Positions 1 to 64,000 of a stretch of DNA of 64,000 bases are shown one piece after another. A model generated the notes under the pieces. It saw only the letters and a program-made list of their open reading frames with translations. It did no database searches and was not told where the DNA came from. Position 1 is the stretch's first letter. Every line of letters begins with the position of its first letter. Source of the stretch: Paenibacillus polymyxa M1 (GTDB lineage Bacteria > Bacillota > Bacilli > Paenibacillales > Paenibacillaceae); assembly GCF_000237325.1 (NCBI RefSeq), contig NC_017542.1, positions 3,754,501 through 3,818,500 on the forward strand. The letters are read 5' to 3'. Position numbers and translations under genes: made by a program.

Positions 1-3000
1 CAGAATCATCAAAAGCTTTAATATGACCATCACTAGAAAAGTTCAAGCCAGGCTGATATACATAGCCTAAACTGTTGAAAGGAAAGATTGTTGACGCACC
101 AACCAACGCGTATTTTGCTTCACCGGACAACAGGCTTTGCGAAGCTAAACGCAGTCCGACTAACGAGGAAGAACAGTTGGAATGCACAAATAGGCTGGGA
201 CCTTTAAATCCCAATTTATGAGATATCATAGTAGGAATGGTCCCGCCCTGTGCCAAAATCCAGGTTACATATTCATCCGCATTCCTCAGGACATTAGGCG
301 ACTGCGATGCCAAATTAGGAATAAATGATTGATAAAAACTGCTGCTCGCCGACATATACACACTGGTTTCAGGAATTTCTTTAGAAACATAACCAGCATC
401 TTCAACAGCCTTCCATGCATGCTGTAACAGCAATTTCATCTGGGGGTCCATAAATTCAGCATTTTTCTGGGACAAATTAAAAAACTCAGGGTCAAAATAC
501 TCTTTCCCCTCAATTGTGCATTGTCCGGGCACATAGTTTGGATGCTCGACAATCTCTCTCTCCAGCCCTAATTGAGCTAGTTCATCTTCGGAAAAGTACC
601 GGACACTCTCTACCCCTGCCCTCAAATTACTCCAAAACTCAACGTGGTTTTTCGCACCCGGAAAAAGGGACGAGATTCCTATGATTGCGATGCTATCCTC
701 ATAATAATCAGGGTAGGATGGTTTATGTTCATCTTCCTTTGAGTCTATTCCCTGTGAAATGGTATTTTCAGTGGTATCTGTTTGTTCTGTTGCAGAAGCT
801 GGGGCCTCGCCTTTTACTTTCATAATATAAGCACTAAGTTCCCTAATCGTTGGATACTTGAACAGTGCTGTCACCGAAATATCGCATTCCAGCTTGTCCT
901 TGATCTTTCTAACCATCTCTGCGGCTGTAAAAGAATTTCCACCCACGTCGAAAAAGGCATCATCCGTACTTAGATGATCGACATCCAGAAGCTTTTTCCA
1001 TATTGTTAAAACTTGATGTTCAACATCTGATTGTGGCAAATGGATTTTTCTTGTTGCTGTCGCCAGCTCGACCTTGCGACTCATTAATTCCTTCCGGTCT
1101 ATTTTTCCATTCGGGGTCAATGGCAGCTTGTCTAGTTCGATAAAGAATGCTGGAATCATATAATAAGGCAAGAATGCTTTTAAATAATTTCGCACTTCTT
1201 TCGGGTCAAGTGAGGACTTCCCGAACTCGGAGTCGTTCCGCAAATAGTAGGCAACAAGTTGCTTATCCTCTCCTTGTTCCTTGGCAACCACGACGCATTC
1301 ATCAATTCCTGGATATGTTCTGACTTGACCTTCAACTTCACTAAGCTCAATCCGAAAACCGCGAATTTTCACTTGATAATCCATCCGACCCAAATACTCA
1401 ATAGAGCCGTCAGAAAGCCACTTGCATAAATCTCCAGTTCTATAGAGCTTAGTTCCGGGCTTGAATGGGTTGTCAATAAACTTTTCATCCGTAAGCACCG
1501 GCTGATTCAAATAACCTCTGGCCAAGCCACTGCCCGAAATGAAAAGCTCACCCGGAAGTCCAATAGGCACAGGTCTAAGGTGCTGATCCAAAATATAAAT
1601 CTGAGTGTTGGCAATAGGCTTACCGATCGAAAGCGGCTTGTCGGCGGTAATCGTTTGAATTGTAGACCAAATTGTCGTCTCAGTCGGACCAAACATATTC
1701 CATGCGTCACCGTTGTTATGAACAAAATAAGATTTCAATGTTTCTGAAAGTGCTTCTCCGCCACAGAGCATTTTCATGTTCTCTTCGTTCTTCCAGCCAG
1801 CTTGAAAGAGCATGGTCCAAGTCACAGGGGTAGCCTGCATTATTGTCGGTTTTATTTTTTGTATCTCCTGCTTGAGTCTTTCGGCATCCTTGGCTTTTTC
1901 AGAACTGCAAACATAGCATTGAGCGCCTTTAATCAAAGGCAGGTATAATTCCAGTCCTGCGATGTCAAAGCAATACGTTGTCACTGCGAGCAGTTTGTCC
2001 TGCTCTGTTATGCCTGGCTTTTCTGCCATGGAAAGAAGAAAGTTGGTCAACGCTTTGTGCGGGATCATGACCCCTTTGGGTTTCCCTGTACTTCCAGAGG
2101 TATATATAACATATGCCAAATGGCTAGACTGCACTTCCCGTTTGAGTGTCTTTCTCCCCTTTACACTACTTGTCAGAAGATCCCAATCGTTATCAAGAAC
2201 AATGCAGTTCACATTGCTCCCTGCCAGCCGAGACACTTTTTCCAACAATCCCGATTGCGTAATGACAAGGGATGCATTGGAATCCTGAAGCATATACTCC
2301 AATCGATCCTCCGGATAGTCTGGATCAAGCGGTACATAGGCTCCTCCTGCCAGAAGGATTCCCAACAGCCCAATGACCATTTCTAAAGACCGTTCCATGC
2401 AAATTCCTACCAGCGTATCAGGAGTCACGCCCTGATTTTGCAAATATATGGCGAGCAAAGTGCTCTTTTCTTTTAATTCCCGATAGGTAAGCGATTGTTC
2501 TTCATACACGACTGCAATAGCCTCAGGCGTTTTTCTTGCCTGTTTTATGAATAATTCGGGAAAGCATTTATCCGGATAACTCACTTCGGTTGCATTCCAG
2601 TCATAAAGGATGCTGTTCTTTTCCTCTTGCAATAGTACTGAATAGTCCTGCAGGGCCCCTGTAGGATTGCTCATTAGTGCTTCCGCTAATCCGATATAAC
2701 GCTCAGCCATCTGTACAATAGTTGATTCATCGAACAAACCGGAACGGTATTTGATATTTAATGTCATCTCTTCTTCCTGCTCCAGCAGCTCCAATACCAG
2801 CTCATATTCACCTTCCTGGTGAATTTCTTCTACCAACTCAACGGTAAAGCTATCGCTATACGGCGCACAAAGCTGCTGCAAGCTTGAAGTTTGCAGGTAA
2901 TTTTGGTAAGAAAAAACGGTTTGAAACACAGGCGAGCTCGCCAGCAGACGCGGCACATTTAATGCTCGAACCAGAGCCGGAAAAGGATAAGGAGCATGAT

Positions 3001-6000
3001 CCATCCCATTGACTACGGTCATTTGCAATTTTTTCATGAAATCCAAGAATGTCTCTGTCTCCGACACTTTGCTGCGTATGGGAAGCATGTTGACAAAATA
3101 TCCAATTAGTTGGTCAAAACGCTCCTCTGGTCGTACCATAACTGGCATACCAACGATGATATCTTCCTGTCTCGAATACTGGTTGAGCAATATCACATAC
3201 ATACCTAGCAAGACGGTAGACAAGCTCATATATTGCGTACGAGCAAAAGATTTTACCCGATTGACCCAATCAACTGGAAGCCGCTTGGTGTATGTTTGTC
3301 CTTCCATGCTCGGAGTCAGAAAACCTGAGCGGCTATATGGAAGCTCTAGAGTCGGTAAAGCACCCGACAACTGTTGCTTCCAATAGGAAAAATGCTTCTC
3401 CCCTTCTGCACTGGCCAGCATCGCTTGTTCCCATTCCACAAAATCGTTATAGCTCGCGGCAGGTGGTAAAACGATCGGTCTATTTCCTCGTACCAAGTCT
3501 TTATATGCATCTAAAAAACTTTGAATAAAAAGGACGAAAGAACTACCATCAAAAATAATATGATGGATGACCACTAGTATGAAATGTTCTTGCTCGGACC
3601 TGGACATCAGATACACACGCATCATAGAGTCCTGTTCCAGCGCGAATGGCTGCTTTGCCTTGCTCCGAATAAAGGGCATGATTTCATCCGCTTTCAAGCT
3701 TGAAATATCCTCTACCTGCATATTGAACGGCTGAGCAGGCTCCAGCTTTTGATAAGGTGTCCCGTTTTCTTCTTCAATCACACTATTTAAAATAGGATAT
3801 TGTTCTAAAACGGTGTGGAAAGCCTGTTTAACGTTCTCTATCTCCACTTTCGTATTAAATCGGAGACATATTGGTACATTGTAAGCATTGATTTCAGGAG
3901 ACATTTTATGTAATAACCACAGTCCTTTTTGAACTTCAGAAAGTGGATTCCTTTGCAAACCGTGCAGGATTGTCTCGGTCTTGGCCTCTACAACCGGTTT
4001 ATCTTTTTCAATCTTTTTGGCTAAATAAGCCGATAGTAGTTGAATCGTCGGGTATTCTAGAATTTCTCTTGCATTAACCTTGATCGGATAAGATTTTTCG
4101 ATACCACGTATGAGCTTCATAACAAGAATGGAATCGATGCCGTAGCCGTGAATATTTTTATTCAAATCCATTGCCTCGGACTCCAGATTCAGTTCCCCAT
4201 GCAAAAATTGCACCATATATTCCTGAATCTTCAGCTGTATCAACGAAACAGCGTTTATAGTAACATCCGTTTCTCCTATCTCTGAATGCGCTGTTGAGAG
4301 GGTACTCCGATATTGATAAAGCGCCCTAAGCTCTTGTTTGATATAGGCATTACGGCAGACCTTTCTTTGAATTTTCCCGCTCCCCGTTTTGGGAATACTA
4401 CCCTTTGGCAGCAAATATATATCATATATCTCAAGTTGATGTGTCCCAGATACAGCGTTCAGCATGTTTTCAACCAGTCGTTTATATTCCTGCTGATGAA
4501 GAGGTGCTTCAATCTCCTGTACGACGATTACCTTTTCCTGACCATTGATTTCAGCGGAAAATACAGCGATAGGCAAGGTCAACTCCGGCATATTCTTTTG
4601 GATGGTCCATTCAATATCGACAGCATGATGATTTTTACCATGAATGATGATGACTTCCTTCTCTCTGCCGATGACATAGATATGATTGTCTGCAATAAAA
4701 CCAAGGTCTCCTGTACGGAAAAAACCGTCTTCTTGTGTATTGGAAAGTACCGCCTCAAAAGTGCTGTCCGTTTCTTCCTTCCTGTTTAGATAGCCCTCTG
4801 CCGTCCGATCGGATTTAATCCAAATCTCGCCGATTTCCCCTGGTAGGCATTGCATATGACTTTCAGGATGAACAATCCGTATTTCTGTTGGAGCTTCGAT
4901 TTCCCCGCAGCTGACAACGGTCTTTGATGGATTCTTCTCATCTGTGTATTGGACTCTTCTTTGCTCCAAGCTAGGAATATCCAAATTAAGAAATCTCATC
5001 GACTGGCCCGGTTTTACACTGGTAACAGGACACAGCTCAGACAAGCCCAGAAGAGGACAAAATATATCTTCTTTAAGCCCTAATGCCCGGAAATTATGAA
5101 TGAAGTTTTCGTAACTCTCCTTCCGAATGGGCTCACCTGCACATATAATAGCTTGGAGATGGTGTAGAGAATATTCCTGTAGTGAAGCTATGTCCAAGGT
5201 GGAGCAGCAGTAATCGAATGCAAAGTTTGGCGCAGCCGTATGGGTAGCCTGATACTTGTCAATCATCTGAATCCAGTGCTCCGGATTTTTAGCAAAGCTT
5301 TCTGGTGGGAGAAGAATGCTTGAGGCACCATTGAATAGCGGTACCAAAATATTGTTTTGCAGTCCAAAAGCATGGAATTGCGGCATCCAGGACACGATAC
5401 GGCTATTTTGGTCAATTCTCCATTGCTTAGCCTTAACCTGATTCATCAAACATCTATGGCTGAGAATTACGCCTTTAGGCAGGGATGTAGAGCCTGATGT
5501 GTACAGCAAAAGGGCCATATCTTCAGGTGCTGGCATTCTCATCTTCATATCTACGTGGGCGGCGCTCTTCTGAAAAATCTCATCAATATTTAGGATACGA
5601 AACGTTCTATACTCTGGTTGTGTTTGGAGAAAGGCTTTGAATGCAGTATTTGTTATGATACATACAGCCTCGGAATCTGTTTGAATAGGCTTTATTTTCT
5701 CAAGCATTTTTTCATCTGGCTCTGCTGCTGTAATGGGTGTAGGGATGGCTACGATGTTTGCATAAAAACATGCCAGCATGCTGCTGATATATCCCAGACC
5801 CTGTGGAAATACAAGAAGCGCTCTTTCCTGCGCGGCCAGTTCTTTCATTAGAATGTTGCCCAAAGTTTGCACTTGCAGCAAAAGCGTGGTTCCCGTAAGA
5901 ACTTGAGGATGCTCTCCTTCATTTTCAAAAGTAAACAACTCTGTTTCAGGAAATTGCCGGCAAGTTTCCATAAAAGAAACGATCGGGATATTAAGGTCTG

Positions 6001-6025
6001 ATCTTTGATCATGTTTACGTGTCAT
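1..6025 (-). CDS. Hybrid NRPS/trans-AT PKS megasynthase, PksJ/BaeJ-like (partial, 3' end outside window)
   Basis: The reading frame is open from ATG 6025 (GGAG upstream) to the window edge, about 2008 residues. Domains in order: an acyl-AMP ligase (TSGSTSLPKG near residue 175); an acyl carrier domain (GIDSI, Ser near 630); a condensation domain (HHIIFDG near 822); an adenylation domain (TSGSTGKPKG near 1313, closing NGK near 1640); a PCP (GGNSF near 1697); and a ketosynthase starting near 1778 with active-site Cys in NCSSSL near 1951. The specificity positions of the A domain read D-I-L-Q-L-G-M-I-W, which matches known glycine codes. This order is that of the bacillaene starter protein (BaeJ/PksJ), where an acyl or hydroxyacyl starter is joined to glycine and then extended. 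No acyltransferase domain is seen, as expected for a trans-AT system. The product is unknown; identity with bacillaene is not claimed. Confidence 0.93.
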   Translation of the reverse strand, partial: MTRKHDQRSDLNIPIVSFMETCRQFPETELFTFENEGEHPQVLTGTTLLLQVQTLGNILMKELAAQERALLVFPQGLGYISSMLACFYANIVAIPTPITAAEPDEKMLEKIKPIQTDSEAVCIITNTAFKAFLQTQPEYRTFRILNIDEIFQKSAAHVDMKMRMPAPEDMALLLYTSGSTSLPKGVILSHRCLMNQVKAKQWRIDQNSRIVSWMPQFHAFGLQNNILVPLFNGASSILLPPESFAKNPEHWIQMIDKYQATHTAAPNFAFDYCCSTLDIASLQEYSLHHLQAIICAGEPIRKESYENFIHNFRALGLKEDIFCPLLGLSELCPVTSVKPGQSMRFLNLDIPSLEQRRVQYTDEKNPSKTVVSCGEIEAPTEIRIVHPESHMQCLPGEIGEIWIKSDRTAEGYLNRKEETDSTFEAVLSNTQEDGFFRTGDLGFIADNHIYVIGREKEVIIIHGKNHHAVDIEWTIQKNMPELTLPIAVFSAEINGQEKVIVVQEIEAPLHQQEYKRLVENMLNAVSGTHQLEIYDIYLLPKGSIPKTGSGKIQRKVCRNAYIKQELRALYQYRSTLSTAHSEIGETDVTINAVSLIQLKIQEYMVQFLHGELNLESEAMDLNKNIHGYGIDSILVMKLIRGIEKSYPIKVNAREILEYPTIQLLSAYLAKKIEKDKPVVEAKTETILHGLQRNPLSEVQKGLWLLHKMSPEINAYNVPICLRFNTKVEIENVKQAFHTVLEQYPILNSVIEEENGTPYQKLEPAQPFNMQVEDISSLKADEIMPFIRSKAKQPFALEQDSMMRVYLMSRSEQEHFILVVIHHIIFDGSSFVLFIQSFLDAYKDLVRGNRPIVLPPAASYNDFVEWEQAMLASAEGEKHFSYWKQQLSGALPTLELPYSRSGFLTPSMEGQTYTKRLPVDWVNRVKSFARTQYMSLSTVLLGMYVILLNQYSRQEDIIVGMPVMVRPEERFDQLIGYFVNMLPIRSKVSETETFLDFMKKLQMTVVNGMDHAPYPFPALVRALNVPRLLASSPVFQTVFSYQNYLQTSSLQQLCAPYSDSFTVELVEEIHQEGEYELVLELLEQEEEMTLNIKYRSGLFDESTIVQMAERYIGLAEALMSNPTGALQDYSVLLQEEKNSILYDWNATEVSYPDKCFPELFIKQARKTPEAIAVVYEEQSLTYRELKEKSTLLAIYLQNQGVTPDTLVGICMERSLEMVIGLLGILLAGGAYVPLDPDYPEDRLEYMLQDSNASLVITQSGLLEKVSRLAGSNVNCIVLDNDWDLLTSSVKGRKTLKREVQSSHLAYVIYTSGSTGKPKGVMIPHKALTNFLLSMAEKPGITEQDKLLAVTTYCFDIAGLELYLPLIKGAQCYVCSSEKAKDAERLKQEIQKIKPTIMQATPVTWTMLFQAGWKNEENMKMLCGGEALSETLKSYFVHNNGDAWNMFGPTETTIWSTIQTITADKPLSIGKPIANTQIYILDQHLRPVPIGLPGELFISGSGLARGYLNQPVLTDEKFIDNPFKPGTKLYRTGDLCKWLSDGSIEYLGRMDYQVKIRGFRIELSEVEGQVRTYPGIDECVVVAKEQGEDKQLVAYYLRNDSEFGKSSLDPKEVRNYLKAFLPYYMIPAFFIELDKLPLTPNGKIDRKELMSRKVELATATRKIHLPQSDVEHQVLTIWKKLLDVDHLSTDDAFFDVGGNSFTAAEMVRKIKDKLECDISVTALFKYPTIRELSAYIMKVKGEAPASATEQTDTTENTISQGIDSKEDEHKPSYPDYYEDSIAIIGISSLFPGAKNHVEFWSNLRAGVESVRYFSEDELAQLGLEREIVEHPNYVPGQCTIEGKEYFDPEFFNLSQKNAEFMDPQMKLLLQHAWKAVEDAGYVSKEIPETSVYMSASSSFYQSFIPNLASQSPNVLRNADEYVTWILAQGGTIPTMISHKLGFKGPSLFVHSNCSSSLVGLRLASQSLLSGEAKYALVGASTIFPFNSLGYVYQPGLNFSSDGHIKAFDDS

Positions 6026-6259
6026 TCATCCACCAACTCCTCAAAACACAAAATTTAAATACAACATGAGCTAAATGCTTATCACGATGTCTATTTTGAG
6101 CTGCTGTTTCACGTTTGAAGCGTTGCCTAATCGAAAGTAGCAAAGAAAAAACGAGTGATGAGAAAAGCTATGTGCCCCTTTCACACTCGTTTCCAGATTC
6201 CCATGAACAACCGTAAAAGGCGTTCAACAAATCTCGATAAATTAATCTATAAAAAATTG

Positions 6260-7009
6260 TTATTTTCCAAACAGGTTGATAATTCGTTCTTTAACCTCGG
6301 CTTGATGAAAGGTCTTCTCATGCATAATCAGCTCTTGTTCTACGATTTTGGGAAGCTGAGCTCGGAGTGGAGCAACCAGATGATCCTTTAACGTGATTAA
6401 TGAAAATCTGGGTTTTTCGGCAAGCTGTCTAGCAAGGTCCAACCCATAGCTCATCACTTCTTTGCGAGGCAGAACTGGAAACGGCACTCCCCGCTTCTCC
6501 AGTTCTGCACCTCGGTAATTCCCCCCATTTAACAGTAATTCTTCTCCCAGGCTGAACCCCAGTTTTTGGGGAATAATGAACGTCGCACCCATTCCCGGTG
6601 TGAATCCATATCTCATAAAATTAGTCGTGTACATACTTTCTTTGCCCAGGATTACGAAATCAGAAAATAGCCCCATGACAAAGCCCCCACCAACCGCATG
6701 GCCCTGCATGGCAGCTATCACTGGAACTTTGCAGTTCAATGCCAGAGAGTAAATATTTTCATCAGTAAACTTCGATGTCCCTTCATGTATAGCCAATAGT
6801 CCTTCTTGCGTCCCACCAGTGGCAAAGTAGTTGTCATACCCTGTTAGAATTACGACTTTGCAGGTCGAGTCATCCTGGATCGTATGGAACGCTTCTCTAA
6901 GTCCATGAGTCATTTCAAGTGTAAATGTATTTTTATGAACTCTATCTTGCATTGTTACTTGAATAATCCCTCGCTCGAGTTCAAGTAACTCAACCACAGA
7001 TTGTGACAT
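6260..7009 (-). CDS. Enoyl-CoA hydratase-like ECH2 decarboxylase of beta-branching cassette (PksI-like)
   Basis: 249 residues of crotonase fold. The oxyanion-hole region is visible as AMQGHAVGGGFVMGLFSD around residues 101-118. In PKS beta-branching cassettes the second crotonase (ECH2, PksI/BaeI) decarboxylates the ACP-bound glutaconyl intermediate to leave a methyl branch. That role is assigned here from position: last of five genes (ACP, KS, HMGS, ECH1, ECH2) and immediately before the megasynthase, as in B. subtilis pksI-pksJ. The ATG at 7009 follows a GGGGGAAG sequence at a suitable distance. Spacing to the upstream ECH1 gene is 46 bases and to the megasynthase about 235 bases. The decarboxylase assignment rather than hydratase rests on order and overall resemblance. 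Confidence 0.88.
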   Translation of the reverse strand: MSQSVVELLELERGIIQVTMQDRVHKNTFTLEMTHGLREAFHTIQDDSTCKVVILTGYDNYFATGGTQEGLLAIHEGTSKFTDENIYSLALNCKVPVIAAMQGHAVGGGFVMGLFSDFVILGKESMYTTNFMRYGFTPGMGATFIIPQKLGFSLGEELLLNGGNYRGAELEKRGVPFPVLPRKEVMSYGLDLARQLAEKPRFSLITLKDHLVAPLRAQLPKIVEQELIMHEKTFHQAEVKERIINLFGK

Positions 7010-7055
7010 GATGATCTACTTCCCCCTAAGCATCCCGTCTTGTGGCAAACGCCCA

Positions 7056-7817
7056 TCAGTCCATCCACGGAAATTGACCTGTTTCGACATAGCGGAAAAT
7101 GCCCTTAAGATTTTGAGCGTCTGAAAACACCTCTTGATTGGAAGCCAACGCCAGTGGTTTGCACTGACGCAAATCGCTGAGTTCGTCCATAAAGCGCTTG
7201 TAGCGTAAAATACCCGTTTTGGACAATCGTCTAAGACGTAATAAATGCTTGCGCAGCACCGTATCGCTCTGTGCATCATACACATCAACTAATCCCCATG
7301 AAAGAGCCTGTTGAACCATAATTGGCTGTGTCATTAATGTCAAATAATTCGCTTTTTGAAATCCAATTCTGCGTACTAAAAAGGGCAGAACACAAGCAGG
7401 GAAAAGCCCAAATAACAATTCCGACAGACTAAACTGTGCTGTCTGATCTGCTATCACAATGTCGCTGGCAGCAATAAATCCGATACCGCCAGCGTTTGCC
7501 TTTCCTCGCACATGAGAAATCGTGATATAGGGCCCCGTCGCCAGTTTTAACCACAGATCATACAGAGGTTCGGGATTCTGTGCATGCTCATGTTCATTTG
7601 CCATGTTTTCGTACATTCCTTGAAAATCCGCTCCAAGACAGAACACCTCCGGCAGACCTTCCAAAACGACGATCGTAACCGATTCCTCACACAGTGCAAG
7701 CACGTGCATGCATTCCTCAACGAGGATGTTATTAATCGTGTTATTTGCCTCCGGTCGGTAAAACCGTAAATAACAAATCGAATCTTGGAACCGAACCTGA
7801 ATCGTTTGATAATTCAT
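7056..7817 (-). CDS. Enoyl-CoA hydratase-like ECH1 dehydratase (PksH-like)
   Basis: Crotonase-fold protein of 253 residues from ATG 7817. This ATG overlaps the TGA of the HMG synthase gene in an ATGA junction, which suggests translational coupling and makes it preferable to the GTG nine bases upstream (7826). Oxyanion-hole stretches are seen as LGADFQGMYENM and HVRGKANAGGIGF. In the beta-branching pathway ECH1 dehydrates the HMG-ACP-like intermediate made by the synthase encoded just upstream, and hands it to ECH2. Position between HMGS and ECH2 matches pksG-pksH-pksI. The assignment of dehydratase activity comes from synteny and family. Confidence 0.88.
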   Translation of the reverse strand: MNYQTIQVRFQDSICYLRFYRPEANNTINNILVEECMHVLALCEESVTIVVLEGLPEVFCLGADFQGMYENMANEHEHAQNPEPLYDLWLKLATGPYITISHVRGKANAGGIGFIAASDIVIADQTAQFSLSELLFGLFPACVLPFLVRRIGFQKANYLTLMTQPIMVQQALSWGLVDVYDAQSDTVLRKHLLRLRRLSKTGILRYKRFMDELSDLRQCKPLALASNQEVFSDAQNLKGIFRYVETGQFPWMD

Positions 7818-9076
7818 GATTCCCACCGATATTTGCGGTGGAATTCATAAATTTCTTCCAGATATAACCGCTGTCTCCCTTTCCCGGAATCAATCACTCC
7901 CGAAACCAATTGAAAATCCAGTTTGGTGTTGCGGGTTCCAAAGCGTACAGCACCGCTGCCTTTCAGCAAGGATTCATATTCATCCATGGATAATTGATAG
8001 CGATCATCCAAATTACGCTCGATCTCAAAACGACGCAGATACTCTTGGCCTTGCGGCATGACCACACCGCTATAAAATTCTGAGCAGCAGCCTGATCCAT
8101 AGGAAAAGCAGCCAATCCGCTTCGGAGAATCAAATGTGCCCTTATCAATCGTACCTGCCAAGGACAGGTACAAGGTCGCACCCATAATATTGCCGACTCG
8201 TTGGCAATACTCCAATCCTGGCTTGACACGTTGTAAATAATCCGCCTCAATCTCATTCGGTTTGGCCTGAGTCATCCTTCGCATCATTGTTCGATGCGCT
8301 CCTTTTACCATTCCACCGAATGGGGTATGGAAGGAAAGATACTGGAAGGTATCTTTATAATCCACCCCTTTTACCCGTTTCTGGTATTCCAGAAATGCTT
8401 GCTCGCAACAGTCCAGATAGGACATTAAAGACAAGTCCGCATCCCCGGCCTCGCTATCTGGTATCGGCCGGCAAGTATCCATCACCTCATAGCCATAATA
8501 TCCATTAGCACCCGCATCAACTTGGAATATATGAGGATTTTCACTAATGAGCATAGCCACAGCTCCTGCCCCTCCGCTTGGTTCAGCGTAAGACCAATCC
8601 TCACTCAAAACATCCCCGCCTTCAGCGGCAATAAATCGTGAGATATCACTGGCAATGACAAGCGCTTTGGCCCCTGGCGAGACCTGGGATAAAATAAAAT
8701 TCACCGCCATTTGGAATCCGGCAGTCCCCGAATAACAGGCTTGCTTGAGTTCAAATAGCCTGCAATTCCGATTCAGTCCCAAATAGTGGTGAATATATGT
8801 ACTGATTGATTTACCAAAATCAATGCCTGATTCTGTACAGGTTATAAGCATTTCGATGCGGTTTTTTTCCGCTTCAGAGAGGGCGTCCACCAGCGGTTTT
8901 GCCGCATTGACTCCGAAGGTAACCGGATCTTCATAGGGCAGAGCAACAGCCTTTTCTTTCATTAATAAATTTTCAAATCTCGCAGGGTCCAACTGTCTGT
9001 GCTGCGCTAATTGCATGACATCCAGATAGGCTGAGCCCCCAAAAACGTTCATCGCCTCTATTCCTACCAATACCAT
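7814..9076 (-). CDS. Hydroxymethylglutaryl-ACP synthase (HMGS) of beta-branching cassette (PksG-like)
   Basis: 420 residues, usual HMG-CoA synthase length. The catalytic Cys is residue 114 in KQACYSGTAGF, and an early GIEAMNVFGG motif is typical of the family. In trans-AT PKS clusters this enzyme condenses acetyl-ACP, supplied by the cassette ACP and decarboxylating KS, with a beta-ketoacyl chain on the megasynthase; this starts installation of a beta-methyl branch. The start ATG at 9076 has AAAGGGGGAGCG directly upstream. The gene lies 15 bases after the KS gene and overlaps ECH1 by four bases, so the five cassette genes look like one operon. Confidence 0.95.
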   Translation of the reverse strand: MVLVGIEAMNVFGGSAYLDVMQLAQHRQLDPARFENLLMKEKAVALPYEDPVTFGVNAAKPLVDALSEAEKNRIEMLITCTESGIDFGKSISTYIHHYLGLNRNCRLFELKQACYSGTAGFQMAVNFILSQVSPGAKALVIASDISRFIAAEGGDVLSEDWSYAEPSGGAGAVAMLISENPHIFQVDAGANGYYGYEVMDTCRPIPDSEAGDADLSLMSYLDCCEQAFLEYQKRVKGVDYKDTFQYLSFHTPFGGMVKGAHRTMMRRMTQAKPNEIEADYLQRVKPGLEYCQRVGNIMGATLYLSLAGTIDKGTFDSPKRIGCFSYGSGCCSEFYSGVVMPQGQEYLRRFEIERNLDDRYQLSMDEYESLLKGSGAVRFGTRNTKLDFQLVSGVIDSGKGRQRLYLEEIYEFHRKYRWES

Positions 9077-9091
9077 AACGCTCCCCCTTTC

Positions 9092-10339
9092 TTAAATACC
9101 CGACTCACACTTTTGCATACAAATGGCAGTATTGATTCCGCCAAACCCCATGCTTAGGTTCATAGTATTATGAATAGCTGCTGGAATGGGCTCATTTTTC
9201 ACCCAGTTGCAATCCACTCCGATAGGCTTCTCCAAATTACGCGTAGGATGAAGTTTCGACTCCTTCATTTGTAAAAGAGTAGCAATAATTTCAACCGTTC
9301 CAGCCGCGCTCAGGCCATGACCGATAATGGATTTGGTTGCATTGATGTAAGCGTGCGATAAATTGCAATCCTGTATTGCCTTTATTTCGATCTCGTCCCC
9401 AACGACTGAGCCTGTCCCGTGGGGATTAATATAATCAATCTTTTCCGGCTGCAGCTTCGCTTTCTTCAAGGCCCTTTTAATCACCTGAACCTCGCCTTCA
9501 TAAGAGGGATTGGGATTTCGATTCCGATCCATCCCCATGTCCCAGCCTGTAAGCTTTGCATAGGATTTCCCCTGACGCTTCATTGCAAAATCTGACCGCT
9601 CAATGACGATAACTCCGCAAGATTCCCCATATATGAACCCGTCGCGCATCTGATCAAAGGGGCGACAAGCCTTTGCCGGTTCATTAGCGTATCGGTCGCT
9701 TCCCATGGCCCCCAAGGATCGCAACGCCTGGCATTCCAAATACGAAATATCCATCAACGCCCCCATCGCAATGCACACATCAACCCGATTTGCTTGAATT
9801 GCCTCAATCGCTTGAATGATGGCGACTTGTCCGCTTGCGGAAGCCCCTCCGACAGTATACGCTAACCCTTGAATGCCGAATTGCTCGGTACATAGTCCGC
9901 ATAAATCAGTATCCATAAAGGAAAGCCCATAGGTTGGAGGTACAAAGTGCATTTTTTCCCGATAAGCCTCATAGGTCTGAAATAATTCCCGTTGCTGAAA
10001 ATTAGATCCTCCAATCACGAGCCCAATGCGGCTAGGGTCGACGTGATCCAGTTTAGCATCATCCCAGGCTTCTTGAAGGGTAACCATTGCCACCTGTCCT
10101 GAAAATGATGCGGTTCGTAACATTCGTTTGGATATGGACTCCGGATAAGATAGAGATGGCAGCTCCGCACCTATAAATGAAGCTTCTCCTTCTCTGCCGG
10201 GACGTTGCATAACTCCAAATGCATGTTGCCCTTTGAATAATGCCGAAGCAAAGGCCGTCTTCCCCTGACCAATCGCCGAAGTAACACCAATGCCCGTAAT
10301 AACTAACTCAGGCTGTTTATAATTTGGCATAGAGCGCAT
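9092..10339 (-). CDS. Decarboxylating ketosynthase (KS with active-site Cys replaced by Ser; PksF-like)
   Basis: 415-residue FabF-type ketosynthase fold. The active-site segment that normally reads GGACASG is GGASASG (Ser167), while the His motifs NPHGTGS and IIGHG are kept. A Cys-to-Ser KS cannot carry a chain but can decarboxylate malonyl-ACP; this is the known role of PksF/BaeG-type enzymes, which make acetyl-ACP for the HMG synthase. The gene begins inside the 3' end of the ACP gene (23-base overlap from ATG 10339, or shorter from ATG 10330, residue 4), consistent with coupled translation of the ACP and the KS that acts on it. The next gene is HMGS. Confidence 0.94.
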   Translation of the reverse strand: MRSMPNYKQPELVITGIGVTSAIGQGKTAFASALFKGQHAFGVMQRPGREGEASFIGAELPSLSYPESISKRMLRTASFSGQVAMVTLQEAWDDAKLDHVDPSRIGLVIGGSNFQQRELFQTYEAYREKMHFVPPTYGLSFMDTDLCGLCTEQFGIQGLAYTVGGASASGQVAIIQAIEAIQANRVDVCIAMGALMDISYLECQALRSLGAMGSDRYANEPAKACRPFDQMRDGFIYGESCGVIVIERSDFAMKRQGKSYAKLTGWDMGMDRNRNPNPSYEGEVQVIKRALKKAKLQPEKIDYINPHGTGSVVGDEIEIKAIQDCNLSHAYINATKSIIGHGLSAAGTVEIIATLLQMKESKLHPTRNLEKPIGVDCNWVKNEPIPAAIHNTMNLSMGFGGINTAICMQKCESGI

Positions 10340-10556
10340 CTGCCAATTCTCCTATATTTTTCACGCCAGATAACTCAACGCGCGGGATATTAAGAGATAA
10401 TGCTTCCATAGTCTTCATTACAATTTCGGCTCGATCTACCGAATCCGCACCCAAATCTACCAAGCGATCGTCATACTGGAACTGGTGATCATTTAATTCC
10501 GGGAGCACTTCACAAATACAACCTTTAACGAGTTCAAACACTTCTTCTTTACGCAT
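10317..10556 (-). CDS. Free-standing acyl carrier protein of beta-branching cassette (AcpK-like)
   Basis: 79-residue acidic ACP with the phosphopantetheine site at Ser39 in LGADSVDRAEIV. The start ATG 10556 follows AGGAGGG. It is the first gene of the five-gene beta-branching set and is expected to carry malonyl and then acetyl groups for the decarboxylating KS and the HMG synthase encoded next. A PPTase gene that could modify it ends 25 bases upstream. Family and neighbours agree; the symbol acpK is not given because orthology was not tested. Confidence 0.95.
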   Translation of the reverse strand: MRKEEVFELVKGCICEVLPELNDHQFQYDDRLVDLGADSVDRAEIVMKTMEALSLNIPRVELSGVKNIGELADALYAKL

Positions 10557-10581
10557 GTTTACCCTCCTAAAATTGGATTAT

Positions 10582-11349
10582 CTACAAACAGCTTGGATGA
10601 AAAATCGAATTAAATTGCTCATACAATCGAGACATATTCATACTCCATTCCGTCTTCCTTGGCGCTACAATAGTAAAGATGTAGTTACCCAACCGATACG
10701 ACTGGGCAGCATATTGTGGAAAGTGCGAAAATGTACTCTGAAAGCATCCACTTTTAAATCTGATCTCGTTAATTTCAAGCACTTGCAATGATGCTGCAAA
10801 ACCGGTGCGCAATATTTTCGAAATCGCCTCCTTTACCGTCCAAGAAACCGTTAATAAAACAGAGTACTCCTCTACTCCCCGAACGGCTACGATTCTTTCC
10901 CTTTCTTCCATCGTCAACTGGCTTTCCATGGTCTTATTTCGGTTAGGACTTATCCTCTCAATATCAACCCCCATAGGATGCGCTTCTGGAAAAACAACAG
11001 CGGTCCCAATATCATCACAGTGGGCGATGCTCACTTGGTATCCAGGGGCGCCGGTAGTTCGAAGCAAGGGCTGGCCGAAAACACCTGTCTCCACGCTTAT
11101 GTTGCTCAAGTTCGACTCACTCAACAGCAACGATGCTGCTTGTTTAGCACTTAGCCTGCCGAGCAGAAAGTTGGATTTTCGGCGCTGGAATAGCAGGCTC
11201 TCAAAGTAGCTACATTCATCTGAATGAAAAATCTCTGGATCGAGAGAAGCACCGGCATGACAAACTGCATGTACAAAACTTACAGCCGCCTTCATCACAA
11301 TATCTTCCCGCGTCAATATGAGCTGTTCCGTATACAAGACCACATGCAT
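10582..11349 (-). CDS. Sfp-type 4'-phosphopantetheinyl transferase
   Basis: 255 residues with the two PPTase signatures: GVDIERI near residue 127 (Mg-binding Asp and Glu) and WTVKEAISK near 170. It transfers phosphopantetheine from CoA to the Ser of carrier domains, so it can activate the free ACP and the carrier domains of the megasynthase. It lies between loaP and the ACP gene. The ATG at 11349 sits very close to an AGGGGG sequence; the in-frame GTG at 11343 has better spacing and may be the true start. B. subtilis pksX lacks an internal PPTase (sfp is elsewhere), so its presence inside the operon is a difference from that cluster. Confidence 0.94.
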   Translation of the reverse strand: MHVVLYTEQLILTREDIVMKAAVSFVHAVCHAGASLDPEIFHSDECSYFESLLFQRRKSNFLLGRLSAKQAASLLLSESNLSNISVETGVFGQPLLRTTGAPGYQVSIAHCDDIGTAVVFPEAHPMGVDIERISPNRNKTMESQLTMEERERIVAVRGVEEYSVLLTVSWTVKEAISKILRTGFAASLQVLEINEIRFKSGCFQSTFSHFPQYAAQSYRLGNYIFTIVAPRKTEWSMNMSRLYEQFNSIFHPSCL

Positions 11350-11388
11350 ATCCCCCTATGAACAGGAAAGCCCAAACCAAAAAAAACC

Positions 11389-11412
11389 TTCAAATCCCTT
11401 AAGGGCTCTGAA
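11389..11412 (-). promoter_or_regulatory. RNA hairpin in the loaP-PPTase leader, candidate LoaP target
   Basis: On the minus strand a 24-base segment folds as TTCAGAGCCC, loop TTAA, GGGATTTGAA, with one G-A mismatch and one G-U pair. It lies in the 103-base untranslated gap after loaP and just before the PPTase gene. LoaP proteins are reported to bind short hairpins in the leaders of the PKS operons they antiterminate. The structure is seen in the sequence; its role is inferred from place and size only. Confidence 0.4.
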
Positions 11413-11452
11413 AGCTTCCACATGGAGAAAAATATTCTCACAATTGTTCTAT

Positions 11453-11974
11453 TTAAACTTTACTAATAATTTCTAAAGCTACGTTCACTAGTCTGATATC
11501 ACCCATAAATTCTAACTGAATAACCGCCTGTCTTTTATGCCTGTCTATCTTCTTAACTATGCTGCTTCTTCCTTTAAGTGGTCCTTCTATGATACGTATA
11601 TTGTCTCCTTCAATAATTCCGGTTGAGCATTCTATACAATATCTATCATTGCATAAACTCTCTAAAACTTGTCTCTCGCAATCTCGCATGGAGGCTTCTA
11701 ACTTCGAATATCTCAATAAACGAATGATATCACTGGAAGTATAAATCATTGAATTTGTACTTGTTACGAACTGCAAGTCAGGTAAGTTGGACTCAATAAA
11801 TACATAACTGGGGAACAAAGGTGCTAATTCTTTCTTAACTGTTCCTGCTACTTTAAAAAGTCTCTCTTGGATCGGTATAAATGGTTTGTAAACTTCAGAA
11901 TCAAACCACTTATTAAAAAGTTGTTTAACCCTTTCTTCCCTACCCGTTCGCACAAAAAGCACATACCAATTCAC
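11453..11974 (-). CDS. loaP: LoaP-type NusG paralogue, transcription antiterminator
   Basis: NusG family with an N-terminal NGN domain (WYVLFVRTGREERV at the start) and a C-terminal KOW domain (EGDNIRIIEGPLKGR near residue 120). About 173 residues. The GTG at 11974 is preferred because AGGAG lies 8-9 bases before it; the ATG at 11983 would overlap that ribosome site. LoaP proteins are specialised NusG paralogues found next to long polyketide or polysaccharide operons in Firmicutes, where they let RNA polymerase read through terminators. Its place at the head of a very long PKS operon fits this. It is not the housekeeping NusG, which is encoded with secE and ribosomal protein genes. Confidence 0.88.
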   Translation of the reverse strand: MNWYVLFVRTGREERVKQLFNKWFDSEVYKPFIPIQERLFKVAGTVKKELAPLFPSYVFIESNLPDLQFVTSTNSMIYTSSDIIRLLRYSKLEASMRDCERQVLESLCNDRYCIECSTGIIEGDNIRIIEGPLKGRSSIVKKIDRHKRQAVIQLEFMGDIRLVNVALEIISKV

Positions 11975-12301
11975 TCCGCTCATCTCCTAACAAAACATAC
12001 TGCCAAAATCAACTCCTATAATGTCCGCTGCCAGTATATGCATAGCTTCGCCCTTTCACTTATCCTGATAGATAAGCTACAATCTCTCACGATATGTCCC
12101 TCATCAGTGGTTAACGTGACCCGCCAGCGATTAACCGCAAACAAGTTCCTTTATTTTTCATATAATCATATAAATGGAATAGTATATTTCCATTATAATC
12201 CTCTGCCCAAACAGTGTCAATTGCCATTTTGGCAACACCCCAGTCTATCTTTAGGGGGGTGAATGCCCTATCCCCCTTTAGAACTCACCCTTTTTACCAA
12301 C
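11975..12301. other. Intergenic stretch between loaP and the BaeB-like gene
   Basis: About 330 bases. It should hold the loaP promoter on the minus strand. A short G/C hairpin (AGGGGG paired with CCCCCT at 12253-12277) lies 25 bases after the BaeB-like stop codon and may end that transcript, although it has no good T-run. No gene was recognised. Confidence 0.5.
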
Positions 12302-13012
12302 TCATTTGAAATTGAATAGACCTTTTTGGTTGGGACGCATTCTGAAATTAATAAACGGTTTCATACTCGTAAATTGAAAATAAATATTTTCATCCATAAG
12401 GTGACTGAGTGGGAAACCAGGTGCTTTACCATATGAATGAGCAGGATAAATTTGAATGGAGCTATCAACCTCTCGCTTTATTTTTTGAACGCTATGATAT
12501 AAGTCCTTCGGATCTCCTCCATTCGGATCACAAAATCCACAACCTTCAATGAAAATGGTATCCCCCGTAAATAAGTGATTGGATAAAAGATAGCACACAC
12601 TTCCCATGGTATGCCCAGGGGTCAGAAGACTTATAATTTCTGTTTCTCCAAGTTTGATAAAGTCCCCATCTTTAATAGGATGTAAATTTTTACATCTAAA
12701 ATGGTAATAATCGATTTCTTGTATTGACATGAATACGTGCGGTCTATACTTTTCCAGGAGCGGATTTACCAAATTAACATGATCTAAATGTGAATGGGTT
12801 AATAAAATGGCTCTTAGATTACCATTCAACTGTCGAAGATATGACTCTATTTTTAATATATCCCATGACGGATCGACAATGGCAATGTCTCCTGTTTTTT
12901 TATCCATTACAATATATACATAGTTAATAAAATTCATAAAACGGACTCTTAACTGTTCCATATGGTATGTCAGACTCATATCAGCTTTACTGAACCCACC
13001 TTCCATGGCCAA
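12302..13012 (-). CDS. Metallo-beta-lactamase-fold acyl hydrolase, BaeB/PksB-like
   Basis: Metallo-beta-lactamase fold with the zinc motif THSHLDH (residues 72-78), then PGHTMGS, GDTIF and a later PAHSYG His. BaeB in the bacillaene system is known to remove acyl groups from stalled carrier domains, and PksB is the equivalent at the start of pksX. This gene is at the matching upstream edge of the cluster, so an editing hydrolase role is likely. The start is uncertain: ATG 13012 lacks a clear ribosome site, while ATG 12979 (protein starting MSLTYHMEQ) matches the expected family start and has GGAAGGTGG somewhat far upstream. Confidence 0.85.
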   Translation of the reverse strand: MAMEGGFSKADMSLTYHMEQLRVRFMNFINYVYIVMDKKTGDIAIVDPSWDILKIESYLRQLNGNLRAILLTHSHLDHVNLVNPLLEKYRPHVFMSIQEIDYYHFRCKNLHPIKDGDFIKLGETEIISLLTPGHTMGSVCYLLSNHLFTGDTIFIEGCGFCDPNGGDPKDLYHSVQKIKREVDSSIQIYPAHSYGKAPGFPLSHLMDENIYFQFTSMKPFINFRMRPNQKGLFNFK

Positions 13013-13293
13013 ATCAAAATTTGTGCGTAAAATTCACTGTTCAAATGCGGCTGAATTGATCTGCATCACTACGCGTTTCCTATGCTGCAATCTTTGCTAA
13101 GAGTCCCTGAATAACAAGCATTCCTGCGCTTTTCGGGATCATTCTTGTCTCCGATGGTCTCTCTGTAAAAAGTTGCTGTACCAACGATTATAGCAACTTA
13201 TGCAATAGAAGGGCTTTGACTCTCTGTTACAAGATTTTGCACTATAAAGTCGAAAAAGCTGCACTGAAAAGGCCGCAAGGCCCAGTATTACGT

Positions 13294-13332
13294 AACCAAA
13301 AAAATACCGCTCTACGACGGTATTTTTGGTTT
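13294..13332. terminator. Hairpin with A and T tracts, likely bidirectional terminator
   Basis: Arms CCAAAAAAATACCG and CGGTATTTTTGG with an 8-base loop. It separates the PKS cluster side from the plus-strand gene at 13414. The rest of 13013-13413 shows no convincing gene; the minus-strand frame at 13139-13348 runs through this hairpin and is not counted. Confidence 0.6.
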
Positions 13333-13413
13333 CTCTTAATATGAACACTATTATTCACACTTTCATAAACTACTAATACAAAATACATTTTTTACGGAAA
13401 GAGAGTTGTTTAA

Positions 13414-13968
13414 ATGAAACCTAAAAAAGCTGGAAAAAGTACAACTACTGTCCGTAGAGGGATGAATAGATCCCCTATACAATCTCACACATTGAAGAAG
13501 AAAAAAATTTTGCCTACCCAGGCTGTTGTTAGAAACGGTGGCTTTGAAGATCAAGATTTGACACCTTGGATTGCAAACGTCAGCAACGTGACAGGTCAAA
13601 TCTTTATTACCAGAACCAACCCGCACAGTGGCAATCAAGCCGTCAGAATCTCAGCTAACCCGGGGCACAGCGTCTCGCTTAGACAAACGATTTCCGATCT
13701 GAGTAGAGGAAGAAGATACCGTGTGACCTTCTGGGTACGTAATTTGATCAGGCCTTTTGGCGGTCGGCTTCAAATTAGTCTAGGAGAGCAAACCTACACA
13801 ATTCAGCTAAACTCGCTACCTTCATCACAGTATGAGAGAGTCTCCCGTACCTTCTCAATCTCAGGGAATTCGGGGACAGTCTCTAGAGATTTAGTGTTCC
13901 GTGTTACAGCGCAGGATGCTTTTGCCACCATTCTTTTGGATGATGTATCAATATCCAGATTAAGATAA
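13414..13968 (+). CDS. Galactose-binding-fold protein with NTTRR-F1/CBM-like domain
   Basis: 184 residues. A basic, unstructured N-terminal stretch (about 35 residues) is followed by NGGFEDQDLTPW, HSGNQAVRIS and a closing LLDDVSISR. These are the marks of carbohydrate-binding-module-like jelly-roll domains, including the NTTRR-F1 domain found at the N-terminus of repeat-rich surface proteins in Firmicutes. No signal peptide is visible, so export, if any, is non-classical or it is a spore-surface protein. GGAAAGAGAG precedes the ATG. It stands alone, flanked by terminators, and its function is unknown. Confidence 0.75.
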   Translation: MKPKKAGKSTTTVRRGMNRSPIQSHTLKKKKILPTQAVVRNGGFEDQDLTPWIANVSNVTGQIFITRTNPHSGNQAVRISANPGHSVSLRQTISDLSRGRRYRVTFWVRNLIRPFGGRLQISLGEQTYTIQLNSLPSSQYERVSRTFSISGNSGTVSRDLVFRVTAQDAFATILLDDVSISRLR

Positions 13969-14659
13969 CAAATCACTTGGTGGCATAATTATTCTTACAA
14001 AACACAAAACTAAACTGGATTTTTATAGCATGTAATCTTGCCAAAACAAAAACGCCTCCTCCGTATATTAACGGTGAGGCGCTTCGTCGGTCCTGTGTAC
14101 CTTCGGATTGCTCCGTTACAGCTACACAGGAACTCGCGTTATTTTCATCCGATTAAACTGATGAGATCGAGATAAAACATGAAATGCCGAGATAATCTAT
14201 ACAAAACACTAGAGTCTGTCCCCAATAAAAAGAGCAGAAGGATTAATTCCTTACTGCTCTTTTTGCCTTCTATTAAATACAAAATCATTATCCGCCGACC
14301 ACTAGATTAGCGGGTAGTATCTTTTGCCGTATGTGTTGTCCTACCGCATGCCACTATCATTTATTGTACATTTTAATCTGATTTCTATCCTTCAACGCAT
14401 CCTGGGAAAAAGCCAGTTTATTATGAACCGTGATAATTATTCTGAAATTAAAAAATGATACACCGTATACATTCTTAATGACTCTCTTGGTTCTGAATAA
14501 ACTTGGTCTATTTTTTTATGAATAGCACCTTAGGCTTAAACTGTTCCATCCGTTCCTGCTCCTCACTATGAATTAACAGGACATGGTTATGAAGAAAAAT
14601 TCGTGATAATATGTATGTCACAGTAAGTAGATATGAATTAATTGTTTGGAGGGATAATT
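13969..14659. other. Long intergenic region with several stem-loops before cysK
   Basis: About 690 bases without a recognisable gene. It contains a stem GCCTC...GAGGC near 14047-14074, a second pairing CCTGTGTA with TACACAGG near 14092-14129, and the terminator-like hairpin at 14227-14264. I looked for a T-box or SAM-riboswitch pattern upstream of cysK and did not see one. Confidence 0.5.
14227..14264. terminator. Bidirectional Rho-independent terminator
   Basis: AGAGCAG and CTGCTCT arms with a 16-base loop, flanked by an A-run on the left and a T-run on the right. It lies in the long gap before cysK. Confidence 0.75.
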
Positions 14660-15601
14660 TTGACTAAAATTCACCAAAAGTTGACAGAGTTAATTGGAAA
14701 TACTCCTTTGTTAGCACTGTTAAACTATAGCCAAATCCAAAATATTGAGGCAAACGTGGTAGCAAAGTTGGAATATCTCAATCCGGCTGGTAGCGTTAAG
14801 GACCGCATTGGATATGCTATGATTAAAGACGCTGAGGAGAAAGGCTTAATCAATAAAGACTCCATTATTATCGAGCCGACAAGTGGCAATACTGGAATCG
14901 GACTTGCATTTGCGGCTGCGGCTCTTGGATACAAACTTATAATTACACTTCCTGAAACGTTTAGTATCGAACGTCGCAAGCTTTTGACTGCGTTCGGTGC
15001 TGAGCTTGTGTTAACACCGGGAACCGAGGGGATGAGAGGCGCTATCAAGCGTGCTGAGCTCTTGGCTGCCGAAACACCAAACTCCTTCATACCACAGCAG
15101 TTTAGCAATCCTGCCAATCCAGAAATTCATCGCAAAACTACAGCTGTGGAAATCTGGGATGATACGGACGGCGGTGTAGATATTTTTATCGCGGGCGTAG
15201 GTACAGGTGGAACTATTTCGGGCGTTGGACAAGCATTGAAGGAACGAAAACCTTCTGTAAAAGTGATAGCCGTCGAACCGTTCGATTCACCAGTGCTGTC
15301 TGGCGGTACTCCAGGTTCACATCAACTACAAGGACTCGGTGCTGGTTTCATTCCAAATAACTTTAATGAAGAATATGTAGATGAGGTTTTCAAAGTTAAA
15401 AACGAAGATGCGTTTGAAACTGCTCGCCTGCTTGCCAAAACAGAAGGGCTGCTTGTTGGTATTTCTTCTGGGGCAGCGGTTTATGCAGCAACACAAATTG
15501 CGAAACTTCCAGAAAACAAAGGCAAGATGATCGTGGTCATATTACCTGATACAGGTGAGCGTTATTTGTCCACTCCGCTTTTCTCAGACGTAGAATTATA
15601 A
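14660..15601 (+). CDS. cysK: Cysteine synthase A (O-acetylserine sulfhydrylase)
   Basis: 313 residues from TTG 14660, chosen because GGAGGG lies 6-7 bases upstream; the TTG at 14642 would put the ribosome site inside the gene. PLP-dependent enzyme: the PLP-binding Lys is residue 47 in NPAGSVKDR, followed by [10 protein letters not shown] and the phosphate-binding GVGTGGT. It makes cysteine from O-acetylserine and sulfide in the cytosol. Length and motifs are standard. It is a single-gene unit followed by a strong terminator. Confidence 0.96.
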
Positions 15602-15608
15602 AACTCCG

Positions 15609-15636
15609 AAGGCAGGGATCCCCCTGCCTCTTTTGT
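15609..15636 (+). terminator. Rho-independent terminator of cysK
   Basis: Stem GGCAGGG/CCCTGCC followed by CTTTTG, starting 8 bases after the cysK stop. Confidence 0.9.
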
Positions 15637-15808
15637 TAATTTTCCAACCACATATAGGATTTTTCTTTTTTTTAGTTAATTAGCTAAAACACTAGCATCA
15701 AATGCTCCTAGAAAGACTTCAATTTGAATTTTCGTAGGTAAGGCGGATAAAAACATTTCTTGTTTGTTGGATAACGTCAGTAGAATATTTACTCTCCTTA
15801 GGTTTTTG

Positions 15809-16138
15809 CTAGATACTTGCTGAAATGATATCCTCCAACTTAATCCAACTATAATCATCCTCACCACGAAATAGTTTTACTTCTCTGCGAGCAGTATTTA
15901 TAGACGTGATGACACATGTGAGTTCTTCGTCATCGAACGGGCTAAAAACCACCAATGTTATAGGTTGACATGTGTTGTAGGACTCTATAAGCTTTTGCTC
16001 GATCAACTGGATTTCCTGATCGTCAAGTTCCGGCTTGCCTCCCCGCTGACGGTCTTTCATGAGTTTTAAGTACGCTTCCTTGTGTTCTGGTATGATAATC
16101 CGACTGCTTTCCCACAAGTCATTACCTTCACTGAACAA
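15809..16138 (-). CDS. YolD-like protein with an abnormal 5' end
   Basis: About 109 residues with the YolD-family pattern: WESSRIIIPEHKEA near the N-terminus and a C-terminal beta-rich part ending IKLEDIISASI. YolD-like proteins are usually encoded next to Y-family DNA polymerases and are thought to assist them; no polymerase is here. The only possible start is TTG 16138, since a TAA lies four codons upstream, and no good ribosome site precedes it. The bases just upstream match a separate small ORF (see 16148-16213), so a deletion seems to have fused two genes' ends. It may be non-functional. Confidence 0.7.
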   Translation of the reverse strand: MFSEGNDLWESSRIIIPEHKEAYLKLMKDRQRGGKPELDDQEIQLIEQKLIESYNTCQPITLVVFSPFDDEELTCVITSINTARREVKLFRGEDDYSWIKLEDIISASI

Positions 16139-16147
16139 CGTATACTC

Positions 16148-16213
16148 TTAATGGCTTAATGCAACAGTGAATAGTTCTATATCCGACTTTAATACTTTAT
16201 ATGTATGGTTCAT
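16148..16213 (-). pseudogene. Truncated copy of a 51-residue small ORF
   Basis: ATG 16213 follows GAGGTGA and encodes MNHTYKVLKSDIELFTVALS before an early stop. The first 20 residues are nearly identical to those of the intact ORF at 51881-52036. At the point where the intact copy reads AGCCAGGCAAGAG, this copy reads AGCCATTAAGAG, which changes the frame and introduces a stop. It then runs into the YolD gene. Confidence 0.7.
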
Positions 16214-16265
16214 GATATTCACCTCAGAATAGGCATTTGCTGGATTGGTGTAGTATTCCTTTAAC

Positions 16266-16298
16266 GACAGAAAAATACTCGCCACTTATCCAGCGAGC
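16266..16298 (-). terminator. Terminator after the candidate immunity gene
   Basis: On the minus strand CTCGC...GCGAG forms a stem followed by TATTTTT, 14 bases after the stop of the gene at 16312. Confidence 0.65.
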
Positions 16299-16311
16299 CT
16301 TAATTTTAAGT

Positions 16312-16707
16312 TTAATGCAACGGAGCCAGATCCCAATCCGTCTGTAAATCGGCGCCAAACTGTCTTATTGCTTCTTTAGTAGCAAAAAGGCAGAAGTCTT
16401 GTTGGGAACCGTAAAAATTCAGCTGATATAGAGTACCCGAGTCAAGTTCTTCCCAGCTTAACTCATAAAGGTCTTTCTCGAATGAGGAGTAGAATCCATT
16501 CAAACTTTCTACGGGAAATTGCGAGGTTGCTTCAATATAATTTTTAAGTGTGATATTTGTCCACCCAAAATCCAAATCATATACCTTTCTATTTATTTTA
16601 AAGTATTTGAAATTGAGCTGACACCCTTCACGTTCACCCGGGATATGATATTTGAATGTAAATTCAACCCATGTTCCTTCTTCATTTTTGTCTTTAAGAA
16701 TAGCCAT
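16312..16707 (-). CDS. Hypothetical protein, candidate immunity protein
   Basis: 131 residues, acidic, no signal peptide and no membrane segment; I do not recognise its family. The ATG 16707 has AGAGGAG upstream. It starts 13 bases after the stop codon of the decayed secreted-toxin gene (16721-17385), on the same strand. Small cytosolic acidic proteins encoded directly after a secreted toxin are typically its immunity protein, and that is the proposed role here. It remains intact although the toxin is broken. Confidence 0.7.
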   Translation of the reverse strand: MAILKDKNEEGTWVEFTFKYHIPGEREGCQLNFKYFKINRKVYDLDFGWTNITLKNYIEATSQFPVESLNGFYSSFEKDLYELSWEELDSGTLYQLNFYGSQQDFCLFATKEAIRQFGADLQTDWDLAPLH

Positions 16708-16720
16708 TGTTTTCTCCTCT

Positions 16721-17385
16721 TTATTTAAAATTCCACATAGACTTAAACCAACGCTTTTTCACATTTACTCCGTAATTAATAGTATCCTTACCGTTATCGC
16801 TATAAATTGTGATTACAGATTCGCACTATTATCCAAAATGGCTATTACTCTATTATTAGGGTCATAAACAACACGAGCTCTGTTTGGATATCAACATATT
16901 TTTCAACTGCTCTCATACCTGATGTTTTACCTTCAAGCAGGTTGTCAATCATAAGAGTAGTAATTCCGTCTTTGATAGCCTCCTCAATGGCATGTTTAGT
17001 TAAGTTTGTAATAACATTTCTTGTTGTGGTTTGAACAGCAACAGAACTACCTTTTTTTGAAAAGTTGTTGTATTGTAAACTTAATTATATGACCAATTGA
17101 TGCTGGTTGAGCTGCAAACGGAGTAATATGATTTTGACTAAATTCAGATTGAATGCCAGACTGATTTTCCTTGTATTCTTCATACACTTTATCCAATTGT
17201 CTGTCATATTCTTCAGTAACTTCTTCAGACTGATGAGTGATTTCTTCAGCTGAAGCTGAAGTTGCAGTCAAACCAAAAATATTAAATAATAAAATAACGG
17301 ATAAAATTGCGGAAAAATACTTAGCTATTCTCTTCAAGTTAGCACTTCTAAGTTTTATTTTTAACAAGTATGGTTGGCCAACCAA
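16721..17385 (-). pseudogene. SAR2788-family-like putative secreted toxin, frameshifted three times
   Basis: The first frame (17385-17047) encodes a signal peptide ending near TATSASAEE and stops at a run of seven A. Skipping one A continues as GSSVAVQTTTRNVITNLT...EGKTSGMRAVEKYVDIQT. A second shift (GGAGCT reduced to GAGCT near 16876) leads to ARVVYDPNNRVIAILDNSAN. A third one-base loss leads to VITIYSDNGKD and the stop at 16721. These segments resemble the SAR2788 putative toxin family as I recall it. The start may be TTG 17385 or one further in. The gene is dead in this sequence unless the shifts are sequencing errors. Confidence 0.65.
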
Positions 17386-17497
17386 TATTTACAATAATAG
17401 TACAACTTGAATTATTATACAATTATGTTCTTTTTTACACTTTAAATTTTAACATATTTTTGAATTTTATTTATTGAATTTAATTGTAGAAATGCAA

Positions 17498-17530
17498 CAA
17501 CACCCCACTAGCTTAGCTAGTGGGGTGTTG
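17498..17530. repeat. Perfect 15-bp inverted repeat, hairpin
   Basis: Arms CAACACCCCACTAGC and GCTAGTGGGGTGTTG with a 3-base loop TTA. There is no T-run on either side. It lies between the decayed toxin gene and the decayed integrase. It could be a terminator remnant or part of a lost mobile element. Confidence 0.7.
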
Positions 17531-17747
17531 CCAATGCTTTCGGATTGCACAACAGTGCTTCCTTATGTGTGGTGTGTCCGCATAATTATTCGGATGATTT
17601 TGTAAACAAAATATGTTAGTTCATGTTAATCACCTCGATCATTCATTCGGTGAATGGTGTGGATAATTCCTTCAACGACAAAAAAGGCTCATACCGAATA
17701 ACTGGGTAGATCCTTTTTAGTGGTTTTGAATTAATGATTATACCGCA

Positions 17748-18876
17748 ATGCTCTCTGCCTTTATGCTGATACCTTGCTGTATGATTGAAAATGAGTGGGT
17801 TCCGAAGCACGCCGTAATAGAATTAAAGAACGGAACCACTTTGGAATCTCACTGCTCCAAAATCAACAATCACGTTCTGCCGAAAATTGGCCATATGCCT
17901 ATTGATGAAATTACAATCATGATTTTAGTGAAATTGTTCGCTGATATGAGAAAGCCTGGCGTCCGTGTTGATAAAAAAGATAAAAAGTCTCCTCTTGCAT
18001 CGCGTACAATCCAGTATGCTTACGATGTAACAAATAGCATATTCCAACGAGCTACAGAATGGCGTGTACTGATCAAAAATCCCCTGGGAGGCGTTAACGT
18101 TCACAAATTAGCAAAGAGGATAAAAAGGCCAGGAAAGACCGCAAAAATTACTTTGAAGAAGATGAGGCAGTCGAGGTAATTGATAAGTTACATTATACAG
18201 ACTCTAAATGGAAACTCTCTTTCTTAGGAGCGATAATGGGAGGATTCCGACGCGGTGAGTTAATTGCTTTAGACGAAGACGATTGCGATTTTGAAAACAG
18301 CAGATTGAGGATTGACGAGAGCATTTCAAGTACCAAAAATGGCCAGGCGGACATTACAGATACTAAGAATAAAGCACCTAACGATTATGTAGATATGCCT
18401 TAATGGTATATGGAGGAACTGGTCGTCCATGTTAAAAACATGCGTAAACTAAGGTTTGAGGCAAAGGCAAATGGGATATGAAGAAGGCGGGGATCGGAAC
18501 TTTATTTTTCACTCAGGTACAGGGAAACCTATTACCATAAAACGCCATCCCAGCAGTGGAAAAACAAGTGTGAGGGGCACGACTTCCGTAATGCATCACT
18601 TCATGGTCTCCACCATACAAATGCAACGTATTTGCTGGGTCAGGGAACATCCATCAAGGAGCTTCAACATCGATCGCAACATTCCACTCCACATCTCAGG
18701 TGACTTCAGATAACTATGCTCACGTCACCAAGAAGCTCCGTCGTAAAACGACAGCACACCTTGACGTCTTCGATCCAAAAGTTCGTCCCCAATCCGTCCC
18801 CAAAAGCGAAAAGGCGCTCGCTCCCTGTGATATGAGTGTTATGGTCTCAATTACTAAAAAAGCAAAAAACCCTTGA
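17748..18876 (+). pseudogene. Tyrosine recombinase (phage/ICE-type integrase), degenerate
   Basis: Broken by frameshifts and stops. The first frame (to 18177) has the core-binding domain, with GTTLESHCSKINNHVLPKIG and SRTIQYAYDVTNSIFQRA. A shift near 18117 leads to the catalytic Arg region GGFRRGELIALDEDD. An in-frame TAA follows VDMP near 18400 and a TGA follows near 18480. Further shifted pieces give LHHTNATYLLGQG (His box) and finally DNYAHVTKKLRR with the catalytic Tyr, ending at TGA 18876. It points toward tRNA-Leu and ends 31 bases from its 3' end, the usual place of an integrase beside its attachment site. Confidence 0.85.
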
Positions 18877-18889
18877 ATATCAAGGGTTT
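18861..18889 (-). terminator. Terminator of tRNA-Leu
   Basis: Read on the minus strand, AAACCCTTG and CAAGGGTTT arms are followed by TTTTGC, 19 bases after the tRNA 3' end. It overlaps the last codons of the integrase remnant. Confidence 0.8.
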
Positions 18890-18907
18890 CATGCAACAAA
18901 ACTGATA

Positions 18908-18993
18908 TGCCGAGGACCGGGATCGAACCGGTACGGTAGTCACCTACCGCAGGATTTTAAGTCCTGTGCGTCTGCCAATTCCGCCACCCCGGC
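18908..18993 (-). tRNA. tRNA-Leu (anticodon TAA)
   Basis: On the minus strand the acceptor stem GCCGGGG pairs with CCTCGGC. The D-arm, anticodon stem-loop CAGGA-CTTAAAA-TCCTG (anticodon TAA), long variable arm GCGGTAGGTGACTACCGT and T-arm CCGGTTCGATCCCGG are all present. CCA is not encoded. A decayed integrase lies directly past its 3' end, so it is a likely old integration site. Confidence 0.96.
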
Positions 18994-19242
18994 AAGTATT
19001 TAGGAACGCTATTTTACACTTACTTGTTCTTGTCTTACAAGTATCTGAGAAGCTTACTTATTAAGAAGTGTTCTCGCTATGTAAATATCGTTCAACCGGG
19101 CACCAACTTATAATACGACAATTTTATCAAATTGTAAAGTGTTTTTTTAAAAAAATAATAAAAAATCTCTTTTTGTATAACTTGTGCACATTTGAACTAC
19201 ACTAATAAATGTCTTTCCAAACCACCAGAAGGGGTGTTACGA

Positions 19243-19401
19243 ATGCGTGAAGGTATGATTCCAACTGTTCTTGGGACGGTAGTATCGGCTTCAGGCGCTG
19301 TGTTGCTGAGCAGTAAGTACAAACTTGCAGCTACAGGCATTCTCGGTTTCGGACTGGCTCATGTTGTTCTGGGAGCGATTGATTTGATTGAGCATCGCTA
19401 G
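19243..19401 (+). CDS. Small membrane protein of unknown function
   Basis: 52 residues from ATG 19243 (MREGMIPTVL), behind AGAAGGGGTG; an in-frame ATG further upstream (19192) has no ribosome site. Two hydrophobic segments (about residues 4-22 and 28-46) suggest a two-pass membrane protein. Small asparagine-poor proteins like this are common in Paenibacillus; I do not recognise a named family. Confidence 0.75.
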   Translation: MREGMIPTVLGTVVSASGAVLLSSKYKLAATGILGFGLAHVVLGAIDLIEHR

Positions 19402-19414
19402 TTGTTTGGAAAGT

Positions 19415-19446
19415 ACCGGGCGGGATTTATCCTTCCCGGTTTATTT
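19415..19446 (+). terminator. Rho-independent terminator
   Basis: ACCGGG and CCCGGT arms followed by TTATTTTAT, 14 bases after the small membrane protein gene. Confidence 0.8.
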
Positions 19447-19527
19447 TATAAGCGTTTAATATGGAGCATAAGCGTTTATGTAAAGTGTAGAACTGAATCA
19501 TGCCTAAGAAGGAGCGTGTAATGTGCT

Positions 19528-19719
19528 ATGAAAAAACATAACTCCGAAAAAAAGAATCTTACTGACGATCAAATCGAATATAAACAATCTCTGGATAAGC
19601 GTGAACCAGGATTTGATCGGATTCCTGACCCTGATGCCGATTCACCTGCAGCTACCGATATGATTGATGAAGCCGTGGGCCGTGGAATAGATAAGCTACG
19701 TAATGACTTTACCAAATAA
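19528..19719 (+). CDS. Small hydrophilic protein of unknown function
   Basis: 63 residues, highly charged, no membrane segment (MKKHNSEKKNLTDDQ...). AGAAGGAG lies upstream. Rich in Asp, Lys and Pro and probably largely disordered; such small acidic proteins are frequent among spore or stress genes, but no family is recognised. Confidence 0.7.
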   Translation: MKKHNSEKKNLTDDQIEYKQSLDKREPGFDRIPDPDADSPAATDMIDEAVGRGIDKLRNDFTK

Positions 19720-19751
19720 AGCATGAATTATAGGTCACAGGTTATTAAGTA

Positions 19752-19904
19752 TCACTTGAAGATAAGCATGATCCAGCCAATAATCGAGATCCACAATACA
19801 ATGCTGATGAAGAATCCACACAAGAGACCAAAAGAGAAATTACCTTCACTCTTCGGCATAACACTGCCAAATTTCAATCTAAGCTTCATTTGATTCCAGT
19901 TCAT
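19752..19904 (-). CDS. Short single-pass membrane protein
   Basis: 50 residues from ATG 19904 with a strong AAGGAGGGGG upstream. The N-terminal half is basic and polar (MNWNQMKLRLKFG); the C-terminal half is one hydrophobic segment (FFISIVLWISIIGWIMLIF). The strong ribosome site and clear composition support a real gene of unknown function. Confidence 0.7.
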   Translation of the reverse strand: MNWNQMKLRLKFGSVMPKSEGNFSFGLLCGFFISIVLWISIIGWIMLIFK

Positions 19905-19999
19905 AGAACCCCCTCCTTAAGTTCTATTTCGGAATATGAAGCTTATTTTTGTAGACCTATAGTCATGTTTTTGAAAATAAAAAAGGGGTTTTTGTCCTA

Positions 20000-20326
20000 T
20001 CACCCTGAGCGCGGCAACAGAATTACAGCTATACCTACCAAACAAATCAATCCACCAATGAAATCGTACAAGTCAGGTGTCTTTTTATCAATCCACCAGC
20101 CCCATGCAATGGAAAGAACAATAAAGACACCTCCGTACGCTGCATATACACGCCCAAAGGAGGAGAAAACCTGAAAGGTAGCAATGACTCCATAGACAGC
20201 TAAAATCACTCCGCCGCAAAGTCCGACATACCATGTCTTACCTTCTCGCAGCCATTGCCAGATCAGATATCCACCTCCGATTTCAGCGATGCCTGCCAAA
20301 ATAAAAAGTAAAGCTGCCTTTAACAA
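20000..20326 (-). CDS. YnfA/UPF0060 family membrane protein
   Basis: 108 residues, four hydrophobic segments, with the family hallmarks [20 protein letters not shown] and [22 protein letters not shown]0060 proteins are small four-helix membrane proteins related to the drug/metabolite transporter fold; a transport role is often suggested but not established. Length and motifs are standard. It is transcribed away from its plus-strand neighbours and followed by the short membrane protein gene on the same strand. Confidence 0.92.
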
Positions 20327-20366
20327 CGTATCACGTCCTAAACTTTCTTACTTTTCAGTCATCTCA

Positions 20367-20549
20367 TTATAGTAATCGACCTATAATAATAATCAATGCA
20401 ATTACGCCAACCAGAATAAGCAGATTACTGACCTGACGCCACAGGCTTGAAGCTCCCTCGGAGTGAAGCTTCCGCTGATTGGCATCAAAGTTTGCTTTGG
20501 TTCCCTCAGCATCTACCGGACTAGAAAATGGTCTGTGTTCTTCATTCAT
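20367..20549 (-). CDS. Small tail-anchored membrane protein
   Basis: 60 residues from ATG 20549 (MNEEHRPFSS), behind AAAGGAGG; the upstream in-frame extension to 20678 has no ribosome site. A polar N-terminal part with Pro, Asp and Lys is followed by one C-terminal hydrophobic helix (LLILVGVIALIIIIGRLL), so it is probably tail-anchored. It sits 40 bases upstream of the YnfA-like gene on the same strand and may share its transcript. Function unknown. Confidence 0.72.
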   Translation of the reverse strand: MNEEHRPFSSPVDAEGTKANFDANQRKLHSEGASSLWRQVSNLLILVGVIALIIIIGRLL

Positions 20550-20901
20550 ATGAAGGCCTCCTTTGCAATCCACTTTAATCATACCAAACTTTTCCGTCGA
20601 TTTCGCGTTGCAATTATGCCTATAATTCAATGCAACTTCCGAATGAAGCTTCATATGTATGAGTATACAAACCAACATGTCGATATTTCACTGAATATAA
20701 AGTATGATGACGAATTAAGGAAGAGTGGGTATTTAGACGCCTTTCATTGCAGGACGGTAGTTATGGTATAATTTAGTCAACTTGTTCAGGATCGTATCAG
20801 GGCGCAACTGGTTACTCCATTTATAATGAAACTTACATCCAAGAATCCACATCCGCTTAAAACCTACATATTCTGTTTGTAGATCTAGGAGGAGGATACG
20901 G
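20550..20901. other. Intergenic region
   Basis: About 350 bases between divergent small genes. It should contain promoters for both sides. No gene, repeat or riboswitch was recognised. Confidence 0.4.
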
Positions 20902-21180
20902 ATGTCCCCTATTTTTATAGCTAGTTTAATGATAATGGGTATATTTTTATTTCAGGCAGCCCTTATTCTAGGCATCATACATTGGGTTTCTAAACGTACC
21001 AAGCGTCCAGCACAAACCAAAATGTACCTTACAGTGGGTTTGCTTGTCTTTATATCATGCTTCCTTGTGTGGGACAACTGGATACACTTGCAGGAACTCA
21101 ACGGGTGGACCATGATTAGTCTAGTAGTGATCATGATTAGTGCCTACATACAACTAAGAAAACAAAAAGAAAAATACTAA
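20902..21180 (+). CDS. Small integral membrane protein
   Basis: 92 residues with three hydrophobic segments (about 3-28, 41-60 and 68-85) separated by basic loops. AGGAGGAGG lies upstream of the ATG. The mannanase gene starts 30 bases later with its own ribosome site, so the two may be co-transcribed, but nothing in the sequence links their functions. Family not recognised. Confidence 0.75.
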   Translation: MSPIFIASLMIMGIFLFQAALILGIIHWVSKRTKRPAQTKMYLTVGLLVFISCFLVWDNWIHLQELNGWTMISLVVIMISAYIQLRKQKEKY

Positions 21181-21210
21181 CCCCATTACCAGCATCAAAG
21201 GAGGAGCGCC

Positions 21211-22242
21211 ATGAAATCTCACTCAACACGCTTTTGGTTACAGAGGGTGCTACTGCTAATGCTTGTTTTACTCTTTAGCGGCTCTCAACAATCGTTCATT
21301 GTTGCTGATGCCGCCCCGCCAATTAATGCTCATGCCTCTGCCAAAGCCAGGCAATTACTTGCCTACCTAACTAATGTGCCGGATGATATGCTAATTTCCG
21401 GACAGCACGATTACTTAGAGGCACCGGATGAACAAAATAACAAGCTGCAACAAATCAGCGGACAATACGCGGGACTTCACGGCTATGAGTTTGGAGGGTT
21501 GGCTAATCAATCCCGTACTGCCTTACGAGAGCAACGTCAGCGTGTTGTGAATAGCGCTATTCAATGGAGTCGGGACGGCGGAATCGTAGCTATCACCTTT
21601 CATCAGGCGTTACCGGGCAAACCAAAAACGTGGAAAAACGTACAAGCAAAAATTACTCAAGCTGAATTTAATCGTTACGTCACGCCGGGTACCCCACAAT
21701 ATAAGCAACTCATCGCTGATTTGGACGAGGCGGCTCTGTCCCTTAAGACCTTACGGGATGCGGATGTGCCAGTTTTATGGAGACCCTATCATGAAATGAA
21801 TGGTAACTGGTTTTGGTGGGGGAACAAACAAAATTACGCTAAGCTGTGGGATCTAATGTATGATCGGTTCGTACATGTCCATCATTTAGATAACCTGTTG
21901 TGGGTCTGGAGTCCCAATGCCCCGAACGCTTATAGCACTCCCTATAGTCTGTCCTTTCCAGGCATTAACCGGGTAGATGTGCTTGCAGCCGATATCTATA
22001 ATAATGATTACAGGTCCTCCTACTACACTGAATTGCTAAAGCTTGCGCAGGGCAAGCCTATGGGAATCGGAGAAAGTGATATTCTGCCGAGTGCGAAGGT
22101 GCTACAGAATCAGCCTGCCTGGGCCTATGCCATGACATGGGGAAAGGAACTTTCGGCAACCAATTCGCAGGCAGCCATCAGACATTTTATGAACCAAAAT
22201 AATATTATCACACGCGATCTTCTCCATGAGTCCCTCCGCTGA
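21211..22242 (+). CDS. Secreted beta-mannanase, glycoside hydrolase family 26
   Basis: 343 residues with an N-terminal signal peptide (LLLMLVLLFSG, cleavage near VADAAP). The GH26 acid/base Glu is seen at 195 in WRPYHEMNGNWFWWG and the nucleophile Glu at 288 in MGIGESD. GH26 enzymes cleave internal beta-1,4-mannosidic bonds in mannan and galactomannan. No carbohydrate-binding module is attached. AAAGGAGGAG precedes the ATG. A strong terminator follows within 10 bases. Confidence 0.9.
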   Translation: MKSHSTRFWLQRVLLLMLVLLFSGSQQSFIVADAAPPINAHASAKARQLLAYLTNVPDDMLISGQHDYLEAPDEQNNKLQQISGQYAGLHGYEFGGLANQSRTALREQRQRVVNSAIQWSRDGGIVAITFHQALPGKPKTWKNVQAKITQAEFNRYVTPGTPQYKQLIADLDEAALSLKTLRDADVPVLWRPYHEMNGNWFWWGNKQNYAKLWDLMYDRFVHVHHLDNLLWVWSPNAPNAYSTPYSLSFPGINRVDVLAADIYNNDYRSSYYTELLKLAQGKPMGIGESDILPSAKVLQNQPAWAYAMTWGKELSATNSQAAIRHFMNQNNIITRDLLHESLR

Positions 22243-22249
22243 AAGAAAA

Positions 22250-22290
22250 AAGCTTGCACTTTGCTCCTAGAGCGAAGTGCAAGCTTCTTT
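22250..22290 (+). terminator. Terminator of the mannanase gene
   Basis: Long stem AAGCTTGCACTT/AAGTGCAAGCTT with a 13-base loop, followed by CTTTAT; preceded by an A-run, so it may also serve the minus-strand gene at 22314. Confidence 0.85.
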
Positions 22291-22313
22291 ATACCCAATC
22301 CAAATGAAGCTCC

Positions 22314-22529
22314 CTAACTATTTCTAATTACCTCTTCAAGATCAAGATCCGCATAGGCCTCTTCACCAAGATGTACAGATACAATGGTGTAGATCCGCTT
22401 GGTTAATCTAGACATCAACCGATCACCTGGTGCTACGGAATATTCTTCCCGAAAATCCCCGATCTTGTGAAAACCACTGGACATATGGATGTACAAGTTG
22501 CCCCTACGCGTTTTACCATGTACCAACAT
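22314..22529 (-). CDS. Conserved-looking hypothetical protein
   Basis: 71 residues from ATG 22529, preceded by AGGAGGAGA. Soluble, mixed charge, ends DLDLEEVIRNS. The pattern VAPGDRLMSRLTKRIYTIVSVH suggests a small beta-barrel-like fold, but no family is recognised. Single gene between terminators. Confidence 0.7.
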   Translation of the reverse strand: MLVHGKTRRGNLYIHMSSGFHKIGDFREEYSVAPGDRLMSRLTKRIYTIVSVHLGEEAYADLDLEEVIRNS

Positions 22530-22652
22530 CAAATCTCCTCCTGCTGTGTGACCAACCTATTTTCCCTGTTACATCTATATCGGTCAGAACAAGATAGGAT
22601 ATAAGTCCCTGATCCCCTTCTTTTCTTTCACAAGATCGTGCACGTAAACGAA

Positions 22653-22682
22653 ACGGGTCTGTCAGTGAAATGACAGACCCGT
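22653..22682 (-). terminator. Terminator of gldA
   Basis: Perfect 12-bp stem ACGGGTCTGTCA/TGACAGACCCGT with a 6-base loop, about 33 bases after the gldA stop on the minus strand. T-run is weak. Confidence 0.75.
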
Positions 22683-22715
22683 CTTTGTAAATCCATTTTT
22701 CTAGCTAGAAAGAAA

Positions 22716-23819
22716 CTATTCTTGATAGGATTCTGCAATCGCATTTGCTGCGATGATTGCGTTATACACATCATCAGGACTAACTGGGAACGGCATGTTG
22801 ACCATTGTATCATTTGCTGCACAAGCATCTTCAGCCACCTGACGCCATTCAGCCTCAACAAATTCCTCTACACCCAGATCACGAAGCGTTAATGGAAGAC
22901 CTACATCCTTAACCAGCTTAATCACGGTCTCTAGCTCTTCTTTTGGTGCGTTTTCCAGCACCAGCTGAGTTAACAAGCCGAATGTAACTTTCTCACCATG
23001 CTGTGCTTTGTGAAGTGAAGGAACAGCCGTCATGCCATTATGAATAGCATGTGCTGCTGCCAATCCGCCTGATTCTGCTCCGACACCGCTCAGATAAATG
23101 GTTGCTTCAATCGTATCCTCAACTGCACGAGTATATACTTTACGATCCACTGCACGTTTTGCCTTCACGGCATTTTCCAGCAATGTATCATAACAAAGGC
23201 GAGCAAGTCCCAGACCTGTAGTGGAAGGCTTGTTCAGCACCAGATTGTCCCCATTGGCCTGATAGCAGGCACGAGCTTCAAAATAAGTTGCCAGTGCATC
23301 ACCAATACCAGCTGCAAAGAAACGTGCAGGCGCCGCTGCCAAAATACCTGTATCTGCAAGTACTACATCTGGATTCGTAGGCAGGAACAAATATTCATCA
23401 AAGGAGCCATCCTTCTTGTAAATAACCGCAAGCGCGGTACAAGGAGCATCTGTAGAAGCAATGGTTGGAAAAATAACGACAGGCAACTTTTCATAATATG
23501 CTGTTGCCTTGGCGGTATCCAGCGTTTTTCCCCCGCCAATCCCTATAATGATGTTCGAACCATGTTTGCGTACTAATTCACGGTTACGATCAATCTCTTC
23601 TTTTGTACATTCATATTGGAATTTCTCGAAGACCACCTGGTTACCAGCTGCTTCAATCGAAGCCCCTGCCTCCTTTTGGGCTCTTTCAAGGATAAACTCA
23701 TCGCAAATAACATAGGCCTTATCGCCATAATCCTTAATGTAGTCATTTAACGACGAGAGCAGATTTTGTCCAGAAATAAATTTCTTGGGTGAAGTAACGG
23801 ACCTTACAACGTTTGCCAT
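22716..23819 (-). CDS. gldA: Glycerol dehydrogenase
   Basis: 367 residues of the iron-type alcohol dehydrogenase family. NAD-binding GIGGGKTLDTAKA is near residue 94, STDAPCTALAVIY follows, and the metal-binding residues lie in GIGDALATYFEA (Asp) and the two His-containing segments AAAHAIHNG and HKAQHGEKV. It oxidises glycerol to dihydroxyacetone with NAD, normally with zinc. Single gene, start ATG 23819 behind GAGGAGG, ended by a strong hairpin. Confidence 0.95.
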   Translation of the reverse strand: MANVVRSVTSPKKFISGQNLLSSLNDYIKDYGDKAYVICDEFILERAQKEAGASIEAAGNQVVFEKFQYECTKEEIDRNRELVRKHGSNIIIGIGGGKTLDTAKATAYYEKLPVVIFPTIASTDAPCTALAVIYKKDGSFDEYLFLPTNPDVVLADTGILAAAPARFFAAGIGDALATYFEARACYQANGDNLVLNKPSTTGLGLARLCYDTLLENAVKAKRAVDRKVYTRAVEDTIEATIYLSGVGAESGGLAAAHAIHNGMTAVPSLHKAQHGEKVTFGLLTQLVLENAPKEELETVIKLVKDVGLPLTLRDLGVEEFVEAEWRQVAEDACAANDTMVNMPFPVSPDDVYNAIIAANAIAESYQE

Positions 23820-23958
23820 GTAAATTCCTCCTCAGCTTTGACTCATACTCAAATTAATAATGATTTGGGCATGTGACCCCTTAACTATAAACCTCTTTTC
23901 ACATTATTAAAAGGCTTATTATGGAATATATTATGAACAAATTGTGTATCTATTACAT

Positions 23959-24501
23959 TTAAAGAGACGAGCTCCATTCAGAGTACAGAATGCCCATCAT
24001 GATGCGATCATAGCTGTTGCCATCACGGAGAACAGCGGAACGAACTCTCCCCTCAAGCTGGAACCCTGCCTTCTCATAGGTACGGATCGCTTGTGTATTG
24101 TACTCAATCACATCCAAGCCGACCCGATTTAAATTCAGCTCATAAAACGCATAACGAAGAATGAGACGTATAGCTTCCGCTCCAAAACCCTTGCCACGGT
24201 AGTCCGTATTACCTATACCTACTGCCAGCTGCCCGCAGCGATTATTCCACTCAATCCCATGAATAGCAACAAATCCGATCAGGACATCGTCTGCCAATGT
24301 TCTTAAGCGAAAATAGACCTCGTTAGAGCTAGGAGATCCTTCTGATTCCATCTGTTTCAACGTGTAGGGGAGTGCCAGATCCGTATCTACATTGCGCAAA
24401 TACTTCGCATCCTCACCCCATTTGAACATCAGTTCAGCATCTTCTTCCCTAACAGCGGCCAGTTTTATTCGTTCCCCGTAAAATAAATTTTCGATTTTAA
24501 T
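23959..24501 (-). CDS. GNAT-family N-acetyltransferase with probable ATT start
   Basis: The ATG at 24429 gives 156 residues but removes the first beta-strand of the GNAT fold. The frame is open further upstream and encodes IKIENLFYGERIKLAAVREEDAELM, a typical RimJ/RimL-type start. No ATG, GTG or TTG exists between the upstream TGA and this segment; the only suitable codon is ATT 24501, with AGGAG 10 bases before it. Acetyl-CoA binding is seen in NTDYRGKGFGAEA and the late NTQAIRTYEKAGF motif. Substrate unknown; family members acetylate protein N-termini, antibiotics or small amines. Confidence 0.82.
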   Translation of the reverse strand: MKIENLFYGERIKLAAVREEDAELMFKWGEDAKYLRNVDTDLALPYTLKQMESEGSPSSNEVYFRLRTLADDVLIGFVAIHGIEWNNRCGQLAVGIGNTDYRGKGFGAEAIRLILRYAFYELNLNRVGLDVIEYNTQAIRTYEKAGFQLEGRVRSAVLRDGNSYDRIMMGILYSEWSSSL

Positions 24502-24666
24502 GACTCTTCAGCTCCTATTATGAATTGTGTACGAAGTTTTCGTCATCATTGTCATGTTATCCAACGTCCGCAATATAAGCTCTCCCTAATGAATTCATTG
24601 TTTAAATTTTACAAAATAATCATACCTAACACAACCAAATCATTACAAATATCATGGTGGGATATA

Positions 24667-24692
24667 CAAAAAGACCTTGCAGCTGCAAGGTC
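24667..24692 (-). terminator. Terminator of the KASIII operon
   Basis: Perfect stem GACCTTGCAG/CTGCAAGGTC followed on the minus strand by TTTTTG, ten bases after the KASIII stop. Confidence 0.92.
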
Positions 24693-24701
24693 TTCGTATT
24701 C

Positions 24702-25688
24702 CTAATATTTAAACAACATAGCAACCAGTTGATATCCAGCTCCAATCGTCCAAAATAGCACATAATCGCCGCGCCGGATACGACCCGATTCGATACCTTC
24801 ATATAGAGCAATGAACGGGCTGCTGGTACCTGTATAACCATAACGATCACCCACATAAATCATTTGATCATTCTCTAGCTCCAAATGATCCTGGATCTTC
24901 AACACATTGGCCAATGAAAACTGCGACAGACAATAAGCCCGTACATCCTGAGGTGTAAGCCCATTCTTTTTTATAATGCGTTCAAGCAGTTCAAATGTTG
25001 GAGGCAAGGCCATATTGGCGTCGAACGGAAGCCACTGAATAAATTTGCCGGGTGCGTTCCTTTGGAGGGTCGCCGCTAACCCCCGGGCCGGGTACAATAT
25101 TTTATCTATATTGATGGGGTCCGTATAATACAGGGAATCTATAAATCCAGTGTCCTCTTCTGTACGCTCCAAAATAGCTGCACATGCAGCATCGCCATAG
25201 TTCGCATACGTAATCTCATCCGCGGGATCGGAAATGAGCGAATTATAATCTGAGCCGATAATAAGCGCTGTCCGCACATCGGGATTAGACATCATCGACC
25301 GACTGGCTTGATCGACAGCTACTGTCATCCCTGCGCAATTTGCATTGGAATCCATCACTGCCACATCATGTCTGGCCCCAATCGCCTGGTGTACAAACAA
25401 GGCATTCATCGGAAACAGCGACTCAGGAACTTGAGTGGAGAACACGATCATATCCACATCACGACCTGTCATACCGGCTTGCTCCAGAGCTTTTTGCGCA
25501 GCTGCTATTCCCATGGTTAGACCGTTTTCGTTCGGATCATCAATGATATAACGCTGTTTTCTACCCATATGCTCCATGAAGCGTCGAATATCCTTTCCCC
25601 GCTCGTCAAAATGGCGAACATAATATTCGTTATCCAACGAATGGGACGGATGGTGCACTCCCAGTGCTTTTATTCTGATATGGCTCAT
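24702..25688 (-). CDS. Beta-ketoacyl-ACP synthase III-like (FabH/KASIII fold) with altered catalytic residues
   Basis: 328 residues of thiolase fold. The nucleophile Cys118 is kept (SNANCAGMTV). The FabH motif with the catalytic His (HQAN) aligns to SLAN near residue 266, and the motif with the catalytic Asn (GNT) aligns to GYT near 291. A KASIII lacking His and Asn should not decarboxylate malonyl-ACP normally, so a role in acyl transfer or another condensation is possible. It follows a small protein gene by 31 bases and the pair ends at a strong terminator. Not part of the PKS cluster, which is 11 kb away. Confidence 0.82.
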   Translation of the reverse strand: MSHIRIKALGVHHPSHSLDNEYYVRHFDERGKDIRRFMEHMGRKQRYIIDDPNENGLTMGIAAAQKALEQAGMTGRDVDMIVFSTQVPESLFPMNALFVHQAIGARHDVAVMDSNANCAGMTVAVDQASRSMMSNPDVRTALIIGSDYNSLISDPADEITYANYGDAACAAILERTEEDTGFIDSLYYTDPINIDKILYPARGLAATLQRNAPGKFIQWLPFDANMALPPTFELLERIIKKNGLTPQDVRAYCLSQFSLANVLKIQDHLELENDQMIYVGDRYGYTGTSSPFIALYEGIESGRIRRGDYVLFWTIGAGYQLVAMLFKY

Positions 25689-25719
25689 CAGGTTTCCCCC
25701 TTACACATACGTCAGCGCA

Positions 25720-26070
25720 TTATTGTACTACAATATCTACGTTGTTTAATCCTGCTTCACGTGCTACACGACCAAGCTGCATTTTAATAATCGTTTGCTG
25801 GAGGCTGATGACAAAAATTATTTTGGCAAATCCAGTTTCTTTATAACGTGCAAAAGAACCCTTCAGTTTCTCTACTTCACCTGGTCCCAAAAGTGCCATT
25901 TGGGTGCAATCTACCCTGAGTGTAAAGTTCGATGCCTGAATAGATGAAGTTTTGGCTATATAATCCTTTACAAAGCTGTCATACTCCTCTTGGCTAAAAA
26001 CTCCATTCACTGCCATATGTACCGTTTTAATGACTTGATCCACTTCGATGGTATAAGGATGTTGACTCAT
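25720..26070 (-). CDS. Hypothetical protein, possibly STAS-like, partner of KASIII-like gene
   Basis: 116 residues, soluble. Alternating beta and alpha pattern (VKTVHMAVNGVFSQEEYDSF, then FTLRVDCTQM, then GFAKIIFVIS) resembles a SpoIIAA/STAS-type fold, but no clear phosphorylatable Ser motif is seen. AAAGGAG precedes the ATG. It is the first gene of a two-gene unit with the KASIII-like gene, so the two proteins probably act together. Family assignment is a guess from pattern. Confidence 0.65.
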   Translation of the reverse strand: MSQHPYTIEVDQVIKTVHMAVNGVFSQEEYDSFVKDYIAKTSSIQASNFTLRVDCTQMALLGPGEVEKLKGSFARYKETGFAKIIFVISLQQTIIKMQLGRVAREAGLNNVDIVVQ

Positions 26071-26188
26071 TTTAGAAAGACTCCTTTGATTTCATTTTTT
26101 GTCTATTAAGAGTATCGGAATAATAGGTAGAATTTTTAATATGAAACGAGATACATCATCCCTAACATATTACAAGTTTGTGAATACA

Positions 26189-26227
26189 CAAAAAACCGTC
26201 ACCGCTTCTAGAAGAAGCTACTGACGG
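26189..26227 (-). terminator. Terminator of sleB
   Basis: Minus-strand stem CCGTCAGTAGCTTCT/AGAAGCGGTGACGG followed by TTTTTTG, about 30 bases after the sleB stop. Confidence 0.85.
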
Positions 26228-26256
26228 CTGAAAAAAATACAAATGCTCATATGGAA

Positions 26257-26910
26257 TTAATTCGTAAATGTATGACGACCAAGCGAAATGACAGCCGGAC
26301 GGCTTTTACTCCATTTGGCTGTGGCAATGGCTGGGTTGTAATAAAACAAAGACCCATTGGTCGGGTCAGCACCATTAAGTGCCTGTCTGGCTGCTCGGTA
26401 CGCAGTCTTGTTGGGTTTCAAGCGGTATTGACCATCCCGTACAGCGGTGAATTGACCCGGCTGTAAAATAACGTCCGGAATTGAGCTTGGAAACTCGCCG
26501 GACTGTACACGGTTTAATACGACAGCGCCGACAGCTACTTGTCCTTCAAACGATTCTCCGCGCGCCTCGGAATAAATGATCCGTGCCAGTTGATCCAATG
26601 CGGTTACGCGGACCTTTCCGAACGAATCGAGCTTGGCCTGTGTTGCCGCTCCGGCAATACCGTCAGGCGCCAGACCGTGATCCCTCTGAAAACGAGCCAC
26701 CGCTTTGCTGGTCAAAGAGCCATAGTATCCCGTAAAACCAGCTTTGAAGTAACCGAGTGAATGAAGCTGCTGTTGAAGCTCCAGCACTCGTTCGCTTTGA
26801 ATCCCTTTCTTTAAAGCTGACGATTGTGCCTGTGCTTGTCCTGGTGCGACTGATAATACAGTACCTAACATGCATGCGCAGGACAGGATTAAAATAGATA
26901 ATTTTTTCAT
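26257..26910 (-). CDS. sleB: Spore cortex-lytic enzyme SleB
   Basis: About 217 residues from ATG 26910 (MKKLSILIL), with GAGGAGG 11 bases upstream; the ATG at 26934 would contain that site. Signal peptide ends near GQAQAQ. A peptidoglycan-binding domain (LQQQLHSLGYFKAGFTGYYG...AVARFQRDHGL) is followed by a hydrolase-2 domain with catalytic Glu in ARIIYSEARGESFEGQVAV. SleB is exported into the forespore and breaks cortex peptidoglycan during germination as a lytic transglycosylase. A YpeB partner gene, usually next to sleB in bacilli, is not seen here. Confidence 0.92.
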   Translation of the reverse strand: MKKLSILILSCACMLGTVLSVAPGQAQAQSSALKKGIQSERVLELQQQLHSLGYFKAGFTGYYGSLTSKAVARFQRDHGLAPDGIAGAATQAKLDSFGKVRVTALDQLARIIYSEARGESFEGQVAVGAVVLNRVQSGEFPSSIPDVILQPGQFTAVRDGQYRLKPNKTAYRAARQALNGADPTNGSLFYYNPAIATAKWSKSRPAVISLGRHTFTN

Positions 26911-26934
26911 ATTCCAGACAACCTCCTCTTTCAT

Positions 26935-27366
26935 GTTCTGTCCGGTGCAACCATTCCGGCCTGTACAACTCAGGGACGTTTATCCGATGATGCTTCTTGT
27001 GCCATAACTTATGACTAGCTGCGGAAATGACGCGTGGCTACATATGGCATCGGACATTGATGCGTTCACACGTCCGTTGCAGTATACCACAAGCCGCATT
27101 TACGTATCATCCGGCTCTAGTCCTAAGAATACCCAAATCAATAAAACACTATCCAGCAAGGGATGACGTGTATGAGAAGCAATGGATCACATTTTGACTA
27201 CACTTGAATACGTGACTTTTTTCGCTATTTTTCGATTCAATCTACCCAGGACCTGAACCTGACATTTGCTTTTTTAAACCACATTTTTGTGCACATATAT
27301 ATGGGCAAATGCATAGAGTAGCGTACGATCATTCATTTCGAGTAACAGAAAGGCAGGAAAGAACAC
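26935..27366. other. Divergent intergenic region between sleB and the cupin gene
   Basis: About 430 bases. It must carry promoters for both genes; a forespore-type promoter for sleB is expected but I could not fix one by eye. No gene or repeat recognised. Confidence 0.4.
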
Positions 27367-28032
27367 GTGAATTCATATATGGATTACACCTCTCCCACTG
27401 TACAGTTCACCTATGATTTAAGCGACAATATTTTGTTTCAGAAAGATGCTCAGAACTCAATCAACGAGCTGTCGATCCAGCAGCTGAATACATTAGCAAA
27501 TGTATCGCTACTGGATATCCGTCTCAGCACTGCTAATGTTGTAGAGCCTCACTACCATCAAAATGCCACAGAACTAATATACTGTATCTCTGGAGCAGTG
27601 ACCGTGTCACTGATTAATCCTTTTACCCGCGAGTTACGACATTTTCCGATTACACCTGGACAGGTGGCTAACGTCCCTCAGGGATGGTGGCACTATCTAG
27701 TCGCCACGGTGGACAACACTCACTTGTTGGCGATTTTTAACGCTCCAGTCCCTGAATTCATTTTGGGCTCCGATGTTTTGCGGCTCACGCCAAGTAACAT
27801 TATGGCTCATACTTACTGTCTGGATGAGAAAAAGGTCCAGGAAGCGCTCGCCCCTATAAAAAAACCTATCATCATCGGTCCTTCCAATGACTGCAAACAG
27901 CAGCCACCTCGAAAACCAGGGATTCACGTAAGGCTAACCGATACTTCATCACATCGTCAGGTCGCCCCCCAAAGAGGCTACATCTATACCCATGGATATC
28001 CTGGCTTTTCCTTTAATCCCTATCAAGAGTAA
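27367..28032 (+). CDS. Cupin-domain protein, oxalate decarboxylase-like
   Basis: 221 residues from GTG 27367. A single cupin core is seen: EPHYHQNATELIYCISGAV (metal-binding His, His, Glu) and the second motif VPQGWWHYLVATV with the third His. The C-terminal third is Pro-rich and unlike an enzyme domain, with a tail YTHGYPGFSFNPYQE. Bicupin oxalate decarboxylases have two such cores, so this is a shorter relative. It is followed by small spore-type genes and may be a spore coat protein; that is inference. Confidence 0.78.
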   Translation: MNSYMDYTSPTVQFTYDLSDNILFQKDAQNSINELSIQQLNTLANVSLLDIRLSTANVVEPHYHQNATELIYCISGAVTVSLINPFTRELRHFPITPGQVANVPQGWWHYLVATVDNTHLLAIFNAPVPEFILGSDVLRLTPSNIMAHTYCLDEKKVQEALAPIKKPIIIGPSNDCKQQPPRKPGIHVRLTDTSSHRQVAPQRGYIYTHGYPGFSFNPYQE

Positions 28033-28147
28033 GATTAACCCTAGTCAGACCTTAAGTACGACGGAATCCCCCTTCCCTGTATGTTCGCCGTTACCATAAG
28101 GCTTTCTCTCTCATAAAATGCCAATGTGTATAAGAGGGGGTGATTGA

Positions 28148-28375
28148 ATGGACGCTTACTACAACTGTTTGAACTGTATGAATAAAAGGGTGCGTATTCT
28201 CACCATTGATGGAAAACAGTACGAAGGAACCATTACAGATGTGGATCGTAATAATGTGTACTTAAAAACTGAACGGAATGGACGTGTACAAACGTCTGCC
28301 TTTTATCCTTACGGGTACGGTAATCAAATCTTAACTTTAAGCCTGTTCACCCTGTTGGCGATTGCTTTAATTTAG
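28148..28375 (+). CDS. Small LSM/DUF2642-like protein, probable spore protein
   Basis: 75 residues behind AGAGGGGGTGA. NKRVRILTIDGKQYEGTI followed by VDRNNVYLKT is a small SH3/LSM-like barrel pattern also seen in the YuzF-like protein at 28864. The C-terminus is hydrophobic (LTLSLFTLLAIALI). Its neighbours (YjcZ-like and YuzF-like) point to a spore coat or sporulation role. Confidence 0.72.
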   Translation: MDAYYNCLNCMNKRVRILTIDGKQYEGTITDVDRNNVYLKTERNGRVQTSAFYPYGYGNQILTLSLFTLLAIALI

Positions 28376-28511
28376 TCCTCAATCCATTGCCCGTTCCTGT
28401 CTATAGATGCCAAAGCACCTCATGTGACAGCTGCCCAGCCCGGCACAGTTTGTGTAGGGCTTGTACGCTGTTATTTGGGGTGTTTTATCATACGATCCAT
28501 TCTCTAAAACA

Positions 28512-28550
28512 CTTAACCCCCCATCGGTTATATCCCAATGGGGGGTTAAG
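28512..28550. terminator. Bidirectional hairpin between convergent small genes
   Basis: Arms CTTAACCCCCCAT and ATGGGGGGTTAAG around a 13-base loop, between a plus-strand gene and the YjcZ-like gene on the minus strand. Confidence 0.8.
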
Positions 28551-28565
28551 CTAACTCAATTCAAT

Positions 28566-28694
28566 TTAGACCCACAAAGACTTTGTAATGATAACGAGCA
28601 GAATGAACAGCACCAGAATAGCTCCTGTCGATGTCCAAACGCCTGGGTAGCCCCCTACTGAACCGCCACCGCAACCTCTTTCACATTCACTCAT
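28566..28694 (-). CDS. YjcZ-family small sporulation protein
   Basis: 42 residues, too short for most gene finders. Gly-rich N-terminal part (MSECERGCGGGSVGGYPG) and one C-terminal hydrophobic segment ILVLFILLVIITKS, the YjcZ-type pattern (Gly stretch then VLFILLVII). AAGGAGG lies at the right distance from ATG 28694. Proteins of this family are spore-associated membrane peptides. Confidence 0.85.
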   Translation of the reverse strand: MSECERGCGGGSVGGYPGVWTSTGAILVLFILLVIITKSLWV

Positions 28695-28863
28695 GGATCA
28701 TTGCCTCCTTCAATTCAAGGTACAACATAGCTTATGTATTGAGCTTTCCTATGGACCGGGCTTTTTGGCAATGTTATGAATATTCTCGCTGATGGGCATT
28801 AGCCTACACCTTTTCTAGGCAGGAGCATAGGATATCACAACTAATTCTGAAGGAGTGAAGCAA

Positions 28864-29130
28864 TTGAATTCAAATCAAATGTTCAATTATAACGTTAACC
28901 AACCTTTTCCTCACCATCCTACCTCCCACCATGTCGTGGTACACCCCGTAGATCCGTATGTCGTAGAAACATTAAAATCGATGATCGGCAAGTACGTTGT
29001 ACTTGAAACAACACGTGGCAGAATTGATGGATGTGTAGTAGATAGTAAGCCTGACCATGTCATCTTGGATGTATACGGTAAAAAATTCTTTGTTCGAATC
29101 AGCGAAATCGTATGGATCATGCCTGGCTAA
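28864..29130 (+). CDS. YuzF/DUF2642-like small protein
   Basis: 88 residues from TTG 28864, eight bases after AAGGAG; the GTG at 28855 overlaps the ribosome site. His-rich N-terminal tail (PHHPTSHHVVVHP), then LKSMIGKYVVLETTRGRIDGCV and LDVYGKKFFVRISEIVWIMPG, a DUF2642-type barrel. Such proteins are sporulation-associated in bacilli. Followed by a strong terminator. Confidence 0.8.
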   Translation: MNSNQMFNYNVNQPFPHHPTSHHVVVHPVDPYVVETLKSMIGKYVVLETTRGRIDGCVVDSKPDHVILDVYGKKFFVRISEIVWIMPG

Positions 29131-29145
29131 CCAAATCAGACATTA

Positions 29146-29183
29146 AAAATCCTCGCAGATCCTAATTCGGATTCGCGAGGATT
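29146..29183. terminator. Terminator between YuzF-like gene and the GH25 gene
   Basis: Arms AATCCTCGC and GCGAGGATT with an inner pairing ATCC/GGAT. The two flanking genes converge on it, so it probably serves both. Confidence 0.8.
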
Positions 29184-29201
29184 AATCATGACATGAACCT
29201 G

Positions 29202-30746
29202 CTAATCAAGCGAGCCTGCCAATGAAGCACGAAGTTCATCTATCGTTCCATTGTACTCATCTAGATCGACTTGGCCGCTAATACCTGGAACACTGCCTGT
29301 ACTACTGTACTGCCAAGCCCACCAGCTATTCCAAGCTGGAACTGCGGTCGGCTTTTGCGTAGTGCTGTATCGCGCTACCCACAATTTATACATAGAAAAC
29401 GTAGGATCAAACTTGGAAGCAAAGACGTTTCCCGTGTATACGATCGGCTCACGCCCGGTAAGCTTCTCCATTTCATCCAAAAATGCATGAGCCACTTCAC
29501 TGATCTGTGCGGAAGTAAGACCTTTGGGATTATTTTCATAATCCATCACAGGGGGCAGATCTAGCCTTCCTCCTGCTGAATCTATAGCCCTAGCAAAATT
29601 AGCTGCTTCCTGACGAGCTCCATCCACGGTAGTTGCGTTCAAAAAGTGGTAAGCGCCAACCAGGATGTTAGCATCTCTGGCCCCCTGAACATTTGCTAAA
29701 AATTGATTATCTTGATACTTGGTGCCCTCTGTAGCTTTAATAAAAGCAAATGTCTTGCCTGCCGCCGCCACTTGCTGCCAATCAATATTGCCATTATGGT
29801 GCGAGACGTCAATCCCCTGCGCATGTCCGTCAGAAGAAATCGTAGGCTCAACAGGTATAGTAGATATAACAGTATCGGTAGATGCTGACTCCTCCGTTGC
29901 CTGATCCAACGCTACGATCACTTTACCATCATCTGCATTAATAAGATGAAAGGGTGTGCTGTGATCAAGATCAACTACAATACGTACCGAGGCTGGGTTT
30001 GTACTAAACATGGAGTATCTTACCTTGGAAACATCTAGATCTTCTGTGACTGGAAAGCTTCCTTGTCCACCATTGTTAAATGATTGTGAGGCTGGAAATT
30101 CCTCACCAAACTTCGAATCAGGTATATCTACAACAATACGATCTGGTTGAGTTAACTTGGTGACTTTGGGGCTTACTTTTCCATCCACCGTTATCGTCAA
30201 TTGGTGATTGTTGAAGCGAATTTGGTTTACAGCCGTACGCTCACTCTCTATAGCATCGCTTGCAGCTTGAGTAGCAGAGTGATCACGGGTGGTCACGCTA
30301 TTTCCGCTTGAAGCAGGCGGAGTCGTCAAGAATACGGTTTTAAGTTCGTTGTTCCAGACCACTTCCACTCCTGTCTGTTCAGATACAAAGCGAAGCGGAA
30401 CATAAGTCGTTCCCCCGTTAAGCAAAGGAGCTACAGCCAACCCCATCGGTTGATCATTGACCGAGGCAATGGGATTGTTGACCTGAAGGCTCAGGTTAAG
30501 ATTTTCTTTATGTATAGTTATAGTCCCTGTCTTGGACTCCCAATTCACACTATAACCCAATTCTTCTACAATAAGACGAAGTGGAACCAGCACATTGCCC
30601 TTTACTTCCTGGATCTGCACCCCCTTGCTGACACTTATATCTTTACCATCCAGCTGAATATGTGAATTTGAAGACGCAGCGTGACTTTCTCTTGGAAATG
30701 CTAATAGAAACAGAAACAAAAAAGCAAATAAACAAATTTTCTTCAT
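29202..30746 (-). CDS. Exported GH25 lysozyme with copper-amine-oxidase-N and AMIN domains
   Basis: 514 residues. Signal peptide (LFAFLFLFLLAF, cleavage near SHAASS). Residues about 30-145 are a stalk domain of the copper amine oxidase N-terminal type (VPLRLIVEELGYSVNWE and VPLRFVSEQTGVEVVW repeats). Residues about 170-285 look like an AMIN domain (RIVVDIPDSKF, VRIVVDLDHSTP). Residues about 310-505 are a GH25 muramidase: GIDVSHHNGNIDW, FAFIKATEGTKY, PPVMDYENNP and WAWQYSSTG. The enzyme cleaves the glycan backbone of peptidoglycan, and the front domains probably hold it at the wall. Confidence 0.9.
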   Translation of the reverse strand: MKKICLFAFLFLFLLAFPRESHAASSNSHIQLDGKDISVSKGVQIQEVKGNVLVPLRLIVEELGYSVNWESKTGTITIHKENLNLSLQVNNPIASVNDQPMGLAVAPLLNGGTTYVPLRFVSEQTGVEVVWNNELKTVFLTTPPASSGNSVTTRDHSATQAASDAIESERTAVNQIRFNNHQLTITVDGKVSPKVTKLTQPDRIVVDIPDSKFGEEFPASQSFNNGGQGSFPVTEDLDVSKVRYSMFSTNPASVRIVVDLDHSTPFHLINADDGKVIVALDQATEESASTDTVISTIPVEPTISSDGHAQGIDVSHHNGNIDWQQVAAAGKTFAFIKATEGTKYQDNQFLANVQGARDANILVGAYHFLNATTVDGARQEAANFARAIDSAGGRLDLPPVMDYENNPKGLTSAQISEVAHAFLDEMEKLTGREPIVYTGNVFASKFDPTFSMYKLWVARYSTTQKPTAVPAWNSWWAWQYSSTGSVPGISGQVDLDEYNGTIDELRASLAGSLD

Positions 30747-30891
30747 ATGTACCCTACCAATCTCTAATTTTTCACTATGTAAATTTTACATTCTATGCCC
30801 CTCTAAAGCCTCCATTTTGATAGACGCGACTCCTATGTAAAAAGTTACGATTCATTCATTATATATTTCAGCCTTATAATACGAAAGCACT

Positions 30892-30925
30892 AAAAAGCTC
30901 TGCCAGCTATACGCAAGCAGAGCTT
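30892..30925 (-). terminator. Terminator of the UPF0324 gene
   Basis: Minus-strand stem AAGCTCTGC/GCAGAGCTT followed by TTTTAG, about 12 bases after the stop. Confidence 0.85.
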
Positions 30926-30936
30926 ATTCCAGTTAT

Positions 30937-31962
30937 TCATACGGTTACAAATGTTAGTCCTACAAGAATAATCGAAGTAACAGATAGTACCAGTAAGGGC
31001 AGCATTGCTTTCTCTCGCAAAGTCTTAAAGCTCACATTTAGCCCCATGCCTACCATAGCCATCGTTAACATAAAGGTAGTAAGCTGAGAAAGTTCGTTCA
31101 TTAGACTAGGTGAAACTACAATATATTTTCCAAAAACATAACTTCCCAAAATACTTGCCGCAATAAAGCCCATGAGGAACCAGGGGAACTCTACTTTAGT
31201 ACCTGTACGAATCTTTCCGGTTCGTTTCATCCAATACATTAAAATAAAGCTAAGCGGTATGAGTAAGAAGACACGCCCCAATTTGGCTAATAAACCCATG
31301 GCAAGAGCATCCTGTCCAGCAGGTGCTGCCGCTAAGGCCACATGTGCAATTTCATGTAAACTGATGCCTGACCAGATTCCATACTGTATATCTGTCAGAG
31401 GAAGCCAAGGTCGAAGCACTGTAAACAAAATAGCAAATACCGTTCCAACCAAGGCAATAAGTCCAACTCCTATGGCTGTGTCCTCATCGTCGGACTTCAA
31501 CAAGGGAGAAACAGCTGCAATGGCTGCTGCACCGCAAACTCCTGTTCCAATCCCAAGAAGAAGCGAAAGCGAAGCATCTGCCTTGAATCGTTTTGCCAGC
31601 CAAACCGTAAAAAAAATGGCAAATACCACAGTGCCTACATCCCGTAAAAGCAAACCCAGCCCATGATGAATAACAACATCCATATTTAGCTTCAGCCCAT
31701 ATAACACAATAGCTCCGCGCAGTATTTTCTTGGCTGAAAATTCAATTCCTGAGCGTACAGCTTCAGGGTACCCCCACAACTGTCGGTATAGTATAGCGAG
31801 AAACATTGCACATGCCAATGGACCTACATAATGAAAGCCCGGCACTTCGTTCAGGACGTATCCTGCCAGTGCAAAGATCATCGTTAGCACAATGCCAAAT
31901 AAAAACTGAAATAATCGACCCCTGTTCAATAAAAATTTGACGTGTTGAATATGACTCTTCAT
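30937..31962 (-). CDS. YeiH-family (UPF0324) putative sulfate/anion exporter-like membrane protein
   Basis: 341 residues from ATG 31962 (MKSHIQHV), behind TTGGAGGG; the ATG at 32013 lacks a ribosome site. About ten membrane segments. Family motifs: RGAIVLYGLKLNMD, GIGTGVCGAAAIAAVSPL and SLHEIAHVALAA. Members are membrane proteins of unproven transport function. A LysR regulator is encoded divergently, which is a common arrangement for this family and suggests it controls this gene. Confidence 0.9.
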   Translation of the reverse strand: MKSHIQHVKFLLNRGRLFQFLFGIVLTMIFALAGYVLNEVPGFHYVGPLACAMFLAILYRQLWGYPEAVRSGIEFSAKKILRGAIVLYGLKLNMDVVIHHGLGLLLRDVGTVVFAIFFTVWLAKRFKADASLSLLLGIGTGVCGAAAIAAVSPLLKSDDEDTAIGVGLIALVGTVFAILFTVLRPWLPLTDIQYGIWSGISLHEIAHVALAAAPAGQDALAMGLLAKLGRVFLLIPLSFILMYWMKRTGKIRTGTKVEFPWFLMGFIAASILGSYVFGKYIVVSPSLMNELSQLTTFMLTMAMVGMGLNVSFKTLREKAMLPLLVLSVTSIILVGLTFVTV

Positions 31963-32080
31963 GCTGATTCCCTCCAATTCTACATGCATACAGCTTAATA
32001 TGTATTTTGTCATAAGAAAAATAAATCATTATAATAATGATGATAAGTAAATATGCATGATAAATTTGGAGGAATAGACT

Positions 32081-32968
32081 TTGGATCAATCTTTAATCGT
32101 CTTTGTTAGGGTTGCGGAGAAACAAAACTTCACACGAGCTGCTGAGGCACTACATATGACCCAGCCTGCGGTAAGTCAATATATTCAAACACTGGAACGC
32201 AGTGTAGGAACCCGGCTCCTGGAGCGAAGTAATAAATATGTGCGCTTAACTAAAGCAGGTGAAATTGTGTATCATCATGCCCAGGAGATTATCCGACTCC
32301 ATACACGTATGCAGTACTTGGTGGACGAACTAATGCATACGGCAAAGGGTAACCTGTCTATTGGTGCAAGCTACACGTATGGTGAATATGTACTACCCCA
32401 TGTAATTGCGCAAATGAGAATCCAGTACCCGCTCATTCAGCCCTCTATTACCATCGGCAATACATTGGAAATTGAAAAGCTCGTAATTCATAATCAACTG
32501 GATGTGGGCATTATCGAAGGAGAATTTCAGCATGACCATTTACACATTGAATCCTTCGCCGATGATGAAATGGTTATTGTCGTTCCGCAAAATCATCGTT
32601 TGGCCGGTACATCTCAAGTGGATATAAATGAGCTGCATGATGACATCTGGATTCTGCGGGAAGAAGGCTCTGGAACCCGGGAGGCGGCTGAAAAGATGTT
32701 TGCACAGCTTCGATTTTATCCTTCTCATATGATGAATTTTGGCAGTACACAGATCATCAAAGAGTCTGTAGAAGCAGGCTTGGGGATTTCTTTGCTGTCC
32801 CAATGGGTAATTCAAAAGGAACTTGCTTTGGGAACATTAGAAGTATTGGATATTCTCAATCTCCCGTTCATTCGGAAATTCTCCTTTCTGACCCCTTCTG
32901 CGGTATTTGAGACGAAAGCAACCACTGCTTTTTTGGAGATTTTGCGAGATTATAATGTAAAAAGGTAA
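32081..32968 (+). CDS. LysR-family transcriptional regulator
   Basis: 295 residues from TTG 32081, eight bases after GGAGGA. N-terminal winged helix (FTRAAEALHMTQPAVSQYIQTLE, residues about 16-38) and a C-terminal periplasmic-binding-like effector domain. It lies back-to-back with the UPF0324 gene with about 118 bases between starts, the usual layout of a LysR regulator and its target. The effector is unknown; related regulators sense sulfur compounds or anions. Confidence 0.92.
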   Translation: MDQSLIVFVRVAEKQNFTRAAEALHMTQPAVSQYIQTLERSVGTRLLERSNKYVRLTKAGEIVYHHAQEIIRLHTRMQYLVDELMHTAKGNLSIGASYTYGEYVLPHVIAQMRIQYPLIQPSITIGNTLEIEKLVIHNQLDVGIIEGEFQHDHLHIESFADDEMVIVVPQNHRLAGTSQVDINELHDDIWILREEGSGTREAAEKMFAQLRFYPSHMMNFGSTQIIKESVEAGLGISLLSQWVIQKELALGTLEVLDILNLPFIRKFSFLTPSAVFETKATTAFLEILRDYNVKR

Positions 32969-32982
32969 CCTGTAAAAGAAAA

Positions 32983-33002
32983 AAGCACCGATTAAGGTGC
33001 TT
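32983..33002 (+). terminator. Terminator of the LysR gene
   Basis: AAGCACC and GGTGCTT arms around a short loop, between the convergent LysR and GH43 genes; short stem, weak T-run. Confidence 0.6.
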
Positions 33003-33026
33003 GCAATATAGTCAGTATTATATTTT

Positions 33027-34604
33027 TTATGAGGAGAGATGGTCCTTACCATAGTATAAGAAATGGGAAAAGTCAGCGTAGCTCCCTTGGAATTGTTGCA
33101 TATCATGAGCAGCAATACCTACAAAATTCCCTGTAAATCCTCCCGACAAAAAGCTGATATCCTGTATTTCAAAAAGTCGCTTCCAGGAAGGCTCATCTCC
33201 GACTCCATAATAAAATTGTGCATAGGAGGCATGGACCTCTACAGCCAAATGTACAGGAAGATCATTCTGAAGTGCAATCACTTGCGGAACTAACGTAAAT
33301 GAATTAGCTTCACAGCGCATCATGCGCAGCACTTTTCCCACTCCCTCTTCATAGCTGACATACGTATACAAATAGTCCTCTTCATTGAGATACAGCAAAA
33401 GTCCCGCCATTTGCAAATAGCTTGTTGGCTGATACTCCAGTGCTGTTTCTACCCGAAAATGATGATCCGTTTGCCGAATGGCAAGCATGTGGTGCTTGAA
33501 TAGACTTTGTATGGATTCTCCAGCATGAATTCGAAGGTAGCCTGGGCGCTGACTTAATGAACACCAGCTATCGTCCGCCAGGATACGCAATGTGTTCCAC
33601 GATTTATCAATTGTGGGGCCCTCGAAAAAGTCTTCGAAAATATACTCCTGCTGCTCTTGCTTAATCGAAACTGTCCCTTGAGGCGCAGGCACCTCCAATT
33701 GAGGTGTATGGCCCCCGGCGGTTAATCGCAGCCAGCCTTCATCATTCCAATAGACTTGTTGCAACGCTGTCTCGCGCCCTAAAATGGCGTATTTCCCCTC
33801 CACTGGACGTGTGCATAAATGGGCCATATACCATTCTCCGTCAGGTGTTTGCACAAGACTGCCATGTCCTGCGCATTGTAACGGGAAATTCAGCTGATCA
33901 CGAGATGTAAGCATCGGATTATGCGGGTCCACTTCATACGGGCCGGATATTTGCTTGGAGCGTGCTACGGTAACTGCATGCCCCGTACCTGTTCCACCTT
34001 CCGCTGTAATAAGATAGTAATAACCGTTCTGCCTGTAGATGTGGGGCGCTTCTGTCTTCTTCAATGGAGTGCAATCAAAAATTTTAACAGGCTCGCCAAC
34101 AAGCCGCTGTTGACTGCTGTCATACTCCTGCATGACGATACCTGAAGACTTATTGCTTTCCAACATGCGGTAATCCCATAAGGCGTTCAATAGCCATTTG
34201 CGTCCATCCTCATCATGAAATAAAGACGGATCAAATCCACTACTATTCAGATAAACGGGTTCCGACCACGGCCCGTGAATCGTAGGCGCTGTTATCACAA
34301 AATTATGAACGTCCTTGAACGGACGCTTGGTGCTTTTCACATCCGTATAGAGTAGATAAAATAGGTTATCCGCGTAGCTCAATTGCGGTGCCCAAATGCT
34401 GCAATTTTTTGGGTTCCCCCTCAAGTCAACCTGGTCAGTCAAAATATCCGTGCAGTGCTCCCAATGAGCCAAATCTTTGGACTGGTACACCCGTACTCCA
34501 GGCAGCCACTCAAACGATGACACTACAATATAGTAAGTATCCTCGACTCGCGTAATACACGGATCGGGATTAAAGCCTTTTAATATAGGGTTTTGGATCA
34601 TCAT
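33027..34604 (-). CDS. Glycoside hydrolase family 43 beta-xylosidase/arabinofuranosidase
   Basis: 525 residues without signal peptide, so cytosolic. Five-bladed propeller: catalytic Asp in GFNPDPCI (residue about 13), pKa-modulating Asp in SSGFDPSLFHD (about 125) and acid Glu in KKTEAPHIY (about 188). A C-terminal beta-sandwich (from about residue 325) matches the GH43 xylosidase architecture. It probably trims xylose or arabinose side chains from imported oligosaccharides. It is the last gene of the pectin operon and overlaps the pectinesterase gene by four bases. Confidence 0.9.
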   Translation of the reverse strand: MMIQNPILKGFNPDPCITRVEDTYYIVVSSFEWLPGVRVYQSKDLAHWEHCTDILTDQVDLRGNPKNCSIWAPQLSYADNLFYLLYTDVKSTKRPFKDVHNFVITAPTIHGPWSEPVYLNSSGFDPSLFHDEDGRKWLLNALWDYRMLESNKSSGIVMQEYDSSQQRLVGEPVKIFDCTPLKKTEAPHIYRQNGYYYLITAEGGTGTGHAVTVARSKQISGPYEVDPHNPMLTSRDQLNFPLQCAGHGSLVQTPDGEWYMAHLCTRPVEGKYAILGRETALQQVYWNDEGWLRLTAGGHTPQLEVPAPQGTVSIKQEQQEYIFEDFFEGPTIDKSWNTLRILADDSWCSLSQRPGYLRIHAGESIQSLFKHHMLAIRQTDHHFRVETALEYQPTSYLQMAGLLLYLNEEDYLYTYVSYEEGVGKVLRMMRCEANSFTLVPQVIALQNDLPVHLAVEVHASYAQFYYGVGDEPSWKRLFEIQDISFLSGGFTGNFVGIAAHDMQQFQGSYADFSHFLYYGKDHLSS

Positions 34605-35578
34605 GAGACATCACTTCTCCTTGCTTTCCAAAATGCGACTCCCTCAAAAACCTGTTCCTTGCTCCATGCTTCTGTCCTCGCTTCAAAACAATCCGCCCAC
34701 GGAACACGCTGCTGACGTAATGAAGCTATTTCATCAGATCCGCCATATTCCTGATAGCATACGGTTTTCTCGTTCGCTACAGTGTCCCAATTGTCCCAGC
34801 CACGCGGATCGATATGGTCGCCCATTTTACAATTGACAAATACGGTTTTGGCATATTCCCGCCATGGACGACCCAAAAAAACAGGGGTAATATCAGGCTC
34901 TGCGGTTAAATAGCAATGATCAAATACATAGCCGTACGTTTGTCCTTGCGGTGTAGAGGCGGCTGTAACGTAGCTTGTATGGTTCTTATGATGACGCAAA
35001 CTACGAATCTCGCAATCTTCAAAGTAAGCGGTAGCCCCGCCAAAAATGAAGTCTATCGTACCCTCGATGTAACAATGCTGATAAAGCTGGCGATAGTATG
35101 CGTGATGTTCTTTCAAAGGAATTCCACCAAACTTTAATCGTTCTTTGGGTGCAGGAGGCAGAGGGCCTGTAAATAACGTGTCCTGGTACCCTTTAAAGGT
35201 GCAGTTTCTAAAGATGGTTTGATCACAATGAGCGTATACCGCAACGGCCTGCCCAATGTGTTCTCCCTGTCCGGCCGTGTTGGAAATGATGAGATTTTCC
35301 AAGATCAAATGGCTGCCGCCTACAAATAAAGTGGGTGTTGCAAAGGTTCCTATTTCCTCACCTGATTCATTCCGCTCCCTGGCGTACCGATTCATTCGAA
35401 TTTCTACCTGTCCGATGCCTATGATATGTAGATTTGAACGGTAAATCCGCACCTCTTCCTCATAGGTACCCGATAAAATAGTTAGCGTTTCCATTTCGTT
35501 GGAAGGCGATTGCTCCAATACATTAATCGCCTCCTGAATGGTGTGGAAATCACAAAAGGATTCTTTTCCGACTAGCAT
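34601..35578 (-). CDS. Pectin methylesterase (CE8), intracellular type
   Basis: 325 residues, beta-helix. Family motifs: GQAVAVYAHC, the catalytic region GYQDTLFTG, TIDFIFGGATAYFEDCEI (catalytic Asp) and FLGRPWREYAKT (Arg and Trp). It removes methyl groups from galacturonate units. No signal peptide, so it acts on imported oligosaccharides. ATG 35578 is preceded by AAAGGA. It lies between the esterase and the GH43 gene in the same operon. Confidence 0.93.
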   Translation of the reverse strand: MLVGKESFCDFHTIQEAINVLEQSPSNEMETLTILSGTYEEEVRIYRSNLHIIGIGQVEIRMNRYARERNESGEEIGTFATPTLFVGGSHLILENLIISNTAGQGEHIGQAVAVYAHCDQTIFRNCTFKGYQDTLFTGPLPPAPKERLKFGGIPLKEHHAYYRQLYQHCYIEGTIDFIFGGATAYFEDCEIRSLRHHKNHTSYVTAASTPQGQTYGYVFDHCYLTAEPDITPVFLGRPWREYAKTVFVNCKMGDHIDPRGWDNWDTVANEKTVCYQEYGGSDEIASLRQQRVPWADCFEARTEAWSKEQVFEGVAFWKARRSDVS

Positions 35579-35603
35579 GGTTACCCCAATCCTTTCATTT
35601 GAT

Positions 35604-36488
35604 TTACAAGTGTTCAGCTAAAAATGACTGCCAAGCCGTTCGCATTTCCAATGTCTCCATATGACCACCGCTCGCAATCACAGGCTGCCAATGCTCAGGG
35701 TGACCTGCTTTCTGATAAGCTTCCAACAACCCGTTTGCCAAATGCTCGACTCCTTCTATAGGACACATGCGATCATTTTGACCTGTTATACTCATCCGTG
35801 GGCGAGGTACGATCCGCTTTTGAATATCCAACGTGGTGAAATGCTTCAACAAGCCGGGAACATAGGAATAGAACCCATGATGATCCAATCCCCTTTTGGC
35901 GATCAGCGTATGGGCATCTACCTGTCCGCAGATATCAACCGTGATCTGTATTCGTTCATCTAAAGCAGCCATCCACCATGCCATAAGTCCACCCATCGAC
36001 ATGCCGATCGATGCGATGCGGGAAGCATCAATGTCCTCACGCTGGCACATATAATCTACCAAACGACGGTTATCATACAGCATCATGCCCCACAGCACCT
36101 GGCCCTGCCAGAGCATTTCTTTTACCAGCTCGCTCTCGGTTTTGCCCCCACGTTCATTGAAGCACCACATGTCGATACAGCACACGCAATATCCCATATC
36201 TGTCAGAACTGTAGCAAAAGAGGGCTGCTGTAGGTAAGGACTGCTATGGAGCAACTCCTTACGTCCATTCGTATAGTTGCCCCCGTGCGAATGGTTAAAA
36301 ACGACCAATGGGAACGGGCCGTTCCCTTGTAAGGGTGTAGCTACATAAGCGGGCACAGACTCGATTCCGTTCAAGTCCAATAGGAGACACTCCAGTCGAT
36401 ATCCCTCCCGCTCTTCTTGATTCAGCAGAGTTGCCGTTATAGGGCGATCTGCCGGAAGGTCGCCCAGCAATGCTTGCAACTTATCCAC
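35604..36488 (-). CDS. Alpha/beta-hydrolase, probable carbohydrate esterase
   Basis: 294 residues. Nucleophile elbow GMSMGG (Ser about 168), acidic residue in GQNDRMCP (about 239) and His in ASGGHMET (about 279); FNHSHGGN forms the oxyanion-loop region. No signal peptide. The fold is like acetyl xylan esterase or dienelactone-hydrolase-type enzymes. In this operon it most likely removes acetyl groups from pectin or rhamnogalacturonan fragments. Exact substrate not readable from sequence. Confidence 0.82.
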   Translation of the reverse strand: MDKLQALLGDLPADRPITATLLNQEEREGYRLECLLLDLNGIESVPAYVATPLQGNGPFPLVVFNHSHGGNYTNGRKELLHSSPYLQQPSFATVLTDMGYCVCCIDMWCFNERGGKTESELVKEMLWQGQVLWGMMLYDNRRLVDYMCQREDIDASRIASIGMSMGGLMAWWMAALDERIQITVDICGQVDAHTLIAKRGLDHHGFYSYVPGLLKHFTTLDIQKRIVPRPRMSITGQNDRMCPIEGVEHLANGLLEAYQKAGHPEHWQPVIASGGHMETLEMRTAWQSFLAEHL

Positions 36489-36511
36489 GTTTTATTCTCC
36501 TTTCATCCCTC

Positions 36512-37873
36512 CTAGTTCAGCACATTCTGTTCAGAAGGTTGTACCGTTACTTGTTCTATCAGCTTTTCAGGCTGAGCTGTATTCTTCGAATGGCAACGAT
36601 TGATTTCAACGTTTTCCCCATTTTCAATATAAAAGGCAGGACCTTCATGATTCTCAATCGTAACCTGTTGAAAACGAATATCCTTCACGTTACCCAGATA
36701 AAAACCACGGTTATTCATATCTTCAATCCCTGTCATCATGGCCGGACGACCGGGAATCGCATTTTTAGCCATAGAAATATCAATATTGGAAAATGTGATT
36801 TCAGCGATATATTGCTCTGCAAGTCCGTACAAGAAGCCAGCCGCCGCATGAACCTGTCTTGCCGTAATATCAGAAAAATGGATTCTTCTAAAGCACGGAG
36901 TTTCATCAGTAATCGGATAGGGATTTTTATCCCAAACATATTTGTCTTTGCCCCGAGGTCCGCAGAAATAATACAGGTTTAGAATAAATGGACAAATGAC
37001 CTCCTCCATCACAATGTTGCTGATGCGAATATCCTCGATGATTCCACCGCGTCCCCGTCTTGATTTCAGACGTATACCCCGATCCGTTTGCTTGAACACG
37101 CAATTGCTAATCGTAACATTACGAATATCTCCGCTCATTTCGCTTCCCAGCACGACAGCACCATGACCATGTACCATTGTACAGTTGGTAATCGTAATAT
37201 TTTCACAAGGAATCCGTTCTTGCGTATCTTCGGTTCCTGCTTTGATCGCAATACAATCATCGCCTACATCTATATTGCAGTTGCTAATACGAACATTGGA
37301 ACAGGATTCGGGATTAATACCATCCGTATTGGGAGAGTCCGCCGGGTTAAGAATGGACAAATTATCAATCGTAACGTTATAGCAAGCAATGGGGTTTACA
37401 GTCCAACTGGGGGAATTTTTTAACATAACATCTTTAATGGTAACCCGCTGACAACGGTCAAAGCTGATTAATTTGGGTCTCGGATACTGTAACTCCTCTG
37501 GATGATTCCGATGCTTTTCCCACCACGGCTGACCATTTCCATCCAGCGTTCCGCTGCCTGTAATCGAAATATTCTCAAGGTTCTCTCCATAAATACACGA
37601 TGCATGTACTTCCCGCTGAACGCCCTCCCATCTGGATTCTACTACAGGGTAATCAGCCAGTTCCGTACTGAAGGAAAGAATAGCGCCAGGGCTTACATGC
37701 AGCTCAATGTTGCTTTTCAGAAAAATAGCGCCCGTTAGGTACGTTCCAGCCGGAACAAAAACGGTGCCTCCACCAGCATTACTTGCCGCTTCAATAGCAG
37801 CCGCAATCGCCTCTGTTGCCATCTTCGTACCATCCTGAACTGCTCCATAATCTACAATGTTGTACAATTGCAT
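36512..37873 (-). CDS. Glycoside hydrolase family 28 polygalacturonase
   Basis: 453 residues from ATG 37873 (MQLYNIVDYGAV), with AGGAGAG upstream; the frame opens further back but has no ribosome site and runs through a hairpin. GH28 motifs: NTDGINPESC, VGDDCIAIKAG (catalytic Asp pair), GHGAVVLGSEMSGD (catalytic His) and RGIRLKSRRGRGG. No signal peptide, so it probably cuts imported oligogalacturonides in the cytosol, in an exo manner. It is the first enzyme gene after the binding-protein gene. Confidence 0.93.
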   Translation of the reverse strand: MQLYNIVDYGAVQDGTKMATEAIAAAIEAASNAGGGTVFVPAGTYLTGAIFLKSNIELHVSPGAILSFSTELADYPVVESRWEGVQREVHASCIYGENLENISITGSGTLDGNGQPWWEKHRNHPEELQYPRPKLISFDRCQRVTIKDVMLKNSPSWTVNPIACYNVTIDNLSILNPADSPNTDGINPESCSNVRISNCNIDVGDDCIAIKAGTEDTQERIPCENITITNCTMVHGHGAVVLGSEMSGDIRNVTISNCVFKQTDRGIRLKSRRGRGGIIEDIRISNIVMEEVICPFILNLYYFCGPRGKDKYVWDKNPYPITDETPCFRRIHFSDITARQVHAAAGFLYGLAEQYIAEITFSNIDISMAKNAIPGRPAMMTGIEDMNNRGFYLGNVKDIRFQQVTIENHEGPAFYIENGENVEINRCHSKNTAQPEKLIEQVTVQPSEQNVLN

Positions 37874-37955
37874 TTCGTTCTCTCCTGTCTTTATTTTTTG
37901 TGAATACGAAAATGATTTATAGACTGGGCTGGAAAACACACTGGAAAACGGAGTA

Positions 37956-38003
37956 GGCGGAATGGTGCTGGACAAGTGTCAGCAATGATAAGCACCATCC
38001 GCC
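37956..38003 (-). promoter_or_regulatory. Intercistronic stem-loop between binding-protein gene and GH28 gene
   Basis: Arms GGCGGAATGGTGCT and AGCACCATCCGCC with a loop of about 20 bases, in the 173-base gap. No T-run follows on the minus strand. Structures of this kind after a solute-binding-protein gene often stabilise its mRNA and lower expression of the genes behind. Confidence 0.6.
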
Positions 38004-38046
38004 TGCGTAGTGACAATTCATGTACACTAATATTCAACCTATATAT

Positions 38047-39567
38047 TTATTTTTTCGATTTCTTATACGCTTCTTCATACTCAGTGGTAATTCGTGCTCC
38101 GCCTGATTGTTTCCAATTTTCTACAGCTGCCTTAAATCCGGCTTCATCAATTTCACCCATAATAAATTTGAAGGAGGCGTCGGTAATGATTTTCTCCAGC
38201 TCTGTCCCTTGTTCATTAGCGGTAGCTGAATCCAGTGGCACTGTCGGGTCTAGAACAGCAAATTTATTATTTTCTCGCACTAATTCGTTAGCCAGTTCCT
38301 TTTCCGGATTGGCATCCTTTAAGTTATAAGTCACTTCACTTGGTCTAGAGCTTGAAAACGGCTGAACATCTGCTTGCCACAAATCTGTATTCGTAATTTT
38401 GAAGGAACCATCCTTTTCAATTTTATAATGAGTACCTTCAAGACCACCGGTCATATACATGTATACATCTTTGTCAATTAAGTCATCTACAAATTGCAGC
38501 AGTCTCTTCAACTCAGCTTCTGTCTTTACTTCAGATTTCGGAAATGCCAGCAAGCCTCCTACCCCGCTTCCCTCAGACCATACGTGGTATTGTCCATCTC
38601 CATTCGAAATCTTGTTGACAGGTACCAGCTTTAGCCCTTTTTGTAAGCCTTGAGACAAGGTTCTGAGGTTAGAAATATCGATCATGCCTGTATAAATCCC
38701 TGCTTTACCTTGTGCAAATTGTTGTTGCTGGTCCGTTTTAGCGGTTACAGCAAAGTCTTTGGAGAGATACCCGTTTTTGTATAATTTATTGGAATACTTT
38801 AAGGTCTCCAAATATTGAGGAGTATCAAATTCCGGCGTAAACTTTCCGTTTTCATCTACTTTCCAGCCATTAGGTGTACCAAAATAGGAACTTAACGTTT
38901 TGAAACTGCTGTAGCGCAGATCCGATCTGTCAACAAACCCAGTCGTATCATTTTTTCCATTGCCATCCGGATCATCTTCTGTAAACGCTCTCGCAACTTC
39001 ATACAACTCATCCAGTGTGGTCGGCACCTTCAGTCCTAAGCGATCGAGCCAATCCTGACGAATGACCAAACCCGCCCGAGCCAGATTCTTCTGGAACGGA
39101 ACACCATATAGCACCCCTTCAATAGAAGCGGCTTCTCGCACTTCAGGTGGGATCTTTTTCAAATTTTCGTAATCATCCAAGTATTTGCCTACATCCCAGA
39201 ATAGTCCTGATTTCAATGAACTACGTACTGAGGAATTTGTCATCATCGTCAAAGTCACCATATCTGCCAATTCACCAGAAGCCAGTGCGGTGGTAATTCT
39301 CTCTTCCTTGGAAGCATCCGGTACCCAGTTAAACGTAATTTTGGAATTGGTGTATTCTTCGATTTTACTTTTAATCGTTTCTGTAGGCGGAGAGGCTGTA
39401 TGCAATACGTTTAGCCAGGTAAACTCCAGTTTGGATTTAGGATCATAGGTTTGACTGCCTTGATCTTCAGTTCCCTTGTCACCACAAGCAGCTAGAAAAA
39501 CACTCATGACCATAAGTGCGGCAAGAAGACCTGACACTCCCTTTTTCATCTTGATTCCTTTTTTCAT
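38047..39567 (-). CDS. ABC transporter sugar-binding lipoprotein (LplA/YtcQ-like)
   Basis: 506 residues. Lipoprotein signal with lipobox VFLAACG (Cys about 28). The rest is a type-1 extracellular solute-binding protein, with FTEDDPDGNGKNDTTGF typical of the LplA/YtcQ group. AAAGGAGC lies before ATG 39567. It captures oligosaccharides, probably of rhamnogalacturonan or pectin given the enzymes encoded next. The permeases are at 40241 and 41476; no ATPase gene is present, and in bacilli the shared ATPase MsmX serves such systems. Confidence 0.92.
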   Translation of the reverse strand: MKKGIKMKKGVSGLLAALMVMSVFLAACGDKGTEDQGSQTYDPKSKLEFTWLNVLHTASPPTETIKSKIEEYTNSKITFNWVPDASKEERITTALASGELADMVTLTMMTNSSVRSSLKSGLFWDVGKYLDDYENLKKIPPEVREAASIEGVLYGVPFQKNLARAGLVIRQDWLDRLGLKVPTTLDELYEVARAFTEDDPDGNGKNDTTGFVDRSDLRYSSFKTLSSYFGTPNGWKVDENGKFTPEFDTPQYLETLKYSNKLYKNGYLSKDFAVTAKTDQQQQFAQGKAGIYTGMIDISNLRTLSQGLQKGLKLVPVNKISNGDGQYHVWSEGSGVGGLLAFPKSEVKTEAELKRLLQFVDDLIDKDVYMYMTGGLEGTHYKIEKDGSFKITNTDLWQADVQPFSSSRPSEVTYNLKDANPEKELANELVRENNKFAVLDPTVPLDSATANEQGTELEKIITDASFKFIMGEIDEAGFKAAVENWKQSGGARITTEYEEAYKKSKK

Positions 39568-39595
39568 CGTGTTTGCTCCTTTTTGGTTTGTATAT

Positions 39596-40219
39596 TCATA
39601 CCATATCTTCCTCTTTCACCAGAACCTCTCGCTCTATTTTGCTGAATACCTGATGCGTCATCCACATCACGAGATAACCGATGATGCTCGCTCCGGCAAA
39701 AGTTAGAATTCCTGGGTACAAGCCTAGAATCAATGCATAAAGCACGACAATGGCTACAAAAAGAACAAGTGTATATTGTAAATACGAAAAACCAATCACG
39801 ATCGACATCTTGATCTTCAGCTTGATGCCTTTCCAATCATAGTGAGCCAGCAACGGAAAAATGTATGCCAAAGAGATAAGATACAAAAAGGCACCCATCA
39901 GCGTCACCACACGAATATACCAGGATGAGACGTTGACGATATCCACGTAGAGCACGTAACCCACAAGGCTGTAAAGCCCGCCAATGATGGCTGCTTCTTT
40001 AAAGCTTTCTTTAAAGTAACGTACAAACGTCGAGAAAATGGCGACTTCCTCATTGCCCCGAATCCACTGCCTAAAAATGCTAAGCATAGCAACGGTTGCA
40101 GGCCCAACACCTATAAAACCCAAGCCCAGGATCGTCGCAATCGTCCACAGCAAGTTAAGGTAGACCAGGCGTAGCAGGCGCATGCACCATTTGTTCATGT
40201 TTTCTACAAACCGTACCAT
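39596..40219 (-). CDS. YesL-family (DUF624) membrane protein
   Basis: 207 residues with five or six membrane segments. Start FVENMNKWCMRLLRLVYLNLLW and the following GPATVAMLSIFRQW are typical of DUF624/YesL proteins. In B. subtilis yesL lies with the rhamnogalacturonan genes. Function unknown, but it is constantly found beside LplA-type importers. It is placed between the permease gene (16 bases upstream) and the binding-protein gene. Confidence 0.88.
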   Translation of the reverse strand: MVRFVENMNKWCMRLLRLVYLNLLWTIATILGLGFIGVGPATVAMLSIFRQWIRGNEEVAIFSTFVRYFKESFKEAAIIGGLYSLVGYVLYVDIVNVSSWYIRVVTLMGAFLYLISLAYIFPLLAHYDWKGIKLKIKMSIVIGFSYLQYTLVLFVAIVVLYALILGLYPGILTFAGASIIGYLVMWMTHQVFSKIEREVLVKEEDMV

Positions 40220-40240
40220 TTTGCATCCTTCCCGTCGTCA

Positions 40241-41224
40241 TTAGTAAACGCCGTCTTCACCAAATTTCTTAGCGAGTCGATTGGAGAGCATAATCAGAAT
40301 TAAACCTACTACACCTTTAAAAAGTCCTACTGTCGTACTGAAACTTAATTGTCCATTCTTTAAACCCGCAGTATAAATATAGGTGTCAAAGATTTCAGCA
40401 ACCTCGCGGTTTAATGAATTCAATAGCAGATACATATGCTCAAAGCCCAAATCCAGCGTGCTACCAATTTTCAAAATTAACAATGTAATAATAACCGGGC
40501 GGATCGCTGGCAACGTCACGTGCCATGTCTTTCGCAAACGTCCAGCGCCGTCCATTTCTGCTGCCTCATACAATTGCGTATCCACCACTGTAATTGCAGA
40601 TAAATAAATGATGGTAGACCAGCCGAGTTCCTTCCAAATCACTTGCCCGATATATACCGTTCGCAGCCACTGCGGAGATGTTAAGAAGCTGATCTTCTCA
40701 CCGCCCAGCGCGGCAATCATTTCATTCAGTACACCGCCGTCCACTGTCAGGAATACATAAGAAATCGAAACAATGATAACCCATGACATAAAGTGCGGAA
40801 TGTAGATAATGGTTTGAATAATGTTTTTGAAAAACATCTTCCTAACCTCATTCAGCATGAGCGCCAATATGATGGGCAACGGAAAAAAGATTACAATATT
40901 CAGTGCAAATAAAATCAGCGTATTGCGAAGCAGCATAAAAAACGTAGGCTCAGTAAACAAACGAATAAAATGCTTCATTCCTACCCATGGACTGCCTGTG
41001 ATTCCCTGAAATGCTTGATAATCCTGAAATGCAATTACCAATCCCCCCATAGGGAAGTACTTGAAGATAATGAAGTACACCAATCCGGGTAAAACCATCA
41101 GATAGAGCAGCTTGTGTTTCTGCATTCGTAAAAGGCTTTCCGTCGTTCTTTTGTTCTTCTTCATTTTCATCTTCATGTTTGGTGCGGGGACACTTGAAAC
41201 TTTCATTAGTTCGACCTCCTTCAA
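40241..41224 (-). CDS. ABC transporter permease, LplB-like
   Basis: 327 residues, six membrane segments after a basic N-terminus. The EAA loop that contacts the ATPase reads EAAEMDGAGRLRKTWHVTLP near residue 238. AAGGAGG precedes the ATG. First gene of the minus-strand operon permease, YesL, binding protein, GH28, esterase, pectinesterase, GH43. Its partner permease is encoded divergently from 41476. Two cre-like sites lie between the two starts. Confidence 0.92.
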   Translation of the reverse strand: MKEVELMKVSSVPAPNMKMKMKKNKRTTESLLRMQKHKLLYLMVLPGLVYFIIFKYFPMGGLVIAFQDYQAFQGITGSPWVGMKHFIRLFTEPTFFMLLRNTLILFALNIVIFFPLPIILALMLNEVRKMFFKNIIQTIIYIPHFMSWVIIVSISYVFLTVDGGVLNEMIAALGGEKISFLTSPQWLRTVYIGQVIWKELGWSTIIYLSAITVVDTQLYEAAEMDGAGRLRKTWHVTLPAIRPVIITLLILKIGSTLDLGFEHMYLLLNSLNREVAEIFDTYIYTAGLKNGQLSFSTTVGLFKGVVGLILIMLSNRLAKKFGEDGVY

Positions 41225-41285
41225 ACGTTCCTGTATACGCTTTCAAGAGTACGTTATTTTCGGCATTCCGCATATAATCATCAAA

Positions 41286-41300
41286 TGATAGCGTTTACAA
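41286..41300 (-). promoter_or_regulatory. Catabolite-responsive element (cre), CcpA site
   Basis: On the minus strand TTGTAAACGCTATCA fits the cre consensus WTGNAANCGNWNNCW at every defined position. It lies 62 bases before the start of the LplB-like permease, so CcpA binding would repress the whole minus-strand pectin operon. Confidence 0.75.
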
Positions 41301-41445
41301 AAGTAGGCCAACAGCCTACTTTATAGCCTCTTCACCTTAGCTAATGATTACTACACAACTTAATGATCATCCTCTTTATTCCACGCTTAGAGAACACCTC
41401 AAGATTTGATTATATACGGAATTCTTTCCTCTTGATAAGGTTTAC

Positions 41446-41460
41446 ATGTAAACGATTACA
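41446..41460 (+). promoter_or_regulatory. Catabolite-responsive element (cre), CcpA site
   Basis: ATGTAAACGATTACA fits the cre consensus at every defined position. It abuts the AAGGAGG ribosome site of the plus-strand permease gene, so it lies in the transcribed leader and may act as a roadblock. Confidence 0.75.
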
Positions 41461-41475
41461 AGGAGGTCAACCACA

Positions 41476-42375
41476 TTGGAACAACCATTACTCAAACCAA
41501 AATTACGAAAAAAAGAATCACTGGGCAGTCGTATTTTCAACATTGTAAACAGTACACTTTTGATTCTCATTGCCCTCACTTGTCTCTTGCCTTTTTTGAA
41601 TATCATCGCCAGCTCATTTGCCTCAACTGAGGAAGTAGTGGCCAAGAAGTTTATTTTATTCCCTGTTACTTTTTCTCTGGATGCTTATCGCTATATCCTA
41701 TCCACTCCAACGATTTTTAGAGGACTTGGGGTTTCGGTCGGAGTAACGATCGTGGGTACAGTTGTAAGTATGATTTTTACCGCTTTTATGGCTTATGGAT
41801 TATCCCGGAAATATCTGCTTGGCCGCAATACGATTAACTTCATTGTCGTGTTCTCTATGTTGTTTAGCGGGGGGATGATTCCGACATTCCTCGTTGTCAA
41901 AAGCATGGGGCTGATCAATTCGTATTGGTCCTTGATTTTGCCCGTAGCCATTAATGCATTTAACCTGATTATCATGCGTAACTTTTTTCAGGCGTTGCCG
42001 GATGATTTGGAGGAATCGGCCAAGATGGACGGGTGCAACGATTTTGGTATCTTCTTTAAAATTATGTTGCCATTAGCCCTGCCTTCTATTGCAACTATTT
42101 CTTTATTCTACGCTGTTGCCTACTGGAATACGTATATGCACGCTATTCTCTATATCAATGACTCTGCCAAATGGCCAATTCAAGTCTTACTTCGCCAAAT
42201 TGTTATCGTCTCCAGTGGTATGCAGGCAGAAGGAACCGCGGTAGATGTCATCCCGCCTGCGCAGACGATTAAGATGGCGGTCATTGTTATAGCGACCGTT
42301 CCAATGTTAATCGTGTATCCATTTGTGCAAAAGCACTTTGTCAAAGGAGCTTTGCTGGGGGCGGTTAAAGGTTAA
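41476..42375 (+). CDS. ABC transporter permease, LplC/YtcP-like
   Basis: 299 residues from TTG 41476, eight bases after AAGGAGG. Six membrane segments and EAA loop EESAKMDGCNDFGIFFKIMLP near residue 184. It should pair with the LplB-like permease and the lipoprotein. Unusually it is divergent from the first permease rather than following it. Its stop codon overlaps the stop of the convergent AraC-type gene by four bases. Confidence 0.93.
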   Translation: MEQPLLKPKLRKKESLGSRIFNIVNSTLLILIALTCLLPFLNIIASSFASTEEVVAKKFILFPVTFSLDAYRYILSTPTIFRGLGVSVGVTIVGTVVSMIFTAFMAYGLSRKYLLGRNTINFIVVFSMLFSGGMIPTFLVVKSMGLINSYWSLILPVAINAFNLIIMRNFFQALPDDLEESAKMDGCNDFGIFFKIMLPLALPSIATISLFYAVAYWNTYMHAILYINDSAKWPIQVLLRQIVIVSSGMQAEGTAVDVIPPAQTIKMAVIVIATVPMLIVYPFVQKHFVKGALLGAVKG

Positions 42376-44633
42376 TTGGCTTGCTTCATCTTTCGATAAG
42401 CCCCTGGTGTAACCTGTTCTTTTTTCCGAAAAGAGCGGATGAAGTTTTGCGAATTATGATATTGCAATCGCTCGGCGATTTCTTTAATTGTCATATCTGT
42501 CTCAACGAGCCACTTTTTGCTCATTTGCAGGCGATAGCCCATCAAATATTCACTAAACGTCGTTCCGTATTCTTTTTTGAAAATGCTGCTTAAATAATTC
42601 GGATTGTAATGCAGTCGATCTCCAATGAGTTCTAATGATAATTCCTGGTCATATTCAGCACGGATAATCGCGGCAATTTTCTCTGAGAGACAGCGGAATT
42701 GCTGGTTGGTCTTCTCCTTCATGCTTTTTACCATGGGGAAAATAACCTGTTCTAACAGCATGCGTTCTATCTCCTCCGGGTTACGGATATCCAGCAAACG
42801 GTGATACAAGGCATGATTGTCTTGCGTCAGCAGCACTTCAATCCCTAATAGCTGCTCTAATTGGATGAGGTTATTCACAAATCGTACCAATAGCACTTCA
42901 AAGTTCATGGAATGATTGTTCTTCGTCATCATTTCTGCCAATAAAGAGTGCACGGTATGATATACCTGCTCTTCATCCCCTATGCGAATGGCATCAAACA
43001 GTTTCGATTCCAATTCCGCAGGATAATGAAGCAGTACCGGACCTGAAATGACCATGGAAATATCCTCATAAAAAATAATCGACTCTTTACCTAGATTTAA
43101 ACGGTGATGTAATGCTTGCTTGCTCATCTCACAAGCTTCTTTGCTTTCTAACAAGTTATCATACGCTGTGCTAATACCGATGCTGATGGATACATTCAAA
43201 TACTCTTTTACATGCTGAATCAAAAGGGCCGCTCGATCCAGCACTTGCTTTCTCATTTCCTGTGCACTCTTACCTGCCAAAATTAAAATGGTAGCCTGGG
43301 TGTTATCGTTTAAAATGATCGGAAGCATACGCTGCTGCTCTGGAATCGTTTCTTCTACGATTTTGTTAATAGCCAGCAGTAAAATATCTTTATCCGAAGG
43401 TTCTCGATCTCCCAGATTATCCAGTTGAACTAACAAGGTAATATACATTTGATTCTCGATCTGCGGGTAGCCCAGACGTGGCATTTTTCGTGCCAATTCC
43501 TCTGCGGAAATACGTTTGCGAAACAGGTTGAGAATCAATTGCGTTTCCAACTGTGGCATTTCGGACTGAATGAGACTTTCCAAGCTTTCCTTCTCAGTTA
43601 CAATGTTGTCGATGGAATTAATAATCCACTCAATTTCATTTTTAGAAGGTTCATTTTTGAATGCGAAATTAGGATTTTTCGGCAAGCTGCGTTTTATTTG
43701 CTGAAATGGCTTGGTAAAGTAAATGGCAATGATGTAGGCCACCACCACTATTAAAAGCGTTAATACAAGGCCCATCATGATAATCCCAAATTTGGTCGTT
43801 TGAAACGCGTTTGCAATCTCTTTTTTATCTAATACCGTTAAGTAAGTCCAATTGTTGTAAGCAGATTTAGCATAAATGATTTGCCGTGCTGGCTGATGCT
43901 CCGTTTTCTCCAACGTTAGCATGCCTGTATTGTCTGATTTAGCAGTTACTTCTGAAATGTGCTGAAGCTGCTGAGTAGACAATAAGGGAGTAGCAGGCTC
44001 CGTTTCGTACATTAAGTCGCCTTTGTTATTCAAAATAATCACAGGCATATGATCCTCTGTTTGAATGGTATGACTTAACGTCTGCGACGAAATATCAGAC
44101 AGCGCAATGGCCTGCTTCTTTTTGGAAAACACAGGCAAGGTATTCACAAAACGGATTCCTTTATCTGTTTTAATCCAGAATAGTCCCTTATCCTGGTGGT
44201 CTATATAGGTGCTGATCAGCCTTTCTCGTTCCGTTTTCGTCAAATAAGACAGGCTTCCATTGGAGATTCTCCAATTCTGATTTAGGCTGATCAGTGAATA
44301 CTCGGTTCCTTCTAATCCCATCGTAGCAATATAATTGAGCTGGGTATTCACATTCCGATATGCTACAAAATCTTTTTCTGTAATGGGATTTTTGACAACT
44401 TCATTAAAGGAACTGGTCGTGCTATACGTATTAAAAGCGTATTCAATCGTTTGAATCTTCTGCTCCAGGCTATTTCTAATCTGTGCCATGTAGCTTTGCT
44501 TGGTATTGGAAACTCTCTCCACAACGGAGCTAATTGTTGTAAAATAGATGTAGCTGCCGAAGCTGGCCACCAATCCTATTCCCAAAACCAGAATCGTAAT
44601 AAAAATAGTGTAGAACATTCTTCCTTTTTTCAT
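42372..44633 (-). CDS. Membrane-bound AraC-family regulator (YesS/YtdP-like)
   Basis: 753 residues. Membrane helices at about 7-30 and 280-302 enclose an extracellular sensor of Cache type. The cytosolic part ends in an AraC DNA-binding domain: LSLELIGDRLHYNPNYLSSIF and MTIKEIAERLQYHNSQNFIRSF are its two helix-turn-helix units. Such regulators sit beside LplABC-type importers and activate pectin or rhamnogalacturonan genes. GGGGGAGCGCA precedes the ATG. A likely TATAAT box at 44668-44673 overlaps a cre-like site. Confidence 0.92.
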   Translation of the reverse strand: MKKGRMFYTIFITILVLGIGLVASFGSYIYFTTISSVVERVSNTKQSYMAQIRNSLEQKIQTIEYAFNTYSTTSSFNEVVKNPITEKDFVAYRNVNTQLNYIATMGLEGTEYSLISLNQNWRISNGSLSYLTKTERERLISTYIDHQDKGLFWIKTDKGIRFVNTLPVFSKKKQAIALSDISSQTLSHTIQTEDHMPVIILNNKGDLMYETEPATPLLSTQQLQHISEVTAKSDNTGMLTLEKTEHQPARQIIYAKSAYNNWTYLTVLDKKEIANAFQTTKFGIIMMGLVLTLLIVVVAYIIAIYFTKPFQQIKRSLPKNPNFAFKNEPSKNEIEWIINSIDNIVTEKESLESLIQSEMPQLETQLILNLFRKRISAEELARKMPRLGYPQIENQMYITLLVQLDNLGDREPSDKDILLLAINKIVEETIPEQQRMLPIILNDNTQATILILAGKSAQEMRKQVLDRAALLIQHVKEYLNVSISIGISTAYDNLLESKEACEMSKQALHHRLNLGKESIIFYEDISMVISGPVLLHYPAELESKLFDAIRIGDEEQVYHTVHSLLAEMMTKNNHSMNFEVLLVRFVNNLIQLEQLLGIEVLLTQDNHALYHRLLDIRNPEEIERMLLEQVIFPMVKSMKEKTNQQFRCLSEKIAAIIRAEYDQELSLELIGDRLHYNPNYLSSIFKKEYGTTFSEYLMGYRLQMSKKWLVETDMTIKEIAERLQYHNSQNFIRSFRKKEQVTPGAYRKMKQAN

Positions 44634-44668
44634 TGCGCTCCCCCTTTGGTTCTTGGTATCACACCAAA

Positions 44669-44683
44669 TTATAGCGCTTTCAT
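44669..44683 (-). promoter_or_regulatory. cre-like site overlapping the -10 box of the AraC-type gene
   Basis: Minus strand ATGAAAGCGCTATAA matches the cre consensus except for the fixed C at position 14. It overlaps TATAAT, the probable -10 of the regulator gene, with TTTAAA 17 bases upstream as a weak -35. CcpA would then repress the regulator itself. Confidence 0.5.
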
Positions 44684-44798
44684 AACAAGGTTTAAATCAT
44701 TTTTTTCACGTGTGCATTATTTTTTACATCCGTATCATTCCAATTTAAGTTGATTTAGTTTGGTTTGCGGCAGATAAAAAGAAATTTGGAGGTCTCTT

Positions 44799-46295
44799 AT
44801 GTTACATGTCGTTAGTTCTAAAGAACAGATTGTAAAAGAAGAATTTCCGTTAGACACTTCCTTTCTCTCCCTCTATCCTGTAGCGGTCCGTGAAGCTCGT
44901 CCTTTTGTATTGGTGTTACCTGGCGGTGGCTACGAGCATTTGGCTTCACATGAAGGAAAGCCGATCGCCCGATGGTTAAATGATTTAGGTATTCACGCGG
45001 GTGTGCTGGAGTATCAGGTCGGCGATTTCGAGGTTACCTCCTTGCTGGAAGATGTAGAACATGCGTTGCAATGGATTCGCCAAACATCGCATGACTGGCA
45101 AGTGATCCCTGATCAAGTGGGTCTCATCGGTTTCTCAGCAGGCGGTCACCTGGCCTCCATTGTGTCCACGATTGGAGCGGAAAAACCAAATCTTCTGATG
45201 TTGGGATACCCTGTAATATCATTCCATGAGCCTTATACGCATTTGGGAAGCCGTACGCACTTTTTAGGCGAACAGCCGAACTCGGAGCAGCTTCAAGCCT
45301 TTTCATCCGATCGGCAAGTGACTGCACAGACACCCCCAACTTTTATGTGGACAACGGCCAATGATGGCGCTGTACCGGTAGAAAATAGCCTGTTGTTCGC
45401 TTTCTCGTTATCCAGAGAGCGTATTCCGTTTGAACTGCATGTATTTGAAGAAGGGCGGCACGGATTGGGACTGTCTGAGGACAACCGTGAATGCCGACAA
45501 TGGCTCGACCTGGCGGAAAAATGGCTTCAAAAACATGGATATGCGCAGACAAGACAGCGGATGACAACTCGACTGTTTATCGCAGGAGACTCTACTGCAG
45601 CCCAAAAAGGAGCAACCGAAAAACCGATGACAGGCTGGGGCGAACATTTGCAGACTTATTTGGACCCAGCTGTGCATGTGGACAATCGTGCCGTCAATGG
45701 GCGAAGCACCAAATCCTTTATAGCAGAAGGGCGATTAGCTGATATTGAAAAAGATATTCAAGCTGGCGATTATCTGTTTATCCAATTTGGACATAACGAT
45801 GAGAAAAAAGAAGACCCCACGCGCTACACCGATCCTGAGGGAGAGTACCGTCTAAACTTAATTCAATTCATTCAGTCCGCTCGGGAGCGTGGCGGGATTC
45901 CTGTGCTATTGACCTCGGTCAGCCGCCGCCGCTTTACCGCAGACGGTGAACCTGATCCGCTGGCCGTAGGAGCCTATCCCGCTGCCATGAGAAAAGTAGC
46001 CGAGGAAACCCAAACACCGTTGCTCGATATTTTCGAAGCATCACAGCAGCTTTATCGTTCCATGGGTGAAAAAGAGTCCCAACTTCTATTTATGCATTTG
46101 CCTGAAAAAATGCACCCTAATTACCCAGCCGGGGTAGCAGATAATACCCATTTTTCTGACGAAGGAGCAAGGAAAATTGCCCAACTTGTAGCAGAAGCAA
46201 TTTGTCAAAGTACGGAGCTATCTGCATTAAAGCAATGCATGATCGATAGAAATCTAAATATCAGTGAGTCGGTTGCACACCAACTTGTCAACTGA
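44799..46295 (+). CDS. Two-domain esterase fusion: alpha/beta-hydrolase plus SGNH rhamnogalacturonan acetylesterase
   Basis: 498 residues. Residues about 1-245 form an alpha/beta-hydrolase: LVLPGGGYEHL, nucleophile Ser in GFSAGGH, and ending FEEGRHGLGLS with the catalytic His. Residues about 262-470 form an SGNH esterase of the rhamnogalacturonan-acetylesterase type: FIAGDSTAA (Ser), FGHNDEK (Asn), and DNTHFSDEGA (Asp and His). No signal peptide. Both halves keep their catalytic residues. It probably removes acetyl groups from two kinds of position on imported pectin fragments. GGAGGTC precedes the ATG. Confidence 0.9.
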   Translation: MLHVVSSKEQIVKEEFPLDTSFLSLYPVAVREARPFVLVLPGGGYEHLASHEGKPIARWLNDLGIHAGVLEYQVGDFEVTSLLEDVEHALQWIRQTSHDWQVIPDQVGLIGFSAGGHLASIVSTIGAEKPNLLMLGYPVISFHEPYTHLGSRTHFLGEQPNSEQLQAFSSDRQVTAQTPPTFMWTTANDGAVPVENSLLFAFSLSRERIPFELHVFEEGRHGLGLSEDNRECRQWLDLAEKWLQKHGYAQTRQRMTTRLFIAGDSTAAQKGATEKPMTGWGEHLQTYLDPAVHVDNRAVNGRSTKSFIAEGRLADIEKDIQAGDYLFIQFGHNDEKKEDPTRYTDPEGEYRLNLIQFIQSARERGGIPVLLTSVSRRRFTADGEPDPLAVGAYPAAMRKVAEETQTPLLDIFEASQQLYRSMGEKESQLLFMHLPEKMHPNYPAGVADNTHFSDEGARKIAQLVAEAICQSTELSALKQCMIDRNLNISESVAHQLVN

Positions 46296-46321
46296 TATCA
46301 AGTGCCAGGTATGTTAATACG

Positions 46322-46365
46322 AAAACGGACTTCGAGCGTATCACGCTGATGTCCGTTTTTTATTT
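46322..46365 (+). terminator. Terminator of the esterase fusion gene
   Basis: AAAACGGAC and GTCCGTTTT arms with an inner pairing AGCGT/ACGCT, followed by TTTATTT. Confidence 0.9.
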
Positions 46366-46582
46366 CTTTTTAGCAAAGATAGCCAATCTATAGGGAATAG
46401 TTCAAAAATACAGTACACATAATAAATTTCTTTAATTGTTATATTTTAATTATTTTGTATCTAATAGGACTTTAGGATCATTTTATTGTATTGTTTTGAC
46501 AACATTTGTCGAATGAAGTGAAATCAACAATTTTACATGGTATATTTTAGGAGCTCATATCATACATAAGGAGGATTTTTTA

Positions 46583-46915
46583 ATGAATACTAAGAAAATA
46601 TTATTATCAACAGCTATGTCTTTGGGACTCCTTGGAAGTATTATCGTTCCTAGTGCGTCCGCATCAGTAGGCCCTTCTCCAGTAATTACACCTATTGTAG
46701 AAGTTAATGGAGTATACTACAGAACGGCTACGTTGCCACGTAATTATTCCTATGCGCTGTCAAATTACCCAGGGGATACTTATAAAGTGGCGAGCGGAAA
46801 TGTCACCGTTTCTGCATCCGGCGTGGTAACTACCACTACTGCAACGAATGCAAGAGTTGAGATTTACGCCGGTAATGGTAAATTGAGAATGGTGTATACC
46901 GTTAAGGTAAACTAG
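46583..46915 (+). CDS. Small secreted protein with Ig-like fold
   Basis: 110 residues. Signal peptide (ILLSTAMSLGLLGSIIVPSASAS). The mature part has YKVASGNVTVSASGVVTTTTATNARVEI, a pattern like bacterial Ig-like group 2 domains. AAGGAGG precedes the ATG. Single gene ended by its own terminator. Probably cell-wall associated or free outside; function unknown. Confidence 0.8.
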   Translation: MNTKKILLSTAMSLGLLGSIIVPSASASVGPSPVITPIVEVNGVYYRTATLPRNYSYALSNYPGDTYKVASGNVTVSASGVVTTTTATNARVEIYAGNGKLRMVYTVKVN

Positions 46916-46928
46916 GAAAAAGCCTTAA

Positions 46929-46965
46929 AAAAGCACTGTTCGTTTATTCGAGCAGTGCTTTCTTT
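46929..46965 (+). terminator. Terminator of the small secreted protein gene
   Basis: AAAGCACTG and CAGTGCTTT arms followed by CTTTG. Confidence 0.85.
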
Positions 46966-47493
46966 GTTGGACCTATATTCCTACTAGCTATAGCGACGTT
47001 ATCATGAGAGGCTTCAAAATTAATATACTCGGAACTTATTAAAAACGGATGGGCTGAGTCACCCCTCTCTTTGCTCCCCAATGTCTTGTTCTCTGACCTT
47101 TAAAGATCATATTTGGACCGAATCCAATAAAAACAAGGCCTAGCTTTATCAATAACAGTTTGTACTCTCTGAGACATTAACTAGTTCCTTACATAATAAG
47201 ATTTTGGCAAACCAAACCACAAAAACAACTACATAAAAATCCCATAAGCATAAATTGCAGACTTGAATTGTAGTCCGCATAGTAAATTGCGGTTTAAATA
47301 TTAGAAAAAATAGTGAAATTAGTTATTCTTTAAATGTACTTACAGACCATTAGAGAAATCTTATTTTTGTATTTTTTGTTGGGTAGCAAGATTCAATATC
47401 TTGAGTTAGCCTGTTTTAAATTTTTATAGAAAAATAGAACTAGTTCTGATAGACTATTGCTACTATATTTTTATACTGGAGGATATTGGGTTC
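46966..47493. other. AT-rich intergenic stretch
   Basis: About 530 bases. No gene, tRNA or clear repeat is seen. The last 150 bases should hold the promoter of the lipoprotein gene at 47494. Confidence 0.45.
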
Positions 47494-48291
47494 GTGAAAA
47501 ATAAAACTTTTTTCTCTCTTTTGTGTGCTTTTATTATTTCTATAATGGGATTAACAGCATGTGGAGTATCATCAAGTAAAGATCATTCATTACTATCAAA
47601 AGAAGAATTTGAACAAATGTATGTAAATGCTGATCAGTTTGAAGATCGCTCTATTAATTTTTATGGACAAATCACCTATGGTCCTAAGGAAAATAGAAAT
47701 GGAATTTATGTTCAAGTGAATGCTGATCCGAAAAATAATGAAAAAAACACTTTTGTTTACGGCGATAGTTTTTCCAGCTTCTCTAATGTAAAAGAGAATG
47801 ATTTTATCCACGTAACTGGTACTGTCATAGAAAAATATCGTTATAGAACGACCCACGGCAATTACACCTCAGCTCCTGCCATCGCAGCAAATAAAATAGA
47901 AAAATCTATGTTTATTGATCCTACATTGAGCACTATAGAAGTAAATAAGTCAGTAAAACAAAAGGGCTATATCATGACTCTTCAAAAAGTCGAGTTTGCT
48001 GAAGAGGAAACTCGGATTTATATGGCAATCGAAAACAGATCTACAAGCACTATAAATTATTATGACTTTTATACTAAATTGGTTCAAGGAAACAAACAAT
48101 ACGAACCAACGTTTGATCGCGTAAGCTATACTTACCCTGAATTACAGTCCGAAATACTACCTGGTGTGAAGACAGAAGGAATCCTTACATTCTCAAAAAT
48201 AGACTCTTCTAAGGATTTAACCTTAATTGCAAAAGGTTCTTCAGAGGAACTTGAATATAATCCATTCAAGTTTAAGATTTCAAAAAAATAG
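47494..48291 (+). CDS. Lipoprotein with N-terminal OB-like and C-terminal DUF4352-like parts
   Basis: 265 residues from GTG 47494, after GGAGGATA. Lipobox IMGLTACG (Cys about 23). The middle part (FYGQITYGPKENRNGIYVQV...FIHVTGTVIEKY) resembles a small OB-like barrel. The C-terminal part (YIMTLQKVEFAEEETRIYMAIENRS) matches the DUF4352 pattern of surface lipoproteins. AT-rich and lysine-rich. Function unknown. Confidence 0.8.
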   Translation: MKNKTFFSLLCAFIISIMGLTACGVSSSKDHSLLSKEEFEQMYVNADQFEDRSINFYGQITYGPKENRNGIYVQVNADPKNNEKNTFVYGDSFSSFSNVKENDFIHVTGTVIEKYRYRTTHGNYTSAPAIAANKIEKSMFIDPTLSTIEVNKSVKQKGYIMTLQKVEFAEEETRIYMAIENRSTSTINYYDFYTKLVQGNKQYEPTFDRVSYTYPELQSEILPGVKTEGILTFSKIDSSKDLTLIAKGSSEELEYNPFKFKISKK

Positions 48292-48313
48292 TCTTTTCGG
48301 AGCTCCTTCTAGC

Positions 48314-48380
48314 GAATTGCATCCCCTAGAATAGATACTGCCCCCTTCGGGTAATGCAATATATTCTACGGGATGCATTC
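48314..48380. repeat. Imperfect inverted repeat
   Basis: GAATTGCATCCCCTAGAATA at 48314-48333 is repeated in reverse at 48361-48380 with one mismatch and one missing base. An inner CCC/GGG pairing lies in the loop. No T-run follows, so it is not a standard terminator. Confidence 0.65.
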
Positions 48381-48506
48381 TTGATGGCAATAAAAGATCA
48401 AAAAATAAATCGAATTCATAAAAAGTAAAAAAGAGAAGATTCGTTAGCAACTTAGAATTCCCTCCTCAAATTGCGATTTTACTTCCGCCCTCTGTAAACA
48501 ACAAAA

Positions 48507-48531
48507 AAACCCTTGCTTAGCAAGGGTTTTT
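48507..48531 (-). terminator. Original terminator of the truncated tRNA
   Basis: AAAACCCTTG and CAAGGGTTTT arms, A- and T-tracts on both sides, 8 bases past the tRNA 3' end on the minus strand. Confidence 0.8.
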
Positions 48532-48538
48532 GAGGAAA

Positions 48539-48606
48539 TGGGCCCTGAGGGACTCGAACCCCCGACCAATCGGTTATGAGCCGACCGCTCTAACCAACTG
48601 AGCTAG
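48539..48606 (-). other. 3' part of a CAT-anticodon tRNA, probable prophage attachment junction
   Basis: From position 8 onward the minus strand is a normal tRNA: D-arm AGCTCAGTTGGTTAGAGC, anticodon loop CTCATAA (Met, or Ile after lysidine modification), T-arm GGGGGTTCGAGTCCCTC and 3' strand AGGGCCCA. The 5' acceptor strand should read GGGCCCT but reads TTATAAC, which cannot pair. The 3' part keeps its terminator on the left, so foreign DNA begins on the right at about 48607. No intact copy lies further right within the window. Confidence 0.8.
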
Positions 48607-48819
48607 TTATAACGTTATTATTAGTTCTAGTATGCTCGTAAAATCTTTAGAGACAGGATTTTTTTCATCTCCTATATTACTAAATTTTCATGAGTTCGTT
48701 AGCAAATACGTTAGCATATTTTAATTTTCTTTTGAATTCTAATACCATCTTTCATTGTATTGTAGCCTACTACTAACTTCTTATTAGAAATATCATATTT
48801 TTGTACATTAATAGCTCAC

Positions 48820-48869
48820 AAAAAGGATATCAAGTCTTTTCTTGAAAGAAAAGACTTGATATCCTTTTT
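48820..48869. terminator. Very strong bidirectional hairpin, terminator of the radical SAM/peptide unit
   Basis: 22-bp perfect stem (AAAAAGGATATCAAGTCTTT... paired with its complement) and a 6-base loop TTGAAA, starting 5 bases after the peptide gene stop. The stretch from here to the tRNA junction holds no convincing gene. Confidence 0.88.
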
Positions 48870-48874
48870 ACGCC

Positions 48875-49075
48875 TTAAAAACAAATACTGAAAATATTGG
48901 TATCTCCTCTTGTACTGGTGCTCATAAGATTTTCAACTGTTTTAGTTTGCAGCTGTCTGATTTTGTTTGAAAGCTCTTTATTTCTAATCTGCACTGTACC
49001 ATCTTCTTCCAAGAAAATGTCATTTGGAGTAATTGAGACACCAAATACTTTTCCGTGACCTGAGTCTTCTGGCAT
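48875..49075 (-). CDS. Short peptide encoded after a radical SAM gene, candidate RiPP precursor
   Basis: 66 residues from ATG 49075, with GGGGGTGA eight bases upstream; the GTG at 49087 would overlap that site. Charged leader-like body (TPNDIFLEEDGTVQIRNKEL) with a hydrophobic, Cys- and Phe-containing end: TSTRGDTNIFSICF. It is the only other gene on the radical SAM transcript, 27 bases behind it, and ends at a very strong terminator. A short peptide with an aromatic/Cys C-terminal core beside a radical SAM enzyme is the classic layout of a modified-peptide pathway. No match to a named precursor family is claimed. Confidence 0.65.
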   Translation of the reverse strand: MPEDSGHGKVFGVSITPNDIFLEEDGTVQIRNKELSNKIRQLQTKTVENLMSTSTRGDTNIFSICF

Positions 49076-49102
49076 ATTAAATTTCACCCCCTTTCAAATA
49101 AA

Positions 49103-50074
49103 TTAAATGATGGAATGTTTGGGACAACCCAAATCTGATTTATTCAGTGTAAGTAAACCTTTTAACCAAGGTGCTAAACGTTCTTGGCTAATCTTTAAAG
49201 TCCCGTCATTCGTTATATACCCTATATTATTTTTTTCGTCATTTAAAGCAACCGTACATTTTCCGAGACTCCCATCCGACCTTATTACTAATGAGTTAGG
49301 TCTGGCAGCATAACAAATTTCTAACTCATTGGAATTTTTTCTTGGAGCAGTTTTACCATGAATTATTTCTTCTAACGGCTGTATTACTTTATTATGTTTG
49401 CTCTTCTCAATGATTTTGGGGTGCTCTTCATTTTTTCCCCCAAATTGGGCAATAGGTTTCAATAAAATTTTGAATCTTTGATCACTATAAAAATGTTTTT
49501 TCAGTAGTTCCAAAAAGTCTGGAATATAAGGTAAATTTTCATGAAACAAATGAACTCGGATAGTTACAAAAACATTCAAATTAGATTCCTTTATAGCTAG
49601 TAAATTGTTCCATACTGTATCAAAACTTCCCTCTGTATTCACTTTTTTACGGGTTTGATTATGTATCTCTTTTGGTCCGTCCAATGTTATTTGATATTTT
49701 GTAATACCAACATTGACTAGTTCGTTAAAAATAGATGGTGACAATAAATATCCGTTAGTTGTTATAGATATTAAATATGATGTTAAATTATTTTTCGTAG
49801 ATAACTTTTGAGCATGTTCACTGATATTAAGAAGAATATCTTTGGCCAATAATGGTTCTCCACCGAACCAGCTTATTGTTAGATGTTTTAACTGAGGTAC
49901 TCTTCTAGTTAGAAATTTTTTTATTGCTTGAATAGTTTCAGGAGACATACGCTTCATTTTAAAATCTTCATAGCAATATGTGCATCTAAAATTACATTGT
50001 TCTGTTGGAAGGATAATCAGTTCTTGAATTTCATTTGAAACAAGATAGGACAATATACCTGACTTATCTAACAT
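49103..50074 (-). CDS. Radical SAM peptide-maturase-like enzyme with short SPASM-like end
   Basis: 323 residues from ATG 50074, eight bases after AAGGAG. The radical SAM cluster motif is CNFRCTYC (Cys27, 31, 34). WFGGEPLL and ITTNGYLL are typical of SPASM-type peptide-modifying enzymes. The C-terminal third has only a shortened auxiliary-cluster region: EICYAARPNSLVI, LGKCTVAL and a final GCPKHSII, fewer Cys than a full SPASM domain. Substrate is probably the peptide encoded 27 bases downstream. A caspase-like protease is encoded divergently 420 bases away. The chemistry (thioether, cyclophane or other) cannot be told from sequence. Confidence 0.85.
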   Translation of the reverse strand: MLDKSGILSYLVSNEIQELIILPTEQCNFRCTYCYEDFKMKRMSPETIQAIKKFLTRRVPQLKHLTISWFGGEPLLAKDILLNISEHAQKLSTKNNLTSYLISITTNGYLLSPSIFNELVNVGITKYQITLDGPKEIHNQTRKKVNTEGSFDTVWNNLLAIKESNLNVFVTIRVHLFHENLPYIPDFLELLKKHFYSDQRFKILLKPIAQFGGKNEEHPKIIEKSKHNKVIQPLEEIIHGKTAPRKNSNELEICYAARPNSLVIRSDGSLGKCTVALNDEKNNIGYITNDGTLKISQERLAPWLKGLLTLNKSDLGCPKHSII

Positions 50075-50492
50075 TTCAACCACTCCTTTTTAATCATAAG
50101 GCTGCCCAGTTATCGTTTTATTATTCAGTAGTTTTTACATTCTATTAATTTTTTTCTATGGATCAACTTAATCTTTTCAAAGTAACTTTTAAAGAGAACT
50201 AATAACAGATTATAACAAGTCGACGATATAATCTGACCACGAATGAAGTTTATCTAACTAATTCTAATTTAACTTTTTTGATCTCAGATATGCACTTTTC
50301 AATAAATTAAAAAAAGATTAATCAATAAAATGATATAAGGAAGCGTTTGACTTAGATAACCTCCAAAAAATTCTCATGTTCTAATCAGCTAAAGTTAAAT
50401 CATTGAAGAAGAATTTACTGATATCAGAATAATTAGATCGAATTTAGGAAAAATTGAATTTGAGAAACTAATACATTAAGGAGGTAATAAAA
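50075..50492. other. Divergent promoter region between radical SAM gene and caspase-like gene
   Basis: About 418 very AT-rich bases. It must hold promoters for both directions, but none is clear enough to mark. No further gene recognised. Confidence 0.45.
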
Positions 50493-51710
50493 ATGGCAAA
50501 AGGATATTCGTTACACATTGGATTAAATTTTATTGACCCTCAACATTACGCAGGATGGGACGGAAGATTGATTGCCTGTGAAGCTGATGCGAAGGATATG
50601 GAGTTGATTTCACGTTCATTAAATTACAATAATACCTCTACATTGTTAACTGCAAATGCAACAATAAATAATGTAGCTACAGAAATAAAAAAGGCGGCTA
50701 CAGATTTAGAAAATGGAGATATCTTCTTTCTCACTTTTTCTGGACACGGAGGTACTTCAACTGACTTAAATCACGATGAGTTAGATACTCATGATGAAAC
50801 ATGGTGTTTATACGATGGACAAGTCTTAGACGATGAATTGTTCGAATTATGGTCATTATTCAAAGAAGGTGTAAGAATAATTATTTTGTCAGACTCCTGT
50901 TATAGTGGAACAGTATCTAGAGCTCGTCACTATGGTTTAGACACCGATACAAATATTGATACCGTAAATAACATTAGATACAAATTTATGCCGCTTGAAA
51001 TCGCCAAAAGAACATATAAAAACAATATTAATTTTTATACAAACAAAGTAAAACACGTTATTAAAAACAAAAATTCCATTGAATTAAAATGTTCGGTTAA
51101 ACTTATATCAGGTTGTCAGGACAATCAAACCTCCGCAGACGGAGACATCAATGGATATTTCACCGCAAAATTATTAGAAGTATGGAATGAGGGGAAATTT
51201 CGAGGTAACTATAAAGATTTCTATGAAAAATTAAAGTCTATAATGCCCCCAACTCAAACCCCAAACTATTATAATATTGGAATAACAAATACAGAATTTG
51301 ATAATCAAAAACCCTTCACAATTCAAGATATTATAATACCTGTAAGAACGCTATATGTGGAAGATCCCATCTTTCCATCATCAAGATCAAATGTGACAGA
51401 TGTAATTATTGAACAGATAAAGAGAGAGATAGAAAAAACTTTAGAGCCTCTTGCACAAGGAAATGAAGGATACGTACGATGTGAAAATCTAGAACTGAAT
51501 GGAACAAATTTAAAAGCACGTGTTCTTATCCGACACAAACACAAATCTAACGGAATAACAATTTATGCAGCTAAAACTTGGGTGGATATTGACACTGATG
51601 TTATGAATCCAGACCCAGAAGATTTAAAAGTTTGCATAAACTCACCAATCGGAAATATATGCATAACTTTGGCTGATTTAATTAAATTGATTGCAACTTT
51701 ATTGTTATAG
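50493..51710 (+). CDS. Caspase-like cysteine protease (peptidase C14 / metacaspase type)
   Basis: 405 residues behind AAGGAGG. The p20 fold is clear: start YSLHIGLNFID, catalytic His85 in TFSGHGGTS and catalytic Cys136 in LSDSCYSGT. The middle (residues 195-260) continues the caspase fold with LISGCQDNQTSADG. The C-terminal 130 residues are a separate part ending in a hydrophobic tail (LADLIKLIATLLL). Bacterial caspase-like proteases act in antiphage immunity, cell death or peptide maturation. Here it faces a radical SAM/peptide unit in prophage cargo, so peptide processing or phage defence are both possible. Confidence 0.88.
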   Translation: MAKGYSLHIGLNFIDPQHYAGWDGRLIACEADAKDMELISRSLNYNNTSTLLTANATINNVATEIKKAATDLENGDIFFLTFSGHGGTSTDLNHDELDTHDETWCLYDGQVLDDELFELWSLFKEGVRIIILSDSCYSGTVSRARHYGLDTDTNIDTVNNIRYKFMPLEIAKRTYKNNINFYTNKVKHVIKNKNSIELKCSVKLISGCQDNQTSADGDINGYFTAKLLEVWNEGKFRGNYKDFYEKLKSIMPPTQTPNYYNIGITNTEFDNQKPFTIQDIIIPVRTLYVEDPIFPSSRSNVTDVIIEQIKREIEKTLEPLAQGNEGYVRCENLELNGTNLKARVLIRHKHKSNGITIYAAKTWVDIDTDVMNPDPEDLKVCINSPIGNICITLADLIKLIATLLL

Positions 51711-51880
51711 TCTCATTTATGTGGTACATTGTCAGGTTCCTGGCTTCAAATAACATTTTCGTTTACATCTAGATCCATGGTACAGATGTAAAGAAGAACT
51801 CTATATTGAGCTACATATTAGTAGAGTCCCTCTTTACATCTACTCTAAATTCAAACTGATTCCTCATGAAAAAGATTCCA

Positions 51881-52036
51881 TTAAGACTCCGGTGTAATCT
51901 TCTCCACTACTCCACCGTAGTCCACAATATCTATCAACTCCTCACCTAATGGCTGTACTACATATACTCTTGCCTGGCTTAATGCAGCTGCAAATAGTTC
52001 TATGTCTGACTTTAACACCCTATATGTATGATTCAT
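51881..52036 (-). CDS. 51-residue conserved small protein of unknown function
   Basis: ATG 52036 follows GAGGTGA. The sequence MNHTYRVLKSDIELFAAALS continues to QARVYVVQPLGEELIDIVDYGG. A truncated near-copy with the same leader lies at 16148-16213 beside a YolD gene, so this is a duplicated, translated module. Its upstream 80 bases are also similar to those near 16214-16265 and 17630-17700. Function unknown. Confidence 0.7.
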   Translation of the reverse strand: MNHTYRVLKSDIELFAAALSQARVYVVQPLGEELIDIVDYGGVVEKITPES

Positions 52037-52085
52037 GCTATCACCTCGATAATTCTTTCGCTGAACGGTGTAGTAATTCCTTCAA

Positions 52086-52123
52086 TAAAAAAATCCCCGT
52101 CAACCAGTTAAGGTTAGCGGGAA
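52086..52123 (-). terminator. Terminator of the receptor-peptide pair
   Basis: Minus-strand stem TCCCGCTAACC/GGTTGACGGGGA followed by TTTTTTT, 17 bases after the peptide stop. Confidence 0.8.
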
Positions 52124-52139
52124 TTTGCTTTACTTACGT

Positions 52140-52262
52140 TTAAGCCCCTCCTTGTTGATCGAAAAGTACGATATTCTGATGGTGGCTATGAGTCTGAACA
52201 GGTATAGTCACGATAAACAAAAAACTAGCTGCGACAATCAATAGCGCCATTTTTCTTAACAT
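52140..52262 (-). CDS. Secreted signalling prepropeptide (Phr/AloP-like)
   Basis: 40 residues from ATG 52262, overlapping the last 38 bases of the receptor gene in another frame. AAAGGGTG lies 10 bases upstream. The N-terminus is a signal sequence: MLRKMALLIVAASFLFIVTI. The exported end reads PVQTHSHHQNIVLFDQQGGA, from which a short C-terminal peptide would be cut. This size, layout and overlap are those of RRNPP-type signal genes. The mature peptide is not known; the last five to eight residues are the usual place. Confidence 0.82.
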   Translation of the reverse strand: MLRKMALLIVAASFLFIVTIPVQTHSHHQNIVLFDQQGGA

Positions 52263-53640
52263 CAGCTATCCACACCCTTTCAATAAATTCTAAATATGCT
52301 GCCTTGGTTTCGGATACTGCATAAGCTCGATAACGCTCAAACAATACCATACATTTTATAAAATAAGTCTCATTATTTAGTGTATGATAACTTACCATTG
52401 AATACATCAAGTATTTGAAGCCATCGTCGTATGTACCTCGATATAAATGATAATAAGCTAATTCATAACTCAAACGTGCATACTGTTCTGGTATAACTTG
52501 TTTCGTATATATGTCATTAGATTGCGGAAATAGCAAAAGTGAATTAACATCCGTTTCAAAACGCTGAAGTATATCACTTACGTCTATCTGGTATCGGTTT
52601 GCCGTCATCATAATGTTCAACAGTTGGGCAACTTTATCTTGTTCAGATGTATCTGATGGTGCACCAATGTATTTAACATAATCATATAAGGCGTTTATAT
52701 CTCCAGATAAAAGCTTATTTGCGACAGCGTTAGCTTGCGCCCAACCTTTGAATAAATTAATCCAATATAATGTATCCTCGTCCATCTCTCTAACCCACTC
52801 TAAATCCGCATAGGCGTATGTATATTGTAGAGCTTGCTGATAATCGCCTTTGGCTTCACAGACACCTGCACACAGCAGGTCAGCATAAGAAATGTACACA
52901 AACAGAGGACGCGTTAGCTTGTTAGTAGATTCACATTCCCGACTCTTGTGTTCGTGTTTCAAATTATATTGAATTTCCGCTTTAGCTCTCATTAATTTAG
53001 CTATTTCGTCAACCTTATCCCATTTACGCAAAGACCTGTACACGTTAGCTAAATCCTTCAACGCGTCAAGCTGGTCTATTTCATCTAGGCGTTCCACGAA
53101 GGGTTCAAATAGTGTGGCAGCCTTAAGATTCTGGCTTTGATCGTCTCCAATCTGAATCGTGAATATGCGATATTGACAGACTGCCAAACGTTCAGAATGT
53201 TGATATTTTTCCGCTTCGGCTACCCCCTCATAGAGCACCAACGCAGCCTCATGACGTCCCTGCGCCAACAACCCTTCTGCAATTTCAAATAGCTTGGGTG
53301 AATACAGTAGATTATCCATGATGGCTCCCACTACTCGACGGATCGCATCCAACTTGTCCAACTCCGCACAGCGAAATATAAATGGCTCGATTCGTCTCAT
53401 ATTCGGGGGATGGTCGATGATGTAGTTTTCTACAAACAAGTCGTAAAAATAGCCTTCTGGCAAACCCATAGCCTCAGTAATTCGATCCAGTTGGTTAACA
53501 GACAAAGGCTTATTTCCTGTCACGATAGCACTTACTGCTCCCCTATTCATATCCGCAATATGACCAAATTGTGAAAAGCTCAAACCCTCTTGTTGTAGGA
53601 ATCTGTCTAATTCTGCTCGAATCGTAGGTGTATGTTCCAT
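52225..53640 (-). CDS. HTH-TPR peptide-sensing transcriptional regulator (RRNPP family)
   Basis: 471 residues from ATG 53640 (MEHTPTIRAEL), after GAGGGGTGG; the frame upstream to 53685 has no ribosome site. Residues about 6-60 form an XRE-type helix-turn-helix (FSQFGHIADMNRGAVSAIVTG). The rest is helical with TPR-like repeats (ALVLYEGVAEAEKYQ, ALQYTYAYADLEWV, LSYELAYYHLYRGTY). This is the architecture of PlcR, NprR, AimR and the AloR receptors known from P. polymyxa. A secreted peptide gene overlaps its end. In a prophage such a pair may sense related phages or cell density and control lysogeny or cargo genes. Confidence 0.87.
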   Translation of the reverse strand: MEHTPTIRAELDRFLQQEGLSFSQFGHIADMNRGAVSAIVTGNKPLSVNQLDRITEAMGLPEGYFYDLFVENYIIDHPPNMRRIEPFIFRCAELDKLDAIRRVVGAIMDNLLYSPKLFEIAEGLLAQGRHEAALVLYEGVAEAEKYQHSERLAVCQYRIFTIQIGDDQSQNLKAATLFEPFVERLDEIDQLDALKDLANVYRSLRKWDKVDEIAKLMRAKAEIQYNLKHEHKSRECESTNKLTRPLFVYISYADLLCAGVCEAKGDYQQALQYTYAYADLEWVREMDEDTLYWINLFKGWAQANAVANKLLSGDINALYDYVKYIGAPSDTSEQDKVAQLLNIMMTANRYQIDVSDILQRFETDVNSLLLFPQSNDIYTKQVIPEQYARLSYELAYYHLYRGTYDDGFKYLMYSMVSYHTLNNETYFIKCMVLFERYRAYAVSETKAAYLEFIERVWIADVKKNGAIDCRS

Positions 53641-53818
53641 GCCATAGCCACCCCTCGCATAAAAATTCCAGTATTTTATATTCATTTACTATTTTTGCCC
53701 AGCAATTAACCGATTGTCAATATCTTTTTTTGCGAATCATGTAGAAAGGCTACGTTTGTCATAAGAGCATTCCTAAAAACAAAAAAGTACCCCACCGGCA
53801 CTAAGCCAGAAAAAGATA

Positions 53819-53858
53819 AGAGGCTTCTCAAAAGTTCGGAGAACTAATGAGAGCCTCT
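53819..53858 (-). terminator. Terminator-like hairpin
   Basis: AGAGGCTTCTC paired with GAGAGCCTCT (one unpaired base), loop of about 18 bases; minus-strand T-rich tail. Confidence 0.6.
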
Positions 53859-53900
53859 AAAAAACAGATTGGTTGTTAACAAATCGTTAACAAATCAATA

Positions 53901-53942
53901 TAACCCCTTAAACCCTTGGTGCAAGAAGGGCTTAAGGGGTTA
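53901..53942. repeat. Inverted repeat hairpin
   Basis: TAACCCCTTAA and TTAAGGGGTTA arms with an inner ACCCTT/AAGGGC pairing. No T-run. Confidence 0.65.
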
Positions 53943-54455
53943 TTACATCATGCCGCTCATCTTTGATTTACTCTCGCCGAGGAACGTCGTTAACCTTATC
54001 TTCTATTGTATAGCTTGTTTGGGCTTATCTTCAGAAAGTTTTATTCGTGTACATCTGCCCTCATTCGCCGGAATTGTGATTTTTTTGTGATTCAAACAGC
54101 CATGTTGCCACACACAATTCGGTCTCATCAACAACTTCCCTACAATTGTATATTTGGGTATACAAAGTAGCAATGATACTTCCTGATGTTAATATTCCCT
54201 AAAATACTTCGTTCCTGGGGTGTAACGATCTTTTGATCACGGCCCCAGCCCTCTATGATTACTATATCCGCAATGAGGACTTATCCCGCCCACGTAAAAT
54301 AGTTATCCTTCTCGAGAGCAACCGGGTGAGAATGAATTCAACGGGAAGTTTAATCTTCGATTTCCCCGCAGCCTGCACTGGTAATTAGTGAGCATGAAGC
54401 TGGAGAGAATGTAATTTGAATCAATACTGTCAGTACAAATTGAGCAAGTAACCAA

Positions 54456-54490
54456 AGAGCCCTGCTGACTTATATTGGTTACAGGGCTCT
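54456..54490 (-). terminator. Terminator of the hydrolase/membrane protein pair
   Basis: AGAGCCCTG and CAGGGCTCT arms around a 17-base loop, 17 bases after the stop at 54507. Confidence 0.85.
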
Positions 54491-54506
54491 AATCAATGGA
54501 ACTTAC

Positions 54507-55067
54507 TTAATGAATTAAGTTTTTGTTATCTTCCTTAACTGGATACACATCCAAGAATATTCCTTTAGGAAGATCTTGTTTTTGGGAGTATAATTCTGAT
54601 GCTTGCTCTTCTGTAACATTTGTAATTATCATCTTACCTTCTGGTTTACCTTCTCTTAAGTGCAATTTCAATTGGGTGTTCTCTTCTGAAATAAAAGGAA
54701 AAGAAGAAGCCCACTGCTTACAAAGAACTGAAGCGTTTTTCATTCGTTTCAATTCCTGTCTAGTTATGAAGTAGTTCCTATATATCTTAATGCTAAAAAA
54801 AGCAATGAGGAGTATAGGGATACCCATAGTTAAAACAATTGTGGATACAGCCAAACCTGAGACTATGATCATTTTTATCAAACCAACAAAAAAAGAAACA
54901 ATTGCCCACGTTATCAGAACAAGTTGGAGAAGTATAGATATAACATCAGAACTTCCAAAAAGTCCACTTACTTTCCATAACCTGCTTGAATATAAGATGA
55001 AGGCTATGAAGAATATGAGAAAAAGTGAGCCAAATTGCACCATTATCATAATATTCAAAGCCCTCAC
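54507..55067 (-). CDS. Three-helix membrane protein, partner of LCAT-like hydrolase
   Basis: 186 residues. Three hydrophobic segments (about 6-26, 40-62 and 70-95), then a soluble C-terminal half with RQELKRMKNASVLCKQW and KMIITNVTEEQASELY. Family not recognised. It starts 7 bases after the LCAT-like gene and shares its transcript and terminator. A membrane partner next to a lipid-acting hydrolase could be an inhibitor, anchor or pore, but the sequence alone does not decide. Confidence 0.72.
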   Translation of the reverse strand: MRALNIMIMVQFGSLFLIFFIAFILYSSRLWKVSGLFGSSDVISILLQLVLITWAIVSFFVGLIKMIIVSGLAVSTIVLTMGIPILLIAFFSIKIYRNYFITRQELKRMKNASVLCKQWASSFPFISEENTQLKLHLREGKPEGKMIITNVTEEQASELYSQKQDLPKGIFLDVYPVKEDNKNLIH

Positions 55068-55074
55068 CCCCTAA

Positions 55075-57696
55075 TTATATTTCTTCATCTTCTTTCATGA
55101 TAAGTGGAATTTCCCTTAATGGCGGTCGAACGTTTTTCAAATCAGTTATTACGAGTTTAAAACGGTATTCAAGGAATTTTTCATCAACTATAAACTTCCC
55201 TTTGAACATACCACTATCGTCTTCAATAAGATCTAACTGTTTGTCAGGCACTTTATTAGTTCTCACTGCAACCAACTTTGCACGAGGTCGGGTATGAGTG
55301 ATAGTCTCGTGAGTTCTTTCAGAAATTAATTCGAAGGAAAAATCATATTCTTCTCCCACTTCAAGAACTTCTGTTGGAGCGCCATAAAAATATAGGGAAT
55401 ATTTTTCCAAAAATCTAATATCAAGCTCCAATGAATCAGAATTAAATTTTACACTTCTGATGTTATCAGGTATGTCTTGATTTGGAGTTACTCTTCTCGA
55501 AACCTTGCTTCCTTTGCCCAGTAAAACAATTTCGAAATCATATATGTCTAATGTTTCGTATTTGAGTATGTTTTCCCAGATCATGATTGGTTGAGTTGCA
55601 GAAGAGTACTCTTCCCACATTAATATAGGAATATTACCCAAACTGAGTTTTAATGATTCAATGTCACCTTGTTTTCCAAATTCATTTACTGAGTAGTATT
55701 CAATTTCATAAAAGGAATTTGGGTCTCTACGTAACTTAGCTGGACTCAAATTCACTTTTCCACTCGATTCAAATTTCTTAAATTCACCTTCACTGTCTAC
55801 TCTGTAATATGAATCTGCTCGGGCTCCGTTTGTTAATGGCTTAAAGGACAAATCTATTCCCTCCGGGTCTAAAGCAACTATTAACTTTGTGGAAGGGTTC
55901 CGGCCATCAACATTGAATGTGAATTTTTTTGTCTTTATTGATCTGTTAAAATTATCTTTACCAAATGCTTCAATTGTATGTGCACCTGAATCAAGATTTA
56001 AATCCACGGGTTCCAAATAACGCTTTGGTTTTCCACCATCGACAGTATAAAATAAGCTCGCTATGTTTTCAGGCTGGTCTACATCCAGAAACAATGTGAC
56101 TAAACCGGAGTAAACCTGTCTGTATTTAACTTTTTGCCTCTGATTGCTTATTTTAATTTTTACTTGCGGAAGGTCATTTTGTACCTTTGAAACCTCTTCC
56201 ACTTTCTTCCTTCTTATCACCTTCGGTTCAATAGTAGAACTATCTACTCGAAGAGAAGTTTCTGTGTTTTTATTTGATAAGGGAATTCTCATTGTAGCTG
56301 ATGTTTCATCAGATACTGGAATTGGATCGAACTTTTCCTCTTTCACCGAATCCTCATCATAGATTTTAACAGAAATATCAGCTACCCCATTGTCATAAGA
56401 ATTGATCTTTATAATCATGTCATCTTTAATTGTTTCATCAAAATAAACATACTTTGCTTGACCAATATTAATATATGTAACATTTCCCTCTATTGCATAC
56501 GGGCTAATCTCTTCAATATTAGGATCAAATACTCCTGCTACATATCTATTCTCCTCGTCAAGGATTGTTGAATCAACAGGGCACATAATTTTTGCAAATA
56601 CACCTTTTCTGAATAGATCTGTATTTTCCTCTTCATGTATACCTAGAGGCATATCTCCTTGCTTACCACTTAATGACCATCGGATAAATTTTATAACTTC
56701 TTTCTCGGAACCCATTTTTGTATGCTGTACTGGACAGTAATATAAATTCGCAGCATGTGCAGGAGTGGCACTAAAAACTGGAACAACACCATCGCCATTC
56801 TCAAACTTACAGTCCCTTTTAAAAGGATACCTTGTCTTGTTGCTCTCAATAGGCAACTCATATAAGGTTGGTATCTGACATCCGATCAAATTATCATGTT
56901 CGATATGAGGAGGAATAGATTGAAGCATCATTGTTTGAATTGGGCTCATGAAATCATTCCAAACATTAGATACCACTCCATGCGTTCCAACTAGTTCATC
57001 ATAAAAGTTTTGTGCTTTCATCTGAACATCCTGATATGTTATAACCTTGTCTGAATTATCATCTTCATTTTGTAACAGGAATTTACCTTCTTTATGATCA
57101 TTAAAGTAGTGTTCGCTTGGAAGTAACTGATAAACTGACGGCAATTGGCGAGCTAAATCCCTGGTTTTTTTATCGTCAAACATTTCAAATATGTTTGTAA
57201 AATCTTGAAAAAATCCAGGCTCACCAAATGATAGGGCCTTATATGAATCTGGAGCACCATGCCATGGTGTTCCAAGAGTAGTCAGTTTTTTTACCATACT
57301 AGAAATCCCAAGACCATCCATTTTTAAAATTGCTATCTTGGCAATCATCCCCCCCATACTATGGGCCACTAAATGGATATTATCGTGCTTCGCATTCAAC
57401 CTAGTTATCGTACTTACCAGTTCGTCTGCGGTGAGGTTGATATCTAAACGCCAGTCATAGGGAAACATTTCTGCTTCCTCACTAGAGAATTCTTTAAGAA
57501 TTCCCCGATAAATCCTTTTGAAATATATATTAAATCCATTAACGACACTTAATGGACTTTTAGCCTTCATTGGATTGCATATGTTAAGAGCCTCTACATC
57601 TTCAAGATTTTTAGGAAACCACCTCTTGTTCCCCCCTTCCCAGAGATCACTTCCTTTAATCCCCGGTATGAATATTACGTACGGTTTTCCGGTCAT
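55075..57696 (-). CDS. LCAT/PDAT-like serine hydrolase with C-terminal beta domains
   Basis: 873 residues, no signal peptide. Residues about 1-350 are an alpha/beta-hydrolase of the lecithin:cholesterol acyltransferase group: FIPGIKGSDLWEG at the start, FPYDWRLD, nucleophile Ser113 in AHSMGGMIAK, Asp in GDGVVPVFSA and His in QHTKMGS. The rest is beta-rich, with a chitobiase-type segment (LFYTVDGGKPKRYLEP, HTIEAFGKDNFNRS) suggesting Ig-like modules. A related enzyme would cleave or transfer lipid acyl groups. It is in prophage cargo, paired with a membrane protein. Defence or lysogenic-conversion roles are possible. Confidence 0.82.
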   Translation of the reverse strand: MTGKPYVIFIPGIKGSDLWEGGNKRWFPKNLEDVEALNICNPMKAKSPLSVVNGFNIYFKRIYRGILKEFSSEEAEMFPYDWRLDINLTADELVSTITRLNAKHDNIHLVAHSMGGMIAKIAILKMDGLGISSMVKKLTTLGTPWHGAPDSYKALSFGEPGFFQDFTNIFEMFDDKKTRDLARQLPSVYQLLPSEHYFNDHKEGKFLLQNEDDNSDKVITYQDVQMKAQNFYDELVGTHGVVSNVWNDFMSPIQTMMLQSIPPHIEHDNLIGCQIPTLYELPIESNKTRYPFKRDCKFENGDGVVPVFSATPAHAANLYYCPVQHTKMGSEKEVIKFIRWSLSGKQGDMPLGIHEEENTDLFRKGVFAKIMCPVDSTILDEENRYVAGVFDPNIEEISPYAIEGNVTYINIGQAKYVYFDETIKDDMIIKINSYDNGVADISVKIYDEDSVKEEKFDPIPVSDETSATMRIPLSNKNTETSLRVDSSTIEPKVIRRKKVEEVSKVQNDLPQVKIKISNQRQKVKYRQVYSGLVTLFLDVDQPENIASLFYTVDGGKPKRYLEPVDLNLDSGAHTIEAFGKDNFNRSIKTKKFTFNVDGRNPSTKLIVALDPEGIDLSFKPLTNGARADSYYRVDSEGEFKKFESSGKVNLSPAKLRRDPNSFYEIEYYSVNEFGKQGDIESLKLSLGNIPILMWEEYSSATQPIMIWENILKYETLDIYDFEIVLLGKGSKVSRRVTPNQDIPDNIRSVKFNSDSLELDIRFLEKYSLYFYGAPTEVLEVGEEYDFSFELISERTHETITHTRPRAKLVAVRTNKVPDKQLDLIEDDSGMFKGKFIVDEKFLEYRFKLVITDLKNVRPPLREIPLIMKEDEEI

Positions 57697-58136
57697 TGCT
57701 TTTCCCCCTAAGATATGCCAGTAAGTCTATAGAAGATCTACGCGACAACAAATTTCATTTCATTAGGTTTAAAGTAGCACATAACCAGTCACCAGTCTAC
57801 ATAATTTGCCAATATAGAAGTGGATTGTATAAGAAAGTAGGTACAAAGAACTGTCACACTTTTTGCTTTCTTTTAAATCATAATTATGACTATATTCATC
57901 TCATTTCATTTACATTTCTGTACAATTGGATATAGTCTATTATATAGTCTTTATTCTCTCATAATTACCTTTTCAAAAAGAAATACAAATAAGGGAACGT
58001 ATGTTCTTTTCTTGTGATAAAAAAAAGCTCCTATGGATTTTGTCAGCGGAGCATTTTTCACCGATGCTTTCGGATATAGGATAAGTATAATTGATTTGGG
58101 TGATTCTGTAAATATTAAACTAGCAAACGTTTATGA
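57697..58136. other. Intergenic region between cargo and lysis genes
   Basis: About 440 bases containing the promoter side of the LCAT-like gene and the lysis-operon terminator at 58021-58057. No gene recognised. Confidence 0.45.
58021..58057 (-). terminator. Terminator of the phage late operon
   Basis: AAAAAGCTCC and GGAGCATTTTT around a loop of about 16 bases, 80 bases after the holin stop. Confidence 0.75.
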
Positions 58137-58355
58137 TTATTCCAACTTATCCGTACCCATAGCTCCAGACGATTTTCCATCCACATACGCCTCCGCTAAG
58201 ATATACGCGATAACCGCACCGAGCGTACCGATCACACCAATCACTTGAATAACCGTGTCATTGTTCGCACCAAAAGCGGTGAGCAAGCTCGTGATCAATG
58301 CGGCCAATAACGCCCAAAACTTACGGCTGGATAATTTACGTTTCCAGTCTGTCAT
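58137..58355 (-). CDS. Phage holin, small type
   Basis: 72 residues. Polar start MTDWKRKLSSRKFWALLAALITSL followed by a second hydrophobic segment VIGVIGTLGAVIAYILAEA and a charged tail, the shape of small two-helix holins in Bacillus and Paenibacillus phages. It overlaps the endolysin 3' end by 20 bases. A second holin-type gene lies upstream of the endolysin. Confidence 0.88.
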   Translation of the reverse strand: MTDWKRKLSSRKFWALLAALITSLLTAFGANNDTVIQVIGVIGTLGAVIAYILAEAYVDGKSSGAMGTDKLE

Positions 58356-59118
58356 TATGCAACGCCTCCCTTATCTTGAATACTCCTGCTCGGTCAAGCA
58401 ACGTGATCATACGGTAAAAGTCGTAGCTACCGTCATTTGCCATGTCCAATACTCCTGCAGCTTTAGCATTAATACACGCTTGCTCGGCCCACGCTGGAAC
58501 CTTTGTAAGTTTGTTTGCAGATTCGAGCGCGATCACACGTTTCTGTAAAGCCTTAAACGCTGCTTTTTCTTCTGCTGTCATATGTTCATCCTCCATTTTA
58601 AGTGAGTTAATCTTAGCCAATATAGTGTTGAGCTGCGATTGAGTCGGGCGCTTTCCTGCCCGGAAATCTGCTGTTGAAAGTCCAAAGGTCATTTGAAGGT
58701 GGGGCATATCTTTAAAGCTACGCCAGTTGCCACCCCACTCAAGCCCGAGCCGCTTCGCTTCTTCAACGACCTCTGACCAATCCGGTAACGAATCTTTATC
58801 ATCATCCCGTAATGTGTCCCAGGACACCGTACGGCCATCCCGAAGCAACAATGCAAAATCAGCAGCGAATCCAAAGTTATGATTGCTATATCCGCCCCTG
58901 GCTTTTGTTACTTTGGGACGCTTATCTCCATTCCGTCCCTGGGCATAGAGCGCGTCTTGCTCCGCATATGTTCGTAAACCTTGGGTAATCACGATCCTAA
59001 CACCACGGGCATAGCAGCGCTCAATTAATTTTTCCACTACAATCTTAAAAACTGGATTCAGTCCCACAAGCCGATTAAGAGACTTTTTTTGTATCTGTTC
59101 CAGCGTCAGTTGTACCAT
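58336..59118 (-). CDS. Phage endolysin, M15 (VanY/L-Ala-D-Glu peptidase type)
   Basis: About 260 residues from ATG 59118, behind AAAGGAG; the ATG at 59127 overlaps that site. The M15 zinc motif is SNHNFGFAADF (His and Asp) and a later EWGGNWRSFKDMPHLQM supplies Glu-Trp and His. It cleaves peptide cross-bridges in peptidoglycan for lysis. A C-terminal helical segment after residue about 180 (AEEKAAFKALQKRVIALE...) may bind the wall. Located between two holin genes. Confidence 0.92.
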   Translation of the reverse strand: MVQLTLEQIQKKSLNRLVGLNPVFKIVVEKLIERCYARGVRIVITQGLRTYAEQDALYAQGRNGDKRPKVTKARGGYSNHNFGFAADFALLLRDGRTVSWDTLRDDDKDSLPDWSEVVEEAKRLGLEWGGNWRSFKDMPHLQMTFGLSTADFRAGKRPTQSQLNTILAKINSLKMEDEHMTAEEKAAFKALQKRVIALESANKLTKVPAWAEQACINAKAAGVLDMANDGSYDFYRMITLLDRAGVFKIREALHNDRLET

Positions 59119-59572
59119 CCTGTCCATCTCCTTTCTCGTTAAGCTGCTTCAAGAAACTTTTTAGCTTGAACGGAAGCGGGATGCCAATTGCTCCCAAGTT
59201 TTCAGCAAGTGATAACCCTTCACGACCAGCGTAAAAGTAAATGGCTGCTGTCCTAAAGAGGGGAGCTCCTGGTTGTAACCAATCATCCATTTGCGCAGAT
59301 AATCCAACCACCATCAACACAGTAACTTTGCGGATACCTCCCCAAAACATCACGTCGCTATCCATCTTTTTATTTTTCAAAGCAGCAATTACGCCAGAAA
59401 CATAATCCAGCAACATTGCGATAAGCAGCACCTGAAGCGGCTTATCCCACCCACCCAAAAATGTAACAATCAGACCAGTCAGCGCCGTCACTCCCCCTGC
59501 CGCCGCCTCCTTTTCCGATGCCCCAACCATTGCGGTCCATACGGTGCTGCCAAACATTTTTATTTGGCTCAC
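59075..59572 (-). CDS. Phage holin, phage_holin_4_1 (toxin-secretion/lysis holin) type
   Basis: About 165 residues from GTG 59572 after GGAAAGG; the frame upstream to 59620 has no ribosome site. Hydrophobic segments with LLIAMLLDYVSGVIAALKNKK and FYAGREGLSLAENLGAIGIPLP, the signature of the 4_1 holin family. It overlaps the endolysin start by about 45 bases. Confidence 0.9.
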   Translation of the reverse strand: MSQIKMFGSTVWTAMVGASEKEAAAGGVTALTGLIVTFLGGWDKPLQVLLIAMLLDYVSGVIAALKNKKMDSDVMFWGGIRKVTVLMVVGLSAQMDDWLQPGAPLFRTAAIYFYAGREGLSLAENLGAIGIPLPFKLKSFLKQLNEKGDGQDGTTDAGTDTKKVS

Positions 59573-59650
59573 TACCTTTCCCCCCTTAAAAAATAAAGCC
59601 CCCGAGCACTCCGAGGGCATAAAAATAGCGCATCCGATCGGATACGCTGG

Positions 59651-59790
59651 CTAAACATTTTGCGGTGTTACTAGAATCTCGTTTCGCTCTGCTTCTTGAA
59701 TAAACTTAGGCGTGTATCGGTTAAGACGTTCCTCATCAACCTTGCCCATAATCCACATGTAATCCACATGTTCAGCAGAAATGTATACAT
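59651..59790 (-). pseudogene. XkdX-like phage protein, frameshifted by an 11-bp tandem duplication
   Basis: ATG 59790 follows AAGGAGG and starts MYTFLLNMWI. The plus-strand 11-mer AATCCACATGT then occurs twice in tandem (59750-59771). Removing one copy restores MYTFLLNMWIMGKVDEERLN continuing to RYTPKFIQEAERNEILVTPQ, a normal XkdX-type protein of about 45 residues. With both copies the frame is lost. XkdX-like proteins are encoded after tail-fibre genes in PBSX-like phages; function unknown. Confidence 0.75.
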
Positions 59791-59807
59791 AATGCCTCAC
59801 CTCCTTG

Positions 59808-60188
59808 TTAGGTTGTAGTAGTGGTATCCATGAGAGCAAGCATAGCGGCCTCCGTGCTATCTTGGCGCGTCTTGAGCTCTGCCACCTGATCCGTAAGAGG
59901 TTTCGTAGGGGGCGAGTCACTACCACTGTTGGACGGGTATGTGAATTCCATTGTCTTAGTATCTGGATTCACTCTGTAACTGGTCGCGTGGTAGAAGTCT
60001 TCAGTATACTTATCAAACTCAAGTTTGAGGACGTCTACCTGTTCAGGATCATATCCTTTTAACTGAGGATAAAAGCCCATATCATCCTCTTTAGTGGTCT
60101 CACGTGCTGATTCTGATTCTATCTGTGGGGTCATAAAAATAACCTCACCGCTTGTTTTTCTCCAGTAAACCTTTGGCCCAATTTTCAT
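59808..60188 (-). CDS. Phage tail-region protein of unknown function
   Basis: 126 residues from ATG 60188 (MKIGPKVYWRK), behind AAAGGGTGG. Acidic, ends in a Thr run (LALMDTTTTT). Contains GYDPEQVDVLKLEFDKYTEDFYHA, like small proteins found between tail fibre and XkdX genes of Paenibacillus prophages. No known domain recognised. Confidence 0.72.
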   Translation of the reverse strand: MKIGPKVYWRKTSGEVIFMTPQIESESARETTKEDDMGFYPQLKGYDPEQVDVLKLEFDKYTEDFYHATSYRVNPDTKTMEFTYPSNSGSDSPPTKPLTDQVAELKTRQDSTEAAMLALMDTTTTT

Positions 60189-60205
60189 ATAAACCACCCT
60201 TTCTA

Positions 60206-61135
60206 TTATTCGAACGCCCACCATTCATACGCCCACACCTTAGATACAGGCGATCCTCCGGCGTATGCGTCTATTCTGCTACCCGTGACGGTCAGATTAA
60301 AACCGTTTGTCAGTGTTGGTGGTAAAGTGTCAATTCCGACAGAATTACTTCGCCACCCACGGATAGTTTGATTCGTACCCTCACGGGAAGAAGTAACAAA
60401 CCCTTCTACTTGGCTGAAACCATCTGATTCAGTCAATTTCACCCAAACGAATACACGAGAAACCACGAAAGCTAGATTATTAACAGCAACATTCATCGCA
60501 ACAGATTGCCCCCAGCTACTAGCCTGAGCATTTTGTCCGTTGAATGTTCCTCTTGCCCATCTTTTTCCGGGCAAATTTGTTATTGCTGCTGCGAACTGAT
60601 CGCCAGTCATGCTAGCGTTGGCGCTGCCGCCCTTGCCGTTGATCGCGCCTGAAATTTTATTTTTAAGATCAACGGCTTGCGTAAAAGCTTGGTCTGCCCG
60701 GCTGTATGCTTCATTTGCTCGATCATATGCCGTCTTGACCGCGATTGGCGCGGCTGCCTGATCTGTAGAAGTGCTGCTTACCGATGTATTAATCTGCACA
60801 ATTCCGCGCGCCTGTGTTGATGCGGAAGGCAGATCCGATGCAGGATGCGTATGCGCCTTGGGTGCTGCATACTGCTCTGTATACTTCTTGGCATTTCCCT
60901 CTGCCGCATTCCACGTCGCTTGCTTGGCGGTAGTTACATGCAAGTTGGTATCAGAAATGTGACTGTCCAGTGCTGCCTTGGATGCAATGTCATTTCCGGC
61001 CGGATCGTTTTTAATGTTTTCAATCTGTTCGGCCAATGCTTGGTCATTTTCATAGAGCGTATCAATCGGTACATTCAGAACGTCCGCATGTCCCTGGTCT
61101 GTGGTAACAAAACGCCTTGGTTGCTTTATTGGCAT
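60206..61135 (-). CDS. Phage tail fibre protein
   Basis: 309 residues. Alanine-rich N-terminal coiled region, then ARGIVQINTSVSSTSTDQAA followed by YDRANEAYSRADQAF, the phage fibre repeat pattern. The C-terminal 110 residues (RWARGTFNGQNAQASSWGQS...) form a distinct beta-rich head likely to bind host receptors. Placed after the tail-collar gene. Confidence 0.87.
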   Translation of the reverse strand: MPIKQPRRFVTTDQGHADVLNVPIDTLYENDQALAEQIENIKNDPAGNDIASKAALDSHISDTNLHVTTAKQATWNAAEGNAKKYTEQYAAPKAHTHPASDLPSASTQARGIVQINTSVSSTSTDQAAAPIAVKTAYDRANEAYSRADQAFTQAVDLKNKISGAINGKGGSANASMTGDQFAAAITNLPGKRWARGTFNGQNAQASSWGQSVAMNVAVNNLAFVVSRVFVWVKLTESDGFSQVEGFVTSSREGTNQTIRGWRSNSVGIDTLPPTLTNGFNLTVTGSRIDAYAGGSPVSKVWAYEWWAFE

Positions 61136-61149
61136 GCTATCCCTCCTTA

Positions 61150-61539
61150 TCAGTAGATATCATCGATCTCAAAAATAAACTCCATATCCGCATCCTTGAT
61201 CTTATTGGTCATTGTACGGATAGCCGTCAGCTTCCCCGCTGAGTCTATCAGGGCCAACTCATTGATTGTTTTCCCGGCCAACTCCGCTTCTGCCAATGAG
61301 CATACATACCTAATAGTTGCAGGGGCAATAAATTCAAAACTGGAAATGTCCTTTTGCAGCAACTCCGCTTTTAAAGCCTGCTCAGTACCATCCAACGGCA
61401 GCGGCTTGCCTTCTGTGTCCACTCCACCACTACCGAATGCCATTTTGACAACCTTCGTTAGCGTGCTACCTTCAGCACGAGCCCGGGCCATCTGCTCCCT
61501 AGCGTATGCTGTTGTAATGGTTAAAATCTGATCTGCCAT
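61150..61539 (-). CDS. Phage tail/baseplate protein (tail-collar N-terminal, DUF3751-like)
   Basis: 129 residues. Starts ADQILTITTAYAREQMARARAEG and contains VKMAFGSGGVDTEGKPLPLDG, typical of short tail-collar fibre starts in contractile phages. It may attach the fibre encoded next to the baseplate. Confidence 0.83.
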   Translation of the reverse strand: MADQILTITTAYAREQMARARAEGSTLTKVVKMAFGSGGVDTEGKPLPLDGTEQALKAELLQKDISSFEFIAPATIRYVCSLAEAELAGKTINELALIDSAGKLTAIRTMTNKIKDADMEFIFEIDDIY

Positions 61540-61548
61540 ATTGACCTC

Positions 61549-62301
61549 CTATATTGTAGATATTTTCTCTGTGGAGCTGAGCAACCTGCTGCCATCTAGC
61601 GGAACACTTCCGTTCAACAGCCAATAGTTCTGCCGAACCTTTACAACGCTTTCCTGGCGATTCTCTTCCTGATGCCGCGTCCTGAGCTTCACCTGGTTTC
61701 GATATCGCTGGCGCTCGTTGGTCCATCCTGACAAGGATGCAGCACCGCTCAGTAACTCAACACCATCCAGATACCAAGGACGACCACCAAAAAAACGAAC
61801 ACGCGAACGGAAATGTATGCGGGAATGGATCTGATGTGCATGATGAAATTCAATGTGAATTGAGGGCAAAGCCTTATTGATGTGGACAGGCCGAATGTAC
61901 TCAAAGTCTTCCATCAGGCTTTTAATATCCAAATCCGATTCGACTGAGTAAACAAAACGAATTTGCTTAGCGAGAAAATCCTCTTGTACGTCCAACAGAT
62001 TGCCATACTTGTTGCCGATCAGCCGTAACGTAGGCAGCGTAAATGGCCGCTTGGCCCAACGTTTGCGACGTATCGCGTCACGGCGCTGCTCCAGTGTCCC
62101 AATCTGCTCCTGTCGGAAATACATCCATTCCCAAATGGGTAATGACCAGGTAGCGGTCTTCAAAACAAATTGATTTCCAAGATCGTCAATCGACTTTTCT
62201 CGGTCATCCACTACCAGCTCCATAACACCAAAATGCCGCTCGGCCATGTCGATCTCATACATGTGCGGCGGCAGCATTTCCCGATAGCGCAGAGGTATCA
62301 T
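61549..62301 (-). CDS. Baseplate wedge/tail protein, YmfQ/P2 gpI-like
   Basis: 250 residues. IPLRYREMLPPHMYEI, and WEWMYFRQEQIGTLEQRRDA with IRRKRWAKRPFTLPTLRLIG, fit the tail protein I/YmfQ family, encoded after baseplate J. It overlaps the baseplate J gene by four bases. Confidence 0.82.
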   Translation of the reverse strand: MIPLRYREMLPPHMYEIDMAERHFGVMELVVDDREKSIDDLGNQFVLKTATWSLPIWEWMYFRQEQIGTLEQRRDAIRRKRWAKRPFTLPTLRLIGNKYGNLLDVQEDFLAKQIRFVYSVESDLDIKSLMEDFEYIRPVHINKALPSIHIEFHHAHQIHSRIHFRSRVRFFGGRPWYLDGVELLSGAASLSGWTNERQRYRNQVKLRTRHQEENRQESVVKVRQNYWLLNGSVPLDGSRLLSSTEKISTI

Positions 62302-63122
62302 GTCAGGTTCACCTCAATCTGTAATACGGACGTCACTGGAACCTCAACATCTTTAGTCGTTCCATTAAGGGTGAGATTTTCATAATCCTCCACGCCTTTG
62401 ACCAACAAAGCAGCACCAACGTAATTAAAGAAAAGCTTTGTACGGCCAAGAGCATAATCAGCAATACGCTTTCTGATTGGTTCGATCAGTTCAGTAAGCG
62501 GAAGAACAGTATTTAATTTCGCTGCTACTTGCAACGTGAACACTGGGGCAGGATGAACGGCCAGATCATGCCCGGCAATCCGCTTACTTTCCCATAAATC
62601 CGTCTTAACTTTAGCGGCGAACTCTTCTGTTACTGGTTTGCCCTGCAGGTCAATCAGGTACAAATCTATGGATACATCATTACGAGCCTTCTCAACAGCC
62701 ACAGCACCACCGACACCCTCCAGTTCCTTCGCCCATGCCTCATAGTCCTTACGACGTCCACTGCCTTCCTCAGTAAACGCACGATCAAGTATTCGCAATC
62801 GGTACGTATCATCGTCTTCGCCCACTTTACGGGGCATTCCATCCGACCACCCGTGACCATCCAGAAATTCGCCATCTGCCCAAATGGGGAAGCCCTGAAG
62901 GAAAGCATACGTTAACAGTTCCTGCTGTTCGGAATATTCCATAGCTATCGGGTACCACAGATCATAGAAATATTCTCCCGGATCAGTAGGAGGCGGGGGC
63001 AAGCCTTTTTCCTGTGCCAATGTAATTGCACGGTTAACCCATCGGCGATAGACTTCCTCGGGGGTTTCCTCCAAAATTGCCATCGGTGGCAGTGCCGGCA
63101 GATCCGTTAATTTCACATTCAC
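62298..63122 (-). CDS. Baseplate J-like protein (XkdT-like)
   Basis: 274 residues. EETPEEVYRRWVNRAIT, GHGWSDGMPRKVGEDDDTYRLR and EGSGRRKDYEAWAKELEGVG are the baseplate J/gp47 signatures. Somewhat shorter than B. subtilis XkdT (about 348), but complete by both ends. Part of a contractile-tail baseplate; overlaps the XkdS-like gene by four bases. Confidence 0.9.
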   Translation of the reverse strand: MNVKLTDLPALPPMAILEETPEEVYRRWVNRAITLAQEKGLPPPPTDPGEYFYDLWYPIAMEYSEQQELLTYAFLQGFPIWADGEFLDGHGWSDGMPRKVGEDDDTYRLRILDRAFTEEGSGRRKDYEAWAKELEGVGGAVAVEKARNDVSIDLYLIDLQGKPVTEEFAAKVKTDLWESKRIAGHDLAVHPAPVFTLQVAAKLNTVLPLTELIEPIRKRIADYALGRTKLFFNYVGAALLVKGVEDYENLTLNGTTKDVEVPVTSVLQIEVNLT

Positions 63123-63518
63123 AGTTCAATCGCCTCCTTCAGCTCCGCTTCTCCGGCTAAGCCAGTTAATTTAATCTTCAAGTACATGTTCTGGCCGTCC
63201 CGTTCCATAGACAGCACCTCTGCTTGAGATATTTCAGCATGCGCGGTCAATGCTTCCTCGATGTCTCGCTTGATCTCGACATCCTCCCAGTTGGCCCATT
63301 CAGATCGTTCGACACCGATATCAGCGTCATACACCACATATTGAAATCGCTCTGTATTGAGGATTTTGAGCGCTGTCTGCACTAAATATTCAGCATAGGT
63401 GGCTGTCTTCTTGGGACGTCCATCATCTGTGGTGGCCATCTTCCTTGTACGGTAATCAATTACATACGTCCACTTCGGAAAGGTCCAAATCAGGGAACAG
63501 ACTTTCCTCGTCAGCCAT
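63119..63518 (-). pseudogene. XkdS/DUF2634-like baseplate protein, apparently frameshifted near the 5' end
   Basis: The expected start is ATG 63518, which overlaps the stop of the preceding gene and encodes MADEESLFPDLDLSEV before a TGA at 63456-63458. The family-like continuation is in another frame: FPKWTYVIDYRTRKMATTDDG... and on to EVLSMERDGQNMYLKIKLTGL, ending 63119. An internal ATG (63439) could still make a 106-residue protein without the N-terminus. Confidence 0.7.
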
Positions 63519-63936
63519 TGCCACCCACATCCTTCCCGTGTACGTAGTAGCGCTGGCCGCTCAGCCTGGAGACAATGAGACGGTCACCCGCCTGCAAAGG
63601 ACTAGGAATAACCAGCTTGCCACGCAACGAGCTGCGTGGGGTCTGCTTGTAAGGCTCCCCTGTCTCGTATACCACACCGTTAGCCAATACGCCTGTAACG
63701 CTGCCTTTGGCTTCATCGCCCTCCAGATATTCAGCAGCTATAAAATCGGCTTTGACTTCCCGGTCTAACAAATAGTCAGCAAAGACTAACTTGTCCGCTG
63801 GATAGGGAGCAGGGTCACCATCCACCTCTATTGACGGGCTACCCGGCCAACTTAGAAGCGTAGCCCTTTCGGTGTCCCGTGCATCGATACTGTCTTTGGT
63901 TTGTTCTTTTATAAGCTTGAGCGCTTCATTCAGCAC
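63511..63936 (-). CDS. Phage DUF2577-like baseplate protein (XkdR-like)
   Basis: 141 residues from GTG 63936 behind GGAGGG. DUF2577-like pattern: PAPYPADKLVFADYLLDR and GDRLIVSRLSGQRYYVHGKDVG, a small beta-barrel. Located between XkdQ-like and XkdS-like genes as in PBSX. Confidence 0.85.
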   Translation of the reverse strand: MLNEALKLIKEQTKDSIDARDTERATLLSWPGSPSIEVDGDPAPYPADKLVFADYLLDREVKADFIAAEYLEGDEAKGSVTGVLANGVVYETGEPYKQTPRSSLRGKLVIPSPLQAGDRLIVSRLSGQRYYVHGKDVGGNG

Positions 63937-63938
63937 AG

Positions 63939-64000
63939 CTATTCCCTCCTTTCCAATTCCAGCGTTACGGTATATGTTCCATTCTTGTAGCTGCTATCAG
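63939..64000 (-). CDS. XkdQ-like phage tail protein (3' end only)
   Basis: Only the last 20 residues are in the window: DSSYKNGTYTVTLELERRE then TAG at 63939-63941. The place before the DUF2577 gene and the ending TYTVTLELE fit the XkdQ family. Confidence 0.65.
   Translation of the reverse strand, partial: DSSYKNGTYTVTLELERRE

Follow-up and report, generated by a model that had tools for sequence, protein, structure and literature searches.

Among described systems that pair a small peptide with a radical SAM maturase, SCIFF and its maturase CteB come closest in structure to the pair we report from the window, by which we mean the whole 64,000-nucleotide stretch of the Paenibacillus polymyxa M1 genome (NC_017542.1, positions 3,754,501 to 3,818,500) analysed here. 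Both systems combine a radical core, an auxiliary-cluster tail and a separate small precursor, and the CteB structures 5WHY and 5WGG are the closest folds to the window enzyme (TM 0.69 and 0.67 by query length). However, the match begins at CteB residue 97, so that the N-terminal part of CteB is missing from the window enzyme, in which no leader-binding RRE domain was found, and the tail is twitch-like with three cysteines rather than a full SPASM domain. The SCIFF precursor has six cysteines, as the family name records, whereas the window precursor has one, and the window enzyme scores 77 bits against the TIGR03974 cut-off of 425. The PapB ranthipeptide maturases (NF047865) are of similar length (model 330) and match across the radical core, but at 109 bits against a cut-off of 340; PapB is described as joining Cys to Asp or Glu (PMC9413430), and in place of the several core cysteines that act as thioether donors in sactipeptides and ranthipeptides the window peptide has C65 only. 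The twitch sactisynthase SkfB has a similar twitch-type tail and is among the fold matches (TM 0.56), but is described with an N-terminal RRE (PMC6231123). FxsA/FxsB (FxSxx-COOH) and Yhh cyclophane systems also join a small peptide, aromatic near its C-terminus, to a radical SAM partner; the window enzyme reaches 79 bits against the YhhB cut-off of 445, FxsB is not among the 25 families listed, and an FxSxx-COOH system was rejected, as the peptide ends FSICF (F at −5, S at −4). The best NCBIfam scores among the families listed were those for TIGR04463 (151 bits) and Clo7bot, TIGR04334 (143 bits), far under the cut-offs of 525 and 600, and the enzyme is about 115 residues shorter than these models.

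The enzyme, a twitch-type radical SAM peptide maturase, is encoded at 49103–50074 on the minus strand, with 323 residues counted from an ATG that has AAAAAGGAG upstream. The original prediction of a radical SAM enzyme with a shortened SPASM-like tail holds, with PF04055 matched at E 7.9e-22 and SPASM (PF13186) under its cut-off at E 0.11. The cysteines of C27-x3-C31-x2-C34 and C254-x13-G268-x4-C273, together with C317, are invariant in an alignment of 26 homologues, and the three in the tail, with the CX13GX4C spacing, fit the SPASM/twitch motif as given in PMC6231123. From these conserved cysteines we infer one radical cluster and one auxiliary cluster, the latter in the twitch domain. The enzyme fell below the curated cut-off in all 25 named maturase families listed of the 84 matched; scanned likewise, the 26 homologues gave a best E-value of 1.5e-46 to any listed curated family, and by these profile scores they appear to fit no listed family well. 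Relatives number 4577 at E ≤ 1e-10, a count that may take in neighbouring radical SAM families. The closest, P0002–P0009 from Bacillus cereus-group strains and metagenome contigs, are 54–65% identical, and a tree places the window enzyme and P0002 beside P0003–P0009 (support 98/92). Viperin was considered and rejected (NF038283, 53.7 bits against a cut-off of 180), and a PADLOC pVip match at E 6.1e-16 is read as shared superfamily.

The peptide gene (48875–49075, minus strand) has the ribosome site AAAGGGGG and starts with an ATG 27 nt past the stop of the enzyme gene, a spacing from which the two are likely to share one transcript. It encodes the predicted 66-residue peptide, beginning MPED and ending TNIFSICF. 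Residues 20–31 (IFLEEDGTVQIR; 48983–49018, minus strand) align with the corresponding motif in the leaders of other precursors, and the putative core GDTNIFSICF (residues 57–66; 48878–48907, minus strand) would begin just after Arg56 and contains C65, the sole cysteine of the peptide, near its C-terminus. A probable terminator lies at 48819–48870 (−34.9 kcal/mol, z −9.7 against shuffles), with a 4-nt loop and A/T tracts on both sides; the predicted stem is present, though it measures 24 bp, a terminal G-U pair included, rather than 22 bp. In a leave-one-out profile search the peptide ranked first of 673 small ORFs in the window (E 5e-5; runner-up E 0.27); the final profile left the window peptide out, but its training sequences were first gathered with a seed containing that peptide, so this test is not fully blind or independent. 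A single-sequence search of a 5.8-billion-protein set returned no relative of the peptide. An alignment query retrieved 25 proteins, seeds included; Bacillus sp. REN10 and Bacillus spizizenii are among the names, and no partner of P0002–P0009 was recognised among the names and sequences inspected.

Pairing of a short precursor with this kind of enzyme is recurrent. A precursor-like ORF (leader motif plus downstream Cys, within 700 bp on the same strand) accompanies 40 of the 67 short-type enzyme genes, whereas the two control intervals gave 2 of 67 and 1 of 67, and a profile version of the search (E < 0.2, within 800 bp) found a precursor at 48 of 70. No motif match was seen at the other 27 of the 67, and some matches look spurious (L041, L053). 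In a set of 40 precursor rows, that of the window included, three have one cysteine, one has none and the rest have two to five, and in the alignment the core is variable among more distant relatives. In many phyla, short-type members are accompanied by an identifiable leader motif and highly varied cores. A radical SAM RiPP pair is marked by a short precursor next to the enzyme, its leader conserved and its core variable, and the common leader motif and recurrent adjacency support the RiPP pairing proposed originally. The peptide also directly follows the enzyme gene in L012, L013, L021 and L092. Two of the enzyme loci are on viral contigs, L092 and L096, beside terminase genes (L096 ends inside the enzyme gene), and the L021 enzyme lies near endolysin and holin genes; a caspase gene is absent at all three.

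Divergently from the enzyme gene, across an intergenic region of 25.6% GC (50075–50492) that probably holds promoters for both sides, lies a gene for a 405-residue caspase-type protease (50493–51710, plus strand), which we treat as a neighbour of the peptide–enzyme cassette without implying membership. It matches PF00656 (E 1.4e-17) and, across residues 1–278, the solved GSU0716 structure (3BIJ, E 1.1e-78), and H85 and C136, the His–Cys dyad of GSU0716-type enzymes (peptidase C14), are invariant in a nine-row alignment. The protease and its intact catalytic residues are therefore as first described; the label 'divergent' is not, since the protein is a clear GSU0716 relative. Compared with GSU0716 it adds a C-terminal domain of about 100 residues, modelled with pLDDT mostly below 65. 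A caspase domain is also common to the EACC1-caspase conflict systems, but the match to NF047832 is weak (24.5 bits against a cut-off of 140) and no EACC1 family appears among the matches of the seven proteins scanned, and this class was rejected.

The location at a prophage end was also foreseen. A 118-bp att repeat (48488–48605), 98% identical to a second copy at G000:C1:3858476–3858593, bounds a prophage of about 55.6 kb with an integrase close to its far end, and covers most of a tRNA-Met (CAT) found by ARAGORN at 48540–48613 on the minus strand, which is the integration site. The unit occupies the interval that separates att from the lysis module. L232, a sister prophage integrated at this tRNA-Met too, carries RT_UG13a, an anti-phage reverse transcriptase, in the equivalent slot (E 2e-226). 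A known defence gene in the slot of this one same-att-site sister indirectly supports a defence role for the unit, and the slot points to a peptide product that takes part in defence or competition. The peptide, the enzyme and the caspase are each absent from all eight sister prophages. Low GC is common to the unit and other cargo (lipase 35.9%, 4TM gene 33.3%) and is therefore uninformative on whether the unit has a joint origin. Alpha/beta-hydrolases adjoining caspase domains are described in VMAP systems (Kaur et al. 2020, PMC7159879); here, a single unit of caspase and LCAT lipase was rejected, because the lipase and 4TM gene pair is present without the caspase in the sister prophage L236 and looks like a separate module.

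Our favoured reading, which we hold to be probable, is that of a phage-borne two-gene RiPP cassette (48875–50074, minus strand) carried as cargo of a tRNA-Met prophage, with the caspase as a separate, independently acquired cargo gene. The original prediction had considered that the caspase might mature the peptide or serve as its effector. In such a three-gene defence, the modified peptide would gate, inhibit or feed the caspase, which would kill or arrest the cell when another phage interferes; in one form, caspase cleavage after Arg56 would free GDTNIFSICF. Several observations are in keeping with it: the divergent neighbours share the slot that an anti-phage reverse transcriptase fills in the sister prophage; the putative core is preceded by Arg56, and plant metacaspases are described as Arg/Lys-specific (PMC3881575); and in Rhodococcus a relative of this caspase has as neighbours a YhhB/FxsB-like radical SAM enzyme, an aKG-HExxH hydroxylase and a 65-aa ORF. 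Yet in a caspase scan spanning 278 loci no caspase gene was found at any of the 133 enzyme-bearing loci other than the window, all from beyond the P0002–P0009 clade, and a radical SAM gene was near the caspase at 1 of 46 caspase loci, the Rhodococcus one, where it is of another family. Caspase matches at E ≤ 1e-5 occur in 4 of 50 enzyme-bearing genomes, one to the C-terminal domain alone and three at 24–36% identity, and an Arg or Lys before the first core Cys is found also in precursors with no caspase nearby. The caspase was rejected as a conserved partner at the level of the family; of the two absences that a neighbourhood survey might have revealed among enzyme homologues, the loci covered here show that of the caspase and not that of the peptide. 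We regard three-gene defence as unlikely, and there is likewise little probability that a single-Cys, C-terminally cross-linked decapeptide, produced by a minimal twitch enzyme lacking an RRE, restrains or triggers the neighbouring caspase in a phage RiPP-gated immune module. If true, radical-SAM-modified peptides would have become associated with GSU0716-type caspases on two occasions or more, in this prophage through a twitch enzyme and in Rhodococcus through a YhhB/FxsB-like one.

A tentative alternative, which we rate above three-gene defence, is that the product acts on other cells, as a bacteriocin or as a signal, after release by phage lysis or by an unlinked host transporter. Relatives give some reason to consider it: in 7 of 67 short-type rows a large frame at the locus carries a C39-peptidase-like motif, and there is an ABC signature at 20 loci, a C39-ABC transporter (Pfam) in L019, and HlyD, ABC and TolC genes at an Acetobacter plasmid locus. 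Against this, motif scans found no C39 or ABC-signature frame across 55.4 kb of the prophage, in line with the exporter's predicted absence, nor in L012, L013, L021, L092 and L096, these being loci of limited length. Finally, the small ORF might be incidental and the enzyme's substrate lie elsewhere, as the peptide's lack of a database relative by itself and a core without the usual Cys pairs would allow; the leader motif, the ribosome site, a position immediately behind the enzyme gene that is shared with L012, L013, L021 and L092, and the first rank among 673 ORFs make this very improbable. In literature-search results, the titles and opening parts of abstracts held nothing recognisable as a combination of peptide, twitch enzyme and caspase.

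For the two-gene cassette, we infer thioether chemistry, leader recognition, cleavage and biological role as follows. The RRE-less twitch enzyme would recognise the beta-strand-like leader motif of the 66-residue peptide and then act on the C-terminal core, forming a bond around its one cysteine, Cys65; the likeliest such bond is a thioether that joins Cys65 to one of its neighbours within TNIFSI. Proteolysis would later remove the leader, and the product may work inside the lysogen or be set free on phage lysis. The window peptide is an extreme form, phage-borne and with one cysteine next to its C-terminus, and makes a small system for asking what an RRE-less twitch maturase does with a single thiol. 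Because the cassette lies in a slot where a sister prophage has an anti-phage gene, a role of RiPPs in phage–phage conflict becomes directly testable.

Outward from the tRNA-Met gene, the unit runs through a terminator stem, a 66-aa peptide ORF (48875-49075, minus strand), a 323-aa radical SAM enzyme (49103-50074, minus strand) and a divergent 405-aa caspase-type protease (50493-51710, plus strand), with a good ribosome site before each of the three genes. Since the peptide and enzyme genes are only 27 nt apart, they likely share a transcript. The proposed location at a prophage end proved correct: a 118-bp att repeat, 98% identical between window positions 48488-48605 and G000:C1:3858476-3858593 of the same genome, delimits an element of ~55.6 kb. 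An integrase (Phage_integrase E 1.6e-19) is encoded close to its far end, and the part within the window includes holin, endolysin, tail-fibre and baseplate genes. The unit lies between att and the lysis module, and its genes have a GC content of 31-35%, whereas lysis and tail genes have 47-49%. Low GC is also found in other prophage cargo, namely a lipase (35.9%), a 4TM gene (33.3%) and an HTH-TPR regulator (40.2%).

Small ORFs beside enzyme genes were gathered from the compared loci, aligned and made into a profile. They have in common a leader, I.IDE.GKVVI.NP.LA..I, and behind it a tail that varies and is mostly rich in Cys; the same leader element is present in the window peptide (IFLEEDGTVQIRNKELSNKI). 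On the same strand and within 800 bp, the profile (E<0.2) matched for 48 of 70 short-type enzyme genes (relatives of the window enzyme's short type), a count that includes duplicate loci and in which L164, a copy of L013, was missed solely through its strand; for longer or lower-scoring enzymes it matched in 1 of 52. A motif scan, from which the copies L164, L002 and L095 were left out besides the window copies, was positive for 40/67 short-type genes versus 2/67 and 1/67 in control intervals, and for 9/52 longer or lower-scoring enzymes, though some matches (L041, L053 and a second one in L056) look spurious. A profile built without the window peptide ranked it 1st of 673 window ORFs (E 5e-5), a ranking not fully blind, because the seed used for the initial gathering of training sequences included this peptide. 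After the leader, the 40 precursor rows have a single Cys in three cases (the window, L002 and L058), none in L031 and two to five in the rest. The precursor lies downstream of the enzyme in the Firmicute loci L012, L013, L021 and L092, as in the window, and upstream in the cyanobacterial loci shown. The shared leader motif and its excess over controls bear out the RiPP pairing of the original prediction, and on these sequence comparisons peptide and enzyme appear to form a genuine RiPP-type pair, which belongs to a large radical SAM group, takes an unusual single-Cys form and is carried by a prophage. Separately, the precursors L013:6134-6331 and P0131 have RRRR shortly before the Cys core, possibly a basic cleavage site.

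The enzyme has 4577 relatives at E<=1e-10, and C27, C31, C34, C254, C273 and C317 are invariant in a 26-row alignment. C254-X13-G-X4-C273 corresponds to the beginning of the SPASM/twitch motif as described in PMC6231123. Because the enzyme profile aligns with CteB only from CteB residue 97 onward, the window enzyme has no room for an RRE. Its AlphaFold model is good (pLDDT 86.2, pTM 0.87), the solved folds nearest to it include CteB, anSME, BlsE, ChlB and SkfB, and the enzyme falls under the curated cut-off for all 25 NCBIfam families listed among its matches. At E<=1e-60, 6 of 394 genomes of the same bacterial family have a match; all but the window's own are longer frames of 443-480 aa, another type. 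Within the same order, a short-type enzyme occurs in L002 (genome G081; 45%). The window's genome also encodes a second radical SAM enzyme (L011, G000:C1:4544784-4545632; 34%, frame of 458 aa), apparently another maturase type.

The caspase did not follow the cassette. A first scan of loci L001-L163 found it in the window's own locus only. A repeat scan covered 278 loci. The enzyme is present in 137 of these, counting duplicates and longer types (profile E<=1e-40), and the caspase was found in 0 of the 133 among them that do not duplicate the window (1.24 Mb, many reaching only a few kb each side; tblastn E<=1e-3 or motif). Among 50 enzyme-bearing genomes, drawn from 80 loci, four have a caspase match at E<=1e-5; in one it is confined to the C-terminal domain, and the other three, at 24-36% identity, span part or most of the domain. 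Conversely, one of 46 caspase loci (two of which, L183 and L240, overlap) contains a radical SAM gene: on a plasmid of Rhodococcus sp. DMU1 (L204:6001-9737), a caspase relative accompanies a YhhB/FxsB-like enzyme (318 and 284 bits, under cut-offs of 445 and 370), an aKG-HExxH hydroxylase (65.8 bits, over the cut-off of 40) and a 65-aa ORF. This single parallel lends the idea of a caspase-RiPP link some plausibility, but is not enough to establish it. The proposed survey of enzyme homologues thus returned the peptide but not the caspase; the latter's suggested role as RiPP partner was not upheld, and it appears to be a neighbour without conserved linkage to the cassette in the loci examined, outside which the closest enzyme clade (P0002-P0009) falls.

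Residues 1-278 of the caspase match GSU0716 (3BIJ; E 1.1e-78). Relatives occur in 20 plasmid records (E<=1e-3) and 35 viral-contig loci, and in none of the phage records. The caspase is nearly absent from Bacillota: the window's own genome is the only one with a match among 398 class genomes (E<=1e-5) and among 378 phylum genomes (E<=1e-10), and among 99 relatives there are two matches, of which the second is an isolated C-terminal domain standing alone (112-aa ORF, L210:4995-5333, minus strand). This copy and a decayed piece of the same domain in Neobacillus niacini (L211:1501-1746, minus strand) suggest a domain mobile on its own. In N. niacini, the remnant and the enzyme locus L012 are on separate contigs (192,069 vs 218,432 bp).

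A related holin (E<=1e-30) was found in 6 of 75 genus genomes at 11 places including the window's own, and 8 of the 10 others were compared as sister prophages. At E<=1e-3, the three genes of the unit have no match in any of the eight stretches. The sister L232 occupies the same tRNA-Met site (att 97.6%) and has, directly next to the tRNA, a reverse transcriptase of anti-phage type (L232:5480-7300, RT_UG13a E 2e-226). A SNase/Excalibur protein adjoins that gene. An AbiA-like reverse transcriptase (E 3.2e-24) lies within the examined stretch of L233, and a PDC-S02 candidate (E 6.5e-26) between two prophage markers in L234, the prophage ends being unmapped in both. As sister contents differ and L232 carries RT_UG13a, the slot holding the unit appears to be variable cargo, with a defence gene in one same-site case. 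Other genes recur: a 51-aa ORF in 7/8 stretches, and in 6/8 the HTH-TPR regulator (window 52225-53685, minus strand) with an overlapping 40-aa secreted-type peptide (52140-52262, minus strand), a pair we take to be RRNPP/Phr-like and probably a peptide communication module of these phages. The LCAT-type lipase (873 aa) and a small protein weakly like S_4TM (54507-57696, minus strand) are also paired in sister L236 (40% and 32% identity).

From the enzyme class, we would expect the enzyme itself to recognise the leader, hydrogen abstraction to occur in the peptide core (putatively GDTNIFSICF, residues 57-66) and a bond to be formed through Cys65. In CteB, the open site of Aux I is bound by a substrate Cys (PMC6231123); one core thiol would suffice for such binding. 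The leader would then be removed, plausibly by a cut at Arg56, which directly precedes the core. Metacaspases of plants are Arg/Lys-specific according to PMC3881575, but basic residues at the equivalent place also occur in precursor relatives without a nearby caspase. The product may act in the lysogen or its surroundings. The enzyme also occurs on two viral contigs, L092 (52% identity) and L096 (54%), where terminase and portal-type genes lie next to it. The L096 contig ends inside the enzyme gene, with the peptide region beyond its sequence; for L092 only, the related peptide P0132 of B. spizizenii points to a probable Bacillus origin. The L021 enzyme locus is near endolysin, holin and partition genes. 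Together, these contexts indicate that the peptide-enzyme cassette is a recurrent phage passenger, though carried at different places.
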